Source: Acidobacteriota bacterium (GTDB lineage: Bacteria > Acidobacteriota > Thermoanaerobaculia > Thermoanaerobaculales > Sulfomarinibacteraceae). From it: a stretch of 57,651 bases of DNA. Below are positions 1-57,651 of the stretch, one piece after another (within the stretch, counting starts at the first letter, position 1; each line of letters starts with the position of its first letter). Below the pieces are notes generated by a model. That model ran no database searches. It had not been told where the DNA came from and saw only the letters and a program-made list of their open reading frames with translations. A program made the translations under genes and the position numbers. The DNA lies in assembly GCA_024641545.1 (NCBI GenBank), contig JAHECW010000011.1, forward strand, positions 1 through 57,651. The letters are read 5' to 3'.

Positions 1-118
1 CCAGCCGCTGCCCCTGCCGCTGTCCCAGCCGCCGTCCCAGCCGCCGCCCCTGCCGCCGCCCCTGCCGCCGCCCCTGCCGCCGCCCCTGCCGCCGCCCCTG
101 CCGCCGCCCCTGCCGCTG
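1..118. repeat. Hexamer-period GC-rich array (H1), cut by window edge
   Basis: The sequence keeps a 6-bp period, with units such as CCGCTG, CCCCTG, CCGCCG and TCCCAG. It settles into a regular 12-mer (CCGCCG-CCCCTG) repeated about six times. No gene on either strand explains it. Related arrays follow the stop near 11993 and occur at 49.6 and 53.6 kb. It runs directly toward the 37-bp core at 131-167. Confidence 0.85.
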
Positions 119-130
119 TGTCCCGGAGCC

Positions 131-167
131 CCGGCCTTCCGGGCCGCCTCCGGCGACCCAGCGTCGC
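131..167. repeat. 37-bp dispersed core repeat, copy 1
   Basis: CCGGCCTTCCGGGCCGCCT... matches the reverse complement of 53630-53666 at 34 of 37 positions by hand alignment. Both copies lie next to a hexamer-period array. No coding function is visible. Confidence 0.75.
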
Positions 168-489
168 GTGATCAGCGTGGTCGGAGACAGGACGGGAAGG
201 ACTGCGCCCACGCTGATCGCGCGCCGGCGGCCTGTTTCGCGGCCGGAAGAGATGCACCGGATCGATTTCGCCGTGGGTTGCCCGGCATCGGCATGATGCG
301 CAGCGGTCCGGGTCGCCGGATGGGTGGTGGCTCTGCACAATGCCGTGCCCGGCACGCCCCGAGGGAGGCTTGTTCCCGCGTGCTTGCGGCGTTGCCGCTC
401 GCGCTCGCGACCCTACCAATCAATTGAACCGTCGTCTCAGCTTTATTCGACGAAACGATCTAAGATCGCTCTCGATCGGAGGGCTCGCG
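168..489. other. Non-coding interval with an inverted repeat
   Basis: No convincing gene lies here; the short ORFs in the track lack domains and overlap each other. An 11-bp perfect inverted repeat, GATCAGCGTGG (170-180) and CCACGCTGATC (208-218), could form a stem with a 27-nt loop. It may be the terminator of a gene outside the window. The last about 60 bases hold the leader of the next gene with a GGAGG-type ribosome site. Confidence 0.5.
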
Positions 490-1914
490 ATGAAACACGT
501 CTGCTCGGTCTGCGCCTATGTCTATGACGACGACATCGAGGGCGTTCGCTTCGACGAGCTTCCGGATGACTGGGTGTGCCCCATCTGTACCGCCGACACC
601 AGCTTCTTCGAGGCCCAGGATCGGCCATCGCATTCTGACGCGGTCTCGAATACGGGCGCGGGCGCGGAAGCAGGCGATCTCGGGGACTATCTCTCTCAGT
701 GGCGGCGGGACACCCATCCCCTCGAGGGCGATCTCGCGATGATCCAGGAGATGGCGATCACGGGAATCTCGGTTCTCGAGCCGATGCGGACCAGCAAGAA
801 AGTGATTTCCTGGGACGAGATCCTGATCTGCGGCGCCCAGCTCGCCACCCTGCCGCTCAACGACACCGAGGCGGTGAGCACCCGAACCGTCATCGGACCC
901 AACGCCGCCCATCCGCTGGTCATCGACACTCCGGTCTATGTCAGCCACATGTCCTACGGCGCCCTGTCCCGTGAGGTCAAGATCGCCCTCGCCCGCGGCA
1001 GCGCCGCCGCCGGCACCGCGATGTGCTCCGGCGAGGGCGGCATCCTGCCCGAGAGCCTCGAAGCAGCCCACCGCTATATCTTCGAGTATGTCCCCAACCG
1101 CTACTCGGTCACCGCCGAAAACCTCCGTGCGGTGGACGCGGTCGAGATCAAGATCGGTCAATCGGCCAAACCGGGGCTCGGCGGGCACCTCCCCGGTTCG
1201 AAGGTCACCGAGGAGATCGCCGCGGTTCGGGGCTTTCCCGCCGGCAGCGACATCATCAGTCCGGCGCATTTCCCCGACATCACCGACGCCGACGAGCTCA
1301 GGGCCAAGGTCGACGAGTTGCGCGAGGCCACCGGCGGCAAACCCATCGGGATCAAGCTCGCGGCCGGTCAGATCGAGGCCGATCTCGAGATCGCGCTGGC
1401 GGCGCGACCCGATTTCGTCACCATCGACGGCCGGGCCGGCGCGACCGGGGCCGCACCCAAGGTGGTCAAGGACGCCACCGCGATCCCGACCATCTTCGCG
1501 CTCGCGAGGGCGCGTGCCTTTCTCGACGGCGCCGGCGCCGACGGCGTCTCGCTGGTGATCACCGGCGGGCTGCGGACCTCGGCTGACGCCGCCAAGGCAA
1601 TCGCCATGGGCGCCGATGCGGTGGCTTTCGCCTCCGCCGCCCTCATGGCCGCCGGCTGCCAGCAGTACCGCATCTGCCACACCGGCAAGTGCCCGGTGGG
1701 GATCACCACCCAGGACCCGGAGCTCCGCGCCCGTCTCAAGATCGATCTCTCGGCGAAGCGGGTGGAGAATTTCTTCCGCGCCACAACCCACGAGCTTGCC
1801 GATTTCGCCCGGCTGACCGGCCACAACGACATCCACAAACTGAGCACTCACGACCTCCGAACCACGAGCTCGGAGATTTCCAACCACTCATCCATCGCCC
1901 ACGTGGGCGACTGA
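490..1914 (+). CDS. Rubredoxin-glutamate synthase-like FMN/Fe-S fusion protein
   Basis: Predicted 474 aa. Residues 1-35 form a rubredoxin-type iron site (C5-x2-C8 and C30-x2-C33) whose inter-ligand loop is about eight residues shorter than in a classical rubredoxin. The rest matches the glutamate synthase large-subunit FMN-binding domain ([23 protein letters not shown]), ending with a C390-x5-C396-x4-C401 pattern expected for a [3Fe-4S] cluster. The amidotransferase and GXGXG domains of full GltB are absent, so this is a stand-alone FMN oxidoreductase. ATG 490 is chosen over the track start at 340 because the rubredoxin domain begins there, after CGGAGGG. It lies 16 bp before the rubrerythrin start, so electron transfer to or from rubrerythrin is plausible but inferred. 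The substrate is unknown. Confidence 0.88.
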
Positions 1915-1930
1915 GAAAATGGAGGCAACA

Positions 1931-2452
1931 GTGTCAAAAACGCAAGAGAATCTGATGGCCGCATTCGCCGGTGAAAGCCAGGCGCGCAACATGTACACCT
2001 TCTTCGCCAACGTGGCGCGCAAGGAGGGCTATCACTACATCGCCAGGATCTTCGAGGAAACCGCCATCAACGAGATGCGGCACGCCAAGGACGAGTTCGT
2101 CCTCGCCGGCAAGCTCGGCGACACCGCGGCCAACCTCCAAGAGGCCATCGACGGTGAACACTACGAGACCACCACCATGTACCCCGAGTTTGCGGCGCAG
2201 GCCGACGCCGACGGCAACAAGGAAGCGGCCATCCTCTTTCGGATGATCGCGAGGGTCGAGGCGGAGCACCGTGATCGCTACAAGAAGCTTCTCGAGATGG
2301 TCAAGAACGGCACCGTATTCAAACGCGACAAACCGATCCGCTGGAAGTGCTCGGTCTGCGGCTATGTCCACGAGGGCACCGAACCCCCCGGCAAGTGCCC
2401 CTGCTGCAAGCACCCGCGGGAGCACTACGAACCGGAGAGCACGGAGATCTGA
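1931..2452 (+). CDS. rbr: Rubrerythrin
   Basis: Predicted 173 aa. The N-terminal ferritin-like diiron domain contains GESQARN, an E-x2-H in NEMRHAK and a second in EAEHRDRY. The C-terminal rubredoxin domain has CSVC and CPCC. Rubrerythrins reduce hydrogen peroxide in the cytoplasm using electrons from rubredoxin-type donors. I choose GTG 1931 (MSKTQENL) because GGAGG lies five bases before it; the track ATG at 1919 precedes that site. It directly follows the rubredoxin-GltS fusion, probably in the same transcript, and is followed by a hairpin terminator. Confidence 0.93.
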   Translation: MSKTQENLMAAFAGESQARNMYTFFANVARKEGYHYIARIFEETAINEMRHAKDEFVLAGKLGDTAANLQEAIDGEHYETTTMYPEFAAQADADGNKEAAILFRMIARVEAEHRDRYKKLLEMVKNGTVFKRDKPIRWKCSVCGYVHEGTEPPGKCPCCKHPREHYEPESTEI

Positions 2453-2481
2453 TCTTCGCAGCCGACACAATCGAGAACCAC

Positions 2482-2519
2482 ACGCCCGCCGGCAGGAAAC
2501 CGGCGGGCGTCCCTTGTTG
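2482..2519 (+). terminator. Terminator after rubrerythrin
   Basis: An 11-bp perfect stem, ACGCCCGCCGG/CCGGCGGGCGT with a 7-nt loop, is followed by a modest T-rich stretch (CCCTTGTTG). It starts about 30 bp after the rubrerythrin stop. Confidence 0.75.
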
Positions 2520-2629
2520 ATCGATCCGTCAGATCCAACGCGGCTTTGCGATCTCGAGGCGCCGTCGGGCTCGCCTTTCCGCCGATTTTGGTTCATGATT
2601 GCGGCCAGACAAGCTGAAAGGACACATCG

Positions 2630-4852
2630 ATGACTCAAAGGCTGTGGATCCTGACGGTAGGCGCGCTCGCAATCCTGACGGCGACCACCACCATCGCCCA
2701 ATCCCCGGCACAGGCGCCCGAGAGCAACGAGAAGCTCGTCCTGGTGCTTTCCGGCGGCGGCGCGCGCGGAGCCGCCCACATCGGGGTTCTCAAGGTCCTC
2801 GAGGAACTCCACGTGGCGCCCGATCTCATCGTCGGCACCAGCATGGGCTCCATCGTCGGCGGCCTCTACGCCGCCGGTTGGTCACCCACGGAGATCGAGG
2901 AGCTCCTCGCTTCCATCGATTGGAACGGGATTTTTTCCGACGAGGTGCACCGCAGCGAGCTCTCGTTCCGGCGCAAGCAGGACGATCGACCGGTCCTGAT
3001 CCAGGCCCGGCTCTATTTCAAAGGCTTCAAGCCCTACCTTCCCGGCGGCATCCTCGGCGGCCAGCGGCTCGAGCTCTTGATGGATGCGCTGCAGACCGAG
3101 TCCGCCTCTGGCGCCGACCTCGACGACCTCAATATCCCCTACCGAGCCGTCGCCGCTGACATTGCCACCGGCCAACCCGTGGTCATCGACAACACGACGC
3201 TGGCCACGGCCATGCGAGCCTCGATGTCGATTCCGGGGGCGTTCTCACCGGTCGAACTGGATGGGCGGAAACTGGTCGACGGCGGATCGGTGGCGAATCT
3301 CCCGGTCGGGATCGCCAAGCAGCTCGGCGCCACCTCGGTGATCGCGGTCGACATTTCGAGCCCGCTCACCGCCGATGAGGACGAGCTCGAGAGCTTTTTT
3401 TCGGTATTCAACCAGCTCAACAGCCTGTTGACCGTCGGCAATCGGGACCGCGATGCGGCCCTCCTCGACGATGGCGACGTCCTCGTTCAACCCGATCTCG
3501 GCGATATCAGCTTCATCGGCTTCGACCGCGCCCTCGAGGCGGTTGCGATCGGTGAGGCCGCCGCCCGCGAGATGGCCGACACCCTCGCCCGGTTCGCCAC
3601 CGAGGACGACGAGAAGTGGGACGCGTACCTCACCCGGCAGCGCCGGCGACCACGGGGGCCGATGACCATCGACCGGATCCGGATCGTCAACACCGCCCCC
3701 ATCAGCGATGCCGTCGTTCGCCACGCCCTCTCCCTGGAGCCGCCCGAGAGCTACGAACCCAGTACCCTCCTCGGGGACCTCATGCAGCTCCACAGCCTGC
3801 GGTACTTCGGCATCATCGACTATCGCATCGACGGCGAGGAGGGCGACCGCGAGCTCGTGATCACGACCCCGCCGCGACCGTCGGGGCGCGGGTCGGTCGA
3901 GGTCGGATTCGGTTTCTCGGACGATTTCGACGGCAACACCGGCTACACCCTGTCGGCTCGACATCAGTTGCTGGCGGTCAACCGCCGCGGCGGTGAGTGG
4001 CAGAACATCCTCCAGCTCGGCACGGTCGGCCTCTTCGAAAGCCAGTTCTACCAACCGCTCGACGGCGCCATGCGCTGGTTTGTCGAACCATCACTGGGTT
4101 TCCGGCGTGAGATCGCCAATCTGTGGGCGGGTGGAAAACCGGTGGTCCAGTACCAGATCGAGGACGTTGCGGCCCGGTTGGCCGCCGGTCGGGTCTTCGG
4201 CCGCTGGGGCGAGCTCCGCGCCACCGCGTTCGCCGCCGACTTCAAGGCCACCCCCCGCATCGGCGACCCGGGCTTCCCGTCCGACGACGAGCGCCGCGGC
4301 GGTTTCAGCTTGGGTTTCACCGTCGACACCGTCGACCAGGTAGCCTTCCCGAGCCGCGGGGTCGCCGCCCACGCCTATTACGAGCGCTCGTCGGAGGCCC
4401 TCGGCGCCGAGAACGACACCGACCTGGCGGCCGCCCGCGTCGGTTACTCGATGAGCTTCGGCCGCAACACCCTGACGCCTTACCTCGAGTACGGCGAGAA
4501 CTTCGAGACCACCCTCGACTATCTCAATCTCTTCAAGCTCGGCGGTCTCGGACGGCTGTCGGGGCTCGGCGACAACGAGCTCCTCGGCGAGAAGATAGCG
4601 CTGGCGCGGCTGCTCTACTACTACCGCGTGACCGACTTCCGCGCCGCCGGCTTCGGGGTCCAGCTCTATGTCGGTGCGAGTCTCGAGGCCGGCAATGTCT
4701 ACGCCCGGCACGAACCGATCACCGGCTCGAGTCTGTTGACCGCCTGGAGTCTGTTCATCGGTTCCGACACGCCGCTGGGACCGGTCTACTTGGGATACGG
4801 CCGAAGCGAGGATCGCGACCGGTTCTACTTCACGATCGGGGATCGGTTCTAG
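2630..4852 (+). CDS. Patatin-like phospholipase with C-terminal Omp85/BamA-type barrel
   Basis: 740 aa with a signal peptide (residues 1-24, ending TTIAQ). The patatin catalytic domain spans about 35-330: oxyanion loop GGGARG (42-47), nucleophile elbow GTSMG with S71, and the DGG motif with D217 completing the Ser-Asp dyad. About 340-740 is a POTRA-like segment followed by a beta-rich surface-antigen (D15/BamA-like) region ending in aromatic FYFTIGDRF. This is the type V-like patatin architecture of PlpD relatives, in which the lipase is presented by its own outer-membrane barrel. It is monocistronic, with an AAAGGA ribosome site; a heptamer array starts directly after the stop. The lipid substrate cannot be told from sequence. 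Confidence 0.9.
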   Translation: MTQRLWILTVGALAILTATTTIAQSPAQAPESNEKLVLVLSGGGARGAAHIGVLKVLEELHVAPDLIVGTSMGSIVGGLYAAGWSPTEIEELLASIDWNGIFSDEVHRSELSFRRKQDDRPVLIQARLYFKGFKPYLPGGILGGQRLELLMDALQTESASGADLDDLNIPYRAVAADIATGQPVVIDNTTLATAMRASMSIPGAFSPVELDGRKLVDGGSVANLPVGIAKQLGATSVIAVDISSPLTADEDELESFFSVFNQLNSLLTVGNRDRDAALLDDGDVLVQPDLGDISFIGFDRALEAVAIGEAAAREMADTLARFATEDDEKWDAYLTRQRRRPRGPMTIDRIRIVNTAPISDAVVRHALSLEPPESYEPSTLLGDLMQLHSLRYFGIIDYRIDGEEGDRELVITTPPRPSGRGSVEVGFGFSDDFDGNTGYTLSARHQLLAVNRRGGEWQNILQLGTVGLFESQFYQPLDGAMRWFVEPSLGFRREIANLWAGGKPVVQYQIEDVAARLAAGRVFGRWGELRATAFAADFKATPRIGDPGFPSDDERRGGFSLGFTVDTVDQVAFPSRGVAAHAYYERSSEALGAENDTDLAAARVGYSMSFGRNTLTPYLEYGENFETTLDYLNLFKLGGLGRLSGLGDNELLGEKIALARLLYYYRVTDFRAAGFGVQLYVGASLEAGNVYARHEPITGSSLLTAWSLFIGSDTPLGPVYLGYGRSEDRDRFYFTIGDRF

Positions 4853-4943
4853 GAGTGAGGAGTCAAGAGTCAGGGGTTAGGAAGAGCACCGCACGTCTCA
4901 CGCCTCACGTCTTACTCCCAACCCCTCAACTCTTACCCCTCGC
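4853..4943. repeat. Heptamer-period inverted array (R7a)
   Basis: The left arm reads GAGTGAG-GAGTCAA-GAGTCAG-GGGTTAG and the right arm TCTTACT-CCCAACC-CCTCAAC-TCTTACC, roughly its reverse complement; both keep a 7-bp period. It fills the gap between convergent genes. It abuts the patatin TAG and contains the cupin TAA stop (4933-4935). Confidence 0.85.
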
Positions 4944-5283
4944 CCTTGAGCATCACCAGCATCCACTTTGCCGGCTCCGGCGCACGCACCGCATGCGGCA
5001 CATCGGCCGGCATGACGATCAGATCGCCGGGTGCGAGGAGGTGCTCCTTGCCCGCGATGATCACCACCAAAGTTCCTTCGAACAGGTGCACCATCGCGTC
5101 GAAGGGTGCGCTGTGCTCGGCCAGCGCCTGGCCTCGGTCAAAGGCAAAAACGGTGACATTGCCGCCCGCCGACCGCGCCAGGGTCCGACTGACGATGGCT
5201 CCGGGAGCGATCTCGACGGTGGTCTCGAGTCTGTGGACCTCGGCCGTCGCCAGGGCGCCGGGATGTCGTGTCTGCTCGTTCAT
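4933..5283 (-). CDS. Small single-domain cupin protein
   Basis: 116 aa. The cupin barrel covers about 30-112, with the second conserved motif visible as PGDLIVMPADVPHAV. The first motif is degenerate (APFDAMVHLFEG), keeping one clear His and a Glu replaced in spacing, so metal binding is uncertain. No signal peptide; cytoplasmic. GGGAGG precedes the ATG by five bases. It is divergent from the hybrid kinase, sharing a CRP/FNR-type palindrome centred 66 bp upstream of this start. The stop codon lies inside heptamer array R7a. Small cupins bind metals or small ligands; no substrate can be assigned here. Confidence 0.8.
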   Translation of the reverse strand: MNEQTRHPGALATAEVHRLETTVEIAPGAIVSRTLARSAGGNVTVFAFDRGQALAEHSAPFDAMVHLFEGTLVVIIAGKEHLLAPGDLIVMPADVPHAVRAPEPAKWMLVMLKGEG

Positions 5284-5314
5284 GCGTGCCTCCCAGTGTC
5301 TTTCGTCACCGACG

Positions 5315-5320
5315 ATTCTG
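5315..5320 (-). promoter_or_regulatory. Candidate -10 box for the cupin gene
   Basis: CAGAAT on the minus strand (4 of 6 to TATAAT) lies where a class II CRP/FNR-activated promoter would place its -10 if the palindrome at 5343-5356 is centred near -41.5. Confidence 0.4.
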
Positions 5321-5342
5321 CATCCGGACCACGGCTGAGGCC

Positions 5343-5356
5343 TTGATCTCAGTCAA
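5343..5356. promoter_or_regulatory. CRP/FNR-family box between cupin and hybrid kinase
   Basis: TTGATCTCAGTCAA has both half-sites, TTGA and TCAA, separated by 6 bp. This is the spacing recognised by FNR/ANR/DNR/NnrR-type regulators. It lies between divergent starts, 64 bp from the kinase ATG and 60 bp from the cupin ATG, and could serve both promoters. The regulator gene is not in this window. Confidence 0.7.
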
Positions 5357-5381
5357 TCCCTGAACCGAACAGGACCCGACG

Positions 5382-5387
5382 TATACT
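5382..5387 (+). promoter_or_regulatory. -10 box of the hybrid kinase
   Basis: TATACT matches the -10 consensus at five of six positions. A start about 4-7 bases downstream puts the CRP/FNR palindrome at about -42 to -45, close to a class II activator position. Confidence 0.55.
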
Positions 5388-5420
5388 TGATCGAGGTCGC
5401 TCATCCGCGGCGCATCGAGG

Positions 5421-8168
5421 ATGATGGTGGGCAAACAGAGCAACGAAACACCGACACTCCCCGACAGGACGGTCTGCCCGATCACCGGGCTGCCGGTGGA
5501 ACGACGCCCCGAGTGGACCGACGTCGAGCTCGAAGAAAACTACCGGGTGACGGTCGAGGTCGTCGGCGGGCACATGATACGGAGCATCCCGCGCGGCTAC
5601 GCCACGGGCAGCGGGGTCGCCAAGGTCAACGCCCTCCACCGCACGGTCCGCGACGCGGCCATTCCCCCCGGCGACGTCCATATCCATATCGCCGACTACA
5701 GCCAGTTCGAAGGCGCGACCCAAGAGGCGCGGCGCGCCTTTGCCGCCGATCTTCGGGATCGCGAAGGGCTGGTGGCGCTCATTTTCCACGATGTCTCGCC
5801 ATTCTTCGCTCTGTCGATCAAGCTCGGCAAGCGGTTTCTGCGGCTCCACATCCCCATCGAGATCGCAACTGACTACCAGGCCGCCATGAGGCGCTCGCTC
5901 GCGATCCTGGCCGACGAGGGCGTCGAGGGGCTTCCGGAGCTGGACACAAAGAGCCGGCCCCATCCCGAGTACGGCACCCTGGACCTCGACCGGTATCAGG
6001 CTCAGTACCGGGTTCTCGACGGGCACATCGTCCACGGCAGATCCACGGGGTTCATGGGTCTCCTCGAGGTCGAGCGGCAACTCGAGTTCGAGAGCATGGT
6101 CATCTCCTCGCTCGACCGTTCCCGGGGCGCCCCGGTGATGGTGGTCGACGCCAGCGAACTCGAGGGCGTTTCGGCGGCGGGCCGCCGGCTCTACGTCGCG
6201 AGCCTCCGCCACCGTCAACGGACCCATCCCATCGGTCTCTATGTCTGTTATGGCGTGAACTCCTTGCTGCGCAACGTCATCAACATCTCTCGTCCGTTTC
6301 TCCCGTTCCGGATCCGCATCGCTCCAAACGAACAGACGGCGCTGGAAATGGCGCGCGAGGACCGATCGAGCCCCGCAACGACGGCCAGCCGCATCCGATC
6401 GCTGCTCTTCCCCGACCGGTCGAAGGACCAACCGGTTCAACAGACCCATGTCGAGGATCTCCTGCGCCTCATCGCCGCCATTGATTGGGAAGACGACGGC
6501 ACCGTCGAGCACGACTGGCCGCACCCACCGGACCACCCGCTCGCCCCCGTGATCGAATCGCTCGAACTGATCAAGGCCGAGGTTGATGAGCTCTTCCGCA
6601 CCCGACGCCGAACCGAGACCGCCCTGCGCCAGAGCGAGGAGCGCTACCGGACGATTCTCGACACCATCGTCGACGGGTACTACGAGATCAACCTCCGGGG
6701 CCAGGTGATGTTCTGCAACGACGCCCTGCTGCGGATCTTCGGCTATGCGCGTTCGGAGGTCGACGACCTCGATGCCATCGAGCTTCTCGCGGCCGAACAC
6801 CGGGATCGGGCGATTTCGGTCTTCACGCGGGTCTACGAGACCGGTGAGCCGGCCCACTCCATCGACTGGGAGATCAGCACACGAGACGGCACGTCAATCC
6901 TCATCGAGACCTCGATCTCCCTCATCACCGATGTCGACGGACAGGCGCTGGGGTTTCGCGGCATCATCCGCGACATCACCGACCGGGTCAGAACCGCCCA
7001 GGAGAAGGCGAATCTGGAGGCCCAGCTCCAGCGGTCTCAACGCATGGAAGCCATCGGAACCCTCGCCGGCGGGATCGCGCACAATTTCAACAACCTCCTG
7101 ATGGGAATCCAGGGCAACATCTCACTGCTGATCCGGGAGCACTCACCGGACAGCCCACCCGCCAAGCGACTCTCGACCATCGAAGCGTTGGTGGATGGAG
7201 GCTCCAAACTCACATCCCAGCTCCTCGGCTATGCCCGATCGGGCCGTGTCGATGTCAGGATCGTCGACCTCAACGCGCTGGTTCTCGAGATCGCCGAGAC
7301 CTTCAGTCTGACCCGAAAGGAGTATCGGATCCACACCGACCTCGCGGCATCGACCATGCCGGTCGAAGTCGATCCGGCCCAGATCGAGCAGGCGATTCTC
7401 AACCTCCTGGTCAACGCAGCCGATGCCATGCCCCGCGGAGGCGACCTCTATCTCAGCGGTCGTGTGGTCCACCACAGCGAGCTTGCCAACCCCGAGCACG
7501 AAACCAAGAAGGGGGACCATGCCGTCCTGTCGATCCGGGACACCGGGATCGGGATGGACCAGGAGACCCTCGATCGCTGCTTTGAGCCGTTCTTCACCAC
7601 CAAGGGGATCAGCGGCGGTACCGGCCTCGGCCTCGCCTCGGTCTACGGGATCGTCCGGGCGAACGGAGGCCTCATCGACGTCGTCTCGGCCGTCGGTCAG
7701 GGCGCCACCTTCAGTCTGTCGTTCCCGATGGTCGCACAGGGGCCGGATGCGGTCATCGCCGGCCGCGGTGAACCCATCGAGGGCGTCGGCACCATCCTCG
7801 TGGTCGAGGACGATGAAGCGGTCCTCGAGGCCTGCTCGGAGATGCTCACCCTCCTCCGCTACACGCCGATCTGCGTCAGCGCCGGTGAGGCGGCCATCGA
7901 CATCTTCAGCCGCAGGCGGGACGACATCGATCTCGTCATCCTCGATCTCATCCTCACGGATCTCAACGGCGGCGAGGTCTTCGACCGCCTCCGGGCCATC
8001 GATCCCGACATCCGCGTCCTCCTCGCCAGCGGTTACAGTCTCGACGGAGAGGCCGCCGGCATCCTCGAACGCGGATGCAACGGCTTCATCCAGAAACCCT
8101 TCACCATCGAACAGCTTTCGCGCAAGCTCGATGGGCTTCTTTGTCCCCCGACCGAACCACCCGCGTAA
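5421..8168 (+). CDS. Hybrid sensor histidine kinase with duplicated N-terminal sensor domain, PAS and receiver
   Basis: 915 aa, no membrane segments. Residues 41-160 and 196-310 look like two copies of one domain (D-x-S-x-F/L-EG...RR-x-F/Y...LR-x-R), possibly STAS-like. A PAS domain follows at about 405-525. The kinase core has H554 in GGIAHNFNN, N-box NLLVNAADAMP, DTGIGMD and the GTGLGLAS lid. The C-terminal receiver (790-910) has acidic residues E796-D797-D798 and phosphoacceptor D842, with K in FIQKPF. No output regulator is encoded nearby, so its target is unknown. ATG 5421 directly abuts GAGG; GTG 5427 has better ribosome-site spacing. A CRP/FNR box and TATACT precede it. It ends 6 bp from the convergent MDR gene with no terminator. 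Confidence 0.88.
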   Translation: MMVGKQSNETPTLPDRTVCPITGLPVERRPEWTDVELEENYRVTVEVVGGHMIRSIPRGYATGSGVAKVNALHRTVRDAAIPPGDVHIHIADYSQFEGATQEARRAFAADLRDREGLVALIFHDVSPFFALSIKLGKRFLRLHIPIEIATDYQAAMRRSLAILADEGVEGLPELDTKSRPHPEYGTLDLDRYQAQYRVLDGHIVHGRSTGFMGLLEVERQLEFESMVISSLDRSRGAPVMVVDASELEGVSAAGRRLYVASLRHRQRTHPIGLYVCYGVNSLLRNVINISRPFLPFRIRIAPNEQTALEMAREDRSSPATTASRIRSLLFPDRSKDQPVQQTHVEDLLRLIAAIDWEDDGTVEHDWPHPPDHPLAPVIESLELIKAEVDELFRTRRRTETALRQSEERYRTILDTIVDGYYEINLRGQVMFCNDALLRIFGYARSEVDDLDAIELLAAEHRDRAISVFTRVYETGEPAHSIDWEISTRDGTSILIETSISLITDVDGQALGFRGIIRDITDRVRTAQEKANLEAQLQRSQRMEAIGTLAGGIAHNFNNLLMGIQGNISLLIREHSPDSPPAKRLSTIEALVDGGSKLTSQLLGYARSGRVDVRIVDLNALVLEIAETFSLTRKEYRIHTDLAASTMPVEVDPAQIEQAILNLLVNAADAMPRGGDLYLSGRVVHHSELANPEHETKKGDHAVLSIRDTGIGMDQETLDRCFEPFFTTKGISGGTGLGLASVYGIVRANGGLIDVVSAVGQGATFSLSFPMVAQGPDAVIAGRGEPIEGVGTILVVEDDEAVLEACSEMLTLLRYTPICVSAGEAAIDIFSRRRDDIDLVILDLILTDLNGGEVFDRLRAIDPDIRVLLASGYSLDGEAAGILERGCNGFIQKPFTIEQLSRKLDGLLCPPTEPPA

Positions 8169-8174
8169 CGCAGA

Positions 8175-9188
8175 TCAATCGAAGGCGATCCCGATCTTGC
8201 CGAAGTGCGAGGCCGACGCCATGTGGCGAAACGCCTCGGGCGTCTCGGCAAAGGAAAACACACGATCAACGACGGGACGCAGGCTGTGGGCTGCAATGGC
8301 GCGGTTCATTCGTTCGAAATCCTCGCGCGAGCCGACCAGAATTCCCTGGAGCCGGACGTTCTGCATGAGTATCGGGATGATGTTGATCTCGGATGAGATC
8401 CCGCTCAGCACTCCGATCACCGATACCTGCCCGCCCACCCGCACGGCCCTGAGAGACTGTTCGAGGGTTCCGGCGCCGCCGACCTCGACGACATGATCCG
8501 CGCCGACTCCATCGGTCAGCCGGCGGACGGTCTTGCCCCACGCCGGGTCCCCGATGTAGTTGATGGTCCTCCAGGCGCCCATATCGCGCGCCCGCTCCAG
8601 CTTGGCATCCGAGCTCGAGGTCACGATGACCCGTGCTCCCGACAGTCGGGCGAACTGGAGCGCGAAGATCGAGACCCCGCCGGTTCCCTGGACAACGACG
8701 ACATCGCCGGCAACCACCGAACCCTGCCCCAGCAGCGCGCTCCACGCCGTCACCGCGGCGCACGGCAGCGTCGCGGCCTCGACATCGGTGAGGTGATCGG
8801 GGACCGGAACGACACCGTCGGCGGACAGCACCATCTGCTCGGCCAGGGTGCCGTCCAGCGGCCCCCCCACGGTCCCGCTCAGCTTGCCGGCCGTCGGCGG
8901 TCCGTCGATCCAGGTCTGGGAAAAGATCGTCGCCACCCGATCGCCCACGGCGACCCGCGACACACCCTCCCCCACCGCGATCACCTCACCGACCCCGTCC
9001 GAGCACGGGATGAGCGGCAGCGGTTGGCGCGGGTTGTAGTGCCCGCGCACCATCAGCAGGTCCCGGTAGTTGAGCGAGGCGGCGCGCATTTTCAGCAGCA
9101 CCTGCCCCGGTCCCGGCACCGGATCCGGTCGATCGCGCAGCCGGAGATTTTCCAACCCGAAACTACCCTGAATCTCGAATGCGCGCAT
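8175..9188 (-). CDS. MDR-superfamily NAD(P)-dependent alcohol dehydrogenase/quinone oxidoreductase
   Basis: 337 aa, the usual length for zinc-free or single-zinc medium-chain reductases. The GroES-like fold is N-terminal (SLNYRDLLMVRGHY, PLIPCSDGVGEV), with a Rossmann fold after about 150 (VVVQGTGGVSIFALQFAR). The four-cysteine structural zinc loop of classical alcohol dehydrogenases is absent. Such enzymes oxidise alcohols or reduce quinones and enones; the substrate is not predictable. Monocistronic, converging on the hybrid kinase. A GAGGAGG stretch precedes the ATG. Confidence 0.85.
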   Translation of the reverse strand: MRAFEIQGSFGLENLRLRDRPDPVPGPGQVLLKMRAASLNYRDLLMVRGHYNPRQPLPLIPCSDGVGEVIAVGEGVSRVAVGDRVATIFSQTWIDGPPTAGKLSGTVGGPLDGTLAEQMVLSADGVVPVPDHLTDVEAATLPCAAVTAWSALLGQGSVVAGDVVVVQGTGGVSIFALQFARLSGARVIVTSSSDAKLERARDMGAWRTINYIGDPAWGKTVRRLTDGVGADHVVEVGGAGTLEQSLRAVRVGGQVSVIGVLSGISSEINIIPILMQNVRLQGILVGSREDFERMNRAIAAHSLRPVVDRVFSFAETPEAFRHMASASHFGKIGIAFD

Positions 9189-9276
9189 GCGACCTCCTCG
9201 ATCCTGATGACTGGACCTGGATTCTAACCGGTACCTTCAACATCCGGTGCGCGACGGTTGCGGCAAAATCGACGTC

Positions 9277-10266
9277 TCAGCCCAACCCCACCCGGTTGCG
9301 CCCGGCGTTCTTGGCGGCGTACAGCGCCTTGTCGGCGGCCTCGTAGAGATCGGTCTCGGTCTTCATCGCCGGGCTCATCTCGGCGCATCCGAACGAGCAG
9401 GTGATCTGAAAGCTGTCCGCCACCATGTCGGTTTCGAAGCGATAGTCCGCGATCGAGGCGCGCAGTCTTTCCGCCAGAATCTCCACCCTATCGATATTGG
9501 TCTCCGGGCTCAAAATAGCGAACTCGTCGCCGCCCATACGCGCGAAGACCTGCTCCGGGCGCAGTCGTTTGCCGCAGATTCGAGTCAGTCTCTTGAGCAC
9601 GAAATCGCCGCACAGGTGGCCGTAGGTGTCGTTGATCTGCTTGAAACGATCGATGTCGAAGACCACGACCGCGAGCGGCCGCTCATGTCGCCCGGCCCGG
9701 GCGAACTCTCTCGACAGCTCTTCGTTGAACCTTCGACGGTTGCCGATCTCGGTGAGGCCGTCCTGCATCACCAGTTGGTGGATCGCCTCGTGATAGACCG
9801 CTTCGACGTCCTCTTCACGAAAGAACTTGAAATGGAGCGCCCCGAACTGGATGCGATCGCCGCTCGAGAGCTCAGCCGCCGCGGTGACCCGGCGATCGTT
9901 GACGAACGTCCCGTTTGTACTCTGGAGATCCTCCACCACGACGCCGTCATCCGCGAAGGTCACCCGCGCGTGAATTCGCGACAGCGACAGAACCTCGGGA
10001 AAGGCGATCTGGCAGGCCGGGTCACGCCCGATGGTGACGAACGAGCCGATGTCGAGCCGGGTTCGACTCCCAAGACACTCGCTGTCGGGGTGAGAGATGA
10101 GGATCAGCATCGCGTGGCCGCCGCCGCCCGGCCGTGGCTCGGCCTCGCCGTGCGCCGTGGGGCTGCGCAGGGCCCAGGTTCGGTCGACGGGATCGGAGTC
10201 AGGCTTTTCCACTGTTGGCCAGTCGATGCAGGGCTGCTCGATGCCCTGCGTCTTCGACGCTATCAC
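9277..10266 (-). CDS. FHA-GGDEF diguanylate cyclase
   Basis: 329 aa from a GTG start. An FHA phosphothreonine-binding domain spans about 78-148 (IGRDPACQIAF, SRIHARV, STNGTFVND). A GGDEF domain spans about 165-325 with intact MGGDEF at 244-249, so it should make cyclic di-GMP. The product-inhibition site expected nine residues before GG reads RPEQ, not RxxD, so feedback inhibition may be weak. No signal or membrane segment. The FHA domain suggests control by a Ser/Thr kinase, none of which is nearby. The first about 50 residues are low-complexity; ATG 10110 just before the FHA domain is an alternative start. Confidence 0.87.
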   Translation of the reverse strand: MIASKTQGIEQPCIDWPTVEKPDSDPVDRTWALRSPTAHGEAEPRPGGGGHAMLILISHPDSECLGSRTRLDIGSFVTIGRDPACQIAFPEVLSLSRIHARVTFADDGVVVEDLQSTNGTFVNDRRVTAAAELSSGDRIQFGALHFKFFREEDVEAVYHEAIHQLVMQDGLTEIGNRRRFNEELSREFARAGRHERPLAVVVFDIDRFKQINDTYGHLCGDFVLKRLTRICGKRLRPEQVFARMGGDEFAILSPETNIDRVEILAERLRASIADYRFETDMVADSFQITCSFGCAEMSPAMKTETDLYEAADKALYAAKNAGRNRVGLG

Positions 10267-10366
10267 CGGGTTCCGGGACCGTCAATGACGGCCATCGCAC
10301 AGCCTTCGGGACCGCGGTGTTAACAAATCGCACCGCCGTTCGTCATCAGTCGTGAAGGGGTCGAGA

Positions 10367-10585
10367 ATGAACAGCGTGCCGGACCCGGCGATCGCCGACA
10401 AGTTCTCCTGGACCCGGGCGGCGGTGATCGTCGTTCGGATCGCCCTGCTCGTCTTCCTCGTCTGGGCTCTGGTCTCCGCCAGGTTCCCCGAGCACACCCC
10501 GGTCGCCGATGACGCCACATCATCCAGCCAAGACAACCGTTCCGCCGGCGGACCCTGCGACTCCACGCAGAGCGAACTCGGCTGA
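10367..10585 (+). CDS. Small single-pass membrane protein, unknown
   Basis: 72 aa from ATG 10367, with AGGGG six bases upstream. One hydrophobic helix is predicted (AAVIVVRIALLVFLVWALVSA, about residues 17-37). The tail is polar and low-complexity. It lies just upstream of the reductive-dehalogenase-like gene on the same strand and might be a companion membrane peptide, but nothing proves it is expressed. It could be a chance ORF. Confidence 0.4.
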   Translation: MNSVPDPAIADKFSWTRAAVIVVRIALLVFLVWALVSARFPEHTPVADDATSSSQDNRSAGGPCDSTQSELG

Positions 10586-10670
10586 GCCCGCAGACGGTCG
10601 TCCGCTCAACCAAATTGAACCGTACCGACCCGAATCTCAGCACCCGATGCCGCGTGCTACCGTGAGTCCG

Positions 10671-11993
10671 ATGACGCACGTCGCGGCCACCCTGTCGGCC
10701 TCCCTCGGTCTGCTGCTCATGGCTCTTCTCGCGAGCATCGGTGCCGTCTCGGTGTACGAGGGCGAACGACGCGCTGCCCGGGTGTCCTTTCTGGCGGCGG
10801 TCCTGGTCGCAGGACCTCTCCTCGGCGCCGCTCTGCTCCCCGGGCCCTTTGCCTTCTTCGCCCTCTCGATCGGCGCCCTCATCGCCATCGGCGTGGTCTC
10901 CCGTTGTGTCTTTCCCCTGCGGCGAGCCGTGGAGCCGGGCGGTCGCGCCAGCCGGCGGGTCGATGAACGAGACATCATGTTTGCCCGGGGACGGCTCCGG
11001 CCCGGTTCACCCGAGTTCGACGCCTACTACCGGATGCGTCCCGAAAACCTGGCGAACGACAACCGCACCCGCGCGCTGCCAGGGCTCCTCTCGGCCGGGG
11101 CCGAGAAGGCCGAGCCCCTGTCCTTTGCCGCCGCCGACGCGTGTTTCAGCGTCACCGAGGCCCTGCGCTGCCGGGTCGACGGCGAGGTCGAACCGGTGCG
11201 GCAGGAACGCAGTCCGAGAGAATGGACCGACGCCCTCACCGGTCTCGCCCTCGGCTGGGGCGCCAAAGCCGTCGGTGTCGCCGAACTCGAGCCGGCGCAC
11301 GTCTATACCCATATCGGCCGCGGCGCCGGGACCTGGGGCAGTGAAATCAGACTCGCCCATCGGTGGGCCATCGCCTTCACCGTCGAGATGGACCACCGGG
11401 CGGTGGCCCAGGCGCCCGAGGCTCCGGTTGTCGCCGAATCGGCGCGCCAGTATGTCGAATCCGCCAAGATCGCCGTCCAGCTCGCATCGGTGATCCGCGA
11501 TCAGGGCTGGCCTGCCCGCGCCCACACCGACGGCAACTACCGCGTCATCGCTCCCCTCGTCGCCCGCGCCGCCGGCCTCGGCGAAATCGGTCGCATGGGG
11601 CTGCTCATGACCCCCCGCCTCGGGCCACGGGTCCGGATCGGGGTCGTGACCACGGACATCCCCCTGGTTCCGGCCGCCCCGGGTGACGACCTGTCGGTGC
11701 TCGATTTCTGCACCGTATGCAGGAAGTGCGCGGTCAACTGCCCGGTCGGCGCTATTCCCCACGGCGACCGAATCGAAATGGAGCAGGGACGACGGTGGGT
11801 CATCGACGACGACACCTGCTACCGATACTGGAACGCCATCGGCACCGACTGCGCGACCTGCATGAAGGTGTGCCCCTACTCGCACCCCGACACTCTGATG
11901 CACACTCTGGTTCGCAAAGCCACTCGGCTGTCTCCGGGGACCAGAAGCCTGATGCTGTGGATGGATGATCTCGTCTACGGGCGGAGGCCCTAG
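10671..11993 (+). CDS. Membrane-anchored reductive-dehalogenase-like 2[4Fe-4S] protein
   Basis: About 440 aa. Residues 1-75 contain two to three hydrophobic helices. The central region carries patterns of the RdhA/QueG-like fold (AVQLASVIRDQGW, ARAAGLGEIGRMGLLMTP, VTTDIPL). The C-terminal ferredoxin domain has C-x2-C-x2-C-x3-CP (CTVCRKCAVNCP) and a second set ending CATCMKVCP, enough for two [4Fe-4S] clusters. RdhA enzymes use cobalamin for reductive dehalogenation. Here there is no TAT signal; fused N-terminal helices replace the usual small RdhB anchor. The true substrate may not be an organohalide. ATG 10671 is a judgement; ATG 10647 is possible. A hexamer array starts right after the stop. 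Confidence 0.75.
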   Translation: MTHVAATLSASLGLLLMALLASIGAVSVYEGERRAARVSFLAAVLVAGPLLGAALLPGPFAFFALSIGALIAIGVVSRCVFPLRRAVEPGGRASRRVDERDIMFARGRLRPGSPEFDAYYRMRPENLANDNRTRALPGLLSAGAEKAEPLSFAAADACFSVTEALRCRVDGEVEPVRQERSPREWTDALTGLALGWGAKAVGVAELEPAHVYTHIGRGAGTWGSEIRLAHRWAIAFTVEMDHRAVAQAPEAPVVAESARQYVESAKIAVQLASVIRDQGWPARAHTDGNYRVIAPLVARAAGLGEIGRMGLLMTPRLGPRVRIGVVTTDIPLVPAAPGDDLSVLDFCTVCRKCAVNCPVGAIPHGDRIEMEQGRRWVIDDDTCYRYWNAIGTDCATCMKVCPYSHPDTLMHTLVRKATRLSPGTRSLMLWMDDLVYGRRP

Positions 11994-12048
11994 GCAGCGG
12001 CAGGGACAGCGGCAGGGACAGCGGCAGGGGCCGGGGCAGCGGACGCGG
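11994..12048. repeat. Hexamer-period GC-rich array (H2)
   Basis: GGCAGC-GGCAGG-GACAGC-GGCAGG-GACAGC-... keeps a 6-bp period and starts at the base after the upstream TAG stop. It is close to the reverse complement of the units in array H1. It ends next to the promoter of the following gene. Confidence 0.85.
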
Positions 12049-12049
12049 G

Positions 12050-12055
12050 TAGAAT
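12050..12055 (+). promoter_or_regulatory. Candidate -10 box for the M48 protease gene
   Basis: TAGAAT (5 of 6 to TATAAT) immediately follows hexamer array H2 and lies 19 bp before the ATG. It leaves a very short leader with a GGAG ribosome site. The -35 region would fall inside the array and has no consensus. Confidence 0.5.
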
Positions 12056-12073
12056 GGCGACGGAGAAATCATC

Positions 12074-13510
12074 ATGAGATCGAAAGAACACGTCCCGTTC
12101 GCTGTCGCGGCAGCGGCTTGTCTTGTCGGCCTGAGCGCCTGCACTCTCAACCCCGCCACCGGCGAGCGCCAGCTCACCCTGATGAGCGAGGCCCAGGAGG
12201 CGGCCATGGGCCGCCAGGCCGAACCCCAGGTCCTCGCCTCTTTCGGCGAATACCCGGGCCGGGACTGGCAGACCTATGTCAACGACCTCGGACAAACGCT
12301 CGCCGCCTCGTCGGAGCGTCCCCACCTCGCCTGGGCCTTCCACGTCCTCGACGATCCGCTGGTCAACGCCTTCGCCTATCCCGGCGGCTACATCTACGTT
12401 ACCCGCGGCATTCTGAGCCACTTCAACTCCGAGGCCGAGCTCGCCTCGGTGCTCGGCCACGAGATCGGCCACGTCACCGCCCGCCACTCGGTGGAACAGA
12501 TGAGCCAGCAGCAGCTCGCCCAGCTCGGTCTCGGGGTCGCCGCCGCGGTCAGCGAGGACTTCCGTCCCTACGCCGGGTACGCCGCCGCCGGGCTCCAGAT
12601 CCTCTTTCTCAAGTTCAGCCGCGACGACGAACGCCAGTCCGACGACCTCGGTCTGCGCTACATGACCCGTGCCGGATACGACCCCGACGAGATGCCCAAC
12701 GTCTTTCGCACCTTCGATCGGATGCAGATCGCCTCGGGCCGACAGATCCCGGACTGGCAATCCACCCATCCCAATCCCGCCGACAGGGTGGGTCGGATCG
12801 AATCCCAGATCGTCCGGCTGCCGGCCGAACTCCGTAACGGCAAGGTCGGCAGAGATGAGTACCTTCGGCGCCTCGACGGGATGACCTTCGGCGACAACCC
12901 GCGCGCGGGATATGCGGTCGGCAACACCTTCTACCACCCGGACATGGCGTTTCGAATGACGTTTCCAGAGGGCTGGAAGATCGTCAATCAACGGCAGGCG
13001 GCGGGCGCCGTCAGCCCCAACGAGGACGCACTTGTCGTCCTGACCCTCGCCCGCGAGAGCACCCCGGACGCCGCGGCCCAGGCGTTCTTCAAGCCGGAGA
13101 ACATTCAGCCCGGGGGGCGGTGGCATGATTCGTTCTACAGCTTCAACGCGACCGCCGCCGACGGATCTCCGATCAGGGGAGTGGTCGGTTTCATCAAACA
13201 CCACGACGCGGTCTTTCAACTGATCGCCTACTCCGGCGGCGAGGTCTTCGACCGGTACGGCAACACCATGCGCCGTTCCCTGACCAGCTTCGGCGAGCTC
13301 CGGGACCGCCGCTACCTCGATGTCCAGCCGGCGCGGGTGGAGATCGTCGAGCTGCCGCGGGCCATGAATTTCGCGGAGTTCCTCCGCAGCTATCCCTCCA
13401 CCGTCGAAGCCCCACTGCTGGCGATCATCAACCAGGTCGACGAGAACGACACTCTCGAGCGGGGACGCCTGATGAAGAGGATCGTCGGCGGCGAACTCCC
13501 CGACCGTTAG
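12074..13510 (+). CDS. M48-family metalloprotease lipoprotein (BepA/LoiP-like)
   Basis: 478 aa. The signal peptide ends in lipobox LSAC with lipidated C23. The zinc site is HEIGH (H129, E130, H133), and E186 in RDDERQSDD is the likely third ligand, so the catalytic domain spans about 35-260. A C-terminal region to residue 478 has a separate alpha/beta look (AFRMTFPEGWKIVNQ). BepA-like enzymes degrade or help fold outer-membrane proteins at the periplasmic face. It is probably monocistronic, with its own -10 box just after array H2. Confidence 0.9.
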   Translation: MRSKEHVPFAVAAAACLVGLSACTLNPATGERQLTLMSEAQEAAMGRQAEPQVLASFGEYPGRDWQTYVNDLGQTLAASSERPHLAWAFHVLDDPLVNAFAYPGGYIYVTRGILSHFNSEAELASVLGHEIGHVTARHSVEQMSQQQLAQLGLGVAAAVSEDFRPYAGYAAAGLQILFLKFSRDDERQSDDLGLRYMTRAGYDPDEMPNVFRTFDRMQIASGRQIPDWQSTHPNPADRVGRIESQIVRLPAELRNGKVGRDEYLRRLDGMTFGDNPRAGYAVGNTFYHPDMAFRMTFPEGWKIVNQRQAAGAVSPNEDALVVLTLARESTPDAAAQAFFKPENIQPGGRWHDSFYSFNATAADGSPIRGVVGFIKHHDAVFQLIAYSGGEVFDRYGNTMRRSLTSFGELRDRRYLDVQPARVEIVELPRAMNFAEFLRSYPSTVEAPLLAIINQVDENDTLERGRLMKRIVGGELPDR

Positions 13511-13686
13511 GACGCACCGGGGATCTCGCCGCCGCGGCCGCAGCCGAACCACGTCCCAGGCACGCGGAACCCGCCCTCCCCCGGAACGTGCCGGACGCGA
13601 CATCGTGTTCCGAGGACCAACCGGCACGATCCGGCCGTCCGCACAATGTCATACCGGGCACACCGCGGCGGCCGCGATCCGCAGTC

Positions 13687-13721
13687 AAAAAAGACCGGCC
13701 CGGCGCAATGCCGGGCCGGTC
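13687..13721 (-). terminator. Intrinsic terminator of the OmpA-type gene
   Basis: Read on the minus strand, a perfect 12-bp stem GACCGGCCCGGC/GCCGGGCCGGTC with a 5-nt loop is followed by six T. It sits about 25 bp after the OmpA-type gene stop and is the clearest rho-independent terminator in the window. Confidence 0.9.
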
Positions 13722-13746
13722 GATGGTTTCAATGAGCCCTTCGCTG

Positions 13747-15162
13747 CTATTTCTCGCTCGGGCTGAAGTCGACCCTCCGGTTTTGCTGCCGGCCTTCCTT
13801 GGTGTCGTTGGACGCGATGGGATCCGCCGAACCGTAACCCTTGGCGGTCAGCCGATCGGCGGGCACACCACCGGCGACGAGGAAGTCACGCACCGAGTCG
13901 GCGCGCATCTGCGACAGCTTGTCGTTCCAGACCTTGGGTCCGGTGCTGTCGGTGTGACCCTGGATTTCCACAACATACTGTTGGTTCGTCTTGAGGTAGT
14001 CCACCACCTTGCCGAGGAGAGTCTCGGCCGCCGGCGTGAGAACGGCCTTGTTGACGGCGAAGAGAACCTGACCCTCGACGGCCCACTCGTTGCCGCGGAC
14101 CACGATGCCCTCGGGCGGGCAACCGTTTTCGTCGACCGGCACGCCGCGCGGAGTTCCCGGGCACTTGTCGAGATAGTCGGGCACGCCGTCACCATCGCTG
14201 TCCAGCGGACAGCCGTCCTTGTCGACCTTGACGCCTGCGGGAGTGCCGGGGCACTTGTCGAGGTAGTCGGGCACGCCGTCACCGTCCGAGTCGATGGGAC
14301 AGCCGTTGGCGTCGACCTTGACGCCCTTGGGAGTGCCGGGGCACTTGTCGAGGTAGTCGGGCACGCCGTCACCGTCGGTGTCGAGCGGGCAACCCACGGC
14401 GTCGACCTCGACCCCCCTGGGGGTGTCGGGGCACTTGTCGAGGTGGTTGGGCACGCCGTCGCCATCGTCGTCCGGGTAGAGAAAGACGTCGATGACGAAC
14501 TCTCTCATGGCGGTCGCGGAGGTCAGGTCGTGGGCCTTCTTGGCATAGCCGTCACCACCCGCGGCCACGATCTTCGACAGCAACTTGCCGCCGGTGCCGG
14601 AGTCTCCGAGCTGGATCGCATAGATGGTCAGATCGTCACCCATGGCTTCTTTGAGATCCTTGGCGGCATTGACCGCTTTCGCTCCCATGTCGACGCCGTC
14701 GGTAATGACGATGACCGCAGTCCGCTTACCCATGGCGAGATCGCCTCCGGAAGCGGCGATGGCGTTGCCGAGCGGGCTCAACCCGCCGACGCAGCCGAAG
14801 TTGTCCAACGCGCTCTCGAACCCGTTGGTGTCGTACGGCGAGACGCCACGAATGAGCACCGTTTTCCCGGTGCCCTGGCAGCTCTTGCCGAAGCTGCGGA
14901 AACCCCCGACGTAGTCCAACTCGGGAATGGTCTCGTTAAGACTGGCCAGGAACGCTTCCTCGATCTGCACCTTCTGCGTCCGGTGCGAACGGTCCGACAT
15001 GGACATGGACTCGTCGGCGATCAAGATGAACTGATCGACCTTCTTGACGTAGTACTCCGAATCGATGTCCCCGGGCTCGAAATTCATTGGATGGTGCGCG
15101 CATGCCTGCGTCAGCACCAGCGCCGCGATTGCGGCCAGCGCAAAAGCCATTGATTTTTTCAT
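13747..15162 (-). CDS. VWA-TSP3-OmpA outer-membrane lipoprotein
   Basis: 471 aa from ATG 15162 (MKKSMAFALAAI), with GGAGAGGAG upstream; the longer track ORF is not needed. The signal region ends at LTQAC, a loose lipobox, so lipidation is likely but not certain. Next comes a von Willebrand factor A-like domain (FILIADESMSMSD, VIVITDGVDMGAK). Four thrombospondin type 3 calcium repeats follow (DSDGDGVPDYLDKCPGTP). The C-terminal OmpA domain binds peptidoglycan (GHTDSTG...NRRVDF). It probably anchors the outer membrane to the cell wall while presenting the VWA domain. It is monocistronic with a strong terminator. Confidence 0.9.
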   Translation of the reverse strand: MKKSMAFALAAIAALVLTQACAHHPMNFEPGDIDSEYYVKKVDQFILIADESMSMSDRSHRTQKVQIEEAFLASLNETIPELDYVGGFRSFGKSCQGTGKTVLIRGVSPYDTNGFESALDNFGCVGGLSPLGNAIAASGGDLAMGKRTAVIVITDGVDMGAKAVNAAKDLKEAMGDDLTIYAIQLGDSGTGGKLLSKIVAAGGDGYAKKAHDLTSATAMREFVIDVFLYPDDDGDGVPNHLDKCPDTPRGVEVDAVGCPLDTDGDGVPDYLDKCPGTPKGVKVDANGCPIDSDGDGVPDYLDKCPGTPAGVKVDKDGCPLDSDGDGVPDYLDKCPGTPRGVPVDENGCPPEGIVVRGNEWAVEGQVLFAVNKAVLTPAAETLLGKVVDYLKTNQQYVVEIQGHTDSTGPKVWNDKLSQMRADSVRDFLVAGGVPADRLTAKGYGSADPIASNDTKEGRQQNRRVDFSPSEK

Positions 15163-15325
15163 TGTTTCTCCTCTCCTTCTCCGACAGACTCGCTCATCGA
15201 TCCACCAAACCATCGACGGACACCACACCGGTGTCTCGGCATTGTTGGTCCAGTGAATTCGAAGCCTGATCAGTGTGCCAGATCGCCGCCGGCGGCGCAA
15301 TGCGAAAAGTCCACGACAATGCCGT

Positions 15326-16663
15326 TCAGGTCGTCTTGGGCGTCCGCGGCGTCCGGGCATCTGCGGCGTTCCCGGCGGCCCTGGCCAAGACGTCTCCAAA
15401 GCTCAAGTCGCCTACCTCCCCGTGACCCGCCCGGAGGAACTCGCTCATGAGATCGTTGACGGTCTTCTCGACCCGCCTGTTCGGACCCGGCTCCATCATC
15501 TGCGGTTCGAAGGCGCTCATGACATCCGAAACCAGGACGTTGTCGGGCGACGTCGAGGGGACGATACCCAAGGTGTCCGAACCCAGCGCGACACGCCGCA
15601 CCAATCCGACTTCAACGAGGCGCTCAACCCTGGCTTCGATCGCTCCCACCGGCTCGAGCAGACGCCGGGAAAGCTGATCGCAGGTCGGCGGATCCTCTCC
15701 CGCTTCGAAACGCTGGGCAACCAGCGTGAAGAGCCGAAGTCCGGTACCCACGTTGTCTCGTTCGGGGCCGCCGCGGATCACCCGCGATCGGAGCAGGGTC
15801 AGAAAATGTTGATGGGTGAAGACGACCTCCAGACCCAGCAGCACGACGATCCACGTGATGTAGAGCCAGATCAGAAAAATCGGGATCACGGCCAGTGAAC
15901 CGTAGATCGCCGAGTAGCGGACCGACTGGCCCACCGAGTTGGCAAACAGGTACTTGGCGAACTCGAAGAGCACCGCCGAGATCGCGGCGCCGACGACCGC
16001 CGATTTGAGGCGGACGCGGGTATAGGGGATCACGGTGTACGCGACGAGGAACGCGAGGTAGGCCAGCAAAAGGGGAAAGAGCCATGACAGCTGCCGGCTG
16101 ATCCAGCTCAGATCGAGCGGAACCCCGTCGTGGAGCAGCGCATTGACCCGCGCCGAGATCGACAGGCTGGCACCGATGAACAACGTACCCAAGACCAGGA
16201 CCGATGTGTAGGCCGTGATCTTGCTGAGGAAACTCCGGCGGCTGGGGAGATGGTAGATGTCGTTGAAATTGCTCTCGACGTTGTCGAGCAGGAGGACCGC
16301 CGCCAGGGCGAGGAAAGCGAATCCGAGCGAACCGAGCTTGGTCGTGTTGGAGGTGAATTGATCGAGGAAACCGACGATCTCGTCCTGCCGGTTCGGCAGG
16401 AGGTTGGTGAGAAGGAACTCCTGAACCTCGACCTTGATCTCATCGAGAGCCCCGAAACCCGACAGCACGGCGAAGATCACCGCGATCAGCGGGACCGCAG
16501 CGAGCAGCGACGAATAGGCGAGGCCCGACGCACGGATGATGAGCTTGTCGCGGTTGAACTGTTCCCAGAGCAGGATGACAAACTGGAGGGACCGCACCAC
16601 CGCCCGCTGCGGCACCGCCAACGCGCCGACATCCAAGCGCCTCAGATTCTCCCTCAGATTCAC
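15326..16663 (-). CDS. YihY/BrkB family inner-membrane protein
   Basis: About 445 aa. The conserved BrkB core has about six membrane helices (ASGLAYSSLLAAVPLIAVIFAVLSG, VLLLDNVESNFNDIYHL, FLIWLYITWIVVLLGLEVVF). A C-terminal cytoplasmic extension of about 130 residues looks like a winged-helix-type domain (TCDQLSRRLLEPVGAIEARVERLVEVGLV). The molecular role of this family is unsettled; it is not RNase BN. GTG 16663 has the best spacing from GGAGG; the track TTG 16684 and ATG 16666 are alternatives. A perfect TATAAT lies just upstream. Confidence 0.85.
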   Translation of the reverse strand: MNLRENLRRLDVGALAVPQRAVVRSLQFVILLWEQFNRDKLIIRASGLAYSSLLAAVPLIAVIFAVLSGFGALDEIKVEVQEFLLTNLLPNRQDEIVGFLDQFTSNTTKLGSLGFAFLALAAVLLLDNVESNFNDIYHLPSRRSFLSKITAYTSVLVLGTLFIGASLSISARVNALLHDGVPLDLSWISRQLSWLFPLLLAYLAFLVAYTVIPYTRVRLKSAVVGAAISAVLFEFAKYLFANSVGQSVRYSAIYGSLAVIPIFLIWLYITWIVVLLGLEVVFTHQHFLTLLRSRVIRGGPERDNVGTGLRLFTLVAQRFEAGEDPPTCDQLSRRLLEPVGAIEARVERLVEVGLVRRVALGSDTLGIVPSTSPDNVLVSDVMSAFEPQMMEPGPNRRVEKTVNDLMSEFLRAGHGEVGDLSFGDVLARAAGNAADARTPRTPKTT

Positions 16664-16692
16664 CATCTCCTCCGACGATGACAACTCAAGCG

Positions 16693-16698
16693 ATTATA
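16693..16698 (-). promoter_or_regulatory. -10 box of the YihY gene
   Basis: A perfect TATAAT on the minus strand, within an AT-rich patch 29-35 bp before the start codons. No good -35 is seen at 17 bp. Confidence 0.6.
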
Positions 16699-16765
16699 TC
16701 GGTATCGCCGAGACCCATGGTGCTTTCCGGCCTCGAGTCTCGGCGCCGGCTCGTCGAAAGGCCGT

Positions 16766-17647
16766 CTAGAAAGGGAATCCCAGGTAGATCCTGAGCGACT
16801 TGTGGTTCTTCGCAAAGCGGGCCCCGACACCGTACCAACTGGGAATCTTGATGAACCAGAGCTTGGGGTTGTCGTGGATCTGAAACGAGACACCGATCTC
16901 GATGTGCGAGTCGACACCGAGGTCGAAGCCGTCCTGGCCGACGATCTCCGCAGCATTGATGTAGTAGCGGGGGATCACGAACAACCCCATCGCAGCGCGC
17001 TCCCCCTTGACGTTGAACCACAGGGGAAAGCTGAAATCGCCACCAAGATCGACAAAGGCGACATCGTCGGTTCTCCGCCAATCTTCATCGAAGACCGAGG
17101 TGTACTCGAACCTGCCGCCGGCCGAGAGAATCCACTTCTCGAACGGCCACCGGACGCTGGCGCGGGATCCCACCGACGCCATCCACCGGTGGCCGGGAAC
17201 GTCGAGCGCCTGCAGGCCCCCGATCTGGCCGTAGGGCCGGACCATCCAGCGCTCTCCCACCGGGATCATCAACTCGACCCCCGGCACCACGGTCAGCGTA
17301 TTCAGGCTGGCCGCAATATCGTCGCCTTCGATATCCACGAAACGCACGTCGTTCCATGAGAAGAAAACGCTCAGCCGCAGCCGGATCCCGATCCGCCCGT
17401 CCCGCGGCGTCCGCAGGGTGATGGGCACGGGGATCTCGACGATCGTCGACTCGGTCGAGGTTTCGGGCGACTCTTCGACGGCGGTCAGGTCGATCCCATC
17501 GATGCCGAGCGACAGACCCTGCTCGTGCTGCGCCTCGATCACCGGCGCCGAGAGCAATACCGTCGCGACGAAAATCGGAAACGCAAGCCACACCACCGTG
17601 TGGCCGCGGTCATCAAATCTCCCGCATTTCTTGCTCCGGCCGGTCAT
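16766..17647 (-). CDS. Predicted outer-membrane beta-barrel protein, unknown
   Basis: 293 aa. A long basic N-terminus leads to a signal helix (VVWLAFPIFVATVLLSAPVIEAQ). The rest is rich in alternating hydrophobic strands and ends in aromatic YLGFPF, typical of barrel proteins. I do not recognise the family. It lies downstream of and divergent from the small Cys-rich exported protein; the intergenic GTATAC may hold both promoters. Function cannot be assigned; a porin-like or structural role is possible. Confidence 0.65.
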   Translation of the reverse strand: MTGRSKKCGRFDDRGHTVVWLAFPIFVATVLLSAPVIEAQHEQGLSLGIDGIDLTAVEESPETSTESTIVEIPVPITLRTPRDGRIGIRLRLSVFFSWNDVRFVDIEGDDIAASLNTLTVVPGVELMIPVGERWMVRPYGQIGGLQALDVPGHRWMASVGSRASVRWPFEKWILSAGGRFEYTSVFDEDWRRTDDVAFVDLGGDFSFPLWFNVKGERAAMGLFVIPRYYINAAEIVGQDGFDLGVDSHIEIGVSFQIHDNPKLWFIKIPSWYGVGARFAKNHKSLRIYLGFPF

Positions 17648-17665
17648 CGCATCGAGCCTAACACG

Positions 17666-17675
17666 CCGTATACTG
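17666..17675. promoter_or_regulatory. Possible divergent -10 region
   Basis: CCGTATACTG contains TATACT on the plus strand and TATACG on the minus strand, between two divergent genes. No -35 boxes are clear, so this is tentative. Confidence 0.35.
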
Positions 17676-17749
17676 GGCCGGCATTCGGAATCAAACCGTC
17701 GAGTACTCGCGTTGTCTTGTGAAGGACCATCGCCGAAACGGAGATCATC

Positions 17750-18103
17750 ATGAAACCCACCATCCGTATATCATCTACAACCGCCCTTGTGGCCCTGATT
17801 GTGGTCGCGGTCGCTCCGATCTTCGCCGAGACACCGGCTGCCGAAACCACCATTGGCGACGACAACTGCTGTTTCACGAACCCGCGCTACAGCGGAACCT
17901 GCGAGGTCACGACCGGCCCGGACGAGACCTGCGCCGATGTCCTGGCCTATCTCAACAACCAGGCGAGCGTCGGCAAGACCTACTGCGGAAACACGAAGGT
18001 CCGCGGTGGTTGGGCCGAGATCGAATGCGAGGGCGTGTCGACCGGGTGCACCCCCGCCTCTTCCGACGACCCGGCTGCAAGCCGCGGGCGCACCAGGTTC
18101 TGA
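17750..18103 (+). CDS. Small exported cysteine-rich protein, unknown
   Basis: 117 aa. A signal peptide (about residues 1-26, ending PIFAE) is followed by a mature part with seven cysteines (DNCCF, GTCEV, ETCAD, TYCGN, IECEG, TGCTP), suggesting disulfide bonds in the periplasm or outside. GGAG precedes the ATG by about seven bases. The next gene, the SYLF protein, is 75 bp downstream. I recognise no family. Confidence 0.65.
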   Translation: MKPTIRISSTTALVALIVVAVAPIFAETPAAETTIGDDNCCFTNPRYSGTCEVTTGPDETCADVLAYLNNQASVGKTYCGNTKVRGGWAEIECEGVSTGCTPASSDDPAASRGRTRF

Positions 18104-18178
18104 CCGGGTCGTCCATCGGGTGGTAATATCCGGAGCACGCTGCTTCAAGATCCGAACCTACCGCAGGAGGCATCAACC

Positions 18179-18760
18179 ATGACACCAGTGCGAACCGCCG
18201 CCGCGTTGCTGATCGGTCTCGCCTTTCTCTTCCCCGCGACGAACCTCGTCGCCGAGGACAAGGGCGATGACTGGAAATCGCTCAAGAACGAATCCAAACG
18301 ACTCAAGATCGACGAGATGGCCGACGCGGTCCTCGAGCAGGTGATGAACAGCAACTGGAAGGCCGAAGAGCTCTTCGAGTCCGCGTACGGCTGGGCCGCC
18401 TTCGACAACCTCAAAATCGCATTCCTCATCTCCGGAGGCGGCGGGAACGGGGTTGCCATCCACAGAGCGACCGGCGAGAGGACCTACATGAAGATGGGCA
18501 CCGGCGGTGTCGGTGTCGGCATCGGCGGCCAGTCCTATCAGGTGCTCTTCTTTTTCCAGGACGAGAGGACCTTCAACAACTTCGTCATGAAGGGGTGGAA
18601 AGCGGACGCGTCAGCCCAGGCGGCCGCCGGCACCGACGGCGCCAACGCCACCACCGGTTTCGTCAACGGCGTCGCCGTCTGGCAGATCACCGAAAAGGGC
18701 CTCATGGCCTCGGCCGACATCTCGGGAACGAAATACTGGAAGAACAAGAAGCTGAACTAG
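18179..18760 (+). CDS. SYLF-domain (Ysc84-like) exported lipid-binding protein
   Basis: 193 aa. A signal peptide (about 1-25, ending LVAED) precedes the SYLF/Ysc84 domain (AYGWAAFDNLKIAFLISGGGGNGVA, GTGGVGVGIGGQSYQVLFFF, GLMASADISGTKYW). In eukaryotes this domain binds phosphoinositides; bacterial versions are secreted and poorly characterised. A CAGGAGG ribosome site and a TAATAT at 18124-18129 precede it, and a strong hairpin terminator follows. It is probably transcribed alone. Confidence 0.85.
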   Translation: MTPVRTAAALLIGLAFLFPATNLVAEDKGDDWKSLKNESKRLKIDEMADAVLEQVMNSNWKAEELFESAYGWAAFDNLKIAFLISGGGGNGVAIHRATGERTYMKMGTGGVGVGIGGQSYQVLFFFQDERTFNNFVMKGWKADASAQAAAGTDGANATTGFVNGVAVWQITEKGLMASADISGTKYWKNKKLN

Positions 18761-18762
18761 GT

Positions 18763-18823
18763 CGGATTCTGACCAGCAGAAAATGCGCGGGGCAACCCGC
18801 GCTTTTTTGATGGTCAGAATCCG
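18763..18823. terminator. Nested bidirectional terminator hairpin
   Basis: The inner stem GCGCGGG/CCCGCGC has a GCAA tetraloop, with A4 before and T6 after it. Outside this lies a perfect 13-bp pair, CGGATTCTGACCA (18763-18775) and TGGTCAGAATCCG (18811-18823). The whole can fold into one long hairpin and would terminate in either direction. Confidence 0.85.
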
Positions 18824-19041
18824 AAAGGAGGGGCGCAGGAATCCCAGCCCCTCAGTGATCGCGGAGGTCAGCGCAGCCACCGTCACCAGCAGAGAACCGA
18901 ACCGCTTCCGACCGAAACCGAAGTCCAGAGGTCATGGTCGCAACATCAGGTTTGATTGCACCTGCCGGGGTTTCTTTGGAGAGAACCGCCGGAATTCGTT
19001 TCTTCAAAGACCCTACCGGCGATTTTCTTTTCCGGAGGTCC
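18824..19041. other. Non-coding interval before the arsenic unit
   Basis: No gene is supported here. The track ORFs reaching through it lack ribosome sites and domains. It becomes AT-rich at its end, where the MarR promoter begins. Confidence 0.5.
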
Positions 19042-19077
19042 TTGACAATTTATATTTGTAATATACATTCTTTGTAT
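19042..19077 (+). promoter_or_regulatory. Promoter and operator of the marR-arsM unit
   Basis: TTGACA (19042-19047) is a perfect -35 in a strikingly AT-rich patch. Downstream lies the inverted repeat ATACA-TTCTT-TGTAT (19063-19077), overlapping a second one, TGTA-ATA-TACA (19057-19067). The latter contains the -10 candidates TAATAT and TATACA, though their spacing is short. A repressor bound here would block the promoter, which suits autoregulation by the adjacent MarR protein. Confidence 0.65.
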
Positions 19078-19086
19078 GGAGCAACG

Positions 19087-19596
19087 ATGAGTTCAGAGCA
19101 CGATGCCAGACGACTGATGGAAGCGATCCGGTTGATCGTCCGCCGGTTCTCCCTTGCCGAACGGGCGGACATCGGCTGCTGCGGAATGACGGTCGCCCAG
19201 GCCGCCACGTTGGAGGCGCTGGCCGATGGCGGCCTGCGGCTCGGCGAGCTGGGTCAACGCCTCGGGATTGCACCGAGCACCCTGTCCCGGAATCTCGACC
19301 GGCTGGTGGAGCGTGGTCTGGTCCTTCGCGGCGCCGACCCGAACGACCGCAGGGCCCTCAAAGCCGAGCTCACCAAAGAGGGCCGCCTCTCGGCAACGGC
19401 CGTCCGCCAGAGCGAATTGAATTTCGCCCGTAATATTCTCGACAACCTCCCACCGGGCTCGGCCTCATCCACCCTCGACACCGTGGACTGCCTCCTGACC
19501 GCCGTCCGTTCGGCGACCGAGGGCTGCTGCCCCGGCGCTTACGATCACCTTTTTGCCGGTTCCGGAATACACGTCCATGAAAGGACCGAATCATGA
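19087..19596 (+). CDS. MarR-family regulator with vicinal cysteines, probable arsenic sensor
   Basis: 169 aa from ATG 19087, preceded by GGAG. The winged helix-turn-helix is at about 50-100 (LRLGELGQRLGIAPSTLSRNLDRLVERGLV, DPNDRRALKAELTKEG). Two Cys-Cys pairs, C31-C32 (IGCCGM) and C147-C148 (EGCCPGAYDH), plus C135 are unusual for MarR proteins and could bind trivalent arsenic. Its stop overlaps the arsM start (ATGA), so the two are translationally coupled. An inverted repeat between -35 and ATG is the likely operator. Arsenic sensing is inferred from context and cysteines. Confidence 0.82.
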   Translation: MSSEHDARRLMEAIRLIVRRFSLAERADIGCCGMTVAQAATLEALADGGLRLGELGQRLGIAPSTLSRNLDRLVERGLVLRGADPNDRRALKAELTKEGRLSATAVRQSELNFARNILDNLPPGSASSTLDTVDCLLTAVRSATEGCCPGAYDHLFAGSGIHVHERTES

Positions 19597-20450
19597 CCAA
19601 CCAGATCAGAACAACCACTTCCCCGGAAGAGCTCGTCGCCACGGTCCGCGACAGGTACGGCAAGATTGCCAACGCGGGATCCTGCTGCGCGCCGGCGACC
19701 AACTGCTGCGGCTCATCACCGGTCGGCCTCTCCACCGGCCTCGGCTACAAGGCGGTGGATCTCGACCTGCTTCCCGAGGGCGCGGACCTCGGTCTCGGCT
19801 GCGGCGCCCCGCTCGAGTATCTCGAGCTCCAACCCGGCGAGACCGTGGTCAATCTCGGTTCCGGAGCGGGTATCGACGCCCTCATCGCCGCCCGTGCGGT
19901 GGGCCCCGAGGGCCGCGTCATCGGCGTCGACATGACCCCCGAAATGCTCGCCAAGGCCACCACCAACGCCGCGTCAGCCGGGGCCCATCACGTCGAGTTC
20001 CGCGAGGGTCGGCTCGAGTCCCTGCCCATCGATGACGGCGCCATCGACGCCATCACCTCCAACTGCGTCATCAACCTGGTGCCGGACAAATCCAAGGTCT
20101 TCGCCGAGATCGCCCGGGTGCTCAAACCCGGCGGCCGGCTCGTCGTGTCCGATGTGATGCTCGACGGCGAGCTTCCGGAGGTCATTACCAAGGACGTCAT
20201 GGCCTATGTCGGCTGCGTTTCCGGCGCCATCCAGCGCGACGACTACCTCGCGATGCTCGCCGGGGCCGGCCTGGACGAGATCGAGATCCTCAAAGACGTC
20301 GATTTCCTCGCCACCGTCGCGGATTCGCTGCCCAAGGAGGTCAACGCCGCCATGGCGGAGCTCGGCCTCACCAGCAGGGACCTCGAGGGCGTGGTGCGGT
20401 CGATCACCTATCGCGCGCGGAAAACCGACATCGCAGGTTCTCAACTTTAA
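19593..20450 (+). CDS. arsM: Arsenite S-adenosylmethionine methyltransferase ArsM
   Basis: 285 aa, within the family range. The SAM-binding motif is [13 protein letters not shown] (about 84-96), with D112 in the next strand. Cysteines C70, C157 and C207 correspond in order to the three arsenite-binding cysteines of characterised ArsM; the last two keep the 50-residue spacing. Extra pairs C31-C32 and C38-C39 lie in the N-terminal [13 protein letters not shown] segment. The enzyme methylates As(III) to methylated and volatile arsenicals in the cytoplasm. It is coupled to the MarR gene by an ATGA overlap. The stop codon lies at the border of heptamer array R7b, which supplies the last residues. 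Confidence 0.92.
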
Positions 20451-20546
20451 ATTCTTAATTCTTAATTATTTAACATCCGGCGAGACCTCGAACGCGAGCT
20501 GCGCTGAAAATTAAAAATTGAGAATTAAGAATTGAGAATTCATAAT
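20445..20546. repeat. Heptamer-period inverted array (R7b)
   Basis: Left arm AATTCTT-AATTCTT-AATTATT (from 20450) and right arm AAAATTA-AAAATTG-AGAATTA-AGAATTG-AGAATTC (20507-20541) keep a 7-bp period and are nearly reverse complements. It includes the arsM TAA stop. Confidence 0.85.
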
Positions 20547-20555
20547 CGATGGTTC

Positions 20556-21746
20556 ATGCCGCTTGCCCTCGATCTCGCCATCCGCTTCCTGCGCCGCCGG
20601 ACCGGTCGACTGCTCCGGGGCACGGCATTGGCTGCGTTTGCCGCGGTGGCGCTGGCGGTGGCGGCGCTGGTCATCACCCTCGCTCTCATGCGGGGCTATA
20701 CCGACGCCATCGCCGCAGCGCTTCAACAGGGCAACGCACACATGGTCGGTTTCGCCGGCTACCGGATGACCCCCAGCGAGTCGATGGATTTCGCCCGCCG
20801 GATGAGCGATCTCGACGGCATCCGGAGGGCGAGCCCCGTGACCTATCTCTCCGGGCTCATCGATGACCCCGCCGAGCCGACCCGTCCGCTGACCGTCACC
20901 GTCAAGGCGGTCCAGGATCCTCCGGCCTATACCGGATTGCAGGCATGGCCGGAGACCCTGCTCATGCCCGTTATTCTCGGCGCGCGGCTCGCCGATCAGA
21001 TCGGCGCCGCGACCGGCGGGAGCACGACCTTGCGTCTGCCGCCGGACTCGGCCTCGTGGATCGTTCCATCCCTGCGCCTCGAGGTTGCCGGCACTTTCAG
21101 CCTTGCTTTTGCCGAGTTCGACCACCAGTGGATCCTGATTCCCCTCGGCCGGGTCCACGAGGTCATGCCCGACATCGGCGCCGCCGGGGTCGAAATCGAG
21201 CTCGACGACCCGATGGCCGTCGATCGGGTTCGCGAGCCGCTGGAGGCCCGGTTCCCGACCCTGCTCTTCACCGACTGGCGCGAGATGAATCGACCGCTCT
21301 TCGCCGCCCTGCGTTGGCAGACCCTCTCTCTCTTCGTCGTTCTCAGCCTGGTCGTGGCCGTGGCGTCGTTCCAGGTGAGTTCGGCTCTCGTCGTTCTCGC
21401 CATCGACAAGCGGCGGGCGGCCGGCACCCTCCAGGCGCTGGGTGGGACACCGTCCCTGGTGCGGCGGGTGCTGCTCTATTCCGGCGTCCTCCTGGGCGGT
21501 TTCGGTCTCGGCCTGGGCGTCGCGTTCGGTTGTATCGCGAGCTGGTTCCTCAACACCTTCAAGGTGGTCCGATTCCCGGAGGGCCTCGCCCGTGTCTACA
21601 TGGTCGACAACATTCCGTTTCACCCCGCCTTGTACGACCTGGCCGCGGTCATCTCGGTCGGTCTCATTCTGGTGACCGCAGCGTCATTCTGGCCCGCCTG
21701 GCGGGCATCGCGAGAGGACATGGTGAAGGCTCTCAAGGCCGCGTGA
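20556..21746 (+). CDS. LolC/E-FtsX type ABC transporter permease
   Basis: 396 aa from ATG 20556 (MPLALDLAIRFLRRR). One N-terminal membrane helix (about 20-45) is followed by a large periplasmic domain. Three C-terminal helices make up the FtsX-like core (LSLFVVLSLVVAVASFQVSSALVVL, VLLYSGVLLGGFGLGLGVAFGC, VISVGLILVTAASFWPAWRA). The family includes lipoprotein-releasing permeases and FtsX. No LolD/FtsE ATPase is present in the window, which is unusual. An M23 peptidase follows about 95 bp downstream, recalling FtsX regulation of murein hydrolases; that link is inference. Array R7b fills the space before it, leaving no clear ribosome site. Confidence 0.82.
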   Translation: MPLALDLAIRFLRRRTGRLLRGTALAAFAAVALAVAALVITLALMRGYTDAIAAALQQGNAHMVGFAGYRMTPSESMDFARRMSDLDGIRRASPVTYLSGLIDDPAEPTRPLTVTVKAVQDPPAYTGLQAWPETLLMPVILGARLADQIGAATGGSTTLRLPPDSASWIVPSLRLEVAGTFSLAFAEFDHQWILIPLGRVHEVMPDIGAAGVEIELDDPMAVDRVREPLEARFPTLLFTDWREMNRPLFAALRWQTLSLFVVLSLVVAVASFQVSSALVVLAIDKRRAAGTLQALGGTPSLVRRVLLYSGVLLGGFGLGLGVAFGCIASWFLNTFKVVRFPEGLARVYMVDNIPFHPALYDLAAVISVGLILVTAASFWPAWRASREDMVKALKAA

Positions 21747-21842
21747 TCGGGTCTCTGAAACAATCCTCATGAGAAAACGGTTGACGTCGGCATGTGACCG
21801 TCGCCACCGCTGTTGCAGCCGTGAGGAGTAAGATCGAATTCG

Positions 21843-22865
21843 ATGTACGAGATCCAGTTTCACCCAGCGGACATCCGCAAACAGGTCCGTTACTACTTTC
21901 TGTCACGCCAGGGCATGCGATGGCTGTGGCTGATCGGGATTCTGCTGGGCCTCGTCTTCATTGCCGGCGCGGTCCTGACGCCCATCGGTATCCAGTCGTT
22001 GCTCCTGAGCGGCAAACTCCGGATTCTCAACCAACAGAATGAGACGCAGAGGGCGATCCTCGCCCAACGGGTGTCGGCGCTCGATCGGATGGAGCGGCAA
22101 GCGACCCGGGCCCACAACCGCCAGCTCCAGATGAGCCTCATCATGGGTGCGACCCAGACCGCCCAGAGCGGAGGGGGGTATCCGGAGTCGTCACCCATCG
22201 GCGCGTTTTCGGTCCCCGAAGCGGAAATCGCCATCCGGCGAGCCGTCAAACTGGACACCGGAACCAAGGCCCTGCTGACCCTGGCGGACGAGCTCGCCAG
22301 CTTCGCCCGCGCCAATGAAGAACTCACTCGCTCGGTTCCGTCAATCTGCCCCCTTCCCATCGGGAGCTTTGTCCTGACCTCGCCCTTCGGCAACCGCACC
22401 TCGCCCTTCACGAACACCATCGATTTCCACGCCGGCATCGATCTGGCCGCCCGAGAAGGAACCCCGGTACTGGCTCCGGGTGATGCCCGGGTGGTCTACG
22501 CCGGCCGCTTCCCATTGAACCGCAACGTCAGGTGGTGGCGCTACGGCAACGTCGTCGTGCTCAAGCACGGCGAACGCTATGTCTCGATCTACGCGCACTT
22601 GGAGGAGATCCTGGTGAGACGCGGGGCGCAGGTCGTCCGGGGCGAAAAGATCGGGACCGTCGGCAATACCGGCTGGAGCACCTCACCCCATCTCCACTTC
22701 GAGGTTCGACTCACCAACTCCGAAGACAGCGAACCCGAACCCGTCGATCCGAGGATCTTCATCCTCAACTATCAGTGGACCGGTCACGAAGCACTCCTCG
22801 TCAGCGGCCGGCACGCACCGGCGCCTTCGTTCGACCCGCTGCCATCGCGAGTCTGGAGCAGATGA
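21843..22865 (+). CDS. M23-family (LytM) peptidoglycan endopeptidase
   Basis: 340 aa. A cytoplasmic N-terminus and one membrane helix (about 27-55) are followed by a coiled-coil-like stretch (about 55-110). The C-terminal LytM domain (about 185-310) carries the zinc motifs HAGIDLAA and HLHFEV. The enzyme cuts peptidoglycan peptide crosslinks in the periplasm. It overlaps the bactofilin-like gene by ATGA, a pairing seen where bactofilins localise M23 hydrolases for cell shape. Confidence 0.9.
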   Translation: MYEIQFHPADIRKQVRYYFLSRQGMRWLWLIGILLGLVFIAGAVLTPIGIQSLLLSGKLRILNQQNETQRAILAQRVSALDRMERQATRAHNRQLQMSLIMGATQTAQSGGGYPESSPIGAFSVPEAEIAIRRAVKLDTGTKALLTLADELASFARANEELTRSVPSICPLPIGSFVLTSPFGNRTSPFTNTIDFHAGIDLAAREGTPVLAPGDARVVYAGRFPLNRNVRWWRYGNVVVLKHGERYVSIYAHLEEILVRRGAQVVRGEKIGTVGNTGWSTSPHLHFEVRLTNSEDSEPEPVDPRIFILNYQWTGHEALLVSGRHAPAPSFDPLPSRVWSR

Positions 22866-23641
22866 GACCCATGGAAGACACCAAGAACTTTCCCACCATG
22901 ATCATCCCCCAGGGCACCGAGATCGCCGTCAACGAGCAGGGTCAGCTGTCGATCCGCACTCCCGGCAATCTCGTGATCCAGAATTCCGGGGTCTACTCGG
23001 TCATCGAATCAGGTTCGGGATCGGTGCGAATCGACCCGGGCGTGCAGGTGGAAGCGGTCTCGGTGGAAGCCGCCGACTCGTGTTTCGTCGCCGGCGAACT
23101 GACCGCCTGGCGAGTCCAGGCGGACAAGATCATTCTCGAGAAGGGCGCCCAGGCCAACATCATGCTGCAGGAGTCCGAGACCCTCGAGCTCGACCGAAAC
23201 GCCCGTCTGGTCGGGAATTTCGCCTCCGAGAAGGAGCTCTACCTCATGCTCGGGAGGTTCAGCCGGCAGCTGCGGGATCTCCCGGAAGGTCTCTTTGCCG
23301 GGGATCGGCGCAACTCCCTGCCGAACGCCGGCCCCGCGCTCAACCCCCGCAGGGAGGCCGCGGTTGACGCGAGCACATCGAAGGCGAGCGCCAACGCCCC
23401 CGGAGCCAGCCTGCAACAAAAGGAAGAGATGCTGGCGTTGGTCAAGGTGATCGTCGAACGCGAACTCGCCGGCGAGGTCGGCAGCGAGGGGCGGCAAGCC
23501 CTGGAGGAACTCCTCGGGCTGGTCCGATCGAGCAATCTCGAAGCTGTCGGCGAGACCTACTCCGCGCTGATCTCCAAGATTGCGAAGCCGTCGAACGACC
23601 TGCAAAAGGCACGACTGATGCTCGACAGGCTCTTCTCCTGA
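22862..23641 (+). CDS. Bactofilin-like beta-rich protein, tentative
   Basis: 259 aa from ATG 22862, overlapping the M23 stop and preceded by GGAG. Residues about 10-130 are repetitive short beta strands with alternating valine/isoleucine and acidic residues (GNLVIQNSGVYSVIESGSGSVRIDPGVQVEAVSVEA), consistent with a right-handed beta helix like bactofilin. A helical C-terminal region (about 175-259) follows. It is not a canonical DUF583 sequence by eye, so assignment rests on strand pattern and the M23 neighbour. It could form a scaffold for the hydrolase. Confidence 0.55.
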   Translation: MRPMEDTKNFPTMIIPQGTEIAVNEQGQLSIRTPGNLVIQNSGVYSVIESGSGSVRIDPGVQVEAVSVEAADSCFVAGELTAWRVQADKIILEKGAQANIMLQESETLELDRNARLVGNFASEKELYLMLGRFSRQLRDLPEGLFAGDRRNSLPNAGPALNPRREAAVDASTSKASANAPGASLQQKEEMLALVKVIVERELAGEVGSEGRQALEELLGLVRSSNLEAVGETYSALISKIAKPSNDLQKARLMLDRLFS

Positions 23642-23780
23642 GGTCAACGACAGAACCGATTTTCGGCGGTTGAATTCGAGCCTCGCGGCCGACTTTCCGA
23701 TCCCGATCTGTGATGGTACCCTGCCGCCGTGCTTGGTGAAGCTGCACGGACTCCCTCAATTTGACGCGGAGGTGGGGTGG

Positions 23781-24893
23781 ATGACGATGCCGAAACACAC
23801 GGCGCTCTACGACGAACACATCGCGGCCGGCGGCCGCATGGTCGAGTTCGCCGGCTACGAGCTGCCGGTGCACTACACCTCTCTCGTCGACGAGCACACC
23901 TCGGTCAGAACCAGGGCCGGGCTCTTCGATGTCTCGCACATGGGCGAGGTCTTCATCACCGGCCCCGGCGCGCTCGACTTCGTCCAGCTCGTGTCGTGCA
24001 ACGACCACTCGAAGATGACCGTCGGCCGGGCCCAGTACACCGGCCTCATGTACCCCCAGGGGACGTTCGTCGACGACATGCTCGTCCACAAGCTGGCCGA
24101 CGACGAGTACCTTCTGGTCGTCAACGCCGCCAACCGCGCCAAGGATGCGGCCTATCTCGGAGAGCTCGCCGCCGGTCGCGCCGGCGTCGAGGTTCGCGAT
24201 GAGTCCGACAGCTGGTCGCAGCTGGCGGTTCAGGGTCCTCTCGCCGCCGAGATCCTCCAGCCGTCGGTGCGGTCCGATCTCTCCGAGCTCAATCACTTCA
24301 CCTTTGTTTTCACCGAGGTCTGCGGCCGGCGGGCGTTGATCGCCCGCACCGGCTATACCGGCGAGGACGGGTTCGAGGTCTACACCTCGAACGAGGCGGC
24401 GCCCGAGGTCTGGCGGGCGATCCTCGCGGAGGGACGACCCAAGGGTCTGCTCCCGGCAGGACTCGGCGCCCGCGACACCCTGCGCTTCGAAGCCGGGATG
24501 AGCCTCTACGGCCACGAGATCGACGACACCACCACCCCCCTCGAGGCGGGTCTCGGTTGGATCGTCAAGTTCAAGAAGGGCGACTATATCGGTCGCGACA
24601 TCCTCGAGAGCCAGAAGGAAACGGGGCTCGATCGACGCCTCGTCGGCTTCGAAATGATCGACCGTGGAATTGCGCGCCACGGCTATCCCGTTTACCTCGG
24701 CGAGGGCGACCTGGAACCGGTCGGGCACGTGACATCGGGAACCCACTCGCCGACCCTCGGCAGGGCCCTCGGGCTGGCCTACCTCCCCATCGAAGCCAGC
24801 GAGGACGGCACCGAGTTTCTGGTCGAGATCCGCAACCGTCGGGCCGCCGCGAGGGTGGTGCCGATGCCGTTTTACAGGCGAGAGAAAAAGTGA
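23781..24893 (+). CDS. gcvT: Glycine cleavage system T protein (aminomethyltransferase)
   Basis: 370 aa from ATG 23781, eight bases after GGAGG; the track start at 23670 has no support. Family patterns are present: FDVSHMGEV, ARTGYTGEDGFEVY, LGARDTLRFEAGMSLYGHEI and TSGTHSP. GcvT transfers the methylene carbon from aminomethyl-lipoyl GcvH to tetrahydrofolate and releases ammonia. It is the first gene of gcvT-gcvH-gcvPA-gcvPB. I looked for a glycine riboswitch in the 140 bp upstream and saw none. Confidence 0.95.
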   Translation: MTMPKHTALYDEHIAAGGRMVEFAGYELPVHYTSLVDEHTSVRTRAGLFDVSHMGEVFITGPGALDFVQLVSCNDHSKMTVGRAQYTGLMYPQGTFVDDMLVHKLADDEYLLVVNAANRAKDAAYLGELAAGRAGVEVRDESDSWSQLAVQGPLAAEILQPSVRSDLSELNHFTFVFTEVCGRRALIARTGYTGEDGFEVYTSNEAAPEVWRAILAEGRPKGLLPAGLGARDTLRFEAGMSLYGHEIDDTTTPLEAGLGWIVKFKKGDYIGRDILESQKETGLDRRLVGFEMIDRGIARHGYPVYLGEGDLEPVGHVTSGTHSPTLGRALGLAYLPIEASEDGTEFLVEIRNRRAAARVVPMPFYRREKK

Positions 24894-24939
24894 CGCCCAA
24901 AGATCATCGGAAGCAGCACGAATCGGGAAGGAGACAGCC

Positions 24940-25323
24940 ATGAACGTACCCGCCGACCTGAAGTATGGACGGACCCACGAGTGGGCTCGCACCGAGGGCG
25001 ATGTCGTCGTCGTGGGAATCACCCACTACGCCCAGGACCAGCTTGGGGAGGTCGTCTACGTCGAGCTTCCCGAGGTCGGAATCGGGGCCAACGCCGCCGA
25101 GGAGCTCGGAACCCTCGAGTCGGTCAAGGCCGTGTCCGAGTTCAACTCGCCGGTGGGCGGAGAGGTGGTCGAGGTCAACGACCGCCTCGAGGACGAGCCG
25201 AATCTGGTCAACGAAGACCCGTACGGCGAGGGTTGGCTGGTCAAGATCAGCGGAACCACCGAGGGCGAAGACCTGTTGGAGGCCGCGGACTACATCGCCA
25301 TGATCGAGGCGGAAAGCACCTGA
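24940..25323 (+). CDS. gcvH: Glycine cleavage system H protein
   Basis: 127 aa. The lipoyl domain carries K63 in LGTLESVKAVSEFNSP, the lipoylation site. It shuttles the aminomethyl group between GcvP and GcvT. AGGAG precedes the ATG. The stop overlaps the gcvPA start (TGATG). Its lipoyl group would come from LipA, encoded at 49.8-50.7 kb in this window. Confidence 0.96.
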   Translation: MNVPADLKYGRTHEWARTEGDVVVVGITHYAQDQLGEVVYVELPEVGIGANAAEELGTLESVKAVSEFNSPVGGEVVEVNDRLEDEPNLVNEDPYGEGWLVKISGTTEGEDLLEAADYIAMIEAEST

Positions 25324-26681
25324 TGCACCCGTGGATCGGTGCCGGCGACGAGGATCGTCAGCGAATCCTCGGCGAGCTCGGGCTCGACTCCGTCGATGAG
25401 CTCTTTTCCTCGATTCCGGCGGAGGTCTGCGTCGACCGGCTGCCCATGGACGACGGCCGCGACGAGAACGCCGTCCGCTCCGAACTCCAGTCGATGGCGC
25501 TGGCCAACCTCTCTCCCGAGTGCGTTCCCTCGTTCCTCGGCGCCGGGGTCTACCGTCATGTCCAGCCGAGCGTGGTTGACGCCGTCCTGTCGCGGGCCGA
25601 GTTCTTCACCTCCTACACCCCCTACCAGCCCGAAATCTCGCAGGGCACCCTCCAGGTCATCTTCGAGTTCCAGACCCTGATCTGCCAGCTCACCGGGATG
25701 GAGGTGTCCAACGCCTCGCTCTATGACGGGGCGACGGCGTTGGTCGAGGCGGTGCTCTTCGCCCACCGCGTCAAACGCGGAAGGTTCGATCGGGTGGTTC
25801 TTGCAGAGACCCTCCACCCGATGTATCGGAAAGTGCTCGCGACCTATGCCGACCCCGCGGGACTCGAGGTGGTCGTCGTGCCTCCCGGCGATGACGGCCG
25901 GGTTACGGCCGACGCCCTGCGCGAGGCCGCGGGCGAGAGCAGCTGCTGCATCGCCGTCCAGTCACCCAACTTCCTCGGCATCATCGAGGATCTGCCGGCC
26001 GTCGCCGAGGCCGCACGGGAGTCCGCCACCCTCGCCGTCCAGGTCGTCACCGAGGGTGTCTCCCTGGGTCTGCTCAGCGGCGGCGGCGCGCACGGTTTCG
26101 ACGTCGTCTGCGGTGAGGCCCAGAGTTTCGGCCTCGCCCCCGGCTACGGCGGACCCCACCTGGGTTTCTTCGCCTGCCGGGCGAAGGACATCCGCCAGAT
26201 GCCCGGCAGACTCGCCGGGGAAACCATCGACAGCACCGGCCAACGCGCCTTCTGTCTGACACTCTCGACCCGCGAGCAGCACATTCGCCGCGCCAAGGCG
26301 ACCTCGAACATCTGCACCAACCAGGGCCTCATGGCGCTGGCGGCGACGATCTGGCTCGAAGCCATCGGCGGACATGGGCTCAGAGAGCTCGCGACGTCGT
26401 GCCTCTCCCGAACCGAGGAGCTCAAGCGACGCATCAATGAAATGAACGGATCGTGGAAGCTCGCCTATCCGACGGCGCCGACCTTTGACGAGTTTCTCCT
26501 CACCGGGCCCGGCAGCGGCGATGAGCTCGCGCGCCGGCTCGCCGCCGAAGGCGTGCTCGCCGGAGTCGCGGCCCATCGTTGGGGCGGCTCCTGGCCCGAC
26601 GGCCTGCTGGTCGCCGTCACCGAAAAGAACACCACTGCGGACACGGAAGCACTCATCGCCGCGATGGAGAAGCTCTCATGA
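25323..26681 (+). CDS. gcvPA: Glycine dehydrogenase (decarboxylating) subunit 1
   Basis: 452 aa from ATG 25323, sharing a base with the gcvH stop. It matches the N-terminal half of the P protein, here a separate subunit (FLGAGVYRHVQPSVVD, SYTPYQPEISQGTLQ, NICTNQGLMAL). It pairs with subunit 2 to form the PLP-dependent glycine decarboxylase. The split PA/PB arrangement is common outside Proteobacteria. It overlaps gcvPB by four bases. Confidence 0.95.
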   Translation: MHPWIGAGDEDRQRILGELGLDSVDELFSSIPAEVCVDRLPMDDGRDENAVRSELQSMALANLSPECVPSFLGAGVYRHVQPSVVDAVLSRAEFFTSYTPYQPEISQGTLQVIFEFQTLICQLTGMEVSNASLYDGATALVEAVLFAHRVKRGRFDRVVLAETLHPMYRKVLATYADPAGLEVVVVPPGDDGRVTADALREAAGESSCCIAVQSPNFLGIIEDLPAVAEAARESATLAVQVVTEGVSLGLLSGGGAHGFDVVCGEAQSFGLAPGYGGPHLGFFACRAKDIRQMPGRLAGETIDSTGQRAFCLTLSTREQHIRRAKATSNICTNQGLMALAATIWLEAIGGHGLRELATSCLSRTEELKRRINEMNGSWKLAYPTAPTFDEFLLTGPGSGDELARRLAAEGVLAGVAAHRWGGSWPDGLLVAVTEKNTTADTEALIAAMEKLS

Positions 26682-28150
26682 AACGCCGGGCGATCCGCGA
26701 TGAGGCCCTCTTTTTCGAGCGCAACCCCGAGCGCCTCCGACGGCAGGGCTTCCAGCTCCCGCCCCTCGATGCGCCCGCCGTCGATCCGGCGACGATCCTC
26801 CCCCAGAACGCTCTCCGCAGCGAGCTCCCCGACTACCCCGATCTCACCGAGATGGAGATCGTCCAGCACTTCCACCGGCTGAGCCAGCTCAACTATGCGG
26901 TGGACGAAGGACTCTACCCCCTCGGCTCGTGCACCATGAAGTACAACCCCCGGATCAACGAGCAGACCGCCCGCCTCGTCGGTCTCGCCGCGGCCCACCC
27001 GCTGCAACCCGTCGAACAGGTCCAGGGCTGTCTCCGGCTCATCTGGGAGCTCGAGCAGGCGCTCATCGCAATCACCGGGATGGCCGGGGTCACGCTGCAG
27101 CCGGCGGCCGGCGCCCACGGCGAACTCGCCGGGATCCTGATGATCCGTAAGGCCCTCGAGGCGCGCGGCGACGCCCGCGACGTGGTGCTGGTCCCGGACT
27201 CTGCCCACGGCACCAACCCCGCCACCGCCGCCTTTGCCGGCTACGAAACCATCGAATTAGCCTCCGGCGACGACGGCACGGTGGATCTGGAGGAGCTCGA
27301 CCGGCTCATGACCGACAGGGTCGCCGGGATCATGCTCACGGTGCCGAACACCCTCGGGGTCTTCGAGCACCGGATCGTCGAGATCTCCAAGCTCGTCCAC
27401 GACCGCGGCGGCCTCATCTACATGGACGGTGCCAACCTCAACGCCTTTGCCGGCCGCGCCCTGCCCGGTCTCATGGGCGCCGACGCCATGCACATCAACC
27501 TGCACAAGACCTTCTCCACACCCCACGGAGGCGGCGGGCCCGGCGCCGGTCCGGTGGTCGTCTCCGAGGCCCTGGTGCCTCACCTGCCCGTACCGCGGGT
27601 GGTCAAGGCCGGCGAACGCTTCACTCTGGTCGAAGACGACGCGGCCTCCATCGGCGCCATGCGCGGGTTCTACGGTAATTTCCTGATTCTGGTGCGGGCG
27701 CTCACCTACATCCGGAGCCTCGGATCCGACGGTTTGCGGCAAATGTCGGATGTGGCCGTGCTCTACGCCAACCTCATCCGCCGGCGTCTCGCCAACGCCT
27801 ACCACCTGCCGTACGACTCGCCGACCCTCCACGAGGTGGTCTTCGACGACACCCGCCAGACCGCCAACGATGTTCACAACACCGACATCGCCAAGCGGTT
27901 GCTCGACTACGGCTTCCACCCGCCGACCATGAGCTTCCCGCTCATCGTCCACGGCGCGCTCATGATCGAACCCACCGAGAGCGTCTCGCCCGACGAGATC
28001 GACATCTTCTGCGACGCCATGCTCGCCATCGCCAAAGAGGCGGGGGAAAACCCCGAGTTCGTCCGCACCGCTCCGCACGACACCCCGGTCAGCCGGGTCG
28101 ACGAGGTTCGGGCGGCGCGCAAGCTGAAGGTGCGGTGGACAGCAGACTAA
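26678..28150 (+). CDS. gcvPB: Glycine dehydrogenase (decarboxylating) subunit 2
   Basis: 490 aa from ATG 26678. PLP attaches at K277 in NLHKTFSTPHGGGGPG; GSCTMKYNPR and PDSAHGTNPA are also present. It is the catalytic half of split glycine decarboxylase. The ATGA overlap with gcvPA implies coupled synthesis. The TAA stop forms the start of heptamer array R7c; no ordinary terminator is visible. Confidence 0.96.
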   Translation: MKRRAIRDEALFFERNPERLRRQGFQLPPLDAPAVDPATILPQNALRSELPDYPDLTEMEIVQHFHRLSQLNYAVDEGLYPLGSCTMKYNPRINEQTARLVGLAAAHPLQPVEQVQGCLRLIWELEQALIAITGMAGVTLQPAAGAHGELAGILMIRKALEARGDARDVVLVPDSAHGTNPATAAFAGYETIELASGDDGTVDLEELDRLMTDRVAGIMLTVPNTLGVFEHRIVEISKLVHDRGGLIYMDGANLNAFAGRALPGLMGADAMHINLHKTFSTPHGGGGPGAGPVVVSEALVPHLPVPRVVKAGERFTLVEDDAASIGAMRGFYGNFLILVRALTYIRSLGSDGLRQMSDVAVLYANLIRRRLANAYHLPYDSPTLHEVVFDDTRQTANDVHNTDIAKRLLDYGFHPPTMSFPLIVHGALMIEPTESVSPDEIDIFCDAMLAIAKEAGENPEFVRTAPHDTPVSRVDEVRAARKLKVRWTAD

Positions 28151-28241
28151 TTATGAATTCTTAATTATGAATTATGAATTTCATCGCAGGACTTTCAAAA
28201 GCATCTGTGATGTCATTCATCATTCATCATTCATAATTTTG
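28149..28241. repeat. Heptamer-period inverted array (R7c)
   Basis: Left arm AATTATG-AATTCTT-AATTATG-AATTATG and right arm CATTCAT-CATTCAT-CATTCAT-AATTTTG keep a 7-bp period. It lies between convergent genes; the gcvPB stop is at one end and the TGA stop of the minus-strand gene is inside the other arm. Confidence 0.88.
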
Positions 28242-28524
28242 TGATGGCGAGCCACGGACCGTCGAGGTTTCCGCTGCGGCATTCGGGGCAACGACCCGGT
28301 GGGTGAAGCGCGGTGCTCGAGAGCCGAAAGCCGCAATCGGCGCAGACGGCGGACCGGACCCGAAGCCGCTCGCGGTCGACCTTGACGCTGCGCCGGATGT
28401 GGGTGAGATCGTCCTCGAGGGTGCTCACCTTGACGGCGAGCTGGTGACGAAGATCGTCAAAGGTCCACTCCTGCCGCCGAAGCAGCCCGATGATCTCCTG
28501 ACGACGGGTGAGGGAGGGGGTCAC
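28231..28524 (-). CDS. HTH/Zn-ribbon predicted transcriptional regulator
   Basis: 97 aa. The N-terminal half is a helix-turn-helix-like segment (RRQEIIGLLRRQEWTFDDLRHQLAVKVSTLEDDLTHIRRS). The C-terminal half is a zinc ribbon with C-x2-C (CADCGF) and C-x2-C (CPECRS). This matches the small predicted regulators in which an HTH is fused to a Zn-ribbon (COG3357 type). It is last in a three-gene operon with four-base overlaps. The stop codon lies within array R7c. Confidence 0.75.
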   Translation of the reverse strand: MTPSLTRRQEIIGLLRRQEWTFDDLRHQLAVKVSTLEDDLTHIRRSVKVDRERLRVRSAVCADCGFRLSSTALHPPGRCPECRSGNLDGPWLAITKL

Positions 28525-29123
28525 TGCTCTGGAATCGCGGTCACCGCAGGAGGCTGTTCCGGACCACCGGTCTCAAGCCACTCACGGACCGGTCGGCCGT
28601 CGACATAGAGGTCCTCGATGACCCCGGTTCCGTTCCGCACCCGGACCGTGACCCAGGCCGGGCGACGGCCTCGCCGCCACAGGGATCGATCGACCTCCCT
28701 GGCGAGCTCCTCGGTCATGTAGTAGTGCTGGAACGGAAGGGCGAGCGACACGACTCGACCGCCGTTGTCGTCGGTGTATTCAATCCCGCACCGCATCCCG
28801 AGGTAGTGGCCGGCCGCAGGCCGCTCGAGGACCGCCGAATCGAAGACCGCAAACCCGTCCCGATCGACCGCCAGCGGGACATAGATTTTCTGGTTGTGGA
28901 GATTCGGCAGCCGGTCGGCCACGGGCGCCCGATCGAGCTCGAAACGAAGGTTGACGTAGCGGCCGCGGAAGGCGTCCACCGGATCGACGGGTTGGAGCTT
29001 GAAGCGGAAGACCTCTCCCGACCGCAGAGCGAGCTCGGAGCGGATGATGGCGCCGGCCGCCACCGCCAACTGGGTGACTGCGAGGACGACGAAGAGGGCC
29101 AGCCGGAGGTTCCTGCCGCTCAT
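28521..29123 (-). CDS. GDYXXLXY-type membrane-anchored protein
   Basis: 200 aa from ATG 29123; the longer track ORF is unsupported. One N-terminal membrane helix (about 5-25) precedes a soluble domain with RGRYVNLRFEL, matching the GDYxxLxY signature loosely. This family usually sits beside DUF2157/DUF4401 proteins, as here. Its ATG overlaps the DUF2157 stop (ATGA) and its stop overlaps the next start. Function unknown. Confidence 0.75.
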   Translation of the reverse strand: MSGRNLRLALFVVLAVTQLAVAAGAIIRSELALRSGEVFRFKLQPVDPVDAFRGRYVNLRFELDRAPVADRLPNLHNQKIYVPLAVDRDGFAVFDSAVLERPAAGHYLGMRCGIEYTDDNGGRVVSLALPFQHYYMTEELAREVDRSLWRRGRRPAWVTVRVRNGTGVIEDLYVDGRPVREWLETGGPEQPPAVTAIPEQ

Positions 29124-30460
29124 GGCGCGCCCCCTTCCGCCCGCTTGAGCCGTCTCGACATCACCACGTTCGCCGCCAGGAAACCGATGCCGATGACAAT
29201 GAAGGCGAGCCCCTTGGCGACAAAGCCGATCTCGGCGTCGAAGAAGCGCACCACCGTCAGCGCGGCGATGACCATCATCCCGAGATTGACCGTCCCCAGG
29301 TTCTGGGAACGGATCCCCGAGGTGATGGAGGCGATCCCCACGACGAAGAGGATGAGGTTGAAGGCCAGGGCGGCGATCCACCTCAGATCGGTGTTCTCCG
29401 ACGCCGCCACCAGCGGCCAGACGATCGCCGCTACCGGCACCGAAACCGTCCACACCATCGCCAGCGTGTGGCGCCGACGGTCGAGGATCAACGTGACCGC
29501 TGCAAGGGCCGCCAGCGGCAGCCCGACGGCGAGGGCCACATCGAAGAAAGAGGCCGCCTGGTGGAAGCGTTCGTCGTTGTGGATGTGGTGCCAGCCGATG
29601 TGTTTCCACGGCTCGTCGAAGCTCAAGATCAACCACAGCACGACGCTCCCGGCGACGCCGACGGCCTCGAGGGGCCGCCGCCACACTCCCTCCTCGTCAC
29701 GCCGTGTGGCGGTGCCCACGGCGATCATCAGGGCGAAGAGCCCGGTATACACCAGGATCCAGAGCCCGGGCACCCGCCACTCGAGCCCGAGGCCCGCCGC
29801 GACGCAGAGGAAGACCGCAGAAGCCCACTGCAGGTTGGCGGCGCGCAGACCCCGGCGATCCGAGCGCATGACCGAGACGACGTGCGGGACCACGGCCAGC
29901 GCCAGGGGCCAGAGCCAGATGACCTCGAGCCGGTCAGCCTTGGCGGCGCCGGCCCACCAGGTCAGCGCGGCGAGAAAGAGGATTGCCACCGAGCTCGAAT
30001 TGAGCAGCCACGGCAGCGGCGCGAGCAGGAGCGACCAGCGCCAGAGAAAGGACTCGAGATCTCCACCCGTGTGGTAGGTCTGGTCGACGAGGGCGATAGC
30101 CGCAGCGAGGGCCAGCGCGAGCAGCGTCGCCGAGCCCTCGCGCCAGGCGGTGGAGTCGCCGCGCCGAACCAGCACCCAACCGGCGAGGACCTGAGAGGCC
30201 AGCAGCGGCAGAACGGCAATGACGGTCCGCGCCGGCCGGCCGAGGTGCTCCCAGTTGTGGGCCAGCAGCAGGATCACGCCCGATCCGATGAGCAGGGCGC
30301 CGAAGACGGCGCAGACGATGATCGCCAGCCGGCTGCCCGTCAGGGACGACGGCGCCGGGTACCGGGAGCGCAGGCGGTCCGCGGTGGCGTCGTCGACCAC
30401 GCCATCTGAAACAAGCCCCGGGAGCTCGTTGAGGAGCCAGCGGATGGATCGATTGCTCAT
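29120..30460 (-). CDS. DUF2157 polytopic membrane protein
   Basis: 446 aa. The N-terminal about 45 residues are soluble (RWLLNELPGLVSDGVVDDATADRL), followed by about 12 hydrophobic helices to the C-terminus, the DUF2157 layout. No catalytic motif is evident. First gene of the operon with the GDYXXLXY and HTH/Zn-ribbon genes. No clear ribosome site precedes its ATG. The 5' gap to the divergent methyltransferase holds array R7d. Confidence 0.8.
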   Translation of the reverse strand: MSNRSIRWLLNELPGLVSDGVVDDATADRLRSRYPAPSSLTGSRLAIIVCAVFGALLIGSGVILLLAHNWEHLGRPARTVIAVLPLLASQVLAGWVLVRRGDSTAWREGSATLLALALAAAIALVDQTYHTGGDLESFLWRWSLLLAPLPWLLNSSSVAILFLAALTWWAGAAKADRLEVIWLWPLALAVVPHVVSVMRSDRRGLRAANLQWASAVFLCVAAGLGLEWRVPGLWILVYTGLFALMIAVGTATRRDEEGVWRRPLEAVGVAGSVVLWLILSFDEPWKHIGWHHIHNDERFHQAASFFDVALAVGLPLAALAAVTLILDRRRHTLAMVWTVSVPVAAIVWPLVAASENTDLRWIAALAFNLILFVVGIASITSGIRSQNLGTVNLGMMVIAALTVVRFFDAEIGFVAKGLAFIVIGIGFLAANVVMSRRLKRAEGGAP

Positions 30461-30498
30461 GATCGCGACTCAAAGTGTACCAGTGCATGATCGTTGTC

Positions 30499-30540
30499 GT
30501 TAAGTTCTTAGTTTTGAATTTCTTGGTTTTGATTTCCATC
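30499..30540. repeat. Heptamer-period array (R7d)
   Basis: GTTAAGT-TCTTAGT-TTTGAAT-TTCTTGG-TTTTGAT-TTCCATC keeps a degenerate 7-bp period. Unlike the others it lies between divergent gene starts and has a single arm. Confidence 0.6.
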
Positions 30541-30583
30541 GCATTTCAAAGCGCCAGTATCATGGTGGCCTTTGGGAGGAACG

Positions 30584-31555
30584 ATGACCGACACGATCGA
30601 TCTCGACGGGCTTCAACGACTGTTGTGGAATTTTGCCGGCCAGCGTGTCGTCACCGTCGCCGGCCGCACGGGGATCCTCCACGCGCTCGCGAACCGGGCG
30701 GCCACCCCGGACGAGGTCGCGTCCGAGCTCGATCTCGACCCCCTGGCCACCGCCAAGATCATCCGCGCCCTTTGCGCCCAGAACCTGGTCGCAGCCGATG
30801 GCGAGACCTACCGGTTGGCCGCGCCTCTCCGTCCCTTTTTCACCGGCGGCACCGGCGACTACGGACCCTTCCTCGACCACCTCCACTCGATGTACGAGCG
30901 CTGGGGTGAAAACCTCGAACCATGGCTCCGCGGCGAGGCATGGAAGACGGCGCCCCGCACTTCCGAAGAGACCGCACGATTCGGCGCCGCCATGCAGGCC
31001 GTCAGCGCGAGGATCGCGCGCCGGGTGGCCGAAACCCTGGATCTCGAAGGTGTCCGCACCATGCTCGACGTGGGCGGCGGTTGGGGACAGTACGCCAAGG
31101 CGATGTGCGAAACCCAACCCGAGCTCCACGCCACCGTTCTCGATGTTCCTCAGGTCGCCGACGCGGCGCCCGAGAGCATCCTCGGAACCGAGTTCGAGGA
31201 CAGGCTCTCCTGGATCGGCGGCGACTACCTCGAAACCGACTACGGCAACGGCTTCGATCTGGTTCTGCTCGCGAACATCCTCCACCAGGAGCTCGCGCCC
31301 CGGGCCGCCGAGATCATCCGGCGCGCCGCAGTCGCCCTCGCCCCGGGCGGTCAGGTGGTCGTGGTCGACTTCGCCATCGACGATGCGAAGAACCAACATG
31401 TCCTCGGAGCGCTCTTCGCCGTCAACATGCGCTCTTTCGGCGACACGTACTCCGAGCCCGAGCTGCGGGGGTGGATGGAGGAGGCTGGTCTCGCAAACGT
31501 CGAGCGGCAGGACCTGGGTCCGGACCGCTGGATCATCAGCGGCCGGCGCCGCTGA
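30584..31555 (+). CDS. SAM-dependent O-methyltransferase (COMT/family 2 type)
   Basis: 323 aa from ATG 30584, four bases after GGGAGGA. The N-terminal winged-helix dimerisation domain (about 1-110) is followed by the methyltransferase fold, with SAM loop LDVGGGWGQYAKAM and acidic DVPQVAD. Later patterns are LVLLANILHQ and ALAPGGQVVVVDF. This family methylates hydroxyl groups of small molecules; relatives act in methoxy-metabolite or pigment pathways. No substrate gene is adjacent. A heptamer array begins at its stop codon. Confidence 0.87.
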   Translation: MTDTIDLDGLQRLLWNFAGQRVVTVAGRTGILHALANRAATPDEVASELDLDPLATAKIIRALCAQNLVAADGETYRLAAPLRPFFTGGTGDYGPFLDHLHSMYERWGENLEPWLRGEAWKTAPRTSEETARFGAAMQAVSARIARRVAETLDLEGVRTMLDVGGGWGQYAKAMCETQPELHATVLDVPQVADAAPESILGTEFEDRLSWIGGDYLETDYGNGFDLVLLANILHQELAPRAAEIIRRAAVALAPGGQVVVVDFAIDDAKNQHVLGALFAVNMRSFGDTYSEPELRGWMEEAGLANVERQDLGPDRWIISGRRR

Positions 31556-31664
31556 TGATCGAATGATGAATTAGGAATGATGAATTATGAATTGCATCGC
31601 AATCGCTACAGAGCACCTTGCGATGTCATTCATAATTCATAACTCAAAATTCATAATTTCGTTA
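31554..31664. repeat. Heptamer-period inverted array (R7e)
   Basis: Left arm GAATGAT-GAATTAG-GAATGAT-GAATTAT and right arm CATTCAT-AATTCAT-AACTCAA-AATTCAT-AATTTCG keep a 7-bp period and are inverted to each other. It lies between convergent genes and touches both stop codons (31553-31555 and 31662-31664). Confidence 0.88.
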
Positions 31665-33095
31665 TGACGCTTTGTCCAGCCCCGCATTGATCGGCGCCGA
31701 GCCGTGCGTCACCGCTGACTTGAGGCGGTAGCCCCACTCGACCAGCTTGGCGCGGCCGTACTCGGGGAGATCCATCTGGAAGGGGTGGGTCGCCATGGCC
31801 TTGGCGTACTTGTAGAGCCTGAGCCGGCGGAGCTTCTGGTAGACCCGGTGGAGCTCCTCGCGGCTGACCGTCTCGGAGACCAGAATGACCCGCTTCCAGT
31901 CGAGCTCGAAGGAGATGTTCAGCCGGTCCCAGTCCATGTCGTCCGAGACCAGGCCCCGCGCCTTGGCCTGGTGCCAGACCGGGGTTCCCGGCAATGGAGT
32001 GAGGACATAGAGATTGACCAGCGACAACGGGTTGCGTTTGATGAAGTCGTAGGTCTCCATCATCTGCTCGACGGTCTCCCGGGGCTCGCCGATGATGAAC
32101 GAGGCGTGCGGGTGGATGCCGTGCCGGTGCAGGGTGTGGACCGCGTTCTCGTTGATGTCGACCTTGAAGGCCGTGCCTTTGAGCCGGGTCAGCACTTCCT
32201 GGTTGCCGGACTCGAGCCCCATGGAGACCGAAACGAAATTCATCTCCTTGAGCATCCGCGCGGTGTCATCGGTGATCCGGGTCGCCGATGAGGCGCACGA
32301 AAAACGGAAACCCTGCTTGGGTAGCCCCTCGCGCATGATCAGCTCGTGCAGCCCGGCAAGCCGTTTGGTGTTGGCGATGAAGAGATCGTCGTGGAAGGTG
32401 ATGTACTTGACGCCGTAGGTGTCGCGGAGGTGTTTGATCTCCTCCATCATGTATTCCGGCGAGAAGTAGCGGATGTTCGGCCAGAACCTGGTCGAGGCGC
32501 AGAAGGTGCAGTTGTAGGGGCAGCCGCGCGAGGTCAGCATGTTCGAATGCGGTCGGACCCGCATCATGGAACGATCGGCCATTGGCAGGGCGTCGAGGTC
32601 CTTCTCTTTCTTGCCCACGACCTCGCGCGGGGATGTCTGGACCTGCCCATCGCCGTCCCAGTAAACCAGTCCTTCGATCCCGGCGAGCTTTGCCGGCGGC
32701 AACGCGCCGTGCTCGCGGTAGAGTTCCACCAGCTCGACCAGCGCGTACTCGCCCTCGCCGAGGACACCGACGTTCATCGCCCTGGTCAGATTGCTCGGCA
32801 GCTCGGTGATGTGGTAGCCGCCGATGATCACCGGGATCCCGGCCTTGCGACCGAGCTCGGCGTAACTCTTCGCCAGGTTGTAGTTTTGCGACACCGACGA
32901 GAGTCCGAGAAGATGCGGCCGCCAGTCGCGGATGGTCGCGGCGACATCGTCCTCGATGAGCCGCACCTCGACGGCGTCACCGAGCTCGCGGTTGAGCATG
33001 GCGACGAGATAACCGAGCCCCAGTGCGGGATAGCGGTTTTGCGCCTCGACAAAGGGGTTGACGGCGTTGACGAGCAGGACTCGGGTGGGTTGCAT
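31662..33095 (-). CDS. B12-binding-domain radical SAM protein
   Basis: 477 aa. The N-terminal Rossmann-like cobalamin-binding region is about 1-140 (LLVNAVNPF, LLGLSSVSQNYN, VIIGGYHITELP). It lacks a clear DxHxxG, so the B12 may bind base-off without a His ligand or not at all. The radical SAM core (about 185-420) has C-x3-C-x2-C in RGCPYNCTFCAS. Members methylate unactivated carbons or remodel lipids and natural products; the substrate here is unknown. GGAGG lies four bases before the ATG. Monocistronic, stop in array R7e. Confidence 0.87.
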   Translation of the reverse strand: MQPTRVLLVNAVNPFVEAQNRYPALGLGYLVAMLNRELGDAVEVRLIEDDVAATIRDWRPHLLGLSSVSQNYNLAKSYAELGRKAGIPVIIGGYHITELPSNLTRAMNVGVLGEGEYALVELVELYREHGALPPAKLAGIEGLVYWDGDGQVQTSPREVVGKKEKDLDALPMADRSMMRVRPHSNMLTSRGCPYNCTFCASTRFWPNIRYFSPEYMMEEIKHLRDTYGVKYITFHDDLFIANTKRLAGLHELIMREGLPKQGFRFSCASSATRITDDTARMLKEMNFVSVSMGLESGNQEVLTRLKGTAFKVDINENAVHTLHRHGIHPHASFIIGEPRETVEQMMETYDFIKRNPLSLVNLYVLTPLPGTPVWHQAKARGLVSDDMDWDRLNISFELDWKRVILVSETVSREELHRVYQKLRRLRLYKYAKAMATHPFQMDLPEYGRAKLVEWGYRLKSAVTHGSAPINAGLDKAS

Positions 33096-33381
33096 GGGCC
33101 TCCAGTCGGCGCGCGATGGCGCCGGCGATGATCGTATCGCACTCGGAACCGTAAACGAAACTGGATCTCGAAATAGTCCGGCGTGAGCCGACCGTCACCG
33201 AGGGCGAGGCCGGTGGGTTCGGCGGAGGTGCCTGGCTCCAACTTTGTTTGCCGCGAACAAAGTTGCGCTCCTGGCATCCTCCCGGGGAGGGCGATCGGTG
33301 CATCGAACTCGGTGTCGCCCCCCGGGACCTGCATGATCGTCGTCTGCAGCAGCGCCCCCCCCTGCGACGACATGATCCCGC
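33096..33381. other. Divergent non-coding interval with a hairpin
   Basis: No gene is supported. A 10-bp perfect palindrome CAACTTTGTT...AACAAAGTTG (33239-33265) is flanked by TGCCTGGCTCC and GCGCTCCTGGCA, extending the fold to about 33229-33276. The GGTGCCTGGCTCC side recurs inverted at 39593 and 39627. It is probably a small dispersed repeat and not a regulatory site. Confidence 0.6.
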
Positions 33382-33395
33382 TTGACCATGATCAA
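33382..33395. promoter_or_regulatory. CRP/FNR-family box upstream of norCB
   Basis: TTGACCATGATCAA has perfect TTGA and TCAA half-sites six bases apart, 71 bp before the norC ATG. FNR/DNR/NnrR-type activators commonly control nor genes through such sites. A class II start would lie near 33430; no strong -10 is seen there. Confidence 0.78.
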
Positions 33396-33466
33396 GGACC
33401 ACGACCGAGGACCGAGTGAGAGTTGATCAGAGTCCATTTCCGGACCGACAACCGAAGGAGGAGACC

Positions 33467-34183
33467 ATGACCGAGAAGGCCGCAAAGTGGATCTTCTGGC
33501 TGGGCACACTGTCATCGCTGGTGCTTTTTCTTGTGCTGACGGTGGACACCCACAGCCAGTTCGCCGCCCTGACCCACGCTGACCAGCTCGACGAGCAGGT
33601 CATCGCGGGCAAGCGGGCGTTCGAACACTACAACTGCAACGACTGCCACACGATTCTCGGTTTTGGCGGGTACTACGCGCCGGATCTCACCCGCGCCTAC
33701 ACCCGGCTCGGATCAGACACCATCCGGCGCCGGCTGGCCGCCCCGGATGTGGCTTTCGCCGACTCCTACCGAAAGATGCCGCAGCAGAACCTGTCCGAGC
33801 AGGAGATCGCCGACATCGTCGCCTTCTTCCGCTGGGTGTCCGAGATCGACAACCACGACTGGCCGCCGCAGCACTCGGAAGCCCGCTGGAAGCGGTCCAC
33901 CGAACGGCTGATGGCGGGAGCCGTGCTCTCTCCGGGCGCGGCGCTGATCAATCAGGAGGACTGTCTGACCTGCCACGCTCTCGGTGATCGCGGCGAGAAG
34001 ATCGGCGGCCGCCTGGAGTGGATCGGGTCGCGGCGAAACTCCGCGTGGATCGCCGAGTACCTCGCCAACCCCGAGGCCTTCGCCCCGGGTACCGAGATGC
34101 CGTCGTTCGAGCACCTGTCCGGGGAGCAGCGCCTGATGATCGGTGAGTTCATCGTCTCCCTCGACACCGCTGAAGGGAGGTGA
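33467..34183 (+). CDS. norC: Nitric oxide reductase cytochrome c subunit, with a second c-type heme domain
   Basis: 238 aa from ATG 33467, preceded by AAGGAGGAG. One N-terminal membrane helix (about 10-27) anchors periplasmic domains. Heme site 1 is C57-x2-C60-H61 in the NorC-like context CNDCHTILGFGGYYAPDL, with M104 as likely axial ligand. Heme site 2 is C166-x2-C169-H170 with M211 in TEMPSF. Classical NorC has one heme c, so this is a NorC with an extra mono-heme cytochrome c domain. It delivers electrons to NorB, which begins three bases after its stop. Confidence 0.9.
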   Translation: MTEKAAKWIFWLGTLSSLVLFLVLTVDTHSQFAALTHADQLDEQVIAGKRAFEHYNCNDCHTILGFGGYYAPDLTRAYTRLGSDTIRRRLAAPDVAFADSYRKMPQQNLSEQEIADIVAFFRWVSEIDNHDWPPQHSEARWKRSTERLMAGAVLSPGAALINQEDCLTCHALGDRGEKIGGRLEWIGSRRNSAWIAEYLANPEAFAPGTEMPSFEHLSGEQRLMIGEFIVSLDTAEGR

Positions 34184-34186
34184 GCC

Positions 34187-35539
34187 ATGACGTACCGGAC
34201 TCAAAACGTCGCCTTTCCGTACTTTGTCGTTGCGCTGCTCCTTTTCGGACTCCAGGTCATCGTCGGTCTGTGGTTGGCGATCAACTACTTCTTCACCGTG
34301 CCGCAGGACGTCGTCAACGTGTTTTCCTTCGCCACCGCCCGGGCGATGCACACCAACCTGGCGGTGCTGTGGCTCCTGCTCGGTTTCATGGGATCGACCT
34401 TCTACATGGTCCCAGAGGAAACCGAGAGCGAGCTCGCGTGGCCCAAGCTCGCCGTCGCCCAGCTCGTCATCCTCTCCCTCACCGGGGTCACGGCGCTGGT
34501 CGGTTTCCTCTTCGGCTGGACCCAGGGGCGTCCGTTGTTGGAGATTCCATTCACCCTCGATGTGGTGATCGTGATCGGGGTGCTGATGTTCCTGGCGAAC
34601 ATCGGCACGACCATGATCCGCGCCAAACGCTGGACCGCAACCCAGGGCTCGCTCCTCGCAGGTCTGGTGTTCCTTGCGCTGATGTACCTCTTCGGGATGC
34701 CGTTTTACAAAAACCTGGCGGTCGACTGGTACTACTGGTGGTGGGTGATCCACCTCTGGGTCGAGGGCGCCTGGGAGCTCATCGCCGCCGCCCTCACCGC
34801 CTTCATTCTGATGAAGCTCACCGGCGTCGATCGCAAGGTGGTCGAGAAGTGGCTCTACGTCGAGCTCGGACTCTTCCTCTTTACCGGGATCGCGGGCACC
34901 GGCCACCACTATTACTGGCTCGGTGCGCCCAAGTACTGGCTCTGGGTCGGCGGGATCTTCTCCGCCCTCGAGCCGCTGCCGATCCTCCTGATGGTCGTCG
35001 ACACCCTGCGCGATGTCCGCAAACGGACGAAACCGCTGGAGCCGAAGCTCACCTGGGTCTATCTGATCGGGATGATCATCCTGCACTTCATCGGCGCCGG
35101 GCTTTTCGGATTCGCGCACACGCTGCCGGGGATCAACTACTACACCCACGGCAGCCAGGTCACGGTCTCGCACGGCCACCTGGCCTTCTTCGGCGCCTAC
35201 GTTCTCCTCAACCTCACCTTCTTCTACTTCGCCATCCCACGGCTCAAGGGGCTGCCGGGGAACAACTACGACGAGAGGGCCGGGCACTGGGGCTTCTGGA
35301 TGATGTCCCTCGGTGTGGTCGGGATGAGCCTCGCCTTCGCTGTCGCCGGGGTGCTCCAAAGCTATCTCGAGCGGATGATGGGTCAGTCGTACATGCTCTC
35401 CCAGGAGCCGATCCGGTTCTGGATGTTCGTCGTCTTCCTGCACGGGCTGATCGTGGTCGCCGGAGTCTTCATCACGATCAAGCACCTGCTGACCCTGAAA
35501 CCAGCGCCGGCCGGCGCGGGAGGTGGCGCGGGCTCGTAA
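34187..35539 (+). CDS. norB: Nitric oxide reductase catalytic subunit (cNOR-type)
   Basis: 450 aa, 12 predicted membrane helices. Heme b and b3 ligands are visible: H55, and H329/H331 in SHGHLAF. The non-heme iron site has H189, H240 and H241. E193, E197 and E262 keep the spacing of the catalytic glutamates of Pseudomonas NorB (E211, E215, E280 relative to H207 and H259). It therefore looks fully active for 2 NO to N2O. No norQ/norD/norE accessory genes are adjacent. GGGAGG precedes the ATG. A strong terminator follows. Confidence 0.95.
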   Translation: MTYRTQNVAFPYFVVALLLFGLQVIVGLWLAINYFFTVPQDVVNVFSFATARAMHTNLAVLWLLLGFMGSTFYMVPEETESELAWPKLAVAQLVILSLTGVTALVGFLFGWTQGRPLLEIPFTLDVVIVIGVLMFLANIGTTMIRAKRWTATQGSLLAGLVFLALMYLFGMPFYKNLAVDWYYWWWVIHLWVEGAWELIAAALTAFILMKLTGVDRKVVEKWLYVELGLFLFTGIAGTGHHYYWLGAPKYWLWVGGIFSALEPLPILLMVVDTLRDVRKRTKPLEPKLTWVYLIGMIILHFIGAGLFGFAHTLPGINYYTHGSQVTVSHGHLAFFGAYVLLNLTFFYFAIPRLKGLPGNNYDERAGHWGFWMMSLGVVGMSLAFAVAGVLQSYLERMMGQSYMLSQEPIRFWMFVVFLHGLIVVAGVFITIKHLLTLKPAPAGAGGGAGS

Positions 35540-35550
35540 ACGCGCGCCGA

Positions 35551-35598
35551 AAACGAAAACCCCGGTGGGAACTGCGAAGTTCCCACCGGTCTTCGTTT
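35551..35598. terminator. Bidirectional terminator after norB
   Basis: A 12-bp perfect stem CCGGTGGGAACT/AGTTCCCACCGG with GCGA loop is flanked by AAACGAAAA and TCTTCGTTT, the outer AAACGAA/TTCGTTT also pairing. It could stop norCB transcripts and anything arriving from the minus strand. Confidence 0.85.
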
Positions 35599-35639
35599 CA
35601 ACCCACCATCGCAGCCGCCGGAGGCCATCCCGCGCCTGT

Positions 35640-36213
35640 CAGATAAGACCACCGCGGCACCGAAGTCCCTGTCGTCCGACGACGAAAGCCACCCCTCTTT
35701 CGTTTCTGCATCGGCGGAATCGTCGTCGGGTCCGAGGTCACGTTGTCGAGTACCGATCCGTAGCAGTAGATTTGCCCTGTTGCGGCAGCGGACCAGAAGT
35801 CGACATGGCCGGTGACGGGATGGTACTGGTCGAAGATCCGCTTGAGCTGGTCATTGCTCCACGGCAGGAGGATCAGGTTCTCCTCACCGAGCATCGTCCC
35901 ATCGGCGGCGAAGATCTCGAAGTCGACGCGAGTCGCCGTATTGCTCGCATTCAAACAACCGACGTTGAATTGCATGACCGATTCGGTACTCCCCGAGCAG
36001 CGTCAACCCCTCTCGCTGGCCCCTGTAGAACATGTGATAGGTCCCACCGACCACCACCGCGCTGTCCACATAGCTGTTGTAGTCCCACGCATCCAGATCG
36101 GGTGTCGGAGCCACCGGGTTCGCTGGATTCGCCACCCACTCGGTCTGCGCCACCGCGACATCCGGAATCACGGAAACGGCAGCCACCAAAATCAAACACC
36201 AGTTCCTCCTCAT
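35640..36213 (-). pseudogene. Remnant of a secreted protein gene (glycosidase-like N-terminus), frameshifted
   Basis: The minus-strand ORF from 36213 starts with a signal peptide (MRRNWCLILVAAVSVIPDVAVAQ) and a five-bladed-propeller-like start (WDYNSYVDSAVVVGGTYHMFYRG), then degenerates. Around 35975 the reading continues in another frame with a typical C-terminal exoprotein module (VDFEIFAADGTMLGEENLILLPWSNDQLKRIF...GSVLDNVTSDPTT). The two halves look like the ends of one larger extracellular protein joined by a big internal deletion and a frameshift. The last part of the 125-aa ORF is read-through. It is unlikely to be functional. Confidence 0.6.
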
Positions 36214-36475
36214 GCCGCACTCCTTTCACCGTTGTGTTTCCTCCAACGTGGGTCAGCGCCCATGGGCAGTCATGATGAAAATGTGCGGAAGATCTGCGGA
36301 CACCTTTGCGGGGTCAGCGGGAGTCCCGCCCGTAATGAGGTACGCTTCTGTTCCCGATCTTCTCGTCGCACTCTCCACGGCGACGCTCTGTGAACATCCA
36401 GCCGTCTCAAAATTCGATTATGATGACGGCGACAACTCAAACTCAAACGCTCTAAAAAATCCCTTGGGGGGTCTA

Positions 36476-38200
36476 ATGACGCAACATGTGGTCGTCACCG
36501 TATCGCTCCTGCTGGCATGTCTGACTTCGGTCCCCGTGCGAGCTGTCGAGACCATCGACTGTCCGAACTCGCCAACCCCGCCACCGTCGGGTGTGTGCGC
36601 GGTCGTCAGCGGCGACGCTTCCACATTAATCGAGGCGACATTGCTCACCGAGGAGGCGATTCTCCGAAATGGCCACCTCATGATCGACGCGGCGGGCATC
36701 ATCACCTGCGCCGGCTGCGATTGCAGTGCGCAACCGGGGTTCGCCACGGCGACCCGGGTCACCTGCGCCGACGGAGTGGCGTCGCCCGGTCTCATCAACC
36801 TCCACGACCATATCAACTGGGCGGACTCACCGCCCGTCGACCACGGGCTCGAGCGCTATGATCACCGGCACGACTGGCGCATGGGTCTGCGCGGCCACAC
36901 CCGGCTCACCATCCCCTCCTCCACCGGGTCCGACTGGGGTCGCTCGTGGTGCGAACTTCGCCACCTCCTCGCCGGAACGACCTCCATGATGGGGTCGGGC
37001 TCGGCCCCGAACTTCGTCCGGAACCTCGACACGACGATTGACCAGGACGGGCTCGGCCAAGACCCGCTCTGGGCTCCGACCTTTCCACTGGACGATTCCG
37101 CGGGGGTGCTCCTCGTCGGCAGCTGCGCCTACCCGGGCTTCAATGGTCCCTACCCCGGTGAGACCTTCATGCCCCACACGGCCGAGGGGGTCGATCCCGA
37201 GGCGCGTAACGAGTTTCTCTGCCTCTCCGACGACACTCTCCCGGGCGGCCACGACGCCATCGACGACGCGGCGTTGGTCCACGCCATCGGACTGCTGCCC
37301 GACGACGCCGATCTCCTCGCCTCCCGCTTCGGATCCGTGGTCTGGTCGCCGAGAAGCAACATCTCGCTCTACGGGATGACCGCGCCGGTCACGACGTATC
37401 GGGACCTCGGCGTCAACATCGCATTGGGGACAGATTGGATCCCCTCCGGCTCGATGAACATCCTCCGCGAGCTGCAGTGCGCAAAGGACTACAGCGATTC
37501 CCTGTTGGCGTCCGAACTCAGCGACCACGACCTCGTCGGGATGGTGACCTGGAACGCCGCGTACGCGGCGCGCATGGACGACGCCATCGGTCACCTCCGG
37601 CCGGGTCTCTTCGCCGACATCGCTATTTTCGACGGCTCCGTCAACCTCGACGCGGCGGCGGTTGTCGATGCCGCGGCCCCGGACGTGGTGCTGGTGCTCA
37701 AGGCCGGTCTGCCGATGTACGGCGACGCGCCGGTCATGGAGGCCCTCGGCGCCGGCGCCGGCGGGTGCGAGCTTCTGAGCGGCTGCCTGGCCGGCAAGCG
37801 CGCCTGCGTCACCCGGGAAGGTGCGGCGGTCGGTGCGACCCTGGCCAACCTCAGTGCCACCTACACCAACTACCCACTCTTCGTCTGCTCCAACCCACCT
37901 CCCGACGAACCCACCTGCATCCCCTACCGCAACGAATCGGACGGCATCCTTTTCGACGGCATTCCAGTCGCAGGGGATGCGGACGGTGACGGCGTGCTCG
38001 ACGGCGCCGACAACTGCCCGGCGGTCTTCAACCCACCACGCCCGGTGGACAACTTCCTCCAGGGCGACGCCGAGGGTGACGGCGTCGGCGACGCCTGCGA
38101 CCGTTGCCCCCTCGACCCTGGAGAAATCGTGTGCATCGCCCTGTTCTACGACGGCTTCGAGTCGGGTGACGCATCGGCCTGGTCGAACATCGTGCCCTGA
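36476..38200 (+). CDS. Secreted amidohydrolase-superfamily protein with TSP3-like repeats and FESGD tail
   Basis: 574 aa from ATG 36476, after GGGGGG; the longer track ORF is unsupported. A signal peptide (about 1-23, ending VRAVE) precedes a metal-dependent amidohydrolase barrel, with HDH in INLHDHINWA and a late aspartate in ALGTDWIPSG. The barrel seems to lack a carbamylated-lysine motif. Near residues 495-545 are calcium-type repeats (DADGDGVLDGADNCP, DAEGDGVGDACDRCP). It ends with FYDGFESGDASAWS. Likely an extracellular cyclic amidase or deaminase; substrate unknown. Many disulfide cysteines fit export. Confidence 0.8.
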   Translation: MTQHVVVTVSLLLACLTSVPVRAVETIDCPNSPTPPPSGVCAVVSGDASTLIEATLLTEEAILRNGHLMIDAAGIITCAGCDCSAQPGFATATRVTCADGVASPGLINLHDHINWADSPPVDHGLERYDHRHDWRMGLRGHTRLTIPSSTGSDWGRSWCELRHLLAGTTSMMGSGSAPNFVRNLDTTIDQDGLGQDPLWAPTFPLDDSAGVLLVGSCAYPGFNGPYPGETFMPHTAEGVDPEARNEFLCLSDDTLPGGHDAIDDAALVHAIGLLPDDADLLASRFGSVVWSPRSNISLYGMTAPVTTYRDLGVNIALGTDWIPSGSMNILRELQCAKDYSDSLLASELSDHDLVGMVTWNAAYAARMDDAIGHLRPGLFADIAIFDGSVNLDAAAVVDAAAPDVVLVLKAGLPMYGDAPVMEALGAGAGGCELLSGCLAGKRACVTREGAAVGATLANLSATYTNYPLFVCSNPPPDEPTCIPYRNESDGILFDGIPVAGDADGDGVLDGADNCPAVFNPPRPVDNFLQGDAEGDGVGDACDRCPLDPGEIVCIALFYDGFESGDASAWSNIVP

Positions 38201-38272
38201 GCCGGACGGGTGCCGACGAGGGCCACGGATGAGTGGCACCTGAGAACTCGTTACGGGCGCCGCGGGAAACGT

Positions 38273-39490
38273 CTACCGGCGCGCGACCTGCAGCTCCCTG
38301 GCAGCCGGCAGCACCACCGCCGCTTTGTCGAGAGCGTGTGTGTCGACCAGGACCTCGCGGTGGTCGAGATAGATCGCGGTGAAGACACCATCGTCGATCT
38401 CGAGGGCCGCCGGCCGGCCGCCGGTGTAGTAGCTCGAGAGCATTCCGGTGTCGATGAGAAAGACCCGGTCCTTGAATCGAACCCGGATGAGTCCCTCGCG
38501 GTCGGGGGTGTGCCCGACGACCATGACATCGGCGCCGATCCCGTCGAGGAGGGCGGCCATCTCGTCACCCTGGAGCTCCTCGTCCCACCTCGTCGGGCCG
38601 CGGAACCAGAGCGGCCCTTCGGGCGACATCATGAGCCAGTCGTCGATCCCGGCAACGGGCTTGAGCTGCTCGGCGTGACGGCGGACCAGATCGGTGGAGT
38701 CCTCCTTCTCGGCCTCGACCATGAGGGCGTGGACGGCGTAGCCGACCTCGACGACGCTCGCCGTCGGCGCGAGGATGCTCTTCGACACGAGGTACCTCCG
38801 CGCCGAGTCGAAGGTCTTCATCTCGGACGCCACCGCGTCGTTGATCTCGGCGACCGACATCCCGGCCACCTGGGGGCTGACCCCACCGTGAATGAAGAGC
38901 GCACCATCGATCATGATCGCCACCGGGAGCGCCCGCAGCCACTTGCCGTAGACGCCGTTGGGCTCCAACGCCTCGACGTACTCGGCCCAACCGAGGGGGT
39001 GTTCGACCATCCAGGCCTGCATGGCGGCATCATCGGTGGGCTCCCCGGTCAGGCCCCGGTAGCTCTTCACCGCCGACCAGAGCTTTTTGCGCTTCTTCTC
39101 GGACTTGCCGTCGACAAAAGTCGAGTAGATCTCGGGGTCGGCGTCGCGATAGAACCCGGAGAGATTCATGATCTCGTGGTTGCCGAGAATGCACTCGACG
39201 CTGCCGCCGGCCGCGGCCGCTTCGCCTTCGAGCCGCATGAGAAGATCGACGACCGCGCGGACATCGCGGCCGCGGTCGAAGAGATCGCCGAGCTGGATGT
39301 AGGCGGCGTCGCCACCGGCCCACTTCAGGTCCTCGTCGAGGATGCCGGCCTCCTGCAGAATCGAGCTCAACCCGTCGAAGCTCCCGTGGACATCGCCGAC
39401 GGCCACGATCCGGCCGGTCTCCGCCGCCGAGGCCGCCAGCGCCACCATCATCACGAATACCAAAACGAGATGTCGACGCCTGACCATCAT
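38273..39490 (-). CDS. Exported calcineurin-like metallophosphatase (Shewanella-like type)
   Basis: 405 aa. A signal peptide (about 1-22, ending ASAAE) is followed by the metallophosphoesterase fold: GDVHG (32-36), GDLFDRG, GNHEI and a late VGHTP. This order fits the bacterial Shewanella-like Ser/Thr phosphatase subfamily, here predicted periplasmic. The role is probably dephosphorylation of exported proteins or phosphomonoesters. Upstream two ATG codons are in tandem; either may serve. Confidence 0.85.
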   Translation of the reverse strand: MMVRRRHLVLVFVMMVALAASAAETGRIVAVGDVHGSFDGLSSILQEAGILDEDLKWAGGDAAYIQLGDLFDRGRDVRAVVDLLMRLEGEAAAAGGSVECILGNHEIMNLSGFYRDADPEIYSTFVDGKSEKKRKKLWSAVKSYRGLTGEPTDDAAMQAWMVEHPLGWAEYVEALEPNGVYGKWLRALPVAIMIDGALFIHGGVSPQVAGMSVAEINDAVASEMKTFDSARRYLVSKSILAPTASVVEVGYAVHALMVEAEKEDSTDLVRRHAEQLKPVAGIDDWLMMSPEGPLWFRGPTRWDEELQGDEMAALLDGIGADVMVVGHTPDREGLIRVRFKDRVFLIDTGMLSSYYTGGRPAALEIDDGVFTAIYLDHREVLVDTHALDKAAVVLPAARELQVARR

Positions 39491-39592
39491 CCGCGGCTCC
39501 AGTCGAGTTCAAAAGGTGCGAAGCTCATGCCAAGTCTAACCCCGCCAAAACGAAACGGCATTCCGACCACGCTCCCTTGAACCGCCCGTGTG

Positions 39593-39640
39593 GGAGCCAG
39601 GCACACCCTCGCGCGAGCCCAAGGACGAAGCCAGGCACCC
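39593..39640. repeat. Two copies of a GGAGCCAGGCAC motif
   Basis: GGAGCCAGGCAC (39593-39604) and GAAGCCAGGCACCC (39627-39640) are related to the reverse complement of GGTGCCTGGCTCC near 33228. They lie in the non-coding gap between phosphatase and symporter. Confidence 0.5.
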
Positions 39641-39693
39641 TTCCCGCCGATCCCCGACGTCGGACCTGCCTTGCGACGGACTGGGGCGAACCT

Positions 39694-39721
39694 GTCAACT
39701 GTCGACTGTCGACTGTCGACC
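39694..39721. repeat. Heptamer array (R7f)
   Basis: GTCAACT-GTCGACT-GTCGACT-GTCGACC, four near-perfect 7-bp units. It encodes the last residues (STVDS) and the TGA stop of the symporter on the minus strand. Confidence 0.88.
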
Positions 39722-41167
39722 TCGCGCCAGAACTCCGACCGCCATGACGAGGGTGCTGGCGATCAGGGCGAAGGTGGCGGGCACGGCGGGGTTGTTGTGG
39801 TAGTGGGTGATGCCGCCGTAGTACATCCCGAAGTGGACGACCAGTGCCGTGACCGCGGCGGTTGCCGCAAGCCTGGCGGTGGCCCGTTCGCTGAAGAGGC
39901 CGAAGACCACCGGCGCGAAGGTGGCGGCGAAGAGCCCGTAGACCCCGTTCTGGGCGAAGATCGCCACCGAGAGCGACGGCGCGACGATCTGCCGCCACGC
40001 CAAAAAGGCGGTCACCGGCGCCAGCACGACCAGGAAGACCCGCCCCACCCCGAGCAATCGCGCGCGGATCGCGTCGTCGTTCATCCCCGTCGCCCGCGCC
40101 AGATTCGCCCAGAGGTCGTTGGCGACGATCGTCGACAACGCGAGAATGATGCCTTCAAGGGTCGAGAACCCGGCCGCCAGCAGGCCGAGCATGACCAGGG
40201 CCCGGAGCCCGGGTGCGAAGGAGGTCGAGATATAGGTCGCCACAACCTGATCGGGAGCGTAGACCGCGCCGAGATCGACGCGGGCGTAGAGCCCGACCAG
40301 GAGCACGGTGGTGAAAACCGTCCCCGCGACCATGGCGGTCACGAGATAGACGTTGACGTCGCGTTCGGTGCGCAGGTAGAGCGATTTGGAGATGATGTGC
40401 GGCTGCATGATGATCGCCACGCCGATGGCGAAGTTCGCCACCACCACCTCGAAGAGATCGCGGAAGAGCAGGCTCGAGGGGTTGGTCATGCTGCCGTAGA
40501 AGGGTGCGATCGCGTCCAACCGGCCGAAAAAGGCGCCCAACCCACCGCCGAAGATCTCCAGACCCGAGGCCACCAGCAGCACCGCCACCGCGAGCATGGT
40601 CACGGCCTGGACGCTGTTGGAGACGACGTGCAGGCTGGCGCCGCCGAGCAGAATCGAGGTGAAGGCGAGCGCCACCACGATCGAGATCGCCAACCACATG
40701 GAGATCTGCAGGACGCTCATCAGCACGAGGACGAGCGCCGTCACGATGAGCACCAGGAATGTGATCTGGAGCAGGCTCGCGACGGCGAAGAGCAGGGTCA
40801 GGCGGCGGTCGCCGTAGCGGTCGCCAAGCCACTGCGGCACGGTCAAGACGGTGAACCGGTCGCCGATCTGGCGGAACTTCTTGGTCGTGACAATCAGCGC
40901 GAGAAAGATCCCCAGCGGCGCCGCGAAACCATAACCGACGATCCCCGACCAGCCGTAGGCGTGGATCAGACCGGGGTTGATGACGAAGGTCGCCACCGAG
41001 GTCATGTTCGCCGCGAGCGACAGTCCGACGAAGAACGGCGGCACGCTGCGGCTGCCCACCGCAAAGCCCTGCATGCTCGACGCCTTGCGCCGATTCCAGA
41101 CGGCCAGCCCGACAATGGCGACGGCGTAGACGACGAAAAGGATCCAGGGCAGGGTGGTTTCGCTCAT
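39695..41167 (-). CDS. Sodium:solute symporter (SSS) family transporter
   Basis: 490 aa with about 13 membrane helices, the usual SSS layout. It begins MSETTLPWILFVVYAVAIVGLAVWNRR, with family-like FAVGSRSVPPFFVGLSLAANMTSVATFV early on. It should import a small organic solute with sodium; the substrate cannot be read from sequence. GAGGAG precedes the ATG. Its C-terminus is written by heptamer array R7f. Confidence 0.87.
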   Translation of the reverse strand: MSETTLPWILFVVYAVAIVGLAVWNRRKASSMQGFAVGSRSVPPFFVGLSLAANMTSVATFVINPGLIHAYGWSGIVGYGFAAPLGIFLALIVTTKKFRQIGDRFTVLTVPQWLGDRYGDRRLTLLFAVASLLQITFLVLIVTALVLVLMSVLQISMWLAISIVVALAFTSILLGGASLHVVSNSVQAVTMLAVAVLLVASGLEIFGGGLGAFFGRLDAIAPFYGSMTNPSSLLFRDLFEVVVANFAIGVAIIMQPHIISKSLYLRTERDVNVYLVTAMVAGTVFTTVLLVGLYARVDLGAVYAPDQVVATYISTSFAPGLRALVMLGLLAAGFSTLEGIILALSTIVANDLWANLARATGMNDDAIRARLLGVGRVFLVVLAPVTAFLAWRQIVAPSLSVAIFAQNGVYGLFAATFAPVVFGLFSERATARLAATAAVTALVVHFGMYYGGITHYHNNPAVPATFALIASTLVMAVGVLARGRQSTVDS

Positions 41168-41222
41168 GGGTGCTCCTCGGTTGCGCGACTCCGGGTATTG
41201 TACGTGGTGTCGATGCCAGAAC

Positions 41223-41345
41223 GGGTGAGGAGTCAGGGGTTAGAGTTGGGAGTTCATCACTCCTCACAATGAGCGAAGCGAGCGCTGACTTTCTAACAGC
41301 GACCGAAGGGAGCGCTCACTCCTCACTCCTCACTCCTCACCTCCC
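41223..41345. repeat. Heptamer-period inverted array (R7g)
   Basis: The left part GGGTGAG-GAGTCAG-GGGTTAG-AGTTGGG and right part TCACTCC-TCACTCC-TCACTCC-TCACCTC keep a 7-bp period. They flank AGCGAAGCGAGCGCT and CGAAGGGAGCGCT segments. The right part encodes the last codons (VRSEE) and stop of the RND pump. Confidence 0.85.
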
Positions 41346-44300
41346 GAAACCACGGATAGATCGCCGGTAATACCAGCAACGTCAGAACCGTCGAGGTCAT
41401 GAGGCCGCCGATGACCACCGTCGCCAGGGGCCGTTGGACTTCGCTTCCGGTTCCGGTGGCGAGGAGCAACGGCAGCAGCCCGAGAGCGGTGGTGACCGCA
41501 GTCATGAGCACCGCGCGCAGCCGGCCGGACGCCGCCCGGACGATGGCCTCGGCCATCGGCACTCCTCGCTTGACCAGCTGATTGAGATAGGTCACGAGGA
41601 CCATCCCGTTCTCCAAGGCGATCCCGAAGAGAGCGATGAAACCCACCGACGCCGGAACCGAGAGATTCTGCCCCGAGATCCACAGGGCCATGATCCCACC
41701 GACCAGGGCGAGAGGAATATTGAGCAGGATCAACACCGAGCTCGTCAGCGAATTGAAGCTCGAGTAGAGCAGGATGAAGATCAAAAGCAGGGTCACCGGC
41801 ACCACCAGGGCGAGTCGACGGTTGGCCTGCTGCTGGAGCTCGAACTGACCACCCCAGGTCACGAGATAACCCGGCGGAAGGTCGACTCGTGTGCCGATGG
41901 CCTGCTCCGCCTCGGCCACGAAGGAGCCGATATCGCGGTCAACCACGTTGCACTGAATGGTGATGAACCGCTGACCGCCCTCGCGGGTGATCTGCCGGGG
42001 ACCGATGATCTCACGCATCTCGGTCAGCTGTGAAAGCTGGATGGTGGCTCCATCGGCTGTTGGCACGATGATCGATGCGATGGCCTCAGCGGTACTTCGG
42101 TCGGCTTCGGGGTAACGAACCACGATATCGAAACGTCGCACACCCTCGAAGACCTGTCCGGCGGTCTCGCCTCCCACCGCCGCCCGAATGACTCCCTGGA
42201 CATGCTTCACGCTGAGGCCCCAACGGGCCACGGCTTCGCGGTCGATCCGAATCAAGAGCTGCGGCGTCCCGCTGATCTGATCGGTCTGGATATCGGCCGC
42301 TCCCCGAACACCGCCCACCACCGCCGCAATTTCATCGGCCTTGGTCTTGAGAGTCTCGAGATCATCGCCGAAGAGTTTGATGGCGAGCTCGGCCCGGACC
42401 CCTTCGAGCAGCTCCTCGACGGCCATCTGAATCGGCTGGGTGAAACTGGTCAACACCCCGGGAATCTCTCCGAGGTGATGGCGTATCACATCCTCAAGTT
42501 CCAGTTGTGTGCCGACCCGCCACTGGTTGCGCGGCGTGAGCAGGAGATACATCTCGGCACTGTTGACCGGATCGGTGTGAGCGCCCACCTCGCCGCGACC
42601 TATCCGGGTCACGACCGACACCACCTCGTCGAGTTCCATGAGGCGACGTTCCACCCTCAGGGCGACTTCAGTGCTTTCGGTGAGGGCGATGGACGGCGCC
42701 ATGGTCAACCGGAGGACGAGGGTCCCCTCCTGGAGGGTCGGCGTGAATTCAGACCCGAGCTGCGGCAGCACCAGACCACCGATGAGCATGAGGCTCAGGG
42801 CAAGAACCACCGCCACCCGCCGATGATCAGCGAAGAAGGCCAGCAAGGGTTGATAGGCCCGGTCCAACGCCGCGACCACGCGGTCGCTTGCGCTGATGCC
42901 ACCCTGCCGGGGCCGGCGCATGAGCAGCGACGCCAGGACCGGCGCCACCACGAGCGAGTAGACCAACGATCCGATCATCGCCATGACGACGGTGTAGGCG
43001 AGGGGCCTGAAGGTCTTGCCCTCGACCCCCTGAAGGCTGAACAACGGGAGAAAGACGATCACGATGATGGAAATCGCAAAGAAGATCGGCCTCCCGACCT
43101 CCACCGCAGCCCGCACGATGACGGCCGGGCGGCTCTCACCCGGATCGGCCTGTCGCAGCAAACGGTCGATGTTCTCGACCATGACAATGGTGCCGTCGAC
43201 CATCATCCCGATGGCGATGGCCAGCCCACCGAAGGACATGAGATTCGCCGAAAGCCCGAAAAACCGCATGCCGATGAGAGCTACCAGGATCGAAAATGGG
43301 ATCGACAGGCCGACGACGACACTCGCACGAAAACCGCCCATGAAACCCAGCAGGACCAGGGTGACCAAGGCGATCCCGACGATCAATGCTCTCGTGACCG
43401 TGCGGACCGCGGCGTCGACCAGGCTTTTCTGTTCGTAGTAGGGAACGATCCTGACGCCTTCGGGGAGCATCTCATTGATCTCCTCGATCCTGGATTCCAC
43501 CGCCCCGATCACCGACGAGGAGTTGGCGCCATGGAGCTTGATCACCTGGCCGGCGACCACCTCACCGATCCCGTCGCGGGTCTGAAGACCCCGTCTGACC
43601 GCACCGCCGACCTCGATCTCGGCGAGATCGGCGAGAAAGACCGGGGTCCCGTCAACGGCCTTGACCACGACCTGTCTGAGATCCCGAATCCCAGTTGCGA
43701 GACCCACCGACCGCACGACGAGCTCTTCGGCGTTGCGCTCGATGAACTGCGCACCGACGTTGAGGTTGTTGGCGCGGATGGCGTCGATGACTGTTGCAAG
43801 GGAGACGTCGTACCGCAGAAGGGAGGTGGGATCGACCTCGACGAGGAACTGCTTCTCCCACCCGCCGATGCCGAGGACCTCGGTGACCCCCGGAACCGTC
43901 TGGAGATGGAACTTGATGAGCCAATCTTGGATCGTCCGGAGTTCCTCGAGGGTGTAACGGCCCGTCTCGTCCTCGAGGTAGTAGAAGAGGACGAGGCCCA
44001 TCCCGGTGGCGATGGGTCCCATTTCGGGATCGCCAAAACCCTCGGGAATCTGCTCACGCGCCTGCTGGAGGCGTTCACCCACCAGCTGCCGCGCGAAGTG
44101 GATATCCATGTCTTCAGCGAAGTAGATGTTGACGACCGAGAGCCCGAAGTTGGAGACCGATCTGGTCTTCTCGACACCGGGCAGCCCGTTCATCGCCACC
44201 TCGACGGGGAAGGTCACGTATTTTTCGATCTCCTCCGGCGCCAGCCCTTCGGTCAGGGTGAAGACCTGGACCAGATTCGGTGAAACATCGGGAAACGCGT

Positions 44301-44406
44301 CCACGGGTAGGCGGGTGTAGCTGAGCCACCCGGCAGCCATGACGAGGACCGTCAGCACGACAATGAGGAGCCGACTCGACAGGATGGCGTCGATGAATCG
44401 TTGCAT
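41323..44406 (-). CDS. Heavy-metal efflux RND transporter (CusA/CzcA family)
   Basis: 1027 aa from ATG 44406, full family length with 12 membrane helices and two periplasmic domains. The TM4 motif AIGMMVDGTIVMVEN follows the A-x-G-x3-D pattern of the monovalent-metal/HME4-5 groups and not the DFG-x3-DGA of CzcA, so copper/silver or nickel is more likely than zinc/cobalt. It drives proton-coupled export through the adaptor and TolC-like protein encoded just upstream. It starts eight bases after the adaptor stop. Its last residues come from array R7g. Confidence 0.92.
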   Translation of the reverse strand: MQRFIDAILSSRLLIVVLTVLVMAAGWLSYTRLPVDAFPDVSPNLVQVFTLTEGLAPEEIEKYVTFPVEVAMNGLPGVEKTRSVSNFGLSVVNIYFAEDMDIHFARQLVGERLQQAREQIPEGFGDPEMGPIATGMGLVLFYYLEDETGRYTLEELRTIQDWLIKFHLQTVPGVTEVLGIGGWEKQFLVEVDPTSLLRYDVSLATVIDAIRANNLNVGAQFIERNAEELVVRSVGLATGIRDLRQVVVKAVDGTPVFLADLAEIEVGGAVRRGLQTRDGIGEVVAGQVIKLHGANSSSVIGAVESRIEEINEMLPEGVRIVPYYEQKSLVDAAVRTVTRALIVGIALVTLVLLGFMGGFRASVVVGLSIPFSILVALIGMRFFGLSANLMSFGGLAIAIGMMVDGTIVMVENIDRLLRQADPGESRPAVIVRAAVEVGRPIFFAISIIVIVFLPLFSLQGVEGKTFRPLAYTVVMAMIGSLVYSLVVAPVLASLLMRRPRQGGISASDRVVAALDRAYQPLLAFFADHRRVAVVLALSLMLIGGLVLPQLGSEFTPTLQEGTLVLRLTMAPSIALTESTEVALRVERRLMELDEVVSVVTRIGRGEVGAHTDPVNSAEMYLLLTPRNQWRVGTQLELEDVIRHHLGEIPGVLTSFTQPIQMAVEELLEGVRAELAIKLFGDDLETLKTKADEIAAVVGGVRGAADIQTDQISGTPQLLIRIDREAVARWGLSVKHVQGVIRAAVGGETAGQVFEGVRRFDIVVRYPEADRSTAEAIASIIVPTADGATIQLSQLTEMREIIGPRQITREGGQRFITIQCNVVDRDIGSFVAEAEQAIGTRVDLPPGYLVTWGGQFELQQQANRRLALVVPVTLLLIFILLYSSFNSLTSSVLILLNIPLALVGGIMALWISGQNLSVPASVGFIALFGIALENGMVLVTYLNQLVKRGVPMAEAIVRAASGRLRAVLMTAVTTALGLLPLLLATGTGSEVQRPLATVVIGGLMTSTVLTLLVLPAIYPWFREVRSEE

Positions 44407-44414
44407 CTCGTTGC

Positions 44415-45725
44415 TCAGTGCCCGTGGCCGTCGCCGAAGGACTTCTTGCCGAGCTCGGCTTTCAGGTTGAAGCCCCCCTGAACCACGAATCTCTGCCCGG
44501 CATCGAGCCCCGCCTCGATGGCGACCCACCCGCCGGATCGCATACCCGGGGTCACCACCAACGGCTCGAAACCCTTGTCGGTGAGAACAAAGACCACGTC
44601 CTCGCCATCGTTCATGTGAATCACCGCGGTGTCGGGCACCACCACCCGGACCTCATTCCCCGCCGAGGTGGCGACCTTCGCTTTGACAAAACACCCTGGG
44701 TGCCAGCGCCCGTCCTGGTTGGGAGCGATGATCCTGGCGAGGGCGGTCCGAGTCTCCCCGCCAACCAATGGCTGAACAAAACCGATCACGAGCTCGGCCT
44801 CATCGCCGTGATTGGTCTCCACCCGGACCGCTTGCCCCCCCCGGACGGCGCCGATATCGCGTTGGTAGACCGACAGATCAATCCATACCGTCGACAGATC
44901 CGCCACCGTGAAGACAGGATCTTCCGCGGCGACGGTCTCACCGAGGGTGATGTGCCGATCGATGACGGTGCCGTCAAAGGGTGACAGCAGCCGGTAGTCG
45001 GTGAGCGCCACCTCGTGGAAATCGGACAGCTGCCTGATCTCCTCGGCCGTGACACCGAGGGCCTGGAGCTTCTGTTCCGAGGTGCGGACCTCGATCCGCC
45101 CTTCCGCACGGTTCCGCTTGGCATCGAGATAGTCCTGCTCCGACGAGACCTTGCCCTTGAAGAGACGCTCCTCGCGGGCAAACGTGGCGTCGGCCATCCG
45201 GAGTCGCTCAGAGGCCGCGAGGAAGGCTGCCTTGGCGTCGGCGAGCTCGCGGCTCGAGAGCACGGCGAGCAGTTGTCCCTTGCGGACGGTATCGCCGAGG
45301 CTCGCCCGTACCTCGCGGACCACCCCGCCGACCCTCGGGGCCACATGAGCCATCCGGTCGCCGTTGACCTGGACCTCGCCTGGGAGTTCGGCGGTCACCG
45401 CGAGGCGGCCGGGCCCGGCGGTCTCGATCACGATACCGAGCGCCTCGAGATCGGCATCTGCGATGTGAACCACCCTCTCGTCACCATGCTGATCATGCTC
45501 ATCCTCGGCACGTGTCGGATCGGCCGGTTGAGAACCGCCACCGCATCCGATGGCCGCGAGGAGGCTCAAGACGACCAACGACGCCGGGATTCCCGTCTTG
45601 AATACTCGTTGTGAATTGGAGCACCGACGCTTCGTGGGCGCCATCGACGCCGACGGGGCGTCGGAGCTACAAGGGGCCAAGGCTGAATTCCAGGCTTCAT
45701 TCAATCGACCAGAATGTGTACTCAT
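44415..45725 (-). CDS. RND efflux periplasmic adaptor lipoprotein (CusB/CzcB type)
   Basis: About 436 aa. Lipobox AAIGC leads to a histidine/acid-rich segment (EDEHDQHGDERVVHI) that may bind metal. Then come the barrel-sandwich/lipoyl hybrid halves (APRVGGVVREVRASLGDTVRKGQ, LLSPFDGTVIDRHITLGETV), an alpha-hairpin and membrane-proximal domains, ending GDGHGH. It bridges the inner-membrane pump and the outer-membrane channel. ATG 45725 follows AGGAGTTTG; ATG 45740, overlapping the TolC-like stop, is an alternative. Middle gene of the efflux operon. Confidence 0.9.
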   Translation of the reverse strand: MSTHSGRLNEAWNSALAPCSSDAPSASMAPTKRRCSNSQRVFKTGIPASLVVLSLLAAIGCGGGSQPADPTRAEDEHDQHGDERVVHIADADLEALGIVIETAGPGRLAVTAELPGEVQVNGDRMAHVAPRVGGVVREVRASLGDTVRKGQLLAVLSSRELADAKAAFLAASERLRMADATFAREERLFKGKVSSEQDYLDAKRNRAEGRIEVRTSEQKLQALGVTAEEIRQLSDFHEVALTDYRLLSPFDGTVIDRHITLGETVAAEDPVFTVADLSTVWIDLSVYQRDIGAVRGGQAVRVETNHGDEAELVIGFVQPLVGGETRTALARIIAPNQDGRWHPGCFVKAKVATSAGNEVRVVVPDTAVIHMNDGEDVVFVLTDKGFEPLVVTPGMRSGGWVAIEAGLDAGQRFVVQGGFNLKAELGKKSFGDGHGH

Positions 45726-45736
45726 CATCAAACTCC

Positions 45737-47044
45737 TCATTCGACCCGCGCCGATTGAACTGCTACGTGCTCAAAACCCGCGCCGACCAGACGCTCGAGA
45801 TCGACCCGCGCGAGCGCGTATTCCGCGATGCTGTCGAGGAGGATCGAGCGCGCATCGAAAAGTGTTCGTTGGGCGTCGATGACATCGAGAAAACCGAACT
45901 TGCCCTCGGAATAGCCGATTTCCACGGCGTCGAGTGCGCTGGTCGCCGCAGGAACCACCTCGACCTCGAGGGCTGTGGCGATCTCGACCGCCGCATCGAG
46001 CCGCTGAACGACCGAAACCAGACCGGTCTCGATCTCGACCCTGGCCGCCTGATTCCGTCGCCGTGTGCTTTCGAGTTCGAACTCGGCGGCGCGGTGTGCG
46101 CCCTTATTGGCATCGAAAACCGGCAGCGGCAACGAAAACCCGGCCACCCAGGCGGTATCACCGGTCTCTGAGAACCGACGGGGTCCGGCGGCCACCGTCA
46201 GATCGGGAATTCTGAAAGACTTCTCGAGGGCCACGACGCGTTCCGACCGCTGCTGCTGTTCGGCAAGAACAAGCATGTCCGGGGTCTGCCGAACGAGGGC
46301 TTCCAGCTCGCTCGCCACCGGGCGCGCAACCGGCCGTGGAAGCTCCCCCGAAGCCCGCCGGAAATCAGCGCTGGACGCACCCCACATGGCGCTCAGACGA
46401 ACCCGAGCAACCTCGAGTTCGCGGCCGGCGCGGATGAGCCGGATGCGGACCGCTGCCACCTCCATGCGCGCTCTGGTCGCCTCGACCGGGGAGACCTTCC
46501 CGGCCTCGACACGTGCATCGACGGTATCGGAAAAACTCCGGGCTAGGTTGAGCAGCTCCTGGCTCAAACCCACCCGCTCCTGCGCAGTGAGGACCGAATA
46601 AAAGGCCGAGGTGGTACGCGCACGCACGTCGAGTTCCACCGTCTCCTGCAGACGACCAGCGACAGCCGAGTCCGACTCCGCCACCGCTCGACCGCGTTTG
46701 ATCTTGCCGCCGATTCGCAACGGCTGACTGATCAGCAGCGTACTCTCGGCGGATTCGAAACCATGGAGATCATCGTTGCCGCCGAAATTCTCGATCTCGA
46801 ACTCGAGTTCCGGATTGGCCCACCGGCCCGCCTGGAGGACCCGGCTTTGAGCCGCCCCCACCTGGTTTCGGGCGGCAGCCAACACGGGATTGAACTCGGC
46901 GGCCAGCTCCAGCGCCTCGGCCAGGCTGAGTTCGCCGGTGACCGCCGGCCCAGAAGCCGGAATATCGGCCGGTCCTGCTACGGCCGCGGATGCCCCGGAC
47001 AAAAGGGCCAGTACTGTCACCAGTGATCGGAAGAATGCTTGCAT
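45737..47044 (-). CDS. TolC-family outer-membrane efflux protein (CusC/CzcC type)
   Basis: 435 aa from ATG 47044, five bases after GAGGAG. Signal peptide (about 1-24, ending AAVAG). Two outer-membrane efflux repeats are visible by the ELSLAEALELAAEFNPVLAAARN start and the helical VEATRARMEVAAVRIRL and TSALDAVEIGYSEGKFGFLDVIDAQRTLF segments. It forms the trimeric exit channel. First gene of the three-gene pump operon, preceded by the Cys-rich exported protein. Confidence 0.9.
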   Translation of the reverse strand: MQAFFRSLVTVLALLSGASAAVAGPADIPASGPAVTGELSLAEALELAAEFNPVLAAARNQVGAAQSRVLQAGRWANPELEFEIENFGGNDDLHGFESAESTLLISQPLRIGGKIKRGRAVAESDSAVAGRLQETVELDVRARTTSAFYSVLTAQERVGLSQELLNLARSFSDTVDARVEAGKVSPVEATRARMEVAAVRIRLIRAGRELEVARVRLSAMWGASSADFRRASGELPRPVARPVASELEALVRQTPDMLVLAEQQQRSERVVALEKSFRIPDLTVAAGPRRFSETGDTAWVAGFSLPLPVFDANKGAHRAAEFELESTRRRNQAARVEIETGLVSVVQRLDAAVEIATALEVEVVPAATSALDAVEIGYSEGKFGFLDVIDAQRTLFDARSILLDSIAEYALARVDLERLVGAGFEHVAVQSARVE

Positions 47045-47123
47045 TGGATCTCCTCGGACCTCGATGGAACAACGCAGTTCATCCGGCCTCACGGCCGGGC
47101 GGCTCTTCTGGTTTCGAGGAGAC

Positions 47124-47531
47124 CTAGGTCAGGAGAACGACAGTCTGGAGGTTTTCAAGGTGGGGCGGACCGGATTCGGCGCCCCAATCGATGTCAAGAA
47201 TGGACTCGGCGTTGGCCCTGACCTGTCCGGCCGCATCCACCTCTGTGCACTGTGGCGGGTCGAGCCGTTGCTTGCCCTCGGTCAACGAACTCAGATCCAA
47301 CCCGATATCAGCGCAACTGCGGCACGAATCGACGAGTCTTCTCGAGGCACCGGGGTCGCCGCTGGGGCCATCGTCGTCGATACAACACACCCCGAGGGCG
47401 AGCTCGAGATCGGCGTGGCCGTCGGAACCGACACACAGCACAAAGCTCCCGACCAGCGACATCCCACCCGCGGTGATGATCACCGCGAGAGCGGCTGCAA
47501 CGGCGGTCTTCAGGCTCTGGTGCTGATTCAA
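47124..47531 (-). CDS. Exported Cys-rich protein linked to the metal efflux operon
   Basis: About 135 aa if TTG 47531 is used, which follows GAGAGGAAA; the track GTG 47579 gives 151 aa. An N-terminal hydrophobic segment (TAVAAALAVIITAGGMSLVGSFVLC) precedes CVGSDGHADLEL, CC and a CRSC-ADI motif. Proteins of this look often precede HME-RND operons, but I know of no assigned function. Its cysteines and histidine suggest periplasmic metal binding or sensing. It is transcribed toward the TolC-like gene, about 80 bp away. Confidence 0.6.
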   Translation of the reverse strand: MNQHQSLKTAVAAALAVIITAGGMSLVGSFVLCVGSDGHADLELALGVCCIDDDGPSGDPGASRRLVDSCRSCADIGLDLSSLTEGKQRLDPPQCTEVDAAGQVRANAESILDIDWGAESGPPHLENLQTVVLLT

Positions 47532-47581
47532 GTCCGAATTTCCTCTCCACGACCACGGTTTCGCGGTCTCGCGGAACACCG

Positions 47582-47818
47582 AGAGTAGCGCCCAGTGAGA
47601 TCCCGAGTCAACATTGGCGCCTGCCTCAAGGGCATCTCTTTACAGGTTGTTGTCACCCGCCGAACATGAGGTTGCTCGGCGGAAGTGATCAGTGCTCGGT
47701 GAGTCGGAAGTCGTTGGAGCCTCCGACTTGAAAAATGCAGGCTTTCCGGCCGTCGCCTTCGTCGGGCTCAAAGCTCGCCGATACGAAGTCCTTTGGTAGT
47801 CCCGGAAACCAAGGTACC
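47582..47818. other. Non-coding interval upstream of the metal efflux operon
   Basis: No gene is supported. It should contain the efflux operon promoter (transcribed leftward), but I could not place -10/-35 boxes. A short inverted pair GTCGGAAG and TCCGAC near 47705-47730 is the only structure noticed. Confidence 0.4.
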
Positions 47819-47994
47819 AATTGAGCCTCTTGCAAAAACCCTCTCCTACGATGGTTCGTGGTCTTGGTGCCGGCGAGACGCCGGCACTACAAAGGGCTGA
47901 GATCCATTGCAGAGCCGGCGTCTCGCCGGCTTGATGGTGAGGAGGGTCGGAAGACCTCAGTGTCCGATTCTCGAATTTTGTAAGAGGCTCAATT
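47819..47994. mobile_element. 176-bp MITE-like element with 19-bp terminal inverted repeats and two REP hairpins
   Basis: AATTGAGCCTCTTGCAAAA (47819-47837) and TTTTGTAAGAGGCTCAATT (47976-47994) are inverted with one mismatch in 19. Inside are two perfect hairpins, GTGCCGGCG-AGA-CGCCGGCAC (47867-47887) and AGCCGGCG-TCT-CGCCGGCT (47913-47931), whose 17-bp cores are reverse complements of each other. No ORF is present, so it would be non-autonomous. No clear target-site duplication is visible. Confidence 0.75.
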
Positions 47995-48019
47995 ACGACC
48001 TACGACTCACGACTTACGT
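47992..48019. repeat. Heptamer array (R7h)
   Basis: ATTACGA-CCTACGA-CTCACGA-CTTACGT, four 7-bp units, directly abutting the right terminal repeat of the MITE-like element. It contains the TAA stop of holB (48014-48016). Confidence 0.82.
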
Positions 48020-48925
48020 GCCTTGAAACCACCGCAACAGACACGAAACGAGTTGTCGGTCGCTGCTCAGATTGAGGGCGCGGCTGAGGCGATCGGTGGT
48101 GAGCAGATCGGCTGCGAGACGGATGAAGTCCTCGCTGCGCTCGGCGTCGGCGCCCTCGGCCGCCAACTCGGTCGCCACCGCGGCCACGACCTCGAACGGG
48201 TTGATTTTGTCACCGATGAGGTACGGCAGCCGCAACAAATGGCGCAGTTCGCCGGAGATCCCGGCCTCAAGGGCGCTCCTGACCTCGCCGAGCACACCAT
48301 CGAGTCTCGCGCCGGCGAGCACCGAGGCCGCGAGTTCGGGGGGAACCTCCTCACCGGTGTCGCCGCCGGCCATCACCGCGGCGCCGGGCAGGGAAAGCTG
48401 CTGGCACCGCGACCGGACGGTCGGCAGCACCGCCGAGGGGTTGGCGGCGAGCAGGATGAACTGGGCATGGTCGGGTGGTTCCTCGAGGGTCTTGAGGAAG
48501 GCGTTTGCAGATGGTCCGGGAAGGTGCTCCGCCTCCACCGCATCGAAGATCCACACCCGGCGGAGCGCTTCGTAGGGACGTGAGCCCACGACCGCGACGA
48601 CCTGTTCGCGGATGGGGTCGATCTTGATGATGCCCTTCTTGCCTTCGGGCATCATGGCGACGACGTCAGGGTGGTTTCCGCTGCGAACCCGTTCGGCGCA
48701 CGGGCTCACGCTCCACGGGTCGGGCGCGCCGTCGCAGGCCAGCATCACCGCGGCTTCCACCGCCGCGAGCTCGCGGCCGAGCCCCCGCGGCCCGACCAGG
48801 AGCAGCGCGTGTGGGAAGCGGCCCCGATCCCGAGCCAGTGCCACCCGCTGCAGCAGCGGCTCGACCAGGGCGCCCCATTTGGCGCGATCGAGCACCGCGT
48901 CGCTGAACCAGGTCGGATCGGTCAC
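48014..48925 (-). CDS. holB: DNA polymerase III delta-prime subunit
   Basis: 303 aa. AAA+ clamp-loader fold with a modified P-loop (LLLVGPRGLGRE), the VWIFDAVEAEHL Walker B-like strand, NAFLKTLEEPPDHAQFILLA and a RSRCQQLSLP sensor region. The Cys-zinc module typical of gamma/DnaX is absent. It is the stator subunit of the clamp loader at replication forks. Its start overlaps the tmk stop (ATGA), a widespread tmk-holB pairing. Its stop lies in array R7h. Confidence 0.9.
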   Translation of the reverse strand: MTDPTWFSDAVLDRAKWGALVEPLLQRVALARDRGRFPHALLLVGPRGLGRELAAVEAAVMLACDGAPDPWSVSPCAERVRSGNHPDVVAMMPEGKKGIIKIDPIREQVVAVVGSRPYEALRRVWIFDAVEAEHLPGPSANAFLKTLEEPPDHAQFILLAANPSAVLPTVRSRCQQLSLPGAAVMAGGDTGEEVPPELAASVLAGARLDGVLGEVRSALEAGISGELRHLLRLPYLIGDKINPFEVVAAVATELAAEGADAERSEDFIRLAADLLTTDRLSRALNLSSDRQLVSCLLRWFQGT

Positions 48926-49557
48926 CGGAACTCCTCCGGAAGTGCGGCCAACAAGCGGGGAAAGACCATTTCCGGATCACCCGCGGCGTCGACCACGCAG
49001 ACCCGATCGGGATGGAGAACAGAGAGGCGCAGAAACCCTTCACGCACCCGACGGTGAAACTCGGCCGGCTCGTCATCGAGCCGACTCTCGGAGCCGTCCC
49101 CCGCTGCGTTCCGTGATCTCGCCCGGGTCACGCCGGCCCTCGGATCGAGATCGAGAACCAGGGTGAGATCGGGGTCGAGATCGCCGGTCGCCAGCCGGTT
49201 GAGCTCCTCGACCCGTTCCACGCCGATCCCGCGGACCATCCCCTGGTAGACCGTCGAAGAATCGGCATAGCGGTCGCACAGCACCACCTCGCCGCGCGCG
49301 AGCGCCGGACGGATGACCCGCTCGACGAGATCGTGTCGTGCAGCCTCGAGGAGAAAGAGCTCGCTCAGTCCCAAGGGCTCGAGGGCGGGGTCGAGCAGCA
49401 CCGCCCGCGCCGCCTCCGCGACCGGCGTTCCGCCGGGCTCACGGGTCAGCACCACGGTCCGGCCGAGCGCCTCGAGGTGCGCGGCGAGCCGACGGATCTG
49501 GGTCGTCTTGCCGGTACCCTCGCCGCCTTCGAAGCTGATGAACCAACCGCGTTGCAT
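48922..49557 (-). CDS. tmk: Thymidylate kinase
   Basis: 211 aa from ATG 49557; the longer track ORF is a read-through of the hexamer array upstream. P-loop FEGGEGTGKTTQ, DRY motif in LCDRYADSST and LTREPGGTP are present. It phosphorylates dTMP to dTDP. It overlaps holB by four bases. TATACT at 49565-49570 on the minus strand is so close to the ATG that the transcript may be leaderless; no ribosome site is visible. Confidence 0.94.
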   Translation of the reverse strand: MQRGWFISFEGGEGTGKTTQIRRLAAHLEALGRTVVLTREPGGTPVAEAARAVLLDPALEPLGLSELFLLEAARHDLVERVIRPALARGEVVLCDRYADSSTVYQGMVRGIGVERVEELNRLATGDLDPDLTLVLDLDPRAGVTRARSRNAAGDGSESRLDDEPAEFHRRVREGFLRLSVLHPDRVCVVDAAGDPEMVFPRLLAALPEEFR

Positions 49558-49564
49558 GGATTGG

Positions 49565-49570
49565 AGTATA
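49565..49570 (-). promoter_or_regulatory. -10 box of tmk, possible leaderless start
   Basis: TATACT on the minus strand ends seven bases before the tmk ATG, so transcription would start at or next to the start codon. No Shine-Dalgarno is seen and the -35 would lie in the hexamer array. Confidence 0.45.
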
Positions 49571-49574
49571 GCCG

Positions 49575-49835
49575 CGCCCGATCCCGCTCCCCGTCCTTCT
49601 CCCTCTCCCTTCCCCAATTCTGATTCCGTGCCCGCGTCTGATACCGAAGCCGAGTTCGGGAACTGTGGCGGAGCTGACTCTGACCCCGGACGCTGTCCGC
49701 TGCCGCTGATCTCCGTCGCTGTCGCTGACCCGGTCGCTGCCGCTGCACGTCGCATCGAGCACGGGCACGGGCACGAGCACGGACGGCGCACATCGGGAGA
49801 GGGAGGAGGAGAGGGAGAGAAAGGGAGAAAGAAGG
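49575..49835. repeat. Long hexamer-period array (H3)
   Basis: The whole tmk-lipA gap keeps a 6-bp period with changing units: CCCGAT-CCCGCT-CCCCGT..., then TCTGAT/TCCGTG, then CGCTGC-CGCTGA and TCGCTG, then AGCACG-GGCACG-GGCACG, ending GGGAG-rich. Read as protein it gives dipeptide-periodic sequence in every frame, which explains the spurious ORF extensions there. Confidence 0.8.
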
Positions 49836-49840
49836 CCCGA

Positions 49841-50722
49841 CTATGAACCGGTGACCCGCAAGAACGCCTCCTCGGCGCGGTACGACGAGCGCACGAAAGG
49901 CCCGGCGAAAACCTCGAGTCCCTTGCTCGTGCCGATCTCTTCGAGCTCGGCGAACTCGTCTGGCGCCCAGAAGCGGTCGACCTTGACCTGTTTTCCGGTC
50001 GGCTGGAGATACTGGCCGATGGTCACGACCTGGCAGCCGGCCTCGGCGAGATCGCCGAGAACCTCGACGACCTCGTCCCTGGTCTCTCCGAGCCCGACCA
50101 TGATCCCGGACTTGCGGATCATCGCGGGCGCGGTCTCCGCGACCCGGCGGAGGACGTCCATCGCCCACTCGTAGCGCCCCGAGCGCCGCACCTCGCGGTA
50201 GAGCCGCGGCACGGTCTCGACGTTGTGGTTGTAAACCTCGGGCCCGGCCTCGATGATCCGGTCCACCGCCTCGAGGTCGGCGCGAAAGTCCGGCGTCAGG
50301 ACCTCGATGGCGGGCGGCCTGGCGAGCCGGCGAAGAGCGCGGATGGCCTCGACGAAACCGGTGGCGCCGCCGTCGGGAAGATCGTCGCGATCGACGGCGG
50401 TGATGACCACGTGTTCGAGACCCATCCGCTCCGCCGCCTCGGCGAGCTGCCGCGGCTCATCGGAATCCACCGCCTGCGGTCGGCCGTGGGCGATGGAACA
50501 GTAGGAACAGTTGCGGGTGCAGACCCGGCCGTTGATGAGGAAGGTGGCGGTGCCGCGCGAAAAGCACTCGGTGCGGTTCGGGCAGCGCGCCTCTTCGCAG
50601 ACCGTGTGCAGCCCGCCGGCGCGCATCCGCTTCTTGACCTCGTGCAGCTCGCCGAGTTGCATCTTGCGCGCCCTGATCCACTCCGGGAGGATCGGCGCCG
50701 GAGCCCTTCCGCCAAAACTCAT
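49841..50722 (-). CDS. lipA: Lipoyl synthase
   Basis: 293 aa. The auxiliary cluster is C42-x4-C47-x5-C53 (CEEARCPNRTEC). The radical SAM cluster is C68-x3-C72-x2-C75 (CTRNCSYC). The C-terminal RSSY motif is present. It inserts two sulfurs into protein-bound octanoyl groups; the clear client here is GcvH. AGAGG precedes the ATG. It is followed by array H3. Confidence 0.96.
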   Translation of the reverse strand: MSFGGRAPAPILPEWIRARKMQLGELHEVKKRMRAGGLHTVCEEARCPNRTECFSRGTATFLINGRVCTRNCSYCSIAHGRPQAVDSDEPRQLAEAAERMGLEHVVITAVDRDDLPDGGATGFVEAIRALRRLARPPAIEVLTPDFRADLEAVDRIIEAGPEVYNHNVETVPRLYREVRRSGRYEWAMDVLRRVAETAPAMIRKSGIMVGLGETRDEVVEVLGDLAEAGCQVVTIGQYLQPTGKQVKVDRFWAPDEFAELEEIGTSKGLEVFAGPFVRSSYRAEEAFLRVTGS

Positions 50723-50732
50723 TGTGAAACCT

Positions 50733-51326
50733 CTAGGGCACGACGACCCAGGCGTCGGGGAAACCGGCCCCCCGCATCCTCTGCATCACGCGATCGGCCG
50801 ACGCCCGGTCGGGGAGAGGGCCAACGCGCAGCTTGACCAGCTCATTCCCGCCCGCGACCTCGCTGTGCACAATCTGCTGATGATCGAGGTCGAAGCCGAG
50901 ACCGACGAGCTTGGTCCGAGCCTCGCCGATGGTGTCTTCTTTGGACGAGGCCATGACCTGGACCCAGAAACCCTCGGCGGGCTCTTCCGTCGGGCGCGGC
51001 TTCACCGTCGGCTTGGCCTCCGGCGTCGCCGTCGCCGGCGCCCGGGTCGGCGGCACGACGGTCGGGGGCATGGGCTGCGCCGTGGCGGTCGCCGCGGGCA
51101 AGGTCGGCGAAGGTTGTGGTTGCGGCACCGTCGGATCCAGAATCACCTCGGTCATCACCACCGGGGTCGGCGACCCTCCGGCCTCGGCTCCCGGGCCGCC
51201 AGCCTTGACCGACCACGCCGCTCCGTAGCCGAGGCTGAAGGCAGCCACCATGAGCAGCGCCAGCGCCACCAGGAGCACCGTCAACCATCGAGCGCTGAGC
51301 TCGATCACGTAGTAGCTTCGGCTCAT
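50733..51326 (-). CDS. SPOR-domain membrane protein
   Basis: 197 aa. One membrane helix (about 14-36), a Pro/Thr-rich linker (about 45-115; PTPVV, PTLPAATATAQ, TVKPRPTEEP), then a C-terminal SPOR domain (FWVQVMASSKEDTIGEARTKLVGLGFDL...KLRVGPLPDRASADRVMQRMRGAGF). SPOR domains bind denuded glycan strands at the division septum. It ends 10 bp before lipA and is probably co-transcribed with it. Confidence 0.88.
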   Translation of the reverse strand: MSRSYYVIELSARWLTVLLVALALLMVAAFSLGYGAAWSVKAGGPGAEAGGSPTPVVMTEVILDPTVPQPQPSPTLPAATATAQPMPPTVVPPTRAPATATPEAKPTVKPRPTEEPAEGFWVQVMASSKEDTIGEARTKLVGLGFDLDHQQIVHSEVAGGNELVKLRVGPLPDRASADRVMQRMRGAGFPDAWVVVP

Positions 51327-51367
51327 TTATCAGCCCGCCCCGACCTCTCGATCGGACCCCTCGAGCA

Positions 51368-52135
51368 TCACGCATCCCCCCGCGTCTTGCCGAAAAGCGC
51401 ATCGAGCATCTTGATCGGCACCGGAAAAACGATCGTCGTCGCATTCTCGGTCGAGATCTCGGTCAGGGTCTGGAGGTAGCGGAGCTGGATCGTGACCGGA
51501 TTGACCGAAATCACGTCGGCGGCTTCGGCGAGCTTGACCGAGGCCAGCATCTCACCCTCGGCGTGGATGATCTTGGCCCGCTTCTCGCGCTCGGCCTCGG
51601 CCTGCTTGGCGATGGCGCGCTGCATGTCGGGCGGCAGGTCGACGTGCTTGACCTCGACCATGGACACCTTGACTCCCCACGGATCCGAGTGTTGGTCGAT
51701 GATCTCCTGGAGCCGGACGTTGACCTGTTCCCGCTTGCTCAGCAGGTCGTCGAGCTCGACCTCGCCGAGCACCGCCCGCAGGGTGGTCTGGGCGAGCTGC
51801 GAGGTGGCGTAGATGTAGTTCTCCACCTCGACCACCGACCTGACCGGGTTCATGACCCGGTAGTAGACCACCGCGTTGACCTTGACGGAGACGTTGTCGC
51901 GGGTGATGACATCCTGCGGCGGAATATCGTGGACCACGGTCCGCAGGCTGATCTTGACCATCCGGTCGATGGGCCAGAAGACGAAGACGAAACCCGGGCC
52001 CTTGGCCTCCGGCAGGACCCGACCGAGGCGGAAGATCACGCCCCGCTCATATTCGTTGAGGATGTTGATCCACTTGAAGACGATGAAGAGCCCGAAAAAG
52101 ACCGCCAGACCGAGACCAGAACCGATGAAACCCAT
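51368..52135 (-). CDS. Slipin/SPFH (stomatin-like) membrane protein
   Basis: 255 aa from ATG 52135, with GGGAG six bases upstream; ATG 52138 is equally in frame. An N-terminal membrane hairpin or helix precedes a band-7 domain ([45 protein letters not shown]) and a helical tail ([22 protein letters not shown]). It overlaps the nfeD stop; slipins and NfeD proteins act together, NfeD proteases cutting slipin tails in archaeal examples. Confidence 0.92.
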
Positions 52136-53460
52136 CATGCACTCCCTTCAACCGGAGCCCCACCGGGCTCCGCAGACGTCACGTCGAGACGCCGGTCGTT
52201 CGCCTTCTGCACCCGAACTTCCGACCCCGACTCGATCCGACCAACGGTCGATCGGGCGTCCCAGTACTCACCGTGAACCAACACCTTGCCGTCGGGATCG
52301 AGATCGCTCAAGGCGCGCCCGACCTCCCCGACCATCCCGTCCTTCCCGGTCATGACCTGCCGGCGATGGGCCTGAAGCACCCGGCTGAGCAGGAAGACCG
52401 TCACGCCCGCAACGACCACCGCGGTGGGTAGCGCGACCCCCAGGCTGACCCGCATATCAGGGATCGGCCCGTCGAAGAGCATCAGCGAACCGAGGACGAA
52501 ACAGATCAACCCGCCGACGGTCAACAGACCGAAGCTGGTCACCTTGACCTCGAGCAGAAAGAGCAGCAGCGCAATGGCGATGAGGCCGACCCCGGCCCAG
52601 CTCAAGGGAAGCACCGACAGCGAGTAGAGCGCGAGCAGCATGGCGACGACGCCGACAACCCCCGGGAAGATCCCGCCGGGGTGGGTGACCTCGACGTAGA
52701 TCCCGAGCATGCCGAGGGCCAGCAGGAGATACGCCACATTGGGGTTGGCGAGGAAGGAGAGGATCTCTTCCGCCTGGCTCTGCTCGATCTCGATGATCAC
52801 CGGGTCGGTGAGATCGACCTGGAGAGTGCTGCCGTCGACCCGGGTCATCTCGAACCCGTTGAGGCTCCTGAGCAGCGCATCCAGGTCATTGGCGACGAAA
52901 TCGGCAAGCTCCGCCTCGACCGCCTCCTCGGCGGTGAACGAGCGTGCATCCACCACCGCCTCGACCGCGAGATCGACGTTGCGTCCCCGGGCCTTCGCGA
53001 GCGAGCGGGCCATCGCCGAGGCGTCGGAGAAGATCTTGGCCTTCATGGTCTCGCCGACATCTTCGCCGGAACCCTGGACCGGCGACGCCGCACCGGTATT
53101 GGTGCCCGGCGCCATGGCCGCCACATCGGCCGAAATCAGAATGAAAAACCCGGCCGAGGTCGCCTGGGCCCCGCCCGGCGTCACGTAGACGACCACCGGG
53201 ACATCGGACTCGGTGATCGCCGAGGTGATCTCCCGCGTCGAATCGAGCAGACCGCCCGGCGTGTCGAGCTCGAGGATGACCAGCGCCGCATCACGCCGCC
53301 CGGCCTCTTCGATGGCCCGTTCGATAAAGCGCTGCGACGCCGGTTGGATGGTGTCCTCGACCCGCAGCCGCACCACCTCCTGAGCCGCCAATGGACACGC
53401 CGCCACGACCGCCACAAGAACGCCGAGAGTGAATTTGAGTCGCTGCATCGGGACCATCAT
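52135..53460 (-). CDS. nfeD: NfeD-family membrane serine protease (ClpP-like N-terminus)
   Basis: 441 aa from ATG 53460, about seven bases after GGAGG. Signal peptide, then a ClpP-like domain (about 30-220) with probable nucleophile serine in [12 protein letters not shown] and lysine in [11 protein letters not shown], the Ser-Lys dyad type. Four to five membrane helices follow (about 240-360), then a C-terminal OB-fold NfeD domain ([19 protein letters not shown]). It is the long NfeD form. Its stop overlaps the slipin start (ATGATG), so both are made together at the inner membrane. Confidence 0.9.
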
Positions 53461-53574
53461 AGAGCGCCTCCGTTCGGGGAACAACACGGTTCTGTGAGAA
53501 GTACGGATTCCCCGGGCGCCCGGGTTCAGCGGTTCGCCTCTGGGTGACCGCGGCCGCTCCCGCTCGCGGTGGTC
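53461..53574. other. Non-coding leader region of nfeD
   Basis: No gene is seen. The nfeD ribosome site GGAGG lies at its edge; no promoter boxes could be placed. Confidence 0.4.
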
Positions 53575-53629
53575 AGCGACAGCGGCAGGGGCCGGGGCTG
53601 CAACAGCGACCGGGACAGCGGCAGCGGCA
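53575..53629. repeat. Hexamer-period array (H4)
   Basis: AGCGAC-AGCGGC-AGGGGC-CGGGGC-TGCAAC-AGCGAC-CGGGAC-AGCGGC-AGCGGC keeps a 6-bp period, related to H1 and H2. It adjoins core repeat copy 2. Confidence 0.82.
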
Positions 53630-53666
53630 GCGACGCTGGGACGCCAAAGGCGGCCCGGAAGGCCGG
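53630..53666. repeat. 37-bp dispersed core repeat, copy 2 (inverted relative to copy 1)
   Basis: The reverse complement of this stretch matches 131-167 at 34 of 37 positions. It sits between hexamer array H4 and the stop region of the TgpA gene. Confidence 0.75.
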
Positions 53667-53724
53667 AGTTGAAGGAACCGTGTTCCGATTTTCATTGCGA
53701 CGCACCCTGCGATGTCGCGATGAC

Positions 53725-55737
53725 CTAATGCCCTCCGATCGTCAGCTCCCGCTGCTTCATCCCTCTCCGGATGGTCTTCCACAACCGGCGAATCTCCACC
53801 GGATCGACATCGCGGTCACCGCCCTCGCCATAGAGCTCATCTTCGGCACGCTCGACGAGCTCGCCCACCGCCGGCGCCGATTGCGGCCAGAACCTCGCGG
53901 CCTGACGACCGATGGCGCGAACCGTCGCCCACGGCGGCACGACTCCTCCGACGGGGATGAGGGCCCTGGCCAGCCGATCCACCGCCCGGCTCGCCGGGCC
54001 GCGGGCTCCGGTCGGACCGGCGCGCCACCGGCGCCATCCCCGCCGCCACAGCCGCCACAGCAGAACCAGCGATGTCAGAGCCGTCAGACCGACGCCGCCG
54101 CCGATCACGAGCGCCTTCCGGTCGATCAACCGCGCGGCTCGGTGGAACGCCTCGACGAGATCATCGACGAGATCGACCTGGTCACCGAACCCGAAGGTCA
54201 GCAGCTTGCGGTCCCAGAACAACTCGAGTTGCTGCCAGGCCCAACGCGCCCGTTCGAGGCCGCTGAGCCCGCCCAGTCCGGGGACACCGGCGGCCGGAGT
54301 CGGGTCAAAGGCAACCCATCCCCGATCGGCGCCGAGCCAGACCTCGACCCAGGCGTGGGCGTTGGCCTCACGAACGACCAGTTCGTCGCCATCCGGCGAG
54401 AGATCGCCACCGCTGTACCCCGCCACCATCCGCGCCGGAACCCCGAGGTGGCGGAGCATCACGACCATGGCGCCGGCGAAGAACTCGCAGTGCCCCTCTC
54501 GGGATTCGAGGAGAAACCACGCCACCGGATCGGTGCTGTGGATTCGAACACCCGAGCTCAGGCTGTAGGTGTAGTTGTCCTGCAGAAATCGCTCGACCGC
54601 GACGGCTCGCTTCTCGTTGTTCTGGAGGGCGCCCGCCACCGACAGGGCCAACTCCCGCACCGCCGGGTCGTCCCGCGGCAGCAGGGTGTCGCGCGGCCCC
54701 GGAGGAGCGGCGAGAGGCGGCCGTGACCTGCCCACCCAAACCCGATAGCTGAGGGGCTCACGGCGATAGTCGATGGCAACGCCGCCATAAACGTCGAGGG
54801 CCATCCGGGTGTCGGCCTGAACCGCCACCGCCCCCGGCGGCAGCATGAGATAGCGTCGCGGATTGAGGAGATCGATCTCGATCTCCACCGCGCCGTCGAG
54901 GGTGCGGGCATCCGGTCTGATCCGGACAACGCCACGCGACTCTTCCAACCCGACCATGTTGGCGCGGCGGGGAATGAACGCACCCGCCATCACCTGATCG
55001 AAGGCGGTGCCGCGCAATCGGGACCACGCCTCGGGGATCTCGCTTCCGTCCGATGTCCGCATCAGGAGCGCGACCTCCTGGGACTCGGTCAACCGGCCCA
55101 GCTTGCCGAGATCGACGCTGGGCGAAAACCCGGTCGTTCGACTGAAAGCGCTGCCGGCGACCCAGGGAGAACCGAGTCGCGGCATCACGAGGAAGACGGG
55201 AATGGAGATGAGCATTGCCGCACCGACTGCGACGAGCACATGGCGGACCCTCGGCAGCGCACCATCGGAGCCGTCGACCGCGATCCCGAGGCTCGCGAGA
55301 TGGAGGCGGATGCCGAGCCACCACCCGATGACCGCCGAGACCACAAAGTAAAGCGACACCATCATGTGGGTCGACGACGCCACCGAGACCACCCAGACCA
55401 CGCCCACCAAAGCGAGAGCACCGAGAAAGCTCCGGCGATCGTGAACCAGCAGAACCCGCACCGCCGTCAGCAGCATGAGCAGGTGGCCCAAGGGGCGCAG
55501 AGGGCCGACATGGAGCCCCCCCGCCATCGCCACGGCAACCAAGATGGCCACGGCGACCAGGTTGAGCATCGTCTTTGACGGCGTGAAAACCCTCTCGGGG
55601 CGGAGCACGAGGAAGATCGCGGCCGCACCGGTGACCAACCAGAACGGCAACAGCACGATATACAGGAACGGCAGGGGCACGAGAGCCCAGAGGACCAGCC
55701 ACCCGAGCTGACGGCGATCAGCGGCGATGCCGGTCAT
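53725..55737 (-). CDS. TgpA-type transglutaminase-like membrane protein (DUF3488)
   Basis: 670 aa from ATG 55737, overlapping the DUF58 stop. Five to six N-terminal membrane helices (about 10-190), then a periplasmic transglutaminase-like domain with Cys in REGHCEFFAGAMVVMLRHLGVPARMVAGYSGG, His in ANAHAWVEVWL and Asp in VAFDPTPAAG. One more helix (about 560-580) and a cytoplasmic tail follow. Related TgpA is an essential inner-membrane protein in Pseudomonas. Last gene of the MoxR-DUF58-TgpA set, all joined by four-base overlaps. Confidence 0.9.
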   Translation of the reverse strand: MTGIAADRRQLGWLVLWALVPLPFLYIVLLPFWLVTGAAAIFLVLRPERVFTPSKTMLNLVAVAILVAVAMAGGLHVGPLRPLGHLLMLLTAVRVLLVHDRRSFLGALALVGVVWVVSVASSTHMMVSLYFVVSAVIGWWLGIRLHLASLGIAVDGSDGALPRVRHVLVAVGAAMLISIPVFLVMPRLGSPWVAGSAFSRTTGFSPSVDLGKLGRLTESQEVALLMRTSDGSEIPEAWSRLRGTAFDQVMAGAFIPRRANMVGLEESRGVVRIRPDARTLDGAVEIEIDLLNPRRYLMLPPGAVAVQADTRMALDVYGGVAIDYRREPLSYRVWVGRSRPPLAAPPGPRDTLLPRDDPAVRELALSVAGALQNNEKRAVAVERFLQDNYTYSLSSGVRIHSTDPVAWFLLESREGHCEFFAGAMVVMLRHLGVPARMVAGYSGGDLSPDGDELVVREANAHAWVEVWLGADRGWVAFDPTPAAGVPGLGGLSGLERARWAWQQLELFWDRKLLTFGFGDQVDLVDDLVEAFHRAARLIDRKALVIGGGVGLTALTSLVLLWRLWRRGWRRWRAGPTGARGPASRAVDRLARALIPVGGVVPPWATVRAIGRQAARFWPQSAPAVGELVERAEDELYGEGGDRDVDPVEIRRLWKTIRRGMKQRELTIGGH

Positions 55738-56734
55738 CGCTGCCGAGCCCCGACGACCACCGTCACCGGCCACCGGCCGAGATCGGCCGGACCATCGGCG
55801 GCCATGGGTTTGAGTTCGACCTCAGCCAGGGGTCGCAGCAGACGACCCGACTGTCGCGCGCTGCGAACCGGTTCGACCACCATCGGCCCGACGACCAATC
55901 CCACGGGCGCCTCCCGCCGGAGCCGGCCGACGACCACCGTGGCGATTTCGCTCACCGAGTGCTCGAACCGCGCCTGCGTTTCCGGGTCTCCGGGGTCCGG
56001 CACCCGCGGATCGAGCACGAGATAGATGGGACCCTCGGCGGCGTGTTGCCGGTCGACGACGATGGGCCGTTGTTGGCGGGCGGTCTGTTTCCAGTGGAGC
56101 TGGCGGTGGTCATCGCCGTCGCGATAGTCGCGGAGCTGGCTGACCTCGCCCTCCCGCCCCCGCTCGGCCAGGAGTTCCATGGACCGGGCGCCGCCGCCGC
56201 CGGCCAGGGTGACGGCCGGTTCGACAGCGAGCAGTCGAGGCAGCACCAGGATCCGCTGCTCCTGCAGAAGCTCCTTCGACTTGAGGAAGAAACCCAGCGG
56301 CAGGAGCACCTCGAGCCGCCACGGCCCGACCCGCGCCCAGCCCCGCCGGTCGAAGACCAGCTCGACGGAACGCCGGCGGACCTCGCCCGCACCGACGAAA
56401 TTCTCGGTGAGGAGAATCGTGTCGTCGGCGCCCCTGAGGACCAGACCATACGCGGGGAAGATGCGCGAACGATTGCACAGCCTGATCTCGGCGAAGGTCG
56501 AGCGACCGGCAAAAACCTCGGCCGGCGTCGACGCCGCCACCTCGACCGACGCCAGGACCTGACGCGACCAGGTTCCCGACACGATGTAACTGCCCAGGGC
56601 CAAGGCGAACATGGCCATTAGGGCGTTGTTGCCGGTGTTGACCGCCGCCAACCCGAGGATGACACAGCCCGCGATGTAGGCGGCCCCCCACCTGGTCAAG
56701 CGCAGCTTGAAACCCGGAAAGGCGTCGGCGAAGC

Positions 56735-56738
<4 letters not shown>
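55734..56738 (-). CDS. DUF58 VWA-like membrane protein
   Basis: 334 aa. Two N-terminal membrane helices (about 17-55) and a beta-rich region precede the DUF58 signature (EVSQLRDYRDGDDHRQLHWKQTARQQRPIVVDRQ), which leads into a von Willebrand-like fold. It partners MoxR ATPases and TgpA proteins in a conserved but poorly understood chaperone-like membrane system. Start overlaps the moxR stop by four bases. Confidence 0.9.

Positions 56739-57651
<913 letters not shown>

Follow-up and report, generated by a model that had tools for sequence, protein, structure and literature searches.

Between two divergent genes of the window, by which we mean the whole 57,651-nt stretch of DNA analyzed here, lies a CRP/FNR-type palindrome. 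This 14-mer, TTGATCTCAGTCAA at 5343..5356, is 60 nt before a cupin gene on the minus strand (4933..5283) and 65 nt before a hybrid histidine kinase gene on the plus strand (5421..8168), and it reads TTGACTGAGATCAA on the cupin strand. Which of the two genes does the box control, and in response to what? An earlier note had located the palindrome between these genes, as we find it, and took it to serve both of them, from class II distance on either side, in one oxygen- or NO-responsive regulon. We consider it highly likely that the box is a class II activator site, centered at -41.5, of the cupin promoter in an NO-type regulon, and that the kinase is not a target.

The window contains three exact TTGA-N6-TCAA sites, where 0.26 would be expected. 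In the whole genome of the window (G000), there are 51 of them versus 22 for the reversed pattern, so close to half of the genome's exact sites could be due to chance, and extra evidence is needed site by site. Sorted locus by locus with a simple home-made gene caller, most of the 50 sites that could be classified (out of 51) fall inside genes. The third exact box of the window (41720..41733) is itself intragenic, and was dismissed as a regulatory site, being probably a chance match. Such counts are what would speak for the palindrome at 5343..5356 being a chance match too. That reading has virtually no prospect of being right, and is refuted for this site by the family-wide conservation of the box and its -10 spacing before the cupin gene.

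The cupin gene encodes a 116-aa Cupin_2 protein, which scores 43.1 bits against the curated Cupin_2 profile (cut-off 27.2) and has 3rns and 1yhf as solved relatives. Among 20 genomes of the same family, 14 good homologues were found. The earlier note had named conservation in relatives as a test, and the box is indeed kept before 11 of the 14 (9 exact, 2 with one mismatch), at 43–89 nt from the approximate start, while 3 lack it. Shuffled upstream regions gave 0.01 exact and 0.30 one-mismatch boxes. These footprints are not all independent, because some of the family genomes are closely related. Identical cupin promoter sequences occur in public records, among them those of Ca. Sulfomarinibacter kjeldsenii and of a Holophagae MAG. 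A search of viral contigs with the cupin found no relatives.

At a class II CRP/FNR promoter, the box is centered at -41.5, which leaves 22 nt between the box and the -10 element. On the cupin side, CAGAAT (5315..5320, minus strand) begins at exactly this distance from the box, bearing out the class II distance proposed for this side. A hexamer of the form nANNNT is found at exactly +22 in 10 of the 11 boxed cupin promoters, while no other spacing between 5 and 44 has it in more than two; the +22 count was reached in none of 5000 shuffles. This two-base criterion was picked after inspection, but separate sequences agree with it, as nANNNT is present at +22 at 5 of 6 other likely targets in G000 versus 0 of 70 strands at intragenic boxes. 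The -10 hexamers of the box-bearing promoters are weak. The cupin side thus combines a symmetric, conserved box with class II spacing, both observed directly, and among the genes examined in the family the cupin gene is the one most consistently predicted to be box-controlled. Judged from sequence conservation, we take the palindrome for a genuine and conserved switch, and it would very probably turn on the small cupin gene jointly with nitric-oxide-removal genes.

The kinase side does not have this spacing. Its -10 element TATACT (5382..5387, plus strand) starts 25 nt past the box, which puts the box center at about -44.5, 3 bp off, and for this reason the class II distance claimed for the kinase fails. 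We regard it as improbable that the box is bidirectional and controls the kinase too, whether it activates that gene or, where box and kinase -35 region overlap, represses it. Such control could be read from the intergenic region that both genes share in the window and in a second genome of the same genus, and from a kinase promoter with a conserved TATACT and a poor -35 element. However, the distance from box to TATACT varies from 25 nt in the window to 15 nt in that second genome, in a third genome of the genus the kinase has no box, and +25 is used by no other target. No box was found with six more distantly related kinase homologues, which are not beside a cupin gene either.

The two genomes of the same genus that carry both the cupin and the kinase, G009 and G010, separate the claims. 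In G009, the order of cupin, box and kinase is as in the window; TACCCT stands at +22 on the cupin side, and the box is so near to the kinase TATACT (15 nt) that it would reach into the -35 region of the kinase promoter. G010 has an additional gene separating cupin from kinase. There the cupin retains the box, TTGACCGATGTCAA, with GATGAT at +22, and the kinase still has ACGTATACT but no box within 200 nt even when two mismatches are allowed. This natural rearrangement favors the cupin. The kinase -10 context ACGTATACT is invariant in three congeners, and TATACT is kept there independently of the box. Given the spacing and conservation, regulon membership of the kinase was rejected as the leading view, and the kinase is probably a neighbor that stands outside the switch. 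Incidentally, the gene inserted in G010 (L050 9094-10851) is on the kinase strand, and a terminator-like hairpin with a T-run lies just before the kinase promoter.

The kinase itself has 915 residues, comprising a tandem sensor repeat followed by PAS, HisKA, HATPase and receiver domains. A Pfam search with the sensor (5421..6440, residues 1–340) gave no match even at E 10. A unit of ~125 residues occurs twice in the sensor (hhalign probability 98.9, E 1e-17), which is present in 9 of the 20 family genomes and has 25–29% identity in homologues outside the genus. Structure prediction from two sequences reached a pLDDT of 39, too poor for a fold search. As a guess from the modeled order of strands and helices, the sensor might be a STAS-like repeat.

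The genome-wide scan for TTGA-N6-TCAA suggested by the earlier note shows that a common composite of box and -10 hexamer at +22 precedes genes for NO and nitrogen-oxide metabolism. Within the window, a second box was said to lie before norCB, and it does: TTGACCATGATCAA at 33382..33395 is 72 nt ahead of norC, and GAGAGT, a -10-like hexamer on the plus strand, follows 22 nt past the box at 33418..33423. The norC-like gene encodes a cytochrome c of 238 aa (33467..34183, plus strand), and its homologous locus in G009 also has the box and the spacing. Next comes norB (34187..35539, plus strand), which encodes the large subunit of a cytochrome c-type NO reductase (450 aa), securely identified by its match to P. 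aeruginosa NorB (3o0r, E 9e-106). In G010, cNorB was looked for but not found. As a side observation, the G009 norB homologue (81%; G009:C7:28775-30118) is reported with one TGA inside its open frame.

Elsewhere in the genome, the same composite is found before a NapH-like gene, before a multihaem cytochrome gene on contig C9, before another multihaem cytochrome gene followed by a NapC/NirT-type cytochrome (C215), and before a gene for a 4Fe-4S protein, an FrdX-like ferredoxin (C253). The gene for NnrS (E 1.9e-101) is boxed as well, with TAGAAT at +23, 1 bp off. Both norB and nnrS, the mark of a DNR-type regulon, are therefore among the likely targets, at +22 through norC-norB and at +23, respectively. 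The name FrdX-like rests on a ferredoxin N-terminus and on neighboring genes. In five other genomes, the cupin gene is directly followed by such a ferredoxin gene, while in G000 the two genes are at separate loci with a box each. Hcp was rejected as a core target, as hcp (Prismane protein) was found in G000 only among the 20 family genomes, in a locus that is cut by a contig end and shows no box. Separately, window positions 10671..11993 encode a 4Fe-4S protein that resembles reductive dehalogenases and, at 141.6 bits, falls a little short of the NCBIfam cut-off (160.35 bits).

Which protein would bind these boxes? The genome encodes two clear CRP/FNR proteins, P0003 (contig C9:8933-9622) and P0004 (contig C110). 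The best candidate for the regulator gene sought by the earlier note is P0003. Its best solved relative is DNR of P. aeruginosa (3dkw, E 1e-22), although its best NCBIfam matches stay below their cut-offs. Its recognition helix PEVLSR, a DNR-like P-E-x-x-S-R of the TTGA type, is invariant in 13 family orthologues. The P0003 gene adjoins the boxed NapH-like gene or its equivalent in five genomes (G000, G009, G011, G004 and G001). As exceptions that speak against the model, three genomes (G006–G008) have P0003 relatives (50–58%) but no cupin box, and in another, G005, the reverse is seen. Within the window, a weak HTH_Crp_2 match (19117..19596) was discarded as a regulator, being a MarR protein.

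It is unlikely, in our estimate, that the box drives the cupin gene through another CRP/FNR protein, P0004 or one that was missed, and in response to a signal other than NO. P0004 is CRP-like, has relatives widespread in the family, and carries SRETVSR in its helix, thus also E-x-x-S-R. Moreover, G005 has the cupin box with a P0003 match of only 35%. Against this, it is P0003 that has the DNR-like helix and adjoins boxed promoters in five genomes, and the target set consists of NO and nitrogen-oxide genes.

FNR boxes have the core TTGA-N6-TCAA as well, and the regulon could on that ground be an oxygen-responsive FNR regulon. FNR senses oxygen with a cysteine cluster that holds a 4Fe-4S center. 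Neither clear CRP/FNR protein of the incomplete assembly has this cluster at its N-terminus, as P0003 has three scattered cysteines and P0004 has none. An oxygen-sensing FNR was accordingly rejected as the regulator, oxygen control of the regulon is very improbable, and NO is the more plausible signal. The NO model also fits the functions of the targets, namely NorB, NnrS, the NapC/NirT-type cytochrome and the NapH-like protein.

At residue 184 of P0003 (L021:8933-9622), the congeners have a cysteine (AAECGTG) that is aligned to a histidine of DNR (AGHLS). In other genera, this position is C or L, in a shifted context, AAQCGT. The cysteine may possibly be relevant to haem or NO sensing.

We propose the following course of events. 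A DNR-like CRP/FNR activator, for which P0003 is the likeliest candidate, would bind TTGA-N6-TCAA as a dimer, contact RNA polymerase and fire the weak -10 element (nANNNT) exactly 22 nt downstream. NO or nitrogen oxides would thereby switch on the cupin gene together with norCB, the NapH-like gene, the two multihaem cytochrome genes and the FrdX-like ferredoxin gene, and probably nnrS too. The divergent kinase gene would use its own, box-independent promoter. We infer P0003 as the binder, NO as the signal and activation as the outcome of binding; the common target set, the presence of the regulator gene and its recognition helix are seen directly in the genome. Of the single regulon suggested by the earlier note, the CRP/FNR box, the class II cupin promoter and the composite shared with norCB stand, while membership of the kinase is not borne out, in view of its spacing, the G010 arrangement and the boxless distant homologues.

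The kind of system is already known, because DNR and HcpR regulons, NO-induced cupins of Sphingopyxis and Desulfovibrio, and FrdX of C. difficile have been published. DNR, HcpR and related NO regulons have been described (PMC1274295). The regulon predicted here resembles the DNR regulon of Pseudomonas and beta-proteobacteria in its box near TTGATnnnnATCAA, in its targets norB and nnrS, and in its regulator, an FNR-like NO-responsive activator there and a DNR-like candidate here (PMC1274295). It differs in that it occurs in a different phylum, has a box that for the most part reads TTGACC-N4-GTCAA, counts a cupin and an FrdX-like ferredoxin among its members, and is predicted from sequence.

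In Sphingopyxis granuli TFA, an Fnr box at -41.5 precedes an operon, Cupin-norB-nnrS2, that is induced by NO (PMC7713065). As here, a cupin gene is under a box, TTGAc/t-N4-g/aTCAA, at -41.5, with norB and nnrS (PMC7713065). In this alphaproteobacterium, however, the genes form one operon under FNR-type proteins, whereas here they are at separate loci with a DNR-like candidate; the two cupins were compared by description.

Similarly, the cupin gene Ddes_1828 of D. desulfuricans lies beside hcp and is NO-induced, with a log2FC of 4.4 (PMC5701242), and in C. difficile tolerance of NO depends in part on FrdX (PMC12915319). The HcpR regulon (hcp-frdX) of Desulfovibrio and clostridia shares with the present one the CRP/FNR control of a ferredoxin-like FrdX, and includes the cupin Ddes_1828 (PMC1274295, PMC5701242, PMC12915319). 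Unlike there, hcp is present here in 1 of 20 genomes with no box seen, and the HcpR1 site is TGTGA-N6-TCACA rather than TTGA-N6-TCAA.

What is added is the occurrence of such a regulon in an Acidobacteriota family and its conserved cupin plus ferredoxin. An NO-type regulon, specified as far as the distance from box to -10 element, is now predicted for an uncultured family whose relatives include Ca. Sulfomarinibacter, and a small cupin and an FrdX-like ferredoxin are named as its predicted conserved members. As NO-induced cupins have been reported from Desulfovibrio and Sphingopyxis and this one is predicted to be another, the function of the cupin is worth a direct test. We suggest, tentatively and at somewhat less than even odds, that it could be a dedicated, so far unrecognized NO-defense protein that acts together with the FrdX-like ferredoxin. 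Cupin homologues of distant anaerobes often have an frdX-like, hcp, norB or CRP/FNR gene in their vicinity. Genome records contain more than 570 cupin relatives; in raw counts for the 80 best of them, the 4Fe-4S protein (matched in its C-terminal part) is nearby in 10 loci, hcp in 2, norB in 1 and CRP/FNR genes in 7.

Two further arrangements were noticed around cupin genes. In G008 (L136/L153), a qNOR-type norB gene is immediately followed by the gene of a distant cupin relative (37%), which has no box of its own. In the window, genes for a rubredoxin-glutamate synthase, a rubrerythrin and a patatin-Omp85 protein precede the cupin gene (340..4852), and in G009 a rubrerythrin gene and a gene of the patatin's size likewise adjoin it.
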